Made by a program: the position numbers and the translations under genes. This document shows positions 1-33,627 of a DNA stretch of 33,627 nt, one piece after another; the first letter of the stretch is position 1, and each line of letters begins with the position of its first letter. This DNA is from an uncultured Reyranella sp. (GTDB lineage Bacteria > Pseudomonadota > Alphaproteobacteria > Reyranellales > Reyranellaceae), in assembly GCA_937915145.1 (NCBI GenBank), contig CALDNT010000291.1, positions 1 to 33,627 on the forward strand. The letters run 5' to 3'. Under the pieces are notes generated by a model. The model saw nothing but the letters and a program-made list of their open reading frames with translations. It made no database searches and had not been told where the DNA came from.

Positions 1-27
1 GGCAAGGGCAACCAGCAACTTGTTCAT
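1..27 (-). CDS. N-terminus of an exported protein (partial)
   Basis: Only the first nine codons (MNKLLVALA) are inside the window; the gene continues leftward beyond base 1. A strong ribosome binding site, GGAGG, lies at about 34-39 on the minus strand, seven bases before the ATG. A lysine followed by a hydrophobic run is how a secretion signal peptide starts, so an exported or lipid-anchored protein is likely. Nothing else can be said about its function. Confidence 0.5.
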
Positions 28-45
28 GGGACGACCTCCACCGGC

Positions 46-74
46 AAAATCCGACGGCTGCGCCCGCGGGTCAA
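46..74 (-). promoter_or_regulatory. Possible promoter for the leftward edge gene
   Basis: On the minus strand, TTGACC (69-74) is followed after 17 bases by GATTTT (46-51). The -35 is good and the -10 is weak. The position just upstream of the ribosome binding site fits, but this is inference from pattern only. Confidence 0.3.
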
Positions 75-137
75 GCGGTCTGCACGGAATTGCAACTTCA
101 GCAGGTTTTTGCTAGCTTTTTCGTCACAATGGGAGAC

Positions 138-167
138 GCCCGGCCACGAGATCCGCCGGGCATTTTT
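138..167 (+). terminator. Rho-independent terminator facing right
   Basis: A 7-bp perfect stem, GCCCGGC (138-144) with GCCGGGC (155-161), encloses a 10-base loop and is followed by ATTTTTA. The T-run is on the plus strand, yet no rightward gene lies upstream within the window, so the transcript it ends is not identified. Confidence 0.55.
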
Positions 168-362
168 ATGGTGCTTTTGCGTCCACCGCGATGGCCCATT
201 ATCCGGACACTCATCCCGTCCATCGACGGGCGTCGGTGGCACAGTTCGTCGGAGGGCGATTTCCTCGTTTAATCAAGCACTTGACCAGTACTTCTGGCAC
301 AAGTTGAGGAACAGCGCACGGCACAACGAGCTGTGCCACGAATCACCCGGTCAAGACGGCCT

Positions 363-1571
363 TCACGGAGTCGCCGGGGCCGGCATTGCCTGCAGCCGCG
401 CCAGCGGCGACAGCACGATTGCCAGGGCCGACAGGGCAAAGGCGACCGTGACCAGCACGAGCGCGCCGGGCAAGCCTGCCTGGGCCGCGACGAAGCCGCC
501 GGCCAGGGCGCCGAGCGGCCGCACGCCGTAGATTGCCGTCTGCACCGTGGCGTTGACCCGGCCCATCAGGGGCAACGGCGTCACGAGCTGGCGCACCGTC
601 GTCTGGCAGATCAGCCAGAGCATCGGGCCGAAGCCCACGAGGAAGAAGCCGGCGGCGGCAAGGCCAAAGCCGTGTCCCGAGGGTGCGGCGAGAAACAGCC
701 CGCCGGCCAGTACCGATACGGCAGGTCCGAAGATCAGGGTCGCGAGCGGCGGCAGGCGCCGCGAGGCGACCGGTGCCGCCAGCGCGCCCAGGATCAGGCC
801 GGCACCGTAGCCGGACTGGGCGAAGCCCATCTGTGCAGGATCGAGGCCGAGCGGTCCCAACGCCAGCGGCGCCCAGATCGTGAGCAGGGCGAAGAAGGCA
901 AAATTCCAGAATATCGCGCAGAGGCTGATGCCCCGCAGCAGCTCATGATGGATCACGAATTGGGCGCCGGTACGAATGGCGGCGGCGAAGGACGGGCGCA
1001 CGCTGCCCGTCGTGGGTGCCGGCACGCGCGGCAAGGCGCGCACGCAGGCCAGCGCCAGCGCGGCGCCGAGCGCGGCGAGCCCGTAGCCCCAAGTCGGAGA
1101 CAGATACTGGGCGAGCAGGCCCGCCACGAACGGTGCTGCCAGACTGACGCCGGCGCGCGCCAGCTCGAGGCGGGCATTGGCGCGGGGCAGATCCGCCGCT
1201 GGGACGAGGCTTGGCAGCAGCGATACCGAGGTCAGCACATAGACCACGGTGCCCGAGGCACCGAGGAAGGCGGCAATACCGAGCAGGCTCGCCGCGCCGG
1301 CTGCCGCGGCAGCGACAGCTACTACCGACGCCAGCAAACCGAGCGCGAGCGCGGCGATCAACAAGGTGCGGCGCGGCATGCGGTCGACCCAGGCGCCGGC
1401 GGGAAGGGAGACCAGCAGCCAGGCAGCACTTTGGGCCGCGACCAGCACGCCGAGCACGTCAGGTCCGGCGTCAAGAACCAGTGTCGCGGTCAGCGGCAGG
1501 GTGGCGAGCGCCAGTTGGTCGGCGGCGTGGGTTCCGGCGGCGGCGCCGAACAGAGCGGTGAAGGGCTTCAT
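363..1571 (-). CDS. MFS transporter
   Basis: The 402-residue protein has about twelve hydrophobic segments and the cytoplasmic loop motif of the major facilitator superfamily after segment two (LPAGAWVDRMPRR, around residues 55-67), equivalent to the family's GxxxDRxGRR. The order of segments and the length suit a drug- or metabolite-exporting MFS permease of the inner membrane. The substrate cannot be read from the sequence. The ATG start has no strong Shine-Dalgarno sequence. The gene diverges from phaB across a 105-bp spacer that must carry both promoters. No partner transport subunit is nearby, as expected for a single-component carrier. Confidence 0.85.
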   Translation of the reverse strand: MKPFTALFGAAAGTHAADQLALATLPLTATLVLDAGPDVLGVLVAAQSAAWLLVSLPAGAWVDRMPRRTLLIAALALGLLASVVAVAAAAAGAASLLGIAAFLGASGTVVYVLTSVSLLPSLVPAADLPRANARLELARAGVSLAAPFVAGLLAQYLSPTWGYGLAALGAALALACVRALPRVPAPTTGSVRPSFAAAIRTGAQFVIHHELLRGISLCAIFWNFAFFALLTIWAPLALGPLGLDPAQMGFAQSGYGAGLILGALAAPVASRRLPPLATLIFGPAVSVLAGGLFLAAPSGHGFGLAAAGFFLVGFGPMLWLICQTTVRQLVTPLPLMGRVNATVQTAIYGVRPLGALAGGFVAAQAGLPGALVLVTVAFALSALAIVLSPLARLQAMPAPATP

Positions 1572-1618
1572 GATGGCGGTTCTATGACCGGTCGCAGTCG
1601 CGCTCTATCCGGCACCGG

Positions 1619-1647
1619 CTGCGAATTCCGGCGGAACCCGCTAGAGT
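1619..1647 (+). promoter_or_regulatory. Possible phaB promoter
   Basis: CTGCGA (1619-1624) and TAGAGT (1642-1647) are separated by 17 bases in the spacer between the diverging MFS and phaB genes. Both boxes match the sigma-70 consensus only partly, so the call is tentative. Confidence 0.3.
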
Positions 1648-1676
1648 GCGGCGGTGGCACGACCAGGGAGGAAAAA

Positions 1677-2402
1677 GTGGCTCAAAGAGTTGCAATCGTG
1701 ACGGGCGGAACGCGCGGCATTGGCGGCGCCATCTCGCGCATGTTGAAGGACAAGGGCTACAAGGTTGCCGCCACCTATGCTGGCAACGACGCCGCCGCCC
1801 AGAAATTCAAGGCCGAGACCGGCATCGGCGTCTACAAATTCGACGTCGGCGATGTCGCAGCCTGCCAGGCCGCCGTGACCCAGATCGAGAAGGATCTCGG
1901 GCCGGTCGAGATTCTGGTGAACAACGCCGGCATCACCCGTGACTCGACCATGCGGCGGCTCACGCGCGACATGTGGGATGCCGTCATCGACACCAACCTC
2001 GGCTCGTGTTTCAACATGTGCAAGGCCGTGTGGGAGGGCATGAACGCCCGCGGTTTCGGCCGTGTCGTCAATATCGGCTCGATCAACGGCCAGGGCGGTC
2101 AGTACGGCCAGGTGAACTACGCCGCTGCCAAGTCGGGTATCCACGGTTTCACCAAGGCGCTGGCGCAGGAAGGCGCGTCCAAGGGCATCACCGTGAACGC
2201 CATCGCGCCGGGTTACACCGATACCGACATGGTCTCGGCGGTGCCGGCCAACGTGCTGGAGAAAATCGTCGCCAAGATCCCGGTCGGGCGTCTGGGCAAG
2301 GCCGAGGAGATCGGGCGCGGCGTGATGTTCCTGATCGCCGACGACGCCGGTTTCATCACCGGCTCGACACTGTCGATCAATGGCGGCCAGCATATGTACT
2401 GA
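1677..2402 (+). CDS. phaB: Acetoacetyl-CoA reductase (SDR family)
   Basis: The 241-residue enzyme reduces acetoacetyl-CoA to (R)-3-hydroxybutyryl-CoA with NADPH, the second step of polyhydroxybutyrate synthesis. It shows the Rossmann motif TGGTRGIG near the N-terminus, NNAG in the middle, and the SDR catalytic set Ser135, Tyr148 and Lys152 (motifs NIGSINGQ and NYAAAK). The stretch SINGQGGQYGQVNYAAAKSG and the ending GGQHMY are typical of PhaB and separate it from FabG. The start is the GTG at 1677, preceded by GGGAGGAAAAA; a longer open frame reaches upstream but only shadows the MFS gene on the other strand. A hairpin terminator follows, so it is probably transcribed alone. No phaA or phaC is in the window. 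Confidence 0.93.
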   Translation: MAQRVAIVTGGTRGIGGAISRMLKDKGYKVAATYAGNDAAAQKFKAETGIGVYKFDVGDVAACQAAVTQIEKDLGPVEILVNNAGITRDSTMRRLTRDMWDAVIDTNLGSCFNMCKAVWEGMNARGFGRVVNIGSINGQGGQYGQVNYAAAKSGIHGFTKALAQEGASKGITVNAIAPGYTDTDMVSAVPANVLEKIVAKIPVGRLGKAEEIGRGVMFLIADDAGFITGSTLSINGGQHMY

Positions 2403-2426
2403 CAATCGCGCGGGAAGCGCCATGAT

Positions 2427-2458
2427 GGGGCCGGCGCTGAGCCGGCCCCTATCATTTT
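2427..2458 (+). terminator. Rho-independent terminator after phaB
   Basis: A perfect 9-bp stem, GGGGCCGGC (2427-2435) with GCCGGCCCC (2441-2449) around the loop GCTGA, is followed by TATCATTTT. The T-tract is interrupted. It separates phaB from the operon that begins at 2472. Confidence 0.7.
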
Positions 2459-2471
2459 GTGGAAGCGAGCG

Positions 2472-2870
2472 ATGACCAGATTGACCGAATACAAGGACAT
2501 GAATCAGCGGGCAAAGGCCGTCGTCGACGGCATCGCCAAGGCGCGCGGCGCCGATCCGGCCGATATCAACAACGTCTGGAAGGCACTCGCTCGCCACCCC
2601 GATGTCATGGAGAATTTTGCCGCCGAGATGAAGGTGGCGATGGCGCCGGGCAAGCTCGACGGGCTGACCAAGGAGTTGATCTACCTGGCCGTCAGCATCA
2701 CCAACCAGTGCGACTACTGCATCAATTCGCACGGCTACATGGCGCGCCGGAAGGGCATGAACGAGGAGATGTACCAGGAGTTCATGGCGGTCGTTCTCGC
2801 CGCCCAGAAAGGCAACAAGCTGGCGTCGGGCTATCGTGTTCCCATCGACCCCGCGTTCGAGGAGAAGTGA
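2472..2870 (+). CDS. Carboxymuconolactone decarboxylase/AhpD-like protein
   Basis: The 132-residue, mostly helical protein carries the AhpD-type redox motif C80-D-Y-C83 with a histidine at 87 (CDYCINSH). In the AhpD branch of this family that motif supports peroxide reduction or disulfide exchange in the cytoplasm. True gamma-carboxymuconolactone decarboxylases lack the CxxC pair, so a redox role is the better reading, with partner unknown. The ATG at 2472 is chosen over an upstream TTG at 2457 because GGAAG sits about six bases before it. It is the first gene of a tight operon: the next start lies two bases past its stop. Confidence 0.82.
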   Translation: MTRLTEYKDMNQRAKAVVDGIAKARGADPADINNVWKALARHPDVMENFAAEMKVAMAPGKLDGLTKELIYLAVSITNQCDYCINSHGYMARRKGMNEEMYQEFMAVVLAAQKGNKLASGYRVPIDPAFEEK

Positions 2871-2872
2871 CC

Positions 2873-3676
2873 GTGAGCGACGGGAAGTCCACCACGTGGG
2901 ACGCCAATCTCTATCTGAAGTTCGCCGATCATCGCGTGCGGCCGGCACTCGACCTGATGGGCCGTCTCGATCCGGCGAACGGCGCGCGGCCGGGCCACGC
3001 GATCTACGATCTCGGCTGCGGCGCCGGCAACATCTCGCGCATACTTGCCGAGCGGTTCCCGTCGGCCGAGATCGTCGGCATCGATTCCTCGGAGGAGATG
3101 CTGGCCAAGGCGCGCACCCAGACGGTCGACAGCCGCGTCGTTTTTGCCAAGGGCGATCTCGCGCACTTCGAGCCGGGCAAGCCCGCTGGCATTCTTTACA
3201 GCAATGCCGCCTACCATTGGCTCGACGGACATATCGACATGTTCCCCGGGCTGGTGAAGTTGCTGCCGTCGGGCGGTCAACTCGCGATCCAGATGCCGCG
3301 AAATCATGAGGCGCCGTCGCACGCGCTGATGCGCACCGCCGCCGAGGCAGGGCCATGGCGTGACAAGCTCGCGGGGGTGCGCACGATCCGTCCGGTACTC
3401 GATCCCGGGCACTACTATGAAGCCTTGAAGCCTCTCTGCTCCGATCTCGAAGTCTGGGAGACGATCTATCAGCAGCCGCTCACCGGCAAGGATCCGGTGG
3501 CGCAGTACACTGCCGGCACGGGGCTGCGGCCGTTCCTCGACCTGCTGCAGGAGCCGGAGCGGACGCAGTTCTACGAGACCTATGCCGCGCTGGTCGCCAA
3601 GGCCTATCCGACGCGCGCCGACGGCATCACCCTGTTTCCGTTCCGGCGCCTATTCATCGTGGCACGCCGCGCATGA
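2873..3676 (+). CDS. tam: Trans-aconitate 2-methyltransferase
   Basis: This 267-residue SAM-dependent enzyme methylates trans-aconitate, an inhibitory by-product formed from cis-aconitate, at a carboxyl group. The SAM-binding glycine motif DLGCGAGN begins at Asp46 and is followed by the acidic residue of motif II (IVGIDSS). The Tam-type opening (TTWDANLYLKF), the AYHWL region, the ATGLRPFL stretch and the ending FRRLFIVARR resemble E. coli Tam across its length. The GTG start at 2873 is supported by AGGAG at the end of the preceding gene; the open frame runs further upstream but that part overlaps that gene. Its stop overlaps the gamma-glutamyltransferase start by four bases, implying translational coupling. 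Confidence 0.88.
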   Translation: MSDGKSTTWDANLYLKFADHRVRPALDLMGRLDPANGARPGHAIYDLGCGAGNISRILAERFPSAEIVGIDSSEEMLAKARTQTVDSRVVFAKGDLAHFEPGKPAGILYSNAAYHWLDGHIDMFPGLVKLLPSGGQLAIQMPRNHEAPSHALMRTAAEAGPWRDKLAGVRTIRPVLDPGHYYEALKPLCSDLEVWETIYQQPLTGKDPVAQYTAGTGLRPFLDLLQEPERTQFYETYAALVAKAYPTRADGITLFPFRRLFIVARRA

Positions 3677-5328
3677 GGATCGGCCGCCTGCTTGCGGCAT
3701 TGGTGGGCTTGCTGGCGGTTTGCCGGGTGCAGCCCGGCCTGGCCGCGCCGCAGGCGATGGTGGCGGCAGCCCATCCCCTGGCTGTCGAGGCCGGCCTGGA
3801 GACGCTTCGGCGCGGCGGCTCGGCCGTCGATGCGGCGATCGCTGTCCAGATGGTGCTGGGCGTCGTCGAGCCTCACGCCTCGGGCATCGGCGGCGGCGGC
3901 TTCCTGCTGCACTACGACAATGCGACTCAGGCCATCGCCGTCTATGACGGCCGCGAGACCGCTCCCGCCGGTGCCAATCCAGAGATGTTTCTCGATCGCG
4001 ACGGCACGCCGCTCGGCTTTCGTGAAGCCGTCGCCTCCGGCATTTCCGTCGGCGTACCGGGCTTGCTGGCAGTTCTAGAACTCGCCCACAAAGAACACGG
4101 CAAGCTTGCCTGGAGCACACTGTTCGAGCCGGCGATCGTGGCCGCCGGCGACGGCTTTGCCACGCCGCCGCGGCTCGCTGCCTGGCTTGGCAGGCTGCCG
4201 GGGCTCGACAAAGAACCGGGCATCCGCGCGATATATTTCAATGCCGATGGGTCGCCCCGGAAGGCAGGCGACTGGATCGTCAATCGTGATCTTGCCGATA
4301 CGATGCGTCTGATCGCCGACGATGGCGTGCGTGCTTTCTATCGAGGCGCCATTGCCGATGAGATGGTGGATCGTGTGCGAAAACACGTCCGTCCCGGCAC
4401 CCTCTCGCTCGCTGACCTGGCCGGCTATCGTCCGATCAAGCGCGAGCCGGTGTGCGGGCCTTATCGTCTCTGGATCGTCTGCGGTATGCCGCCACCTTCA
4501 TCGGGCGGCATCGCGATCCTGCAGGTGCTGGCGCTGCTCGAACCCTTCGAGATCTGGCGCGACAGACCCAACGACCTGCGGTCGGTCCACCTCATCGCCG
4601 AGGCGAGCCGGCTCGCCTTCGCCGACCGCGACCGCTACGTGGCCGATCCCGCTTTCGTGAATGTGCCGACGGCGGGGCTGCTGTCCACGGCTTACCTTGC
4701 CGAGCGTCGCAAGCTGATGTCGCTGGATCGCAGCATGGGCAGGATCGGCCCCGGCGTGCCGCCGGGCTATGTCGAGCGCGGCACCAGCCATATGAGCATC
4801 GTCGATCGCTGGGGCAATGCCGTTAGCTTCACCACCACCATCGAGGCCCCGTTCGGCGCCCAGATCATGGTGCGTGGTTTTCTTCTGAATAACGAACTCA
4901 CCGATTTTTCACCGCGGCCCGAGGTGGATGGCAAGCAAGTCGCCAACCGGGTCGAACCGGGCAAACGGCCACGCTCGTCGATGTCGCCGACGCTGGTCCT
5001 CGACCGTGACAGGAGGTTGGTGGCGGCCGTGGGTTCGGCGGGTGGGTCACGCATCATCGGCGACACGCTGCAGGCGCTGATCGGCATGCTCGACTGGAAT
5101 CTGACGGTTTCTGCAGCCATCGCGCTGCCACGCGTGATCAATGCCAACGGGCCGACGGAGTTGGAGGCGGACACGCCGCTGACCGGGCTGGCGGGTGGCT
5201 TGCGCGCCTTGGGCCATCAAGTACAAGTCCGCGTGCATGAGGGTGGCCTCGCCGGCATTCGCCGGGTGGGCGACGGTTGGGAAGGCGGTGCCGATCCCCG
5301 TCGCGACGGTGCCGCCCGGGGAGAATAG
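3673..5328 (+). CDS. ggt: Gamma-glutamyltransferase
   Basis: The 551-residue precursor matches the usual length of bacterial GGT. A signal peptide (about residues 1-25, ending near GLAA) sends it to the periplasm, where it cleaves or transfers the gamma-glutamyl group of glutathione. The protein cuts itself before a threonine that becomes the nucleophile; here that is Thr371 in GTSHMSIVD. After it come the typical small-subunit motifs NNELTDF and the oxyanion region RPRSSMSPT, then GSAGGSRI. The large subunit carries the substrate arginine in DGRETAP. The ATG overlaps the tam stop. The next gene starts one base after its stop, so it sits inside one operon. Confidence 0.92.
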   Translation: MRIGRLLAALVGLLAVCRVQPGLAAPQAMVAAAHPLAVEAGLETLRRGGSAVDAAIAVQMVLGVVEPHASGIGGGGFLLHYDNATQAIAVYDGRETAPAGANPEMFLDRDGTPLGFREAVASGISVGVPGLLAVLELAHKEHGKLAWSTLFEPAIVAAGDGFATPPRLAAWLGRLPGLDKEPGIRAIYFNADGSPRKAGDWIVNRDLADTMRLIADDGVRAFYRGAIADEMVDRVRKHVRPGTLSLADLAGYRPIKREPVCGPYRLWIVCGMPPPSSGGIAILQVLALLEPFEIWRDRPNDLRSVHLIAEASRLAFADRDRYVADPAFVNVPTAGLLSTAYLAERRKLMSLDRSMGRIGPGVPPGYVERGTSHMSIVDRWGNAVSFTTTIEAPFGAQIMVRGFLLNNELTDFSPRPEVDGKQVANRVEPGKRPRSSMSPTLVLDRDRRLVAAVGSAGGSRIIGDTLQALIGMLDWNLTVSAAIALPRVINANGPTELEADTPLTGLAGGLRALGHQVQVRVHEGGLAGIRRVGDGWEGGADPRRDGAARGE

Positions 5329-5329
5329 A

Positions 5330-6523
5330 GTGGCCGCGAAGAAACTGCCGAGTGTCCTGCTGCGCGCCGGCGAGGACCGCCGCGTGCGGTCGGGCCATCC
5401 CTGGGCCTTCTCCAACGAAATTCTGATGGATCCCGAGACCAAGGCGCTGCCGCCGGGTTCGCTGGTGATCCTGCGTACGCCGGGCGGCGAGGCGTTGGGC
5501 GTCGCCACCTTCAATCCGCATTCGCTGATTGCCGCGCGCCTGCTGACCTCGAATCCTGAGGCGGTCATCGATGCCCTGTTTTTCGGACGGCGGCTGGCCA
5601 ATGCCATGGCACTCCGCGATCGGCTGGTCGGCGTTCCCTACTATCGCCTGATCCATGCCGAGGCCGACGGCCTGCCGGGCGTGATCATCGACCGCTTCGG
5701 CGATGCGGTCGTCATGCAGGTCAATTCGATCGGCATGGAACATCTGACGCCTGTCCTGCTCGAGGCCATCGAAGCCGAGCTGTCGCCGCGCGTCATCGTA
5801 CTCAAGAACGATTCGCCGGTCCGCGAACTCGAAGGCCTGAAGCGCGAGACCACGATTGCCAAGGGCGAACTCGCCGGGCCGATCGAGCTGATCGAGAACG
5901 ACGCACGGTTCGTGGCTGATCTCTCGGGCGGTCAGAAGACCGGCTGGTTCTTCGACCAGCGTGACAACCGCCGCTTCATGGCGCGCTTTGCCAAGGACGC
6001 CCGCGTGCTCGATGCCTATTGCTACAGCGGCGGGTTTGGCGTGCTGGCGGCCAAGCACGGCGCCAAGTCGGTGATGTGCCTCGATCGCTCCCAACCCGCG
6101 CTCGACTCCGCCACCAAGGCTGCCGAATTGAACGGCGTCGGCGATGTCGTGACCTTCCGAAAGGGCGAGGTCTTCGAGACCCTGGAAAAGCTTGGACCCG
6201 ACGGCCGAAATTTCGATGTCGTGATCTGCGACCCGCCGGCCTTCGTGAAGAGCCGCAAGGACGTCAAGGTGGGCGTGCAGGGCTATCGCAAGATGGTGCG
6301 GTTGGCGGCTCCTCTGGTTGCTCCTGGCGGCTTCCTGTTCGTGGCCTCGTGCTCGCATCTGGTCGAACCGCCGCTGTTTGCCGAACAGGTGCGGCGCGGC
6401 CTGCGCGATGCTGGCAAGGGCGCGCGCATCCTGCGCAGCGCCGGCGCAGCACTGGATCATCCGGTGCATCCCGGCCTACCTGAGACCGCCTACCTCAAGG
6501 CGATGACCCTTCAGATCGACTGA
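5330..6523 (+). CDS. rlmI: Class I SAM-dependent rRNA methyltransferase (RlmI-like)
   Basis: The 397-residue protein has an N-terminal PUA-like RNA-binding region (about residues 1-75, with the GHPWAFSNEI motif) and a C-terminal Rossmann methyltransferase domain. The SAM-binding motif DAYCYSGGFG begins at Asp228 and the catalytic motif DPPAF at Asp301, with an SCS near residue 342. This arrangement is that of RlmI, which makes 5-methylcytosine in 23S rRNA (C1962 in E. coli); related members have other targets, so the exact base is inferred. The GTG start at 5330 follows GGGGAG; a longer upstream frame runs inside ggt and is a shadow. It lies two bases before the next gene. Confidence 0.85.
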   Translation: MAAKKLPSVLLRAGEDRRVRSGHPWAFSNEILMDPETKALPPGSLVILRTPGGEALGVATFNPHSLIAARLLTSNPEAVIDALFFGRRLANAMALRDRLVGVPYYRLIHAEADGLPGVIIDRFGDAVVMQVNSIGMEHLTPVLLEAIEAELSPRVIVLKNDSPVRELEGLKRETTIAKGELAGPIELIENDARFVADLSGGQKTGWFFDQRDNRRFMARFAKDARVLDAYCYSGGFGVLAAKHGAKSVMCLDRSQPALDSATKAAELNGVGDVVTFRKGEVFETLEKLGPDGRNFDVVICDPPAFVKSRKDVKVGVQGYRKMVRLAAPLVAPGGFLFVASCSHLVEPPLFAEQVRRGLRDAGKGARILRSAGAALDHPVHPGLPETAYLKAMTLQID

Positions 6524-6525
6524 TC

Positions 6526-7557
6526 ATGCTCAAGGTCGGGCCACGCAACCTCATCACCGACGTCGATGGTGTTCTGGTCGGCAACGCCCAGGACCAGGCG
6601 CTTCGTTCCGGAGTCAGTGTCATTCTGTGCGAGAGTCCGTCGATGGCTTCAGGCGATGTGCGCGGCGGTGCGCCGGGCACGCGCGACACTGATCTCCTCG
6701 ACCCTGCATGCCGGGTTGATCGCATCGACGCCGTTTGCCTCTCCGGAGGATCGGCGTTCGGGTTGTCTGCGGCCGATGGTGTCATGCGCTGGCTGAAAGA
6801 GCGTGGCCGCGGTGTCGCCATTGCCGATGCCATCGTGCCGATCGTGCCCACCGCCATCCTGTTCGATCTGCTGAACAGCGGGAACAAGACCTGGGACTGG
6901 CCGCCCTATCGTGAACTCGCCTACGAAGCTGCTGGCCGCGCCAGCCACGACTTTGCGCTCGGCAATGCCGGGGCAGGGTTGGGTGCCAAGGCGGGCAATC
7001 TGAAGGGCGGCCTGGGCAGCGCCTCGGCGGTCGATCCGGCGACGGGAATCCAGGTCGGCGCACTCGTGGCGGTCAATGCCCGCGGCTACACCACGATGGG
7101 TGACATGCCGCAGTTCTGGGCCTGGGCGCTGGAGCAGAACGGCGAGTTCGGCGGCCTGCCGCCACCGGCGCACGGTCTCGGCCTGCCGGTGTCGCACAGC
7201 CGTGCCGATCTCGGCCACGATCCCGCTGATGCCGCGCGCGGCGACCCACGTGGCAACACCACCATCGCCGTAGTGGCGACCAACGCCACGCTCGACAAGG
7301 CCTCGGCCAAACGACTGGCTGTGATGGCGCAGGACGGCCTAGCGCGCGCGATCAGGCCGGTGCATACGCCGCAGGATGGCGACACCGTGTTTGCCATCGC
7401 TACCGGCAAGCGAGACCTCGGCGTCGACCCGTTCGCACTTGCGGAACTGGGGACCCTCGCCGCCGACTGCCTTGCGCGCGCCGTGGCGCGCGGTGTTTAC
7501 AATGCCTCCACGCTCGGCGCTGCGCGCGGCTGGCGCGACGTGTTCGGCCACCGGTAG
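6526..7557 (+). CDS. P1 family (S58/NylC-type) autoprocessing peptidase
   Basis: The 343-residue protein belongs to the DmpA/BapA/NylC group of Ntn-like hydrolases, which includes L-aminopeptidase/D-esterases, beta-peptidases and nylon-oligomer hydrolase. Recognisable blocks are TDVDGVLVGN near the start, DVRGGAPGTRDTDLL, and LSGGSAFGLSAADGVM. The NylC-type self-cleavage site is seen as Asn244-Thr245 in GNTTIAVVATNA, and the supporting acidic pair as Asp284 and Asp286 in QDGDTVFA. This means Thr rather than Ser is the likely nucleophile, unlike DmpA itself. There is no signal peptide, so it probably acts in the cytoplasm on an unknown amide. It is the last gene of the operon that starts at 2472. 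Confidence 0.87.
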   Translation: MLKVGPRNLITDVDGVLVGNAQDQALRSGVSVILCESPSMASGDVRGGAPGTRDTDLLDPACRVDRIDAVCLSGGSAFGLSAADGVMRWLKERGRGVAIADAIVPIVPTAILFDLLNSGNKTWDWPPYRELAYEAAGRASHDFALGNAGAGLGAKAGNLKGGLGSASAVDPATGIQVGALVAVNARGYTTMGDMPQFWAWALEQNGEFGGLPPPAHGLGLPVSHSRADLGHDPADAARGDPRGNTTIAVVATNATLDKASAKRLAVMAQDGLARAIRPVHTPQDGDTVFAIATGKRDLGVDPFALAELGTLAADCLARAVARGVYNASTLGAARGWRDVFGHR

Positions 7558-7640
7558 GATTTCATGGATCGACGCCAGGTCGTATTCCATTGCCCGAAAT
7601 TCATAGTGTTGCCATCTTCGGCGGGCTAACAGGAAGTATC

Positions 7641-9500
7641 GTGCAGCGGCGGACCGGATCATCGCGGCTTTGCCGCCTGACGATTGCGATCGCTGTGGGT
7701 CTGCTCGCGGTGAGCGTTGCGCAGGCGCGCACGGCGGAAGTCGACCTCGTTGTCACCGGCGATGAACGCATGGGCGACGAGCTGAAGACGCTTGTCCAAA
7801 CTTTGGAGAAGGATCAACCCTTGTCCGGCGACGGCTTGTCGATCCTGCAAGGCGCACAGGCCCGAGAAGCGCAGGTCGCGGCGGCGCTGCGATCGCGCGG
7901 CTTCTACGATGCGCGCGTAACGGCAACCGTCAGCAATCATCCGATCGCGGAAGCGGCCGCACTCGACGCCATCGAAGCGAAACCCGAGGCGGATGCCGTC
8001 AGGTTCAAGTTCGATGTGGATACCGGCCCGCAATACCGGATCGCCGACGTTACCATCGAAAGCCCGGCGCCAACGACTGGTCTGCCGACGATCGATCGAA
8101 GTCAGCTTGGTCTTGCTACCGGTGATCCCGCCGCCGCCGAAGCCATTCTCTCGGCTGAAAGCGACATCATCGCGCAACTGCGTCGGCAGGGCTATGCGCT
8201 GGCGGCACCAGAGCGCAGGGAAGTCATCGTCGATCATGCGACGCGCGAAGTCGACGTTACCTACGTCGTCGAGGCAGGCCCTACTGCGAAGATGGGGCCA
8301 GTCAGCTTTACGGGCACCGAAAAGGTCAACACCACTTTTTTGCAGCGTCGTGTGCCGTTTGCCGAGGGTCAGCCGTATGCTCCCGACAAGATTACCGAGC
8401 TGCGTGACCGGCTGACGTCGCTTGGCATCTTCAGCACGATACGGATCAAGCCGGCGACGGCGCTCGACGCAAAGGGCGAGCTGCCCGTTCTCGTCGAGCT
8501 CCAGGATCGCGCGCAGCGGTCGGTAGGCTTTGGCATCAGCTACGAGACGCAGCTCGGCGTTGCCGTGAACGGGTACTGGCTGCATCGCAACCTTTTTGGG
8601 AACGCCGAAAGCCTGCGGTTGTCGGCGGAGGTCAACAACGTCGACCAGACCCTTGCGCTCAACAACATCGGCTATGGCTTCCGGGCGGCCTTCCGCAAGC
8701 CCGACTGGTGGCTGGCCCGCCAGGACGCGACGGCAAAAGCCGAGGCCGTTCGTGATGTGCTCCCGGCCTATCGTCGCAAGGCGATCATCCTGGGAGTTGG
8801 GCTCGACCGCGTGATTTCTCCAGCGTGGCGCGTGACCGCAGGGCTGAATGCCGAATATGCGGAGATCGACCGCTATGGAGTATCGCAAGTCTACCAGATC
8901 CTGGGGCTGCCGCTTACGGCTAACCTCAACAAGGCCAACAGCGAAACGAACCCGACACGCGGATATCGCGGGTCGCTTGGGGTCGCACCGTACGCCGACG
9001 CCAGCAGCCCAGGTGATTTCTTCACCATCCTCCAACTCACCGCCAGTACCTATCTCGACATCGATGGCGAGGGCCGCAGCGTGCTTGCGCTACGCGCGGC
9101 GCTGGGAACAATCCCGGGAGCCGACGCCAACGCCATCCCGCCTGACAAGCTTTTTTATGCCGGTGGCGGGGGTTCGGTGCGTGGCTTCGTCTATCAGACT
9201 GCCGGCCCGCTCAACGCCTACAATAACCCCCTGGGAGGCGCGAGCCTCGTCGACGGCAGCGTCGAGTTTCGCCAGAGGATCGGCAAGTCGTTCGGTGTCG
9301 TTGGCTTCGTCGACGTCGGCAGTTCCTATCCCGGTATCGTGCCCGACTTCGCGGCATTGCCGCCGCGCGTCGGTGCCGGCGGGGGGCTGCGCTACTACAC
9401 CGTCTTCGGTCCTGTCCGGCTCGACGTAGGCTTTCCGGTCAATCGCCGGGACATCGATCCCCCGTTCGGCCTCTACGTCAGCCTGGGGCAGGCGTTCTGA
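7641..9500 (+). CDS. tamA: TamA-like outer-membrane assembly protein (Omp85 family)
   Basis: The 619-residue precursor has a signal peptide (about residues 1-29, ending VAQARTA), then roughly three POTRA domains (about 30-280; for example FTGTEKVNTTFLQRRVPF near 230), then a 16-strand Omp85 barrel. The barrel carries the conserved lid-loop motif VRGF (GGGSVRGFVYQ) in its second half. TamA sits in the outer membrane and, with inner-membrane TamB, moves or inserts outer-membrane components. The GTG at 7641 is chosen because AGGAAG lies four bases before it and it gives a clean signal peptide; a TTG at 7590 would add 17 unlikely residues. The stop overlaps the tamB ATG by one base. Confidence 0.9.
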   Translation: MQRRTGSSRLCRLTIAIAVGLLAVSVAQARTAEVDLVVTGDERMGDELKTLVQTLEKDQPLSGDGLSILQGAQAREAQVAAALRSRGFYDARVTATVSNHPIAEAAALDAIEAKPEADAVRFKFDVDTGPQYRIADVTIESPAPTTGLPTIDRSQLGLATGDPAAAEAILSAESDIIAQLRRQGYALAAPERREVIVDHATREVDVTYVVEAGPTAKMGPVSFTGTEKVNTTFLQRRVPFAEGQPYAPDKITELRDRLTSLGIFSTIRIKPATALDAKGELPVLVELQDRAQRSVGFGISYETQLGVAVNGYWLHRNLFGNAESLRLSAEVNNVDQTLALNNIGYGFRAAFRKPDWWLARQDATAKAEAVRDVLPAYRRKAIILGVGLDRVISPAWRVTAGLNAEYAEIDRYGVSQVYQILGLPLTANLNKANSETNPTRGYRGSLGVAPYADASSPGDFFTILQLTASTYLDIDGEGRSVLALRAALGTIPGADANAIPPDKLFYAGGGGSVRGFVYQTAGPLNAYNNPLGGASLVDGSVEFRQRIGKSFGVVGFVDVGSSYPGIVPDFAALPPRVGAGGGLRYYTVFGPVRLDVGFPVNRRDIDPPFGLYVSLGQAF

Positions 9501-12500
9501 TGCGGTGGCGCACGATCACGGCGGGAGTGGCGGGCACCATAGTCGGTGCCGGCCTGCTCTTGTTTGCGGCCCTTCAGACCGTGCCGGGGCAACGATGGTT
9601 GGCGGAAACAGTGTCGGCCCTGGCGTCGACAGGCGAGAGTCGAGTGGAATTGTCGGGACTCTCCGGCTTCTTTCCAACCGACTTGCGGCTGGAGCGCGTC
9701 GAGGTGGCGGACGAACGAGGCGTATGGCTGCGCGTCGAGGATGCACGGGTCCGCTGGTCCTTCGCATCGTTGTTCGAGGGACGGCTGCGCGTCGAAACAG
9801 CGGCGGCGCGCCGCCTGGAAGTGTCGCGGTCGCCCGAGCCGACCAAGGCACCAGTCGCGGCTTCCGACGGCGGATTCTCCTTGCCGCTGGGAATTGCTCT
9901 TGGCGACATGTCGATTGCCGATCTTCATCTTGGTGCGGCGGTCGGTGGCGGTGTGGCCTCCCAGTGGACCGTGCGCGGCAATGCGCTGCTCTCAGTCAGC
10001 GGTGCCGAGAGCCGGTTGCGTCTCACGGCCAGCCGCACCGATGGTCCGGCGGGCGAGATCAAGGCGGACGTCCGGTTCGATCTCGCCCGGCGCACCGTGG
10101 ATGGCGAGGTCTCCATCGACGAGACCACGCACGGCGGTGTGATCGCGGCGGCGCTCGGCCGACCGGATCTGGAGCGCGTGTCTGCGCGCCTTGTGGCCAA
10201 GGGTGACGCGGCGGATGGCTCGGTCGACCTCACGGTCGCGGCTGGCGATGCCGTGACGGCGAACGGCGATGCCCGCTGGCATCGCGATGGCAAGGATACC
10301 GCGATCACCGCTCGTCTCACGGCGGCGGCTCCTGGCCTCCCGGATGGGCCTCTGGCGCGCGTATTGCGCGGCCCCATCTCGCTCGTCGGTGATGCGATCC
10401 TGAACGACTCGAGCCTGGTCGTGCGTACGATCAAGCTCGATCTTGGGCCGGCCGAGCTGATTGCATCCGGCCGATACGAGTTGGTGAGTGGTAAAGTCGA
10501 TGCGACAGCAACGGTCGATGCCGCACAAGCAGGCGCCTTCGCCGACCTGCTGGGCGGCGTCACATGGCGCGATCTGCGCCTGGATGTGCGCGCCGAAGGC
10601 GAGGTTCGGTCTCTCCGGCTTACCAGCAAGCTTGCGGCGCGCGAGATTGCCATTCCCGGCCTGGGTGATCGCGTGCCCGGGCCGGTTTCGCTCGACGCGA
10701 CCGCGCGCGTACTCGTGCAGCGCGACCAGATCACCGTCGAGGCATTCGACATTGAGACGCCCCTGGTGTCGATCAATGCGGTGGGCAAGGTGTCCTCTTC
10801 CGGTGACGATGGTGAAGGCAAGGTGGCCATCGCCTTGCCGGACCTCGGGACGTTCTCGACGCTTGCCGGTAGACCCTTGAGCGGTCGTGGTCGGCTGGAT
10901 CTTTCGGCGCAGCGCCGGGCAGGGATCGTGCGGCTGGATTGGCAGGGAGCGCTCGAGGACCTCGGCGTGCCCGACCTGCCGCACGGCCTGCTCGGTCCGG
11001 CGGTGGCGTTGAGCGGCAGAGCGATCCTGCGGCGTGGCGAAGACTGGCAACTCAGCGCCATCAAAGTCACAGGCGAAGGCCTGTCGCTTGAAGCCGAGGG
11101 TCGTGGGCGAAACGAAGAGGGCGAGATCGAACTCTCCCTCAAAGTGCCCCAACTTGGCGTTCTCGGGGTGGAAGTTACCGGCGGCGCGACGCTGTCGGGC
11201 AAGGCGGTCCGGCGGTCGGGTCGCGTCGACATTCGTGTCGCCGCTGACCTCAGCGACCTCGGGCGTCTCGATATTCGCTCTCGCAAGCTCTCCGCTGTCG
11301 TTGAGACGACAATCGAAGGTGCCGATGTAAGCGGCAGCGTGCGTGCCGAGGGCGATCTGGCCGGACACCCGCTCACGCTTTCCGGCCGCTATACGCGCAA
11401 CGGTGACGGCGAAGTCGCCGTTCCCGTCCTCGAAGGGCATTGGGCAAGTGCGACGCTTGATGTTGCCGGCTTTACCGTCACTACCCAGGGCGCCACGGGC
11501 AAGGCCGAGTTGAAACTGTCTCAGCTCCGCGATTTTGCGTCTTTAATCGGTGCCGACCTGTCCGGAGCGCTCGACCTCGAAATAACGACCGATTCCAATT
11601 CCGCGGCCGGCCGCGTTCACACCAAGCTGCGCGGAACCGACCTCAAAGGCGACGGATTCGCCGTCGGCACACTGAAAATCGACGCGGTGGTGGACGATCC
11701 CCTTGGCATGGCCGCCACCGAGGCCACGATTTCAGGCGATCGGCTCGCCGGCCTCGCCGATATCGTGCGCTTCACGGGCACGTTGAAGGGCAATCGCGAC
11801 AAGGCGGATGTCGCGATGCAGGCCTCGGGTTCTATCAGCAACGCCGCGGTGGCCGCCAAAGTGGATCTGGCAGGCGGGGAGGTCCGGATCGACCTATCGC
11901 GTCTGGAGGGGCGCCATGGCGGCCTCGCGATGACGCTCGCCGCACCGGCGCAGCTGCGCGTGAGCGGCGCGCGCGTGGAGACCAAGACCGTCGCCCTCCG
12001 GGTCGGCAGTGGACGGGTGACGGTAAGCGGCGTCCTCGATCCGGCGACCAGCGACCTCACCGTCGACGTCGCCGCCCTGCCGCTTTCTCTTCTTGAGGTT
12101 GTGGCGCCGGGGAACGAATTCGAGGGAACGCTGCAGGCCAAGCTGCGCGTGCGCGGCGCGACGAGCAACCCGCGCATCGATGCTACCTACAACGCGTCCG
12201 GCCTCCGGTTGCGTCGTGCCGACGCCGTCCTGCTGCCGTCGCTGGCACTTCAAGGGTCGGCTTCCCTTGTTGACCGTCAGGCGGCGATCGATGCCCGGTT
12301 GACGGCCGGTCGTGCGACCAGGGTCATCCTCAAGGGCAAGGCGAGCCTCCCGGCGGCCGACGCGCCCGTGTCGGCGACAGCCAGCATTACGGGCGCCATC
12401 GAAATCGCGCCTTTCTCGCCCTTGATCGGTAACGAGATTCGCAACGTCACTGGCGTGTTGCGCCCCAGTGTCACGCTCGATGTCGCGGGTTCGACGGTCA

Positions 12501-13690
12501 CGGGCTCTGGAACCATTGCGCTGGACGGCGCGGCCCTTACCGTGCCGGCGCTCGGCCTGAGGCTCACCGGCGGCAAGGCGGCACTGACCTTGCAGGGCGA
12601 CACGCTGCAGCTTCGGCAACTCAGTTTCCAGACTGCGCACGCCGGCATGTTGACGGCGAGCGGCAGCGTGCGTCTCGATCCTACCCAAGGATTTCCGCTC
12701 GACCTGCGTGTTGCCGCCCGCCGGGCCCTGCTGGTCAACCGCCCCGACTTGATCGCAACCGTCTCCAGCGACATCTCCATCGCGGGTTCGACCACGGCGG
12801 GCCTCGACGTTTCGGGTCCGATCACCGTTGACCGGGCCGACATCCGCATCGACGCGCCGACGCCAGCCAGCTTCCCCACGATCGCGGTACGCGAGATCAA
12901 TGTCCCCGGTGTTCCCAATCCACCGACCGAGGCGGTGCCGGTGGCGTTGGACACGCCGTCGTCGGATGCCGTGCCAATCCGCCTCGCGCTCACGGTTCGG
13001 GCCCCCCAGGCCATATTCGTTCGAGGACGCGGCCTTGACGCCGAGGTCGGTGGGCAGCTCCAGGTCACGGGAACCGCCGCCGCGCCAATCGTTCTCGGCA
13101 ACCTGTCGCTGCGGCGTGGCGATTTCACCCTGGTCGGCCGTCGCCTCACCTTCACGCGTGGCGATGTCTCGTTGACTGACGCCAATGCCATCGACCCGCT
13201 GCTCGATTTCCAGGCCACGACATCGGTCGGTTCGACCGCCATCGAGATTACGATCACCGGCACGCCGCGCACCCCGAAAATCGAGCTCAGCTCCAGTCCG
13301 GCCCTGCCGCAAAGCGAGGTGATGGCGCTGCTGCTGTTCGGCAAGACATCGGCCAACCTCAGCCCCTTCGAACTCATCCAGGCTGCCCAGTCGCTGGCTG
13401 AACTCACCGGCCATCAGTCGCCGGGAGCCGGAGTGCTGGGAAGGGTGCGCAGTGACCTCGGCCTCGACCGGCTTTCGATCGATTCGTCGGGCCAGAACGC
13501 CGGCGAAACGACGATCGACGCCGGCCGCTATGTCGCCCCCGGCATCTATGTTGGCGCCAAGCAGGGGGCGAGCGCCACGTCCAGCCGCGGCGTGGTCGAG
13601 ATCGAAGTGTTCAAGCACACCAAGATCGAAGGCGATGTCGGCGCCGACTCCCAGGGCCGGGTCGGGGTCAAGATGGAGTGGGATTATTGA
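9500..13690 (+). CDS. tamB: TamB-like translocation and assembly module protein (DUF490)
   Basis: This is a 1396-residue protein with one N-terminal membrane anchor (about residues 8-26) and a very long periplasmic beta-rich body of repeated amphipathic strands, the taco-shaped groove of the TamB/AsmA-like family. The C-terminal DUF490 domain is clear: GNLSLRRGDFTLVGRRLTF, then LPQSEVMALLLFGKTSANLSPFE, ending VGVKMEWDY. TamB spans the envelope with TamA and is implicated in outer-membrane protein assembly and lipid transport. Start and frame are fixed by the one-base overlap with tamA. The length is within the usual range and I see no frameshift. An inverted repeat begins right at the stop codon. 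Confidence 0.92.
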   Translation: MRWRTITAGVAGTIVGAGLLLFAALQTVPGQRWLAETVSALASTGESRVELSGLSGFFPTDLRLERVEVADERGVWLRVEDARVRWSFASLFEGRLRVETAAARRLEVSRSPEPTKAPVAASDGGFSLPLGIALGDMSIADLHLGAAVGGGVASQWTVRGNALLSVSGAESRLRLTASRTDGPAGEIKADVRFDLARRTVDGEVSIDETTHGGVIAAALGRPDLERVSARLVAKGDAADGSVDLTVAAGDAVTANGDARWHRDGKDTAITARLTAAAPGLPDGPLARVLRGPISLVGDAILNDSSLVVRTIKLDLGPAELIASGRYELVSGKVDATATVDAAQAGAFADLLGGVTWRDLRLDVRAEGEVRSLRLTSKLAAREIAIPGLGDRVPGPVSLDATARVLVQRDQITVEAFDIETPLVSINAVGKVSSSGDDGEGKVAIALPDLGTFSTLAGRPLSGRGRLDLSAQRRAGIVRLDWQGALEDLGVPDLPHGLLGPAVALSGRAILRRGEDWQLSAIKVTGEGLSLEAEGRGRNEEGEIELSLKVPQLGVLGVEVTGGATLSGKAVRRSGRVDIRVAADLSDLGRLDIRSRKLSAVVETTIEGADVSGSVRAEGDLAGHPLTLSGRYTRNGDGEVAVPVLEGHWASATLDVAGFTVTTQGATGKAELKLSQLRDFASLIGADLSGALDLEITTDSNSAAGRVHTKLRGTDLKGDGFAVGTLKIDAVVDDPLGMAATEATISGDRLAGLADIVRFTGTLKGNRDKADVAMQASGSISNAAVAAKVDLAGGEVRIDLSRLEGRHGGLAMTLAAPAQLRVSGARVETKTVALRVGSGRVTVSGVLDPATSDLTVDVAALPLSLLEVVAPGNEFEGTLQAKLRVRGATSNPRIDATYNASGLRLRRADAVLLPSLALQGSASLVDRQAAIDARLTAGRATRVILKGKASLPAADAPVSATASITGAIEIAPFSPLIGNEIRNVTGVLRPSVTLDVAGSTVTGSGTIALDGAALTVPALGLRLTGGKAALTLQGDTLQLRQLSFQTAHAGMLTASGSVRLDPTQGFPLDLRVAARRALLVNRPDLIATVSSDISIAGSTTAGLDVSGPITVDRADIRIDAPTPASFPTIAVREINVPGVPNPPTEAVPVALDTPSSDAVPIRLALTVRAPQAIFVRGRGLDAEVGGQLQVTGTAAAPIVLGNLSLRRGDFTLVGRRLTFTRGDVSLTDANAIDPLLDFQATTSVGSTAIEITITGTPRTPKIELSSSPALPQSEVMALLLFGKTSANLSPFELIQAAQSLAELTGHQSPGAGVLGRVRSDLGLDRLSIDSSGQNAGETTIDAGRYVAPGIYVGAKQGASATSSRGVVEIEVFKHTKIEGDVGADSQGRVGVKMEWDY

Positions 13691-13711
13691 ACCTGAAGCG
13701 GCTTCAGGTTC
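13689..13711. repeat. Perfect inverted repeat after tamB
   Basis: GAACCTGAAG (13689-13698) and CTTCAGGTTC (13702-13711) form a perfect 10-bp stem around CGG. It starts inside the tamB stop codon. There is no T-run after it, so it is either a weak terminator or mRNA stabiliser, or a protein-binding site. The ACCT...AGGT half-sites recall MerR-family operators, but that is only a resemblance. Confidence 0.6.
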
Positions 13712-13748
13712 TGCATTCGATCGAATTCTAGCGACAGCGGAGGCAACC

Positions 13749-13904
13749 ATGACGGGTCTGATATTTCTGGCGCTTGGCATCGCGTCGATGGCGGCCGTTG
13801 CCGGCCTTCGCGGGACGGCGATCGGCCTGTTCGGCGCCAGTTTCATCGCGGCTGTCCTGTGGCTCGACCACCACATGACCAGCTCTATCGAGCTGTCGTT
13901 CTAG
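13749..13904 (+). CDS. Small membrane protein, DUF5993-like
   Basis: A 51-residue protein with two hydrophobic segments (about residues 3-17 and 25-39) and a short tail containing LDHHMTSSIELSF. The size, the two-helix layout, the LWxxHH element and the SF ending match my memory of DUF5993 proteins, which I recall as neighbours of DsbB-like genes. A good Shine-Dalgarno, GGAGG, lies five bases before the ATG. The dsbB start is ten bases after its stop, so the two are almost surely co-transcribed. Function is unknown; a helper of the membrane disulfide system is a reasonable inference. Confidence 0.75.
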   Translation: MTGLIFLALGIASMAAVAGLRGTAIGLFGASFIAAVLWLDHHMTSSIELSF

Positions 13905-13914
13905 GGGCGCTGTC

Positions 13915-14478
13915 ATGGGACCGCTCATTCGCCTTGGCAATGCCGCCGGTGCGGCCGGCGTTGCAATGATCCTGATGGTCGCCTTTGGCCTGCAGTTCGG
14001 ACTGAAGGAACCGCCCTGTCCGCTCTGTAACCTCCAGCGCGCCGCGTTCGTGCTGTGCGGCTTCGGGTTCGTGCTCAACCTGCGCTTCGGCATCCAGCCG
14101 CTGCATTACGGCCTCGTCCTTCTCGGTGCCCTGTTCGGCGTCGCCACGTCAGGCTACCAGACACTGCTGCATGTCGCGCCAGGCGCTGCCGCGTATGGCG
14201 CGCCGTTCCTCGGCCTGCATCTCTACACCTGGTCGCTGATTCTGTTCCTGGCGGTGATCGCGGCTGTCGCGGTGCTGATGATCCTGTCCGGCCCGCCCGA
14301 ACACGACCGCAGCGATCATCAGGCCGCGCTGCGCTTTCGCGGCGCCTACAGGCTGGCCGCCTATCTGCTGATTGCCGCGACCCTCGCCAACGCCGCCAAC
14401 AGCTTCCTGCTGTGCGGGCCGGTCGAATGTCCCGACAATCCCACCAGCTACTGGATATCGAAGCACCTGCCGTCCTGA
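13915..14478 (+). CDS. dsbB: Disulfide bond formation protein B
   Basis: The 187-residue inner-membrane protein passes electrons from a periplasmic thiol oxidase (DsbA type) to quinone. The quinone-side pair is Cys35-Pro-Leu-Cys38 (PPCPLCNLQR) just after the first membrane segment, and a second pair is Cys167 and Cys172 (CGPVEC) near the C-terminus. There are about five hydrophobic segments. The second pair lies close to the C-terminus rather than in the large central loop as in E. coli DsbB, so the topology resembles the DsbI-like or short alphaproteobacterial form. It follows the DUF5993-like gene in an apparent two-gene unit. Confidence 0.88.
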   Translation: MGPLIRLGNAAGAAGVAMILMVAFGLQFGLKEPPCPLCNLQRAAFVLCGFGFVLNLRFGIQPLHYGLVLLGALFGVATSGYQTLLHVAPGAAAYGAPFLGLHLYTWSLILFLAVIAAVAVLMILSGPPEHDRSDHQAALRFRGAYRLAAYLLIAATLANAANSFLLCGPVECPDNPTSYWISKHLPS

Positions 14479-14578
14479 GTCTGTTCGCAGGGCATCGCCG
14501 TGTCGGATGTCGGCATGGGTTGGACGTATGAAGGATCCGCGGCTACATCTACCCTTCCAGCCGTCCGGGGGGAACGTC

Positions 14579-15799
14579 TTGATCTTGCGCAAACTGATGT
14601 CCTGCATCGTGCTGCCGCTCGGCCTCGCGGCCGTCGCCGGCTGTTCAATTCCGGAACGCGGGCCGGCAGTGCCGCCGACCGATACCACCCGCGCCTTGCC
14701 GCTTGGCATCCCCAATGCGCGCTTTTTCGCCGATGGCGACCCCAAGCCCATGATCGACGAAGCACTGCAGTCCGCCCAACGTGAGCGGGCGGCGATGGTG
14801 GCGGCGGGCGGCCAGGTTGCGGCAAAACCGGGTGGGCGTCCCACTCACGTATACTATCTCGCGATTTCCGGAGGTGGCGACAACGGTGCCTTCGGCGCCG
14901 GCCTGCTGACCGGCTGGACCGAGGCCGGCACGCGACCCGAGTTCAAGATGGTGACGGGAGTCAGCACCGGCGCGCTGATCGCGCCCTTCGCCTTCCTCGG
15001 GCCGACCTACGATCCGGCGCTGCGGGAAGTCTATACGACGATGACGCCGGCCAAGGTCTTCCGCTCGCGCGGCCTGACCGCCGCCGTGTTCGACGATGCC
15101 ATGGCCGATACCGGTCCGCTCGCCGAGTTGATCGCGCACTATGCCGACCAGATGATGTTCGAGGCCATCGCGCGCGAGTACCTGAAGGGGCGCCTGCTGC
15201 TGATCGGCACGACCGACCTCGACGCCCAGCGTCCGGTCATCTGGAACATCGGAGCGATCGCCGCCAGCGGGCATCCCCGGGCGTTGGAACTGTTCCGCCA
15301 GATCCTGCGGGCGTCGGCGGCGATCCCCGGAGCGTTCCAGCCGGTGATGATCGATGTCGAGATCGGCGGGCAGAAGTATCAGGAAATGCATGTCGATGGT
15401 GGCGCCATCGCCCAGCTCTTCCTCTATCCGCCGTCGATCAACATTTCGACCCAGCGGTTCCAGCGGTCGCGGACCGCTTATATCATCCGCAATGCCCGCC
15501 TCGATCCGGACTATGCCGAGAGCACGCGGCGAACGATCTCGATCGCTGGCCGCGCCATCAATACGATGCTGGCGGCCAGCGGCTACAACGACGTTCTGCG
15601 CACTTACTTCGTCTCCAAGCGCGACGATGTGGACTACAATCTCGCCTATATCGGCTCGGACTTTGATCCGGCGCCGAAGGCCGGCGAATTCGATCAGGCG
15701 TACATGCGCGCGCTTTTTGACTACGGATTCCAGCAGGCGAAGGCGGGGCGCGAATGGCATAAGACACCACCGGGCCTTGCCCACACAGCGGGCAAGTGA
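14579..15799 (+). CDS. Patatin-like phospholipase, lipoprotein
   Basis: From the TTG at 14579 the 406-residue protein starts with a lipoprotein signal (MILRK, a hydrophobic stretch, and the lipobox VAGC with Cys22), so it should be lipid-anchored in the envelope. The patatin fold is shown by the glycine-rich oxyanion loop SGGGDNGAFGAG, the nucleophile elbow GVSTG with Ser129, and the catalytic Asp273 in VDGGA. Patatins are Ser-Asp lipid acyl hydrolases. GGGGGGA lies five bases before the TTG. An in-frame ATG at 14528 would add 17 residues before the signal, which is less natural. The AtzG-like gene begins three bases after the stop. Confidence 0.85.
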   Translation: MILRKLMSCIVLPLGLAAVAGCSIPERGPAVPPTDTTRALPLGIPNARFFADGDPKPMIDEALQSAQRERAAMVAAGGQVAAKPGGRPTHVYYLAISGGGDNGAFGAGLLTGWTEAGTRPEFKMVTGVSTGALIAPFAFLGPTYDPALREVYTTMTPAKVFRSRGLTAAVFDDAMADTGPLAELIAHYADQMMFEAIAREYLKGRLLLIGTTDLDAQRPVIWNIGAIAASGHPRALELFRQILRASAAIPGAFQPVMIDVEIGGQKYQEMHVDGGAIAQLFLYPPSINISTQRFQRSRTAYIIRNARLDPDYAESTRRTISIAGRAINTMLAASGYNDVLRTYFVSKRDDVDYNLAYIGSDFDPAPKAGEFDQAYMRALFDYGFQQAKAGREWHKTPPGLAHTAGK

Positions 15800-15802
15800 G
15801 CG

Positions 15803-15985
15803 ATGGACAAAGCGATACTGGAAGCGTTGGCCCGCCGCGCCGGCCTGGACAAGGCACTGGCGCAGTTTCCCGAGGATGTCGCCGCTGCCGCCGCGCAGGC
15901 CGAAGCCGTGGCCGGGCGAATCAAGGCGCCGGCCGATCCCCGCGCAGAGCCGTGGCCGTCGATGCGCGTCGGGAACCGCCCATGA
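15803..15985 (+). CDS. AtzG/GatC-like small amidase partner
   Basis: A 60-residue protein whose stop overlaps the start of the amidase by four bases. The order of features, a helical N-terminus (MDKAILEALARRAGL), a second helix after PEDV, and a tail with AP-DP-EP-P-MRVG spacing, is like the short AtzG (DUF4089) subunits that wrap around AtzE-type amidases much as GatC wraps GatA. The resemblance is by pattern, not by a strong motif. The tight overlap suggests one-to-one production with the amidase. Confidence 0.6.
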   Translation: MDKAILEALARRAGLDKALAQFPEDVAAAAAQAEAVAGRIKAPADPRAEPWPSMRVGNRP

Positions 15986-17376
15986 CCGATCTGCACTGGA
16001 TGACGGCGTCCGCCGCAGCGCAGGCGATCGCCGCGAAGGAGCTCTCGCCCGTCGAGCTCATGACGGCGCTCCTTTCCCGCATCGAGCGCCTCGATCCCAA
16101 GCTCAACGCCTTCCTCCACCTCGACGCCACCGCGGCGATGGACGCTGCGCGATCGGCGGAGGCCGAGGCCATGGCCGGTCGCCTGCGTGGCCCGCTGCAT
16201 GGCGTGCCGGTCGGAATAAAGGACATCATGGATGTGGCGGGCCTGCCCACCACCTGTCACTCGAAGATCCTGCAGGACAATGTCGCCACGGCCGACGCGG
16301 TCTGCGTGTCGAAGCTGCGTGGTGCCGGCGCCATCGTGTTGGGCAAGCTCTCGACCCACGAGTTCGCCATCGGCGGGCCGAGTTTCGATCTGCCGTGGCC
16401 GCCGGCCCGCAATCCGTGGAACACAAACCACCATCCCGGCGGCTCGTCGTCGGGCTCGGGCGCCGGCGTGGCAGCCGGCCTGTTCGCGATGGCACTCGGC
16501 AGCGACACCGGCGGCAGCGTGCGCAATCCGGCAAGCTGTTGCGGCATCGTCGGAATCAAACCGACCTACGGGCTTGTCTCGCGCCGGGGCGTCTTTCCGC
16601 TCGCCTTTACCCTCGATCATGTCGGGCCGATGACCCGCACCGTGGCCGACAACGCGCTGATGCTGGAGGTCCTGGCGGGCCACGACCCCGGCGATCCCGG
16701 CAGCGCAGCGACCGCCCACCGCCGCTACGCCGAGGGTCTGAAAGGCGACATACGCGGACTGCGCGTCGGTTTCATCCGGCACTTCCATGAGGTCGATATG
16801 CCGGCCGATCCCGAGGTGACGGCGGCGCTGGAGCATGTCGCGCGGACGCTCCAGCTCGAAGGTGCGGAAATCCGCGACATCCGTTTGCCGACGCTGGTCG
16901 AGTTTGGCGCGGTCAACCGCGTGATCCTGCAAAGCGAGGCGTGGGCGATCCATGCGCCGTGGCTGCGCGAGCGCCCCGGCGACTATGGCCAGTTGGCCCG
17001 TCGCCGCATTCTGGCGGGCGCGTTCTTCAGCGCCGAGGATTACGTTCAGGCGCAGCGCCGGCGATTGGAGCTGATCGCTGCCGTCGATGCCGCCCTCGGC
17101 GAGGTCGATGTGCTGTTGTGCGCCAGCTCGATGGACCCGGCCTGCCGAATCGACAGCCCGGCCGATGTCGAGCGCACCTACTCCCGCCAGGCGCGCACGC
17201 CCTTCAACGTCACCGGCCATCCCGCGCTGGCGATGATGGCAGGAGTCTCGACGTCAGGCCTGCCGCTTTCGGTCCAGTTCGTCGGCCGCAACTTCGCCGA
17301 AGCGACGCTGTTCCAGGTGGCGCGGGCATGGGAGTGCGCAGCGGGCACTGACAAGAAGCACCCTCCGATCGTGTGA
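15982..17376 (+). CDS. Amidase (amidase-signature family)
   Basis: The 464-residue enzyme has the complete amidase-signature triad: Lys80 in GVPVGIKDIMD, the cis-serine in PGGSSSGSGAG (Ser155/Ser156), and the nucleophile Ser179 in DTGGSVRNPA. It hydrolyses a C-N amide bond; the substrate is not readable. It is closer in size and neighbour to AtzE/GatA-like amidases than to the longer FAAH group. The start overlaps the AtzG-like gene. It converges on the TRAP permease gene with only seven bases between the stops. With a transporter next door it may act on an imported amide, but that is inference. Confidence 0.88.
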   Translation: MTDLHWMTASAAAQAIAAKELSPVELMTALLSRIERLDPKLNAFLHLDATAAMDAARSAEAEAMAGRLRGPLHGVPVGIKDIMDVAGLPTTCHSKILQDNVATADAVCVSKLRGAGAIVLGKLSTHEFAIGGPSFDLPWPPARNPWNTNHHPGGSSSGSGAGVAAGLFAMALGSDTGGSVRNPASCCGIVGIKPTYGLVSRRGVFPLAFTLDHVGPMTRTVADNALMLEVLAGHDPGDPGSAATAHRRYAEGLKGDIRGLRVGFIRHFHEVDMPADPEVTAALEHVARTLQLEGAEIRDIRLPTLVEFGAVNRVILQSEAWAIHAPWLRERPGDYGQLARRRILAGAFFSAEDYVQAQRRRLELIAAVDAALGEVDVLLCASSMDPACRIDSPADVERTYSRQARTPFNVTGHPALAMMAGVSTSGLPLSVQFVGRNFAEATLFQVARAWECAAGTDKKHPPIV

Positions 17377-17383
17377 CGCCCGA

Positions 17384-19318
17384 TCAGGTGGCGAGACCTT
17401 TCCGCCACAGCTTGTTGCCGATGTAGACGACGGCGAGCAGGCCGGCGCCGACGAGGTCGGTATAGACCCCGGGCGCCAGCAACCCGAACGCGCCGACCAT
17501 CAGAGCTGCCCGCGAGAGCCAGCCGATCGCCCCGACTCCGTACAGCCATCCTTCGAGCCCTGACGCCAGCAGCCAGACCGCGAAACAGGCGGTCGTGACG
17601 TCGTGGAGGATCGCCAACGGCGTGCCGTTCATGATCAGCGTGGGGTTGAGCACGAACATGAAGGGCAACACGAAGTTCACCATGCCGAGGCGCATCGCCC
17701 AGATGCCGGTCCGCCACGGGTCGGACTTGGCGATGCTGGCGGCGGCGATGGCAGCCAGCGCCACCGGCGGGGTGATGAAGCTGATCAGTCCCCAGTAGAG
17801 AATGAACAGGTGGGAGCCGATCGGGTCGAGGCCGGCGCCGATGAGGGCCGGCCCCAGGGTGATTGCGAGGAAAATGTAGCAGGCGCTGGATGTCATCCCC
17901 ATGCCGAGGATGAAGCTGGTGAACGCCCCCAGCACCAGCAGCAGATAGACATTGCCACCGGCGAACTGCAGCAGCTCACGCGAAAAGGCGCCGCCGACCC
18001 CGGTGTAGGAAAGCGCGCCGACGATGAAGCCGACACCGGCCAGAATGGCCACGATATTGAGGATATTGCGTGTGGTGTCGATCGTGAGGTCGCGCAGACC
18101 TCTCAGTCCGAAGCGCTTGCTGCCGAACACGATCGTCGTGCCGACCAGAACGACGGTGGCGATATAGGGCGCCAGCGCCTCCTGCTTCATGACAAGAAGC
18201 AGATACGTCAGCAGGCAGAGGCTGAAGAGGAAGTGCCAGCCTTTCTTGAGAACCGGCAACAGCTTCGGAATTTCAGATGCCGGCTGGCCTTTCAGTCCAT
18301 TCCGCGCGGCATAATTGTCGGCCTGAAGCAGCAGTGCTCCGTAGTACAGCAGCGCTGGAACGGCCGCTGCGATCATGATCGTGCTGTAGGGCACGTTCAG
18401 GAACTCGGCCATGATGAAGGCGACGGCGCCCATCACCGGCGGCATCAGCGCGCCACCGGTCGAGGCACAGGCTTCGACCGCGCCGGCATAGTGCGGCGGG
18501 TAGCCGATGCGCTTCATGGTCGGGATGGTGATCTGGCCGGTCGTCACGACGTTGGAGATGACACTGCCCGAGAGCGAGCCGAAGAACCCGCTCGACAGGA
18601 CGGCCACCTTGGCCGGCCCGCCGCGCGTGCGGCCCATCAGCGCGATGGCCAGCGCCATGAAGAACTCGCCGCCGCCGGTTACGACCAGCGCCGAGCCGAA
18701 GATCAGGAATCCGACGAGCAACGAGGCGACGGTGCGCATCGGCACGCCGATGATGCTCTCCACGCCCAGGGCGTGGGCGGTCAGCGTTTCGGGCAGGGTG
18801 CTGCTGGGTCCCCACAGGAAGCCCGGCATGACATCGGCGAAGGTCGGGTAAAACGCGAAGACGGTGCACAGGCAGAACAACACCATTCCGCCGGCGCGGC
18901 GGACGCCTTCCAGCGCCAGAACACACACGATGCCGGCGACGACGACCGCCAGGGGCGGAGCAATGAGATCCCAACCTTCCGCGACGATGCGGCCGCCGTT
19001 CCAGGCGAGATAGGCAGTCGTGACGATGCAGGTGGTGAACAGAATCCAATCGTACCACGGTATGGCGTTGCGATCGGCTTTGCGCGCGGGATAGGCGAGA
19101 AAGGCAAGCGACAGGAAGAGACCGAGAATCAGATAGTAGAACGACGTGTCGATGATCGGCTCGCCGAAGACCTGGAGATTGAAGGTCTGGTTGATCGTGA
19201 GCGCCACACCGGCGGCGCCCATGACCATCGCCACCCAGTAAGCCCGGCCGGTCAGCCGGTCGCGACCGCCGTCTTCCGGCGCAAGTTCGAGCTCTACGGC
19301 GTCGCTGCTGCCGGCCAT
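17384..19318 (-). CDS. TRAP transporter fused permease subunit
   Basis: The 644-residue inner-membrane protein fuses the small (DctQ-like, about four segments) and large (DctM-like, about twelve segments) TRAP permease parts, the form that works with TAXI-type binding proteins. Typical stretches include GALMPPVMGAVAFIMAE, the GSVISNVVTTGQ region and ITPPVALAAIAAA. TRAP systems import organic acids or related solutes using an ion gradient. The ATG at 19318 is preferred because AGGGAGA lies ten bases before it; a TTG at 19360 would add fourteen residues. The matching binding protein gene diverges from it at 19450 instead of lying in the same operon. Confidence 0.9.
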   Translation of the reverse strand: MAGSSDAVELELAPEDGGRDRLTGRAYWVAMVMGAAGVALTINQTFNLQVFGEPIIDTSFYYLILGLFLSLAFLAYPARKADRNAIPWYDWILFTTCIVTTAYLAWNGGRIVAEGWDLIAPPLAVVVAGIVCVLALEGVRRAGGMVLFCLCTVFAFYPTFADVMPGFLWGPSSTLPETLTAHALGVESIIGVPMRTVASLLVGFLIFGSALVVTGGGEFFMALAIALMGRTRGGPAKVAVLSSGFFGSLSGSVISNVVTTGQITIPTMKRIGYPPHYAGAVEACASTGGALMPPVMGAVAFIMAEFLNVPYSTIMIAAAVPALLYYGALLLQADNYAARNGLKGQPASEIPKLLPVLKKGWHFLFSLCLLTYLLLVMKQEALAPYIATVVLVGTTIVFGSKRFGLRGLRDLTIDTTRNILNIVAILAGVGFIVGALSYTGVGGAFSRELLQFAGGNVYLLLVLGAFTSFILGMGMTSSACYIFLAITLGPALIGAGLDPIGSHLFILYWGLISFITPPVALAAIAAASIAKSDPWRTGIWAMRLGMVNFVLPFMFVLNPTLIMNGTPLAILHDVTTACFAVWLLASGLEGWLYGVGAIGWLSRAALMVGAFGLLAPGVYTDLVGAGLLAVVYIGNKLWRKGLAT

Positions 19319-19347
19319 GTGTTCACGTCTCCCTGTTTGGCGTTCCG

Positions 19348-19376
19348 CTGCGGCCGCCAATTGTCGTTGGCCGCAG
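19348..19376. promoter_or_regulatory. Inverted repeat in the divergent TRAP promoter region
   Basis: CTGCGGCC (19348-19355) and GGCCGCAG (19369-19376) form a perfect 8-bp inverted repeat with a 13-base centre containing CAA...TTG. It lies midway between the diverging permease and binding-protein genes, where one regulator could control both. An operator role is inferred from position and symmetry only. Confidence 0.45.
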
Positions 19377-19449
19377 TTTGACGCGTGCGCATGTTCTTGC
19401 CAATGTTCCGTTTGAGATCAAAAAAATGAATGACAGAGGAGGAAACGCT

Positions 19450-20583
19450 ATGTTCAAGCGCCGCGACGTGCTTGTTGGTTCGAGCGCGATGATGCTGGCC
19501 GGTGGTGCGGCCCAGGCGAAACTGCCCGACACATCGGTGTGGACGGCCTACGATCTGGGGTCGTCGGGCTACGCCGAGGCATCCGGAATCGCCGATGCCA
19601 TCATGAAGAAGCATGCGATACGCGTGCGCATCGTGCCGTCGGGCACCTCGATCGGACGCCTGCTGCCGCTCAAGCAGGGCAAGGCCACCTACGGGTTCCT
19701 GGCCAACGAACTGTATTTCGCCGCCGAAGGGACCTACGACTTCGCCGTACCTGCATGGGGCCCGCAGGATGTGCGCGTCGTGCTGGCGCGACCGGCGGCG
19801 GTTGGCGTGGCGACGGCCGGCGATATCGGCGTCAAGACGATCGCCGACCTCAAGGGCAAGCGTATCGGCTACGTCAAGGGCAACCCCTCGGTCAACGTCA
19901 AGCAGGACGCCTATCTTGCCTTCGGTGGTCTGACGCGCGCCGACGTCCAGCCGGTCTGGTTCGGCAGCTACAACGCCATGAAGACGGCGCTGCTCAACAA
20001 CCAGCTCGACGCGTTCGGCAGCGTGACGACGTCAGCCAACATGCGCGAGATCGAGGCGAGCCCGCGCGGCCTGGTGTGGCCGCCGTTTCCGGCGTCTGAA
20101 ACGGCGGGCTGGGAGCGTCTTCGTCAGGTCGCGGATTTCTTCGAGCCCTATAAGGAAACGGTTGGTGCCGGAATTTCCCCGGAAAAGCCTGTCGCCTTGG
20201 TGGGATATCGCTATCCGATCATCGCCACCTACGCCAACACCAGCGCCGACGAGGTCTATTCGCTGGTCAAGGCGATCGACGAATCGATGGACCTGATCAA
20301 GAACATTACCGGCAGTTCCAAGAACTGGGCACCGGACATCTCTGGCAAGCCGCCGGCCGATGCCCCGTGGCATGACGGTGCGATCAAGTACCTGAAGGAA
20401 AAGGGCATCTGGACCGCCGAGCATCAGGCCTGGCAGGACAAGCGTCTGGCCCGGCTCAAGAAGCTTCAGGCCGGCTGGGTCGACGCCCAGAAGACCTTCA
20501 AGGGCGAGGGCGACGAGGCCTGGGTGAAGCACTGGGAGAATTATCGCGTCAAGACGCTCGGTATGCAGCCGACCGACGCGTAA
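19450..20583 (+). CDS. TAXI family TRAP transporter solute-binding protein
   Basis: The 377-residue periplasmic receptor belongs to the TAXI branch of TRAP binding proteins. The N-terminus MFKRRDVLVGSSAMMLAGGAAQA looks like an export signal with a twin-arginine pair, so Tat export is possible. The body shows the family's pattern: binding-site motif SGTSIGRLLPL, then DLKGKRIGYVKGNPS and the AFGGL-TRADVQPVW segment. The ATG at 19450 is supported by GGAGGAAA; an in-frame start further upstream lacks this. A strong terminator follows. It should serve the fused permease encoded on the other strand at 17384-19318. Confidence 0.87.
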   Translation: MFKRRDVLVGSSAMMLAGGAAQAKLPDTSVWTAYDLGSSGYAEASGIADAIMKKHAIRVRIVPSGTSIGRLLPLKQGKATYGFLANELYFAAEGTYDFAVPAWGPQDVRVVLARPAAVGVATAGDIGVKTIADLKGKRIGYVKGNPSVNVKQDAYLAFGGLTRADVQPVWFGSYNAMKTALLNNQLDAFGSVTTSANMREIEASPRGLVWPPFPASETAGWERLRQVADFFEPYKETVGAGISPEKPVALVGYRYPIIATYANTSADEVYSLVKAIDESMDLIKNITGSSKNWAPDISGKPPADAPWHDGAIKYLKEKGIWTAEHQAWQDKRLARLKKLQAGWVDAQKTFKGEGDEAWVKHWENYRVKTLGMQPTDA

Positions 20584-20598
20584 GCACGAAGATTCAGA

Positions 20599-20631
20599 CG
20601 GGCGGCCCCGGAAGGGGCCGCCCGTTTTCGT
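20599..20631 (+). terminator. Rho-independent terminator after the TAXI gene
   Basis: A perfect 11-bp stem, CGGGCGGCCCC (20599-20609) with GGGGCCGCCCG (20614-20624) around GGAA, is followed by TTTTCGTTT. It lies 15 bases past the stop codon. This is one of the clearest terminators in the window. Confidence 0.9.
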
Positions 20632-20758
20632 TTCGGCGCCGGCCTTCTATCTGCTTCATTAGTTCTTCTCGCCCGGCAATCCTTGCCGGATCAGCCTCCG
20701 ACTGCCTAAGTCTGGCGAAAGTGCCGCGCTGTCGGCGACCGGTTCAACGAGGCTCGTC

Positions 20759-22108
20759 ATGGCCAAAGCCAAGCAACTCCGTCTCGGCGCCTTCATGCGC
20801 CCCGTCAGCATTCACACGGCTGCCTGGCGCTATCCCGGCGGCACGCCGGATGCCAATTTCAGCCTGCCGGCGCTGGTGCGCTATGCCCAGACGCTGGAGC
20901 GCGGCAAGTTCGACGCCTTCTTCATGGCCGATCACCTGGCCGTGCTGAACATGCCGATGGCGGCGCTGAAGCGCAGCGCCACCGTGACCTCGTTCGATCC
21001 GCTGACGCTGTTGCCGGCGCTGGCGATGATGACCAAGCACCTCGGCCTGATCGCCACCGCCTCCAGCACCTTCGAGCCCGCCTACACCATCGCCCGGCGC
21101 TTCGCCTCGCTCGACCACATCAGTGGCGGTCGCGCCGGCTGGAACCTGGTGACCACGTCCAATCCCGACGCCGCCCTCAATTTCGGCATGGACGACCAGA
21201 TGCCGCATGCCGAACGCTACGCCCGCGCCCGCGAATATTTCGATGTCGTGACCGGCCTGTGGGATTCGTGGGCCGACGATGCCTTCATCCGCGATGTCGA
21301 GAGCGGCACCTATTTCGATCCCGACAAGCTCCATGTGCTGGATCACAAGGGCAAGTATCTCAAGGTGCGCGGGCCCCTCAACATCGCGCGGCCGGTCCAG
21401 GGCTGGCCGGTGATCGTGCAGGCCGGCGCTTCGGACGCCGGCCGCCAGCTCGCCGCCGAAACCGCGGAAATGGTGTTCGCCGCCGGCGGGCCGATCGAGG
21501 GCGCCCGCGCCTTTTATGCCGACGTGAAGGGCCGCGCCGCCCGCGCCGGCCGCAATCCGGATCACATAAAAATCCTGCCCGGCGCCTTCACCATCATCGG
21601 CTCCTCGCTCGACGAGGCGAAGGAGAAGCGCGCCCGGCTCGACAGTCTGGTGAACCACGACAGCGGCATCGCCGCCGTGTCGATCGCGCTCGGCACCGAT
21701 GCCCGCGCCTTCGATCCCGACGCGCCGCTGCCGGCCGACATTCCCGAGACCGACGCCAGCAAGAGCGGCCGCGAGCGCGCCATCGCGCTCGCCCGGCGCG
21801 AGGGCCTGACGGTGCGCCAGCTCGCCGGACGCCTCGGCGGCTACGGTGGCCTTGCCATGATGGGCACGCCCAAAATGATCGCCGACCAGATGGAGGAGTG
21901 GCTGATGACGGAGGCCAGCGACGGCTTCAACGTCATGTTCCCCTATCTGCCGGGCGGCCTCGACGATTTCGTCGACAAGGTCGTGCCCGAGCTGCAGCGC
22001 CGCGGCATCTTCCGGACGGAGTACGAAGGCACCACCTTGCGCGAGAATCTGGGATTGCCACGCCCCGACAATCGCTTTTTCGCGGCAACCGCCAGGGCGG
22101 CGGAGTAG
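20759..22108 (+). CDS. LLM class flavin-dependent oxidoreductase (NtaA/SnaA/DszA type)
   Basis: The 449-residue protein is a bacterial-luciferase-like FMN/FMNH2-dependent monooxygenase of the NtaA/SnaA/DszA/SoxA subgroup. Supporting stretches are HTAAWRYPGG near the start, FDAFFMADHL, the SLDHISGGRAGWNLVTT block with the following HAERYARAREYFDVVTGLWDSW, and QAGASDAGRQLAAETAEMVF. Enzymes of this group oxidise sulfonates, aminopolycarboxylates or thiophenes with reduced flavin supplied by a separate reductase, and none is encoded nearby. The ATG at 20759 gives the usual length. It is set off by a terminator upstream and the toxin-antitoxin operator downstream. Confidence 0.88.
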   Translation: MAKAKQLRLGAFMRPVSIHTAAWRYPGGTPDANFSLPALVRYAQTLERGKFDAFFMADHLAVLNMPMAALKRSATVTSFDPLTLLPALAMMTKHLGLIATASSTFEPAYTIARRFASLDHISGGRAGWNLVTTSNPDAALNFGMDDQMPHAERYARAREYFDVVTGLWDSWADDAFIRDVESGTYFDPDKLHVLDHKGKYLKVRGPLNIARPVQGWPVIVQAGASDAGRQLAAETAEMVFAAGGPIEGARAFYADVKGRAARAGRNPDHIKILPGAFTIIGSSLDEAKEKRARLDSLVNHDSGIAAVSIALGTDARAFDPDAPLPADIPETDASKSGRERAIALARREGLTVRQLAGRLGGYGGLAMMGTPKMIADQMEEWLMTEASDGFNVMFPYLPGGLDDFVDKVVPELQRRGIFRTEYEGTTLRENLGLPRPDNRFFAATARAAE

Positions 22109-22120
22109 GCGCGACCATAA

Positions 22121-22152
22121 AGTATTGCAAATGTATATACATATGAAATACT
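22121..22152. promoter_or_regulatory. Palindromic operator/promoter of the toxin-antitoxin operon
   Basis: A 32-bp near-perfect palindrome ends eight bases before the toxin ATG. Its core is the 12-bp perfect palindrome ATGTATATACAT (22131-22142), and its arms are AGTATT (22121-22126) and AATACT (22147-22152); only two of sixteen base pairs break the symmetry. It is very AT-rich in a GC-rich genome and could itself contain the -10 box. Ribbon-helix-helix antitoxins of this class repress their own operon at such sites. Confidence 0.75.
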
Positions 22153-22159
22153 GGAGACG

Positions 22160-22471
22160 ATGACGCGGGCCTTCGACGGCTTCGACTGGGATATCGGCAA
22201 CCGGGCGAAGTGCCAGAAGCACGGCGTGTCGATCGCCGCTATCGAGAGTCTTTTCTCGGGGCCTATCGCTATTCTTCCCGATCCGGCTCACTCGATCCGG
22301 GAAACGCGCTTGAAAGCGATCGGATACACCGAACAGGGCCGAGCGGTATTTTTGATCTTTACCGAGCGTCGGCGCGGCGCCCGGCGGCTGCTGAGGCCCA
22401 TCAGCGCTCGCTACATGCATGTTAAGGAGATCAAGGCCTATGAAAAAGCGATTGCCCAGCTTGGCCAGTGA
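22160..22471 (+). CDS. brnT: BrnT family ribonuclease toxin
   Basis: The 103-residue protein shows the BrnT (DUF497) layout: FDWDIGNRAKCQKHGVS near the N-terminus, then the aspartate/histidine block DPAHSIRETRLKAIGYTEQGR, and the C-terminal ISARYM segment followed by EIKAYEKA. BrnT folds like RelE-type nucleases and cuts RNA when free of antitoxin. The start has CTGGAGA just before the ATG and lies right after the palindromic operator. The antitoxin gene begins 32 bases before the toxin stop. Toxin-first order is usual for this family. Confidence 0.88.
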   Translation: MTRAFDGFDWDIGNRAKCQKHGVSIAAIESLFSGPIAILPDPAHSIRETRLKAIGYTEQGRAVFLIFTERRRGARRLLRPISARYMHVKEIKAYEKAIAQLGQ

Positions 22472-22703
22472 CCGCGCCGCCGAGGCGTTCGTCGCCGGGT
22501 CCGACCTGTCGGCCTACGACCTTTCGGGCCTGCGATTGGTGCGTTACGAGTTGAAGCCAAAGGACCGGGCGATCAGCGTACGCCTGCCCGATGAGCTTCT
22601 GAAGGCCGTGCGCTCCCGCGCGAAACGGGCGGGAATTCCCTACCAGAGGTTCATCCGCATGGCGCTGGAGCAAGCTGTCCAGAACGGCCGGCGATCGTCA
22701 TGA
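22440..22703 (+). CDS. CopG/BrnA-type antitoxin
   Basis: The 87-residue protein pairs with the BrnT toxin. Its N-terminal half (EAFVAGSDLSAYDLSGLRLVRYEL) is the toxin-binding, acidic and hydrophobic segment, and the C-terminal half (AISVRLPDELLKAVRSRAKR, then GIPYQRFIRMAL) is a ribbon-helix-helix DNA-binding domain like those in CopG_antitoxin proteins. The ATG at 22440 is preceded by AAGGAG at ten bases and lies inside the toxin gene. Its stop overlaps the GNAT gene start by four bases. It should bind the 22121-22152 palindrome. Confidence 0.85.
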   Translation: MKKRLPSLASDRAAEAFVAGSDLSAYDLSGLRLVRYELKPKDRAISVRLPDELLKAVRSRAKRAGIPYQRFIRMALEQAVQNGRRSS

Positions 22704-23542
22704 GTTTCGAAATCCACGTCGCGGGCGCCGAGGATGTCGTCCGCATGGCCGAGTGGGCGGCCGACGAAGGCTGGAACCCCGGCAACACCGATGCGCTGGC
22801 GTTCCACGCCGCCGATCCCGGTGGCTTCCTGATCGGCCGCCTCGACGGAAGGCCGGTCGCCTGCATCTCGGTGGTGCGCTACGCCGCGGACTTCGGCTTT
22901 CTCGGCTTCTACATCGCCCGGCCGGAGGCCCGCGGAAAAGGCTATGGCATAAAAATCTGGAACGCCGGCATGGCGCGGCTGCAGGGCCGCAACGTCGGCC
23001 TCGACGGCGTCGTGGCGCAGCAGCACAACTATAAGAAGTCCGGTTTCCGCCTGGCCTGGAACAACATCCGCCACGAAGGCGCACCGCCGCCCGCCGCGCC
23101 GCCGCCCGGCGTCACCCTGGTCGATGCCCGCGCCGTGCCGTTCGACCGCCTGGCCGCCTACGATCGTCGTTTCTTCCCGCAGCCGCGCGACCATTTCCTG
23201 GCGCCGTGGATCGGCCTGCCGGAGCGCGCCGGGCTGATGGCCGTCAGGGATGGCGAACCGCAGGGGCTGGCGGTGATCCGCACCTGCCGCGCGGCCTCCC
23301 GCATCGGCCCGCTCTATGCCGCCTCGCCGGAGATTGCCGCTGCCCTGGTTTCCGCGCTTGCCGCCGGGACCGGCGCGCCGGCCGTGGCCATCGACGTGCC
23401 CGACCGCAACAAGCCCGCCGTCGCTCTCGTCGAACAGATGGGCCTCAAGCCCGCGTTCGAGACCGCGCGCATGTACACCGGCCCCGATCCGGCCGTCGAC
23501 TACGCCGGCCTGTTCGGCGTCACCAGCCTGGAGTTGGGTTAG
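22700..23542 (+). CDS. GNAT family N-acetyltransferase (with C-terminal Acetyltransf_18-like half)
   Basis: The 280-residue protein has an N-terminal GNAT domain (about residues 1-125) with the acetyl-CoA loop in RPEARGKGYGIKIW and the distinctive QQHNYKKSGFRLAWNNIRHEG stretch. A proline-rich linker (about 127-138, PPPAAPPPG) leads to a second domain of GNAT-like shape (about 140-280), as in YitH/Acetyltransf_18 proteins. The substrate is unknown. It overlaps the antitoxin stop by four bases, so it is translated with the toxin-antitoxin pair, though such proteins also occur alone. A large inverted repeat follows the stop. Confidence 0.83.
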   Translation: MSFEIHVAGAEDVVRMAEWAADEGWNPGNTDALAFHAADPGGFLIGRLDGRPVACISVVRYAADFGFLGFYIARPEARGKGYGIKIWNAGMARLQGRNVGLDGVVAQQHNYKKSGFRLAWNNIRHEGAPPPAAPPPGVTLVDARAVPFDRLAAYDRRFFPQPRDHFLAPWIGLPERAGLMAVRDGEPQGLAVIRTCRAASRIGPLYAASPEIAAALVSALAAGTGAPAVAIDVPDRNKPAVALVEQMGLKPAFETARMYTGPDPAVDYAGLFGVTSLELG

Positions 23543-23547
23543 TTGTC

Positions 23548-23681
23548 TTCTCCTCCCCTTGCGAGGCAAGGGGAGGTGGCACCGTCTTACGGTGACGGAG
23601 GGGTCAAGCGACACGACTGAGGCCCTCCCCCTCCGTCGTCGTAAGACGACGCCACCTCCCCCGTGTGACGGGGGAGGAGAG
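23548..23681. repeat. Long imperfect inverted repeat between converging genes
   Basis: The left arm (about 23548-23603) and right arm (about 23628-23681) are imperfect reverse complements over some 52 bp; shared blocks are CTCCTCCCC, GGGGAGGTGGC, CGTCTTACG and GACGGAGGGG. Each arm also folds on itself (CCTCCCCTTG...CAAGGGGAGG on the left, CCTCCCCC...GGGGGAGG on the right). This is the shape of a non-autonomous palindromic element of the kind scattered in alphaproteobacterial intergenic DNA. It could also stop transcription arriving from the GNAT gene and from lon. Confidence 0.75.
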
Positions 23682-23704
23682 ATGTTTCAGTCGTCGAAGA
23701 GACT

Positions 23705-26137
23705 CTACGAGGCCGCCGCCAGCGCCGCGCCCACGGCGTCCTCGACCCGTTCGAGCCAGACGAACTCCAGCGCCTTGCGGACCTCGTCGGGGATCTCCTC
23801 GTAGTCGCGCCTGTTGCGGGCCGGCAGCATCACCCGCGTGATGCCGGCGGCGGCGGCGGCCACCACCTTTTCCTTGATGCCGCCCACCGGCAGCACCAGC
23901 CCGCGCAGGCTGATCTCGCCGGTCATGGCGGTGTCGCTGCGGATCGTCCGGCCGGTCAGCAGCGAGGCCAGCGCCATGAACATGGCGACGCCGGCGCTGG
24001 GTCCGTCCTTGGGCGTGGCGCCGGCTGGCACATGGACATGGATGTCGCTGTCCTTGAACAGGGCGGGATCGATCTGCATCGCCGCCGCCTGTCCCTTGAT
24101 CAGCGTCAGTGCCGCCTGGACGCTCTCGCGCATGACCTCGCCCAGCTGGCCGGTCAGGACCAGCTTGCCGCTGCCCGGCGAACGCGCCGCCTCGATGAAC
24201 AGGATGTCGCCGCCGACCGGCGTCCAGGCAAGGCCCGTGGCCACGCCCGGCACGCTGGTGCGCATGGCGACTTCGTTCTCGAAGCGCACCGGGCCGAGCA
24301 GCTTCTCGAGGTCGCCCTTGCCGATGTCGACCTTGCTGGCGGTGCCTTCGGCGATTTCGACCGCGACATGGCGCAACGCCCGGCCGATCTCGCGTTCCAG
24401 GCCGCGAACGCCGGCCTCGCGCGTGTAACCCGCGATGATTTCCTGCAGCGCCGCATCCTCGATCGTGGCCTGGTCGGGTTTCAGCCCGTTGGCCTCGAAC
24501 TGGCGCCGCATCAGGTAGCGCTTGGCGATCTCGAGTTTTTCGCCGGCGGTGTAGCCGGTGAGCCCGATGATCTCCATGCGGTCGCGCAACGGGCCGGGAA
24601 TCGTCTCCAGCATGTTGGCGGTGGTGATGAAGACGACGCGGCTGAGGTCGAACGGCACGTCGAGGTAGTTGTCGCGGAAGGTGCCGTTCTGTTCCGGATC
24701 GAGCACTTCCAGCATCGCCGACGACGGGTCGCCATGGATGCCGCTGCCCATCTTGTCGATCTCGTCGAGCATCAGCACGCAATCGCGCGAGCCTGCCTTG
24801 CGGATCGCCCGGACGATGTTGCCGGGCAGGGCGCCGATGTAGGTCCGGCGGTGGCCGCGGATTTCGGCCTCGTCATGGACGCCGCCCAGGCTGACGCGGG
24901 CGAACTTGCGGCCCATGGCGCGGGCGATCGACTGGCCGAGCGAGGTCTTGCCGACGCCGGGCGGGCCGACGAAACACAGGATCGGCGCCTTGCCTTCGGG
25001 CGCCAGCTTGCGCACCGCCAGGTACTCGACGATCCGCAGCTTGATCTTCTCCAGCCCGTAGTGGTCGTTGTCGAGCACGCGGCGGGCCTCGGCGATGTCG
25101 ATCGGCGGCGCCTCGGGCAACGCCCACGGCAGTTCGATCAGCGTGTCGAGGTAGGTGCGGATCATGCCGTGTTCGGCCGCCGCATCGGGCGTGCGCTGCA
25201 GCCGGCGCAGTTCCTTGCGCGCGGCCGCCTCGACCTCCGGCGGCATCCCGGCCTCGCCGATCGCCTTCTCGAGGTCGGCGAGCTCCTGCTTGTTGCTGCC
25301 GTCCTCGCCCAGCTCGCGCTCGATCGCCGCCTTCTGCTCGCGCAGCAGCATCTCGCGCTGGCGGGCGTCGAGCGAGGCCTTGGTCGACTGGCCGATCTCG
25401 TTCGACAGCCGCAGCACTTCCAGCCGCTGGGCGAGCAGGCGCGTGACCTTGTCGAGGCGCGGCACCAGCTCGATCGCCTCGAGGATCTCCTGCTTCTCCG
25501 CCGGTTTGGAGTCGAGATAGGTCGCGGCGAGGTCGGCCAGGGCGCCGGCGGTTGCGGTCGCCTCGATGGTCTGGCGCAGTTCCGCCGGCACCTGCGGCAG
25601 CAGCTCCATGACCTCGCGCACCTGGTTCTGCAGCACGAGGAACCGCGCCTCGATCTCGGGGCCCTTGTCCGTACCGGTATCGGTCGGCTCGACGATGTGC
25701 AGGCCGCGCGCCAGCAGGAAGGGATGGCCCTCGACGAATTCGCTGACGCGGAAACGTTGCACGCCCTGGCAGATCACGTGGTGCGTGCCGTCCGGCGCCG
25801 TGACATAGCGCACGATGTTGGCGACCGTGCCGATGCGATGGAGATCGTCCGGGGCGACCTCGGCCTTCTCGGGGTCGCGCTGCAGGACGACCAGGATCTG
25901 GCGCTGTTCGCGCACCGCCTGCTGGGCGGCGGCCAGCGTCGCCGGCCGGCCGATCGCCAGGGGAAACACCATCTCCGGAAAAAGCACGAGATTGCGCGTT
26001 GGCAGGACGATCAAGGCGTCGGCCGGCAACGCGCCCGCCGACGGCGTCGGCGCGGCGGCCGGACCGGGTGTGCCGGGGTTCTGGCCGGGACTCTGGCCGG
26101 GGCTCTGGGCGGTGGTCATGTCGTCGGGCGCGGTCAT
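23705..26137 (-). CDS. lon: ATP-dependent protease Lon
   Basis: The 810-residue cytoplasmic AAA+ protease degrades misfolded and regulatory proteins. A Pro/Gln/Gly-rich N-terminal extension of about 35 residues precedes the substrate-binding LON domain (about 37-235). The ATPase has Walker A GPPGVGKTSL, Walker B in LMLDEID, and the LonA-typical PEQNGTFRDNYLDVPFDLS. The protease domain has the catalytic dyad Ser714 (KDGPSAGVAM) and Lys757 (GGIKEK), matching E. coli Ser679 and Lys722. The start at 26137 follows GGGGAGG; the open frame extends further up but that part shadows hsp20. It overlaps the hsp20 stop by four bases, unlike the classical clpX-lon arrangement. Confidence 0.94.
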   Translation of the reverse strand: MTAPDDMTTAQSPGQSPGQNPGTPGPAAAPTPSAGALPADALIVLPTRNLVLFPEMVFPLAIGRPATLAAAQQAVREQRQILVVLQRDPEKAEVAPDDLHRIGTVANIVRYVTAPDGTHHVICQGVQRFRVSEFVEGHPFLLARGLHIVEPTDTGTDKGPEIEARFLVLQNQVREVMELLPQVPAELRQTIEATATAGALADLAATYLDSKPAEKQEILEAIELVPRLDKVTRLLAQRLEVLRLSNEIGQSTKASLDARQREMLLREQKAAIERELGEDGSNKQELADLEKAIGEAGMPPEVEAAARKELRRLQRTPDAAAEHGMIRTYLDTLIELPWALPEAPPIDIAEARRVLDNDHYGLEKIKLRIVEYLAVRKLAPEGKAPILCFVGPPGVGKTSLGQSIARAMGRKFARVSLGGVHDEAEIRGHRRTYIGALPGNIVRAIRKAGSRDCVLMLDEIDKMGSGIHGDPSSAMLEVLDPEQNGTFRDNYLDVPFDLSRVVFITTANMLETIPGPLRDRMEIIGLTGYTAGEKLEIAKRYLMRRQFEANGLKPDQATIEDAALQEIIAGYTREAGVRGLEREIGRALRHVAVEIAEGTASKVDIGKGDLEKLLGPVRFENEVAMRTSVPGVATGLAWTPVGGDILFIEAARSPGSGKLVLTGQLGEVMRESVQAALTLIKGQAAAMQIDPALFKDSDIHVHVPAGATPKDGPSAGVAMFMALASLLTGRTIRSDTAMTGEISLRGLVLPVGGIKEKVVAAAAAGITRVMLPARNRRDYEEIPDEVRKALEFVWLERVEDAVGAALAAAS

Positions 26138-26556
26138 GGCCGGCCTCCCCGCGGCGAAACCTTGGCCAGGCTGACCACCAGGCAGCCGTTCACCGCCGTG
26201 CGGTGCACCGCGTCGTAGCGGCCGGGCGGCAGGGCGATGCGCCGCTCGAACCGGCCCTGCGGCAGCTCCAGGCGGTGGATGATGGCGGTACGCAATTCGA
26301 CCGGCAGCACGCGCAGGCCGGCAATGACCAGCACGCCGTTGTCGATCACCGCCTCCACCCGGTCGGGATCGACGCCGGGCAGGGCGGCCAGGATCAGCAC
26401 CGCTTCCTCGGTTTCCAGCATGTCGACCGGCGGCTCCCAGTTGGCGCCCTGCGCCGTGGCCTGCGGCCGGAACATCTGGCGGTGGAGCCGGTCGGTCCGC
26501 GCCAGCATGTGCAGCGCTTCCGACCACATCCAGTCGCGGGGGTCGCCTCCGGCCAT
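26134..26556 (-). CDS. Small heat-shock protein, Hsp20/alpha-crystallin family
   Basis: The 140-residue chaperone has an alpha-crystallin domain (about residues 40-133). Seen motifs are the opening strand WEPPVDMLETEEAVLILAALPGV, the middle part VIDNGVLVIAGLR, and the closing AVNGCLVVSLAKV that corresponds to the family's A-x-x-x-NG-x-L signature. The short N-terminal arm has aromatic residues (DWMWSEAL). I do not see the C-terminal I-x-I anchor, so oligomers may be smaller or differently built. AGGGAGA precedes the ATG. It is translationally coupled to lon, linking holding and degradation of unfolded proteins. Confidence 0.88.
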   Translation of the reverse strand: MAGGDPRDWMWSEALHMLARTDRLHRQMFRPQATAQGANWEPPVDMLETEEAVLILAALPGVDPDRVEAVIDNGVLVIAGLRVLPVELRTAIIHRLELPQGRFERRIALPPGRYDAVHRTAVNGCLVVSLAKVSPRGGRP

Positions 26557-26584
26557 GGCTCAGATCTCCCTTTCCATGAGGGGA

Positions 26585-26592
26585 ATATGGGG
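26585..26592 (-). promoter_or_regulatory. Possible heat-shock sigma factor -10 box upstream of hsp20
   Basis: On the minus strand CCCCATAT lies about 29 bases before the hsp20 start and matches the sigma-32 -10 consensus CCCCATnT. I cannot find a good CTTGAA -35 box at the right distance, so this is weak support for heat-shock control. Confidence 0.3.
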
Positions 26593-26669
26593 AGCGTTCT
26601 CCGAAGGCATAGGGGGTGGGGGTGATTTCCTGGGAGGCCGAGCGTAGCTCTGCCCATGAGCTGCAGGCC

Positions 26670-26689
26670 GCGGCTTGTTCACAAGCCGC
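26670..26689. repeat. Perfect 20-bp palindrome upstream of hsp20-lon
   Basis: GCGGCTTGT (26670-26678) and ACAAGCCGC (26681-26689) pair perfectly around TC. It lies about 115 bases upstream of hsp20. It is not a CIRCE or HAIR heat-shock operator by sequence. No T-run follows on either strand, so a binding site is more likely than a terminator. Confidence 0.5.
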
Positions 26690-26976
26690 CAAGCGAAGCT
26701 TCACCGGGAGCACCGAAAGCTCTGTCGACCTGTTTCGAACGCGGATGACGTTGATCCCGCGTCAAAATGCTTGCAGTGGCAAAACGCGGCGGCCATTTTG
26801 CCCTTCCCCTCCGGGTTGCTCTAAGCTTTAGTCTATTCAACCAATAAGGAAGTATTGTCAGTCTTCGCTAGAAGAAATGACATCGCATGCGGGTGGGACG
26901 AGATGACCGAGCATTTCTCAGAACAGTTCCTCTCTTTGGGACACGCTAGTCCGCTGCGGCCGTAGGGATCTGATGG

Positions 26977-27138
26977 ATGGCTGCGGATAGGACCGATACA
27001 GCACTCGAGGAGCTTCACGAACTGATCCGCGCCAGGATCGAGAATCTTCGTCCTAAACTGCTTGATTTAAGTCGCCGAAACCCCCTCATCTCTACTCGCC
27101 TTACCCTGAGAAATTGGGACTCGCTGTTGAAGTATTGA
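26977..27138 (+). pseudogene. N-terminal remnant of a DUF4011-type superfamily-1 helicase
   Basis: The 53 codons from the ATG at 26977 read a helical lead (ALEELHELIRARIENLRP) followed by KLLDLSRRNPLISTRL. A leucine-aspartate-leucine-serine-x-arginine-asparagine-proline-leucine block at this position is the opening signature of the very large DUF4011 helicases, which normally exceed a thousand residues. Here the frame closes with TGA at 27136. A different frame (below) continues with protein-like sequence, so an internal deletion or frameshift has probably destroyed the gene. The DNA is less GC-rich than the surroundings, suggesting transfer. The family assignment rests on one short motif. 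Confidence 0.5.
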
Positions 27139-27296
27139 AGTCACAACGCAGTGAGGATCCCGCTGCGGAAATTTCGGCCAAGATCGGATATGCGCGCCTC
27201 AAGGAAGCAACTCGGGAGGAATTGGAAGCGCTGGTAGCTGCAGCACGTAAGTTCATCGCAAACAAGCACGGCCAGGAGGCGATCAATGAAGAGTAG
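27114..27296 (+). CDS. Short unknown ORF, possibly the tail of the broken helicase gene
   Basis: The frame is open from 27066 and codes for GLAVEVLKSQRSEDPAAEIS followed by a helical, charged tail with TREELEALVAAARKFIANKH. The composition looks like real protein, but no ribosome site suits the TTG at 27114, and the frame overlaps the end of the helicase remnant. The best guess is that it is the downstream part of the same damaged gene, left after an internal deletion. I recognise no domain. Confidence 0.35.
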   Translation: MGLAVEVLKSQRSEDPAAEISAKIGYARLKEATREELEALVAAARKFIANKHGQEAINEE

Positions 27297-27338
27297 GCTG
27301 TGCGAGCTAGACTGGCGTGCGAACGATCCGCCTTTGTG

Positions 27339-27815
27339 ATGGAAATGATGAGCGACGATCTTCTTGCTGCAATTCGGAAGTCCAATGATCGTAACTGGCT
27401 CATCGGGTGCCGTGACTACAATCGAAAGCTAGGAAATCGAGAGGTCGTCGATGCTGCTGAGCAGCGCTTGCGTGACTTGGACTTGCGCGCGGCGCTACGA
27501 GTTCGCCCGGAAGCCAAGACTGTCGAAGACAGAGTGGGTGAATCGGTACGCGTCTATCGCGAGCTGCTTAGACACAAGCACGGCCGAAATCAGGCCGCCG
27601 GGTATACCGAGCGCGCAATTCGCGACCATGGACCAAAGGGAGCACTCATTCGCACGGTCCGTAGCGGTAAGAAGACGGATGGGCTTATGCTTCTTGCGAA
27701 GCACAATCGGCTCGACTGCGCCTACGAACAGATCGCCATCGACCACGCCGACGAGATGCCGAGTGACGTAGTCGAAATTGCAAAGAGGACACTGGCGAAT
27801 CTCGCCGGGTCATAA
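27339..27815 (+). CDS. Hypothetical protein
   Basis: From the ATG at 27339 the protein has 158 residues (171 from the GTG at 27300). It is charged and helical without signal peptide or membrane segment. Notable stretches are SNDRNWLIGCRDYNRKLGNR, VYRELLRHKHGRNQAAGYTERAI, and GLMLLAKHNRLDCAYEQIAID near the C-terminus. The regular spacing suggests a compact helical-repeat or DNA-associated protein, but I do not recognise the family. It follows the helicase remnant on the same strand in the same lower-GC DNA, so it may be a surviving partner gene of a lost accessory system. No clear ribosome site is seen. Confidence 0.55.
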   Translation: MEMMSDDLLAAIRKSNDRNWLIGCRDYNRKLGNREVVDAAEQRLRDLDLRAALRVRPEAKTVEDRVGESVRVYRELLRHKHGRNQAAGYTERAIRDHGPKGALIRTVRSGKKTDGLMLLAKHNRLDCAYEQIAIDHADEMPSDVVEIAKRTLANLAGS

Positions 27816-27935
27816 GTATCCTCAAGGCAGCTATGCAATCTCAGAATTGACGGTTCAACAGGTATTATCCTATAGTTCCTATAGACTGGCGCCAACCGCG
27901 CCGGCCTTTTTGATGTCCAAACCCCGGATCCTACC

Positions 27936-28106
27936 ATGCCCTTCGACCTCGCTCTTCTGCGGGCGCTGCTGGCTGCCCTCTTTGCCAGTGGCGCCGCCGC
28001 GCGCCTCGTGCAGGCACTGCCAGCACCTGGCACCCGTCTACTCGACCAGGCGCTCGCCCTGGCGTCTGCTCCCGTTGCCGCAAAGGTCCCGCACCGCCGG
28101 GCGTGA
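27936..28106 (+). CDS. Small hypothetical ORF
   Basis: A 56-codon frame, hydrophobic at the start (MPFDLALLRALLAALFASGA) and ending KVPHRRA. It is in GC-rich DNA again and lacks a recognisable ribosome binding site. It could be a small membrane peptide or chance coding in a GC-rich stretch; I do not recognise it. Confidence 0.25.
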   Translation: MPFDLALLRALLAALFASGAAARLVQALPAPGTRLLDQALALASAPVAAKVPHRRA

Positions 28107-28181
28107 GGCCTTTCCGGAGCGCCGAGCCGTCCGTGTCGGCGCCTTGTGCCGATGCCGACCTGAACCTTTGGCCATGCCCCG

Positions 28182-28675
28182 CCCGGCGCGCCCGCCGGGT
28201 CAACTCCTACGAGGAGCAGGGGCCGTCCCGCGGTCTTGAGCCGTGAGTAGCAAGCACAAGGCTGCCCCCGCCGACGATCCGTCCGGCCGCGGGGTGGACC
28301 GAGGCGCGATCCACGCGTCCGAGAGCTGTTTTGACGGTCTTCTGTGGCCGCCCCCCACGCTTATCAGGTGCGGGGCCGCAGGGTCAGATTCCTGCAAAGG
28401 CACGGGTGGGCGCTCAGCCTGTGTCACAACATTTGTCTCAACTTGGTGAGACACAGGCCGTGCGCAGCACGGCCGGCGAGCGACAGGACATTGTGTAGCA
28501 ATGTCCGAGAGCGTCGAACGGTGTTGCACAGGGCCATGTGACGCCCGCTCGGGAGGGGAGTCATTCTTCAGACAAGGCCGCGATTTTTTGCCGTCGTTGA
28601 AAAGAATCGTCCGGTTCAATCCGGCCGGCGCTTTGCGAATTTCCGGACAGACACATCTCGGACAACTGGTGTCTG
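28182..28675. repeat. Cluster of perfect hairpins without a gene
   Basis: At least five perfect inverted repeats lie in under 500 bp: CCCGGCG/CGCCGGG (28182-28199), TGTCTCA/TGAGACA (28434-28453), GGCCGTGC/GCACGGCC (28456-28474), GGACATTG/CAATGTCC (28486-28506) and CAGACAC/GTGTCTG (28648-28675). An alternative outer pairing, CCTGTGTC (28418-28425) with GACACAGG (28450-28457), competes with the second. Between 28107 and 28689 I find no convincing protein gene. The cluster could be remnants of insertion-sequence ends, palindromic repeats, or a structured RNA. Confidence 0.5.
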
Positions 28676-28689
28676 AAAAGCCGCCGTTT

Positions 28690-29571
28690 TCAGCGTCGCC
28701 GGCCGGGCACCAGGGCCAGCCACAGCGAGATCACGGTCGAGGCGATGGCGGCGGCCTGCAGTCCCGACAGCGGCTCGTGCAGGATCGCGATGCCGCTCAC
28801 GATCGCCACGATCGGGATGGCGATGGACGACAGCGCCGCCACCTGGGCCGGTAGCAGTTTTACCAGGGCGAACCAGGTCGCGGTGCCGAGCGCCATCGGG
28901 ATGGCGCCAGTGTAGATCGTGGCGGTGAGCGCCTTGGCCGACGGCCACTGCGTCGGCAGGCCGTCGAACAGCAGCGCCCCCAGCGCGATCGGCGGCAGGC
29001 AGATCACGACCTGCCAGAAGGTGAGCGAGAGCCCCATGCCGGGCCACGCCGTGCGCTTGACGATGAAGGTGCCGATCGCCCAGCAGAAGCCGGCCAGCAG
29101 CCCCCAGAACAGGCCGAGCGGCGCCTGGGCGTAGTCGCGGAAGTTGGGGATCATCAGGGCGGCCACGGCGGCGGCGCCGATCAGGATGGCGGCCAGCAGG
29201 CGGCCGGTAAGACGCTGGCCGAACACGGCGAAGCCGATCACCGCCACCCACAGCGGCATGGTGTAGGCCAGAACCGAGGCGTGGCCCGAGGGGATGTAGA
29301 GCACGGCCAGCGAGGTGGCGATGTTCCACACGCCGATGTTCATCGCCGAGGCCGCGATCAGGGCGGGCCACTTGCCCCTGGGGACGGCGAAGCTCTCGCC
29401 GCGGATCACCAGGATCGCCGTCAGCATCAGCACGGCGGTGCTCATGACGATGGTGCGGAAGGTCCACACCGGCAGCTCGTCGAGGGCGATGCGGAACAGC
29501 GGCCAGTTGGTGCCCCACACGAGGGTCAACAGGCCGAGCAGCGCCAGCACCTTGGGCGAAATGCGGTTCAC
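28690..29571 (-). CDS. EamA family (DMT superfamily) transporter
   Basis: The 293-residue inner-membrane protein has ten predicted membrane helices in two homologous halves of five, the EamA repeat; WGTNWPLFRIAL opens the first half and LGLFWGLLAGFCWAIGTFIVKR the second. Members export metabolites such as amino acids or drugs; the substrate here is unknown. The GTG at 29571 is the only start that keeps the first helix, though its ribosome site is weak. The stop lies just beyond the hairpin cluster. It ends 34 bases after the DUF4864 gene on the same strand and may be co-transcribed with it. Confidence 0.87.
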   Translation of the reverse strand: MNRISPKVLALLGLLTLVWGTNWPLFRIALDELPVWTFRTIVMSTAVLMLTAILVIRGESFAVPRGKWPALIAASAMNIGVWNIATSLAVLYIPSGHASVLAYTMPLWVAVIGFAVFGQRLTGRLLAAILIGAAAVAALMIPNFRDYAQAPLGLFWGLLAGFCWAIGTFIVKRTAWPGMGLSLTFWQVVICLPPIALGALLFDGLPTQWPSAKALTATIYTGAIPMALGTATWFALVKLLPAQVAALSSIAIPIVAIVSGIAILHEPLSGLQAAAIASTVISLWLALVPGRRR

Positions 29572-29605
29572 GATCGGAATTCAGGGCCCAGATCAGGTGT
29601 GCAGG

Positions 29606-30037
29606 TCAGGCCTGGTGTTCGTCCGGCGCCTGCAGGTAGCAGCCGTTGATGCGCCAGCTGCCGTCGGGAAGCCGCGTCATCGGATAGACGGCGGTAACCG
29701 GCCGGCCGTCGGGGCCGACGACGTGGACCTTCTGCGCGATCTCGCCGTGCAGGCTCACGATCTCGCGGAAGTCGAAGACCTTGGGGCGATAGACCGGCCG
29801 GTAGCCTTGGCGCACCATCTCCATGAAGGTGTCGGGCTCGCCGAACATGCCCTGGATCGACGGCGAGGCGTAACCGAAGGCAGCGTCGCCGTCGTCGCGG
29901 CGGAAGGCATCGACCTGGGACTGGATGATGTCGCGGATCGCCGCCCGGTCGGCGGCCGACACGTCGGGCTGCTGCGCCAGCGCCGCGGTGGCGAGGCCGA
30001 CGATCAGTCCGATGAATGCAAGAAGACGAAAGGCCAT
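29606..30037 (-). CDS. DUF4864 domain-containing exported protein
   Basis: From the ATG at 30037 the 143-residue protein has a signal peptide (about residues 1-21, ending ATAALAQQ), so it is periplasmic. The mature part has an NTF2/SnoaL-like cone shape by pattern: a helix with IIQSQVDAFRRDDGDAAFGYASP, then YRPVYRPKVFDF, and the closing strands with LPDGSWRINGCYL. This matches DUF4864 proteins, whose role is unknown. A longer frame upstream reads into the intergenic DNA before the tRNA and lacks signal-like character. It precedes the EamA gene. Confidence 0.8.
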   Translation of the reverse strand: MAFRLLAFIGLIVGLATAALAQQPDVSAADRAAIRDIIQSQVDAFRRDDGDAAFGYASPSIQGMFGEPDTFMEMVRQGYRPVYRPKVFDFREIVSLHGEIAQKVHVVGPDGRPVTAVYPMTRLPDGSWRINGCYLQAPDEHQA

Positions 30038-30173
30038 GACCGTTACTCTACGCCGACGGGTGGGCCGCCCGAAGGGGCAAAAATGCCGGCTTTCGGCGGC
30101 TTGCAACGCCGGATCAGTTTCATTAGGGTGCCCGCCTTCTTGCCAGACCCCTCGTGGGAGGTGGTTTGGCCGT

Positions 30174-30250
30174 GCGCCCGTAGCTCAACTGGATAGAGCA
30201 TCTGACTACGAATCAGAAGGCTAGGAGTTCGAATCTCTTCGGGCGCGCCA
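30174..30250 (+). tRNA. tRNA-Arg (anticodon ACG)
   Basis: A complete cloverleaf: acceptor GCGCCCG (30174-30180) pairs with CGGGCGC (30240-30246), followed by the discriminator G and an encoded CCA. The D-arm is around TAGCTCAACTGGATAGAGCA. The anticodon stem TCTGA/TCAGA encloses CTACGAA, giving ACG, read as ICG after editing for CGU/CGC/CGA arginine codons. The T-loop is TTCGAAT. An SGNH hydrolase gene starts only 16 bases downstream. Confidence 0.96.
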
Positions 30251-30266
30251 TTCTTCTACCCTACCC

Positions 30267-31535
30267 ATGTTGCAACAAACCCTCGCCTACTGCGGCCTCC
30301 GCCGACCCTATCGGTTCGAGCGGGCCATTCCGGTATTGCTGGCGCTGCTGCTGGGGATTGTCGTCTTCGCGGTCGCGGTTTGGTTCGCGGCGACCGATGA
30401 GCTGAGCGCCGGCGGTCCGCGCGCCTTCTATTTCGTCTATCTTCTGGTGCTGCTTGCCCTGGCGATCGCCGTCGTGCGCTGGCCGCCGTTCGCCGGCGCG
30501 CTCCTGGTCCTCGCGCTGGTCGACTTCACCTGGGGGGTGGGCTCCTGGGCCCTGCAGCCGGCGGGTTCGCCTTCGCTGTTGCCTTCCGCCGTCGCCGAAC
30601 CGGCGCGCTTCCAGTGGCACGCGCTACTGCAGGCCGTGCCGATCCCGTCGCTTGAAATCACCAGCCCGACCGGCCTTGCGATCCGCCACACCTCGGAGGG
30701 CACGCGTGGGCGCGACCCGGTGCCCGGCAGCCTCGAGGGGCGGACGGTGGTTGCGACGTTCGGCGGCTCGACGACCTACGACATCGGCACCGGCGAGGGC
30801 GACACCTGGAGCGACCGTCTGGGCGAAGCGCTCGGCCCCGACCGGGCTTTCGTCGTCAACCATGGCGTTCCGGGCTATTCGACCGCCGAGCACCTGATCC
30901 AGACCGCGTTCTACCAGGTCAAATTCGGCAAGCTGCCGCGCTGCGCGATCTACTACGTTGGCTGGAACGACCTGCGCAATGCCCATATTCCCGATCTCGA
31001 TCCCGGCTATGCCGACTTCCATCTGCCGAGCCAGGTCGATTCGCTGAAGGTACGGCGGATCGGCGGCGCGCATGTGACGATCTCGCCGGTGCTGACGATG
31101 CTGGCGCGCTTCGTCAGCGCCAACGTCGACACCGTGCGCTACTCCGCCGACCCCTACGGCCGCGAGCCGGTGAGCGGCAGCGATGCCGCACTGGAGGCCT
31201 TCTACGAACGCAACATCCGCGCGATTTCGGCGATCAACCGCGGCCGTGGGGTGATCACGATCTGGGTCGGGCAGTTGCTCAATCGCGAGGGTTTGAAGGG
31301 CGACGGCCACTATGGCTGGCTGCCCCTCGTGCGCGACCGCGACCTCTGGCCGTTGCAGCAACGGTTCAACGCGATCCTCGAACGCACGGCGCTGAGCCTG
31401 GGCGACGTCTATATTGCCATATCGCCGGATTCTTTCGGCGCGGCCGACTTCATCGACAACGGCCACTTCTCGGTCGGCGGGGCGCGGCGGTTCGCGGAGC
31501 ACCTGGCGCCCGCCGTGCGCGAGGCTTGCCGCTAG
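30267..31535 (+). CDS. SGNH/GDSL hydrolase family membrane protein
   Basis: The 422-residue protein has three hydrophobic segments (about residues 20-43, 52-68 and 73-92) followed by a periplasmic SGNH domain. The catalytic blocks are Ser168 in FGGSTTYD, the oxyanion glycine in VPGYST, Asn234 in GWND, and the Asp397/His400 pair in [13 protein letters not shown] enzymes remove or transfer acyl groups from esters; the target is unknown, perhaps an envelope glycan or lipid. No ribosome binding site is seen before the ATG, which comes 16 bases after the tRNA, so it may be read from the tRNA transcript. Confidence 0.82.
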
Positions 31536-31561
31536 GCACGCGGGACTTTACTGCTTCGATC

Positions 31562-32323
31562 ATGCAATCGCCCCATCGAGCTATTCTGATCACCGGTGCG
31601 TCGTCCGGCATCGGCGCCGCCACGGCGCGTGCGCTGGCGGCCCCGAACACGGCGATCGTGCTGCATGCCCGCAAGAACCGCGCCGGTGCGGACAAGGTTG
31701 CCGACGTCGTGCGCGGCGCCGGCGCCGAGGCGCTGGTGCTCATCGGCGACCTCGCCGAGCCGGGCATCGCCCGACGTCTGGTCGAGGAGACCGCCGGCAA
31801 ACTCGGACGTCTGGATGTGGTGGTGAGCAATGCGGGGTTTGCCGATCGCCGGCCGATCGGCGAGGTCGACCGTGCCGGATGGGATGCCAGTCTCGCCACC
31901 ATGACCTCGGCTTTCTTCGAACTCGCGACGGCGGCCAAGCCATGGCTGACGAAGGCGGGGCATGGCGGGCGGATGATCGGCGTGTCGTCCTTTGTCGCCC
32001 ATGCCTTCGCGCGCGGGGTGATGACTTTTCCGGCCTCGGCCGCGGCCAAGGCCGGCATCGAGGCGCTCGCCCGTGCCCTGGCGGTCGATCTTGCGCCGTC
32101 GGGCGCCACGGTCAATTGCGTGGCTCCGGGCTTCATCGAAAAGGACGCCGATGCCCATGCCGCCGTGCCTCGCGAGCGCATGGACAAAGTGAGCCAGTCG
32201 ATTCCGATGGGCCGCTACGGCAAACCGGCCGAAGTCGCGGCTCTGATCGCCTTTCTCTGTTCTCCCGCGGCGAGCTACATCACCGGCCAGACAGTCCACG
32301 TCAACGGCGGCCTCACGCTTTAG
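31562..32323 (+). CDS. SDR family oxidoreductase lacking the catalytic tyrosine
   Basis: The 253-residue protein has a standard SDR Rossmann fold: TGASSGIG at the N-terminus, SNAG mid-protein, and the C-terminal PGFIEKDAD and [12 protein letters not shown] blocks. The active-site region reads [22 protein letters not shown]. By spacing from the serines (142/143) the tyrosine position is Phe156; by spacing from Lys163 it is Ser159. Neither is Tyr, so the usual acid-base residue is missing and the enzyme may be altered or non-reducing. The ATG at 31562 is chosen because the coding pattern begins there; the frame upstream overlaps the SGNH gene end. It converges on the next gene with eight bases between stops. 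Confidence 0.85.
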
Positions 32324-32331
32324 GCGGCCTT

Positions 32332-33204
32332 TTAGGTACCGATGGCGCGCACCAGCGCCACGATGTCGATGCCTTTGCTGTCGATGCCAAACCACTCGAG
32401 ATTGAGCGGAATCTGGTGGTCGAGCATGTGGCGGCCGTGATGGATCCTTCGTCCATGGGCGCGGGCGCGCTGCAGCAAGGGGGTCTCGGCTGGACTCATG
32501 ATGACTTCCGCCACCAGCACATCCGGGTCGAGCGTGACCGGGTCGAACGACAGGGGATCGCCCGGGCGAAGACCGAGCGGCGTGGCATTGATGGCGATGT
32601 GGATGCCCTTGGGCGGCGTGGCCACCTCGGCCACCGGTACGTCGGGATAGTGCTGGAGCAGGCGGTCGATTGCCGCTGCCGCCCGCGCCTCGTCGATCTC
32701 GGTCACCAGTAATCGCCCGACCCCGGCCTCGCAGAGTGCGGCGGCAATCGCGCCGCCGGCGCCGCCCAGGCCGACCAGCCAGACGCTGGCACCGCGCACG
32801 CGATGGCCCTGTGCCGCCAGGCCGCGCACGAAGCCGGTGCCGTCGGCGATGTCGCCGGCCAGGGTGCCGTCGGGGTCGCGCCGCACCAGGTTGACGCTGC
32901 CGGACGCCCGGGCCCGCGGCGTCACGCGCCCCAGCAAGGGCAGAATGGCCGTCTTGTGCGGGATGGTGACGGTGAAGCCGCCGAGATTGCGCAGGGTCGC
33001 GAGCGCCTTGAGCATTACCGGCAGCAGCGTGGCGTCACCTTCAAACGGCAGCCATACGGCATTGGCCCCGACTGCGGCGAAGACCTGCGGCATGACCGCG
33101 GTCATGCGGAGCTGGCGGATCGGATCGCCGATCGTGCCGTAGAGGCGGGTGGCGCCATTAACCGGAAAAAGACCGGTAAAAACGGGCGATTCCTCGGCGG
33201 TCAT
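32332..33204 (-). CDS. Shikimate dehydrogenase-like protein (AroE family)
   Basis: The 290-residue protein has the AroE two-domain layout. The N-terminal catalytic domain keeps Lys84 in FTVTIPHKTA and Asp121 in IADGTGF, and the C-terminal NAD(P) domain has VGLGGAGGAIAAAL and the closing DHQIPLNLEWFG. The part that holds the substrate in true AroE (an S-x-S pair after G-N-P-I-A-H) reads GDPIRQLRMT, so both serines are lost. It may act on quinate or another acid rather than shikimate. GGAGCAAC precedes the ATG. A terminator separates it from the peroxiredoxin gene upstream. Confidence 0.8.
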   Translation of the reverse strand: MTAEESPVFTGLFPVNGATRLYGTIGDPIRQLRMTAVMPQVFAAVGANAVWLPFEGDATLLPVMLKALATLRNLGGFTVTIPHKTAILPLLGRVTPRARASGSVNLVRRDPDGTLAGDIADGTGFVRGLAAQGHRVRGASVWLVGLGGAGGAIAAALCEAGVGRLLVTEIDEARAAAAIDRLLQHYPDVPVAEVATPPKGIHIAINATPLGLRPGDPLSFDPVTLDPDVLVAEVIMSPAETPLLQRARAHGRRIHHGRHMLDHQIPLNLEWFGIDSKGIDIVALVRAIGT

Positions 33205-33212
33205 GTTGCTCC

Positions 33213-33246
33213 AATAAAAAGGCGGCGGGACTGGTGTCCCGCCGCC
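33213..33246 (-). terminator. Rho-independent terminator after the peroxiredoxin gene
   Basis: Read on the minus strand, GGCGGCGGGAC (33246-33236) and GTCCCGCCGCC (33231-33221) form a perfect 11-bp stem around ACCA and are followed by TTTTTATT. It ends transcription of the peroxiredoxin gene just before the AroE-like gene's ribosome site. Confidence 0.9.
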
Positions 33247-33273
33247 GATCTTGGCTGCGCCGAAGGCGCCGCG

Positions 33274-33627
33274 CTAGAGATGCTTCAGGACATTCTCGGC
33301 CGTCGAAGCCTCGAAGGCGCCGGGCTTCTCGACAAGAAGCTCCTTGATCACGCCATCCTGGACGATCATGGCAAACCGCTGACTGCGCTTGCCAAGTCCG
33401 AATTTTGAACCATCCATGGTGAGACCCATGGCTTCGGCGAATTCGGCATTGCCGTCACCCAGCATGAGAATCTTGTCACCGACCTTTTGATCCTTACCCC
33501 AGGCGCCCATCACGAATGCGTCGTTCACCGAGATACACGCAACATCCGACACGCCCTTGGCCTTGATAGCATCAATATTGGCCAGAAAACCTGGCACATG
33601 CTTGGCGCTTCAAGTGGGGGTGAACGC
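33274..33627 (-). CDS. Prx5-type peroxiredoxin, probable selenoprotein with in-frame TGA (partial)
   Basis: The gene enters from the right edge; 117 residues are visible if the TGA at 33610-33612 is read through. Around it the frame codes for AFTPT-(TGA)-SAKHVPGFLANIDAIKAKG. In Prx5/AhpE-like peroxiredoxins the motif is FTP(T/G)CS, so the TGA replaces exactly the peroxidatic cysteine. Downstream the frame is intact through VACISVNDAFVMGAWGK (a second cysteine equivalent to Cys72 of human PRDX5), the RSQRFAMIVQDG stretch and the normal C-terminus. Selenocysteine at TPTU is known for bacterial peroxiredoxin selenoproteins. A conventional call would start at the GTG at 33597 and lose the active site. 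The alternatives are a sequencing error (TGC to TGA) or a pseudogene. The N-terminus lies outside the window. Confidence 0.85.
33568..33602 (-). promoter_or_regulatory. Candidate bacterial SECIS element
   Basis: On the minus strand, starting seven bases after the TGA, AGCAT (33602-33598) can pair with ATGCT (33572-33568), and within it GCCAG (33595-33591) pairs with CTGGC (33585-33581) around the loop GTTTT. The loop's first base is G followed by U, and 19 bases separate the TGA from the loop. Bacterial SECIS elements recognised by SelB lie inside the coding region just past the UGA, with a G early in a small apical loop at a distance of about 16-37 bases. The fit is good; function is inferred. 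Confidence 0.65.

Follow-up and report, generated by a model that had tools for sequence, protein, structure and literature searches.

Near one end of the DNA analysed here (the window; 33,627 nucleotides), a peroxiredoxin reading frame has a TGA codon at the position of its active-site cysteine. This raises the question of whether the codon is an error, the mark of a dying gene, or a signal for selenocysteine (Sec) at the residue that would attack peroxide. The window is one entire contig (C291, positions 1 to 33627) of a 4.77-Mb genome in 317 contigs (G000), and therefore the N terminus of the peroxiredoxin falls beyond its end. The features discussed below are the following.

33274 to 33627, minus strand: carboxy-terminal end (117 residues) of a Prx5-type peroxiredoxin, translated by read-through of TGA (translation, Pfam and structure alignment).
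33610 to 33612, minus strand: TGA, putative Sec codon in the peroxidatic Cys column (sequence, translation, alignments and relatives).
33579 to 33598, minus strand: SECIS-like hairpin, nucleotides 15 to 34 from the U of UGA (predicted fold and conservation).
33595 to 33597, minus strand: GTG inside the hairpin, the start for a standard gene caller and not a likely start (list of open reading frames).
33535 to 33537, minus strand: TGT, second Cys codon, 25 residues past the Sec, candidate resolving residue (codon +25 encodes Cys in the compared copies, Sec and Cys alike).
32332 to 33204, minus strand: shikimate-dehydrogenase-like gene, used as locus marker (adjoins the peroxiredoxin in several relatives).

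The final 354 bases of the window, on the minus strand, encode the C-terminal part of the peroxiredoxin. Redoxin (PF08534) was the sole Pfam match to this fragment at E values up to 0.001 (89 bits against a gathering cut-off of 26.6; E 3.5e-25). The full-length relative in genome G027 scored 125 bits with Redoxin and 42 bits with AhpC-TSA (PF00578; cut-off 26). Among solved structures, the best matches were 4f82, which its depositors named a "thioredoxin reductase," along with Prx5, one plant peroxiredoxin, and 1-Cys peroxiredoxins. The plus strand reads TCA at 33610 to 33612, that is, TGA on the minus strand, and the read-through product runs from AFTPT-U-SAKHVPG to LKHL-stop with U6 as its sole internal stop. 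In three structure alignments AFTPT[C/D] falls on the TGA; the D comes from 5k1g, which otherwise has 1-Cys-peroxiredoxin-like residues. An earlier note on this DNA had described a Prx5-type frame interrupted once, by a TGA placed on the catalytic Cys codon of an FTPTC motif, and both parts of that description held. The active-site motif is PxxxTxxC with U for C: relatives read PGAFTPTU, and the Pro-Gly codons of the window's own gene fall in a contig gap. The motif is written PxxxTxxU in the available text of a recent review (PMC13188914).

The remaining part of the gene lies at the end of contig C121, from ATGGCCAAAGTCGGCGACAAG through GGCAAGAAGGTGGT, where it adjoins a divergent AlgH-like gene. 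The gap between C121 and C291 splits the gene in its own genome, and comparison with genome G043 indicates that about 19 bases are absent; a further copy may lie inside the gap. The start of the peroxiredoxin gene is likely ATGGCCAAAGTCGGC, on C121. A standard caller would open the gene at the GTG at 33597 and run to 33274, and the earlier note had warned that the product would have no active site; the list of open reading frames bears this out with a protein of 107 amino acids. Elsewhere on the same contig (2457 to 2870, plus strand) we observed a gene whose product is carboxymuconolactone decarboxylase/AhpD-like (Pfam CMD) and has an ordinary CxxC.

Is the TGA real? Its position, 16 to 18 bases from the contig end, is one at which a sequencing or assembly error for TGC or TGT might be suspected. 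However, the same TGA is found in 23 other genomes, including the single-contig assembly G052 and that of Enhydrobacter aerosaccus ATCC 27094, and because of these 23 genomes an error is excluded in practice. Altogether, 24 of 75 Reyranellaceae genomes have a TGA copy, all at the same codon (six duplicate loci, L052, L053, L060, L061, L070, and L072, are out of all family counts). In a set of 143 copies collected by motif search (loci L022 to L151, some of them in twice), the aligned active-site codon was TGC or TGT in 113, TGA in 30, and nothing else. The in-frame UGA therefore has as its counterpart, in the column where the earlier note had proposed looking for Cys or U, the conserved redox Cys of its homologues.

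A nonsense mutation in a dying gene would also leave a single in-frame stop, and the end of the contig within the gene and the many relatives with a stop-free Cys gene could be taken in the same sense. The distribution of stops does not fit such decay: the 24 TGA copies in 24 genomes contain 24 in-frame stops between codons −45 and +110 (a shorter span where a contig end cuts a copy), every one of them TGA at the peroxidatic codon. Furthermore, we compared the window with its nearest relatives, G027 and G043, which share 97% protein identity with it. Downstream of the TGA, 31 codons differ synonymously and 3 nonsynonymously from G027, and 29 and 2, respectively, from G043. Because synonymous differences far outnumber nonsynonymous ones in both comparisons, the part downstream of the TGA is under selection as protein. 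This pattern by itself already makes a pseudogene very unlikely, and the conserved hairpin described next also argues against it. On the strength of the selection pattern and the recurrence of the TGA in independent assemblies, we rejected both the pseudogene and the sequencing-error readings.

If UGA is read as Sec, a SECIS element should follow it. The predicted hairpin of the window is formed by the pairs U15-A34, G16-C33, G18-C32, C19-G31, C20-G30, A21-U29, and G22-C28, with U17 bulged (33596) and a GUUUU loop that holds G23 (33590) and U24 (33589). Both prediction and conservation thus give the hallmarks of a SECIS hairpin: a position just past the UGA, a bulged U, and an apical G. The Escherichia coli fdhF SECIS likewise has U17 and a loop G23-U24, both counted from UGA, and according to the portion of PMC8659212 available, SelB binds fdhF at U17 and G23, and altering either abolishes UGA reading. 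The window differs from fdhF in the sequence of its upper stem and loop (GCCAG-GUUUU-CUGGC), and the minimum-energy fold of fdhF, counted in the same way, leaves U18 unpaired instead of U17.

For this peptide the fold alone is not rare, since 2117 of 20000 synonymous redraws of the window fold equally well, and the argument for the hairpin therefore rests on its conservation. The full hairpin was found in 24/24 TGA copies versus 0/20 TGC copies of the first set; synonymous redraws would produce it with a chance of 0.077 per copy, a figure to be read with the relatedness of the copies in mind. Loci L054 to L059, L062 to L069, L071, and L073 were left out of the counts of lower pairs, of positions 23 and 24, and of core pairs given below; when checked later, some were duplicate family copies, and they were not added. 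Every TGA copy keeps the four lower pairs together with U17 and G23. Positions 23 and 24 are GU in 21 copies and GG in 3 (L028, L140, and L034), and L028 and L140 have the upper stem in a shifted register. An identical 30-nucleotide segment is common to 18 of the 24. Over codons +1 to +10, the synonymous difference among 20 Sec copies was 0.039 versus a gene mean of 0.346, the least variable of 136 ten-codon stretches (rank 1); among 19 TGC copies it was 0.305 versus a mean of 0.279 (rank 88). L149 to L151, L028, and L140 were left out of this analysis.

We asked whether the organism has the machinery for Sec insertion. Its genome has one tRNA-Sec (71.4 bits, ARAGORN SeC, anticodon tca) on contig C277 together with selB (447 bits) and selA (553 bits), and selD (286 bits) is on contig C71. 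All of selA, selB, selC, and selD are present, as expected for a bacterial SelB-dependent selenoprotein. The selC gene follows selB at a distance of about 30 bases (end of the selB open reading frame, 3205; tRNA, 3172) and hence is outside it, whereas in other Alphaproteobacteria selC is predicted to be nested in selB, according to the part of PMC8124441 available. A phage-type integrase gene (Pfam Phage_integrase; L153, 1700 to 3031 on C277) adjoins the tRNA-Sec at 3081 to 3172, which suggests a genomic island with tRNA-Sec as its attachment site. A search of the same genome for an FDH-N/O-type formate dehydrogenase (TIGR01553) gave nothing over the cut-off (best score, 115 bits versus 814).

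In the 24 TGA genomes, selA was over the cut-off in 22 and a tRNA-Sec of at least 68 bits was found in 23, and each genome had at least one of the two. In G024, which lacks a strong tRNA-Sec match, the reading frame of the TGA copy shifts downstream, but that genome is 78% complete. Because selA is over the cut-off in 68 of the 75 family genomes, compared with 24 that have a TGA Prx5, the co-occurrence of gene and machinery inside the family is uninformative. One or more other selenoproteins presumably maintain the system in the remaining genomes. Across a sample of the class, selA was over the cut-off in 66 of 387 genomes.

Since Sec incorporation is deduced here from sequence, UGA might instead be read by another route, either near-cognate read-through or a reassigned code. 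However, the Sec machinery is complete, the SECIS-like hairpin lies in the fdhF register, and relatives have Cys at the same column. In addition, TGA is the terminal stop in some relatives' copies of the peroxiredoxin gene, and therefore TGA also ends genes in Reyranellaceae. We consider a non-Sec reading extremely improbable. The locus is almost certainly a selenocysteine-containing Prx5 (Redoxin, PF08534)-type peroxiredoxin gene of a Reyranellaceae-like alphaproteobacterium, in which UGA is read as Sec through the hairpin and SelB. The earlier note had proposed a Sec peroxiredoxin and had named a search for the four sel genes and an alignment with homologues as checks; its interpretation is supported, and every named test that was run came out in its favor.

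How would such an enzyme be made, and how would it work? From these features we infer that Sec is inserted and that the protein is a peroxidase, and we infer its reductant. The UGA in the peroxidatic codon would be read as Sec because the hairpin, about 11 to 12 nucleotides past the UGA, would present the bulged U17 and the loop G23 to SelB carrying Sec-tRNA-Sec. In the peroxiredoxin family, selenolate attacks peroxide and is recycled via a thiol. Here, the attack would yield a selenenic acid, to be reduced either by the conserved Cys that lies 25 residues further along or by glutathione, glutaredoxin, or thioredoxin. This Cys is present in both the Sec and Cys forms and could give a selenenylsulfide; alternatively, the protein may be a 1-Cys-type enzyme that works with glutaredoxin or thioredoxin.

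How are the Sec and Cys forms distributed? The family survey gave a peroxiredoxin match in 73 of the 75 genomes, and the group has Reyranella and Enhydrobacter aerosaccus as its named members. In the class sample, which was drawn evenly, TGA occurred in 3 of the best places listed, all of them in Reyranellaceae (G000, G052, and G071). The Cys Prx5 proteins of the same family have the same fold and flanking residues as the window's protein, with identity reaching 85% across the whole query in one Cys copy (G006, contig C13), but their genes have TGC or TGT where the window has TGA. In 12 genomes the Sec copy lies directly upstream of a Cys copy (G002 to G005, G034, G040, G050, G065, and G071 to G074). 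Five genomes show a Sec copy alone (G000, G001, G027, G043, and G070), to the extent that fragmented assemblies reveal it. The locus marked by the shikimate dehydrogenase gene holds Sec alone in G000, G027, and G043, Cys alone in others (e.g., G048 and G066), and both in G034, G040, and G050. Adjacent Sec and Cys copies in one genome (L135, L136, L138, and L139) have local motifs such as DLTKNG in common, as if by gene conversion.

This distribution leads to the question of which form came first. Among the copies of the first set, 15/15 TGT copies of the genus (L026, L029, L030, L032, L033, L036 to L039, L042, L045, L047, L048, L050, and L051), that is, Cys genes, had the full hairpin, versus none of the family TGC copies. 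At least the core pairs were found in 16/17 family TGT copies, 1/20 TGC copies, and 1/58 copies in other named loci (L074 to L131). Thirty further Cys copies from the same genus gave the full hairpin in 25/26 with TGT (among L187 to L215) and 0/4 with TGC; one TGT copy, L195 in G047, has lost it. With both sets together, the counts are 40/41 for genus TGT copies and 0/24 for family TGC copies, as expected of Sec-to-Cys reversions. Codons +1 to +10 of the 41 TGT copies had a synonymous difference of 0.072 versus a gene mean of 0.244 (rank 2 of 136; rank 6 for the first 15 copies alone). One 30-nucleotide segment is common to 27 of the 41, and nucleotides 13 to 33 after the codon's T in the commonest TGT segment are those of the TGA copy L028.

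We also considered whether UGU itself is read as Sec in these genes. This was unsupported: the tRNA-Sec genes examined, 20 in all and 12 of them from the initial 15 TGT genomes, uniformly have anticodon tca, and TGT in those 12 genomes should therefore mean Cys. The simplest reading of the TGT genes is reversion from TGA to TGT with a relic hairpin, and given so long-lived a relic, the hairpin in Cys genes might be retained for another use.

Trees gave a mixed answer. In trees built after removal of codons +1 to +11 and the codon of the active site (71 rows), Sec copies as one clade were rejected (p-AU 0.018). In those confined to the C-terminal part (69 rows), one Sec clade was not rejected (P = 0.264) and a single clade of all family Cys copies was rejected (P = 0.033). 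The trees exclude the 30 later Cys copies; L150 was dropped from them, and L149 and L151 were dropped from the C-terminal tree. Because the trees are mixed and gene conversion may blur them, we leave the direction of change at even odds. The proposal is thus a coin toss as it stands: that the Prx5 active site switches between Sec and Cys inside one family, an ancestral Sec gene, often beside a Cys twin, having reverted by TGA to TGT in part of the genus, with the reverted genes keeping an intact relic SECIS hairpin.

Sec-containing peroxiredoxins are already known. In the tables of PMC9312934 and PMC13188914 that were available, PrxU and its relatives are COG1225 Bcp/PF00578 proteins with a TxxU motif, and the accessible text of PMC9312934 cites a 2001 report of a Sec-containing peroxiredoxin from Eubacterium acidaminophilum. 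The window's protein resembles PrxU in its TxxU peroxidatic motif, its single Sec, and its membership in the peroxiredoxin superfamily, and its full-length relative passes the PF00578 cut-off; unlike PrxU, that relative is matched better by Redoxin. Against the NCBIfam PrxU model (NF040737), the G027 relative scored 21.3 bits, below the equivalog cut-off of 270, and the window fragment had no match at E values up to 0.001. The NCBIfam scan of the G027 relative returned only weak peroxiredoxin models, all far below their cut-offs. A Redoxin-family selenoprotein, Prx-like 3 (PF08534), has the same Pfam label as the window's gene, and the parts of PMC2398784 and PMC13188914 available describe it with UxxC; the tables of PMC9312934 and PMC13188914 give a Redoxin-family protein only in this form. 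In Prx-like 3 the Sec stands in UxxC, whereas the window's motif, TPTUSAKH, has no Cys three residues on. A literature search combining Sec with Prx5, Reyranella, or Enhydrobacter found no bacterial Prx5-type selenoprotein in titles and abstract openings, a scope mostly outside subscription journals.

With this locus, the selenoperoxidases gain a Prx5-type member that occurs in several genera of a single alphaproteobacterial family and that gene callers easily overlook. If the reversion proposal is true, the TGT genes would hold fossil SECIS elements of bacteria, observed once the change had taken place, and the family would offer a natural series in which to test what decides whether Sec is retained. 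The organisms of the Reyranellaceae are aerobic. According to the available text of a 2026 review (PMC13188914), selenoproteins are rarely retained in aerobic bacteria, and the Sec-to-Cys replacements on record concern primarily FdhA and SelD. With Sec-only, Cys-only, and Sec-plus-Cys genomes at one locus, and Cys genes that have the hairpin, both statements become testable in close relatives.
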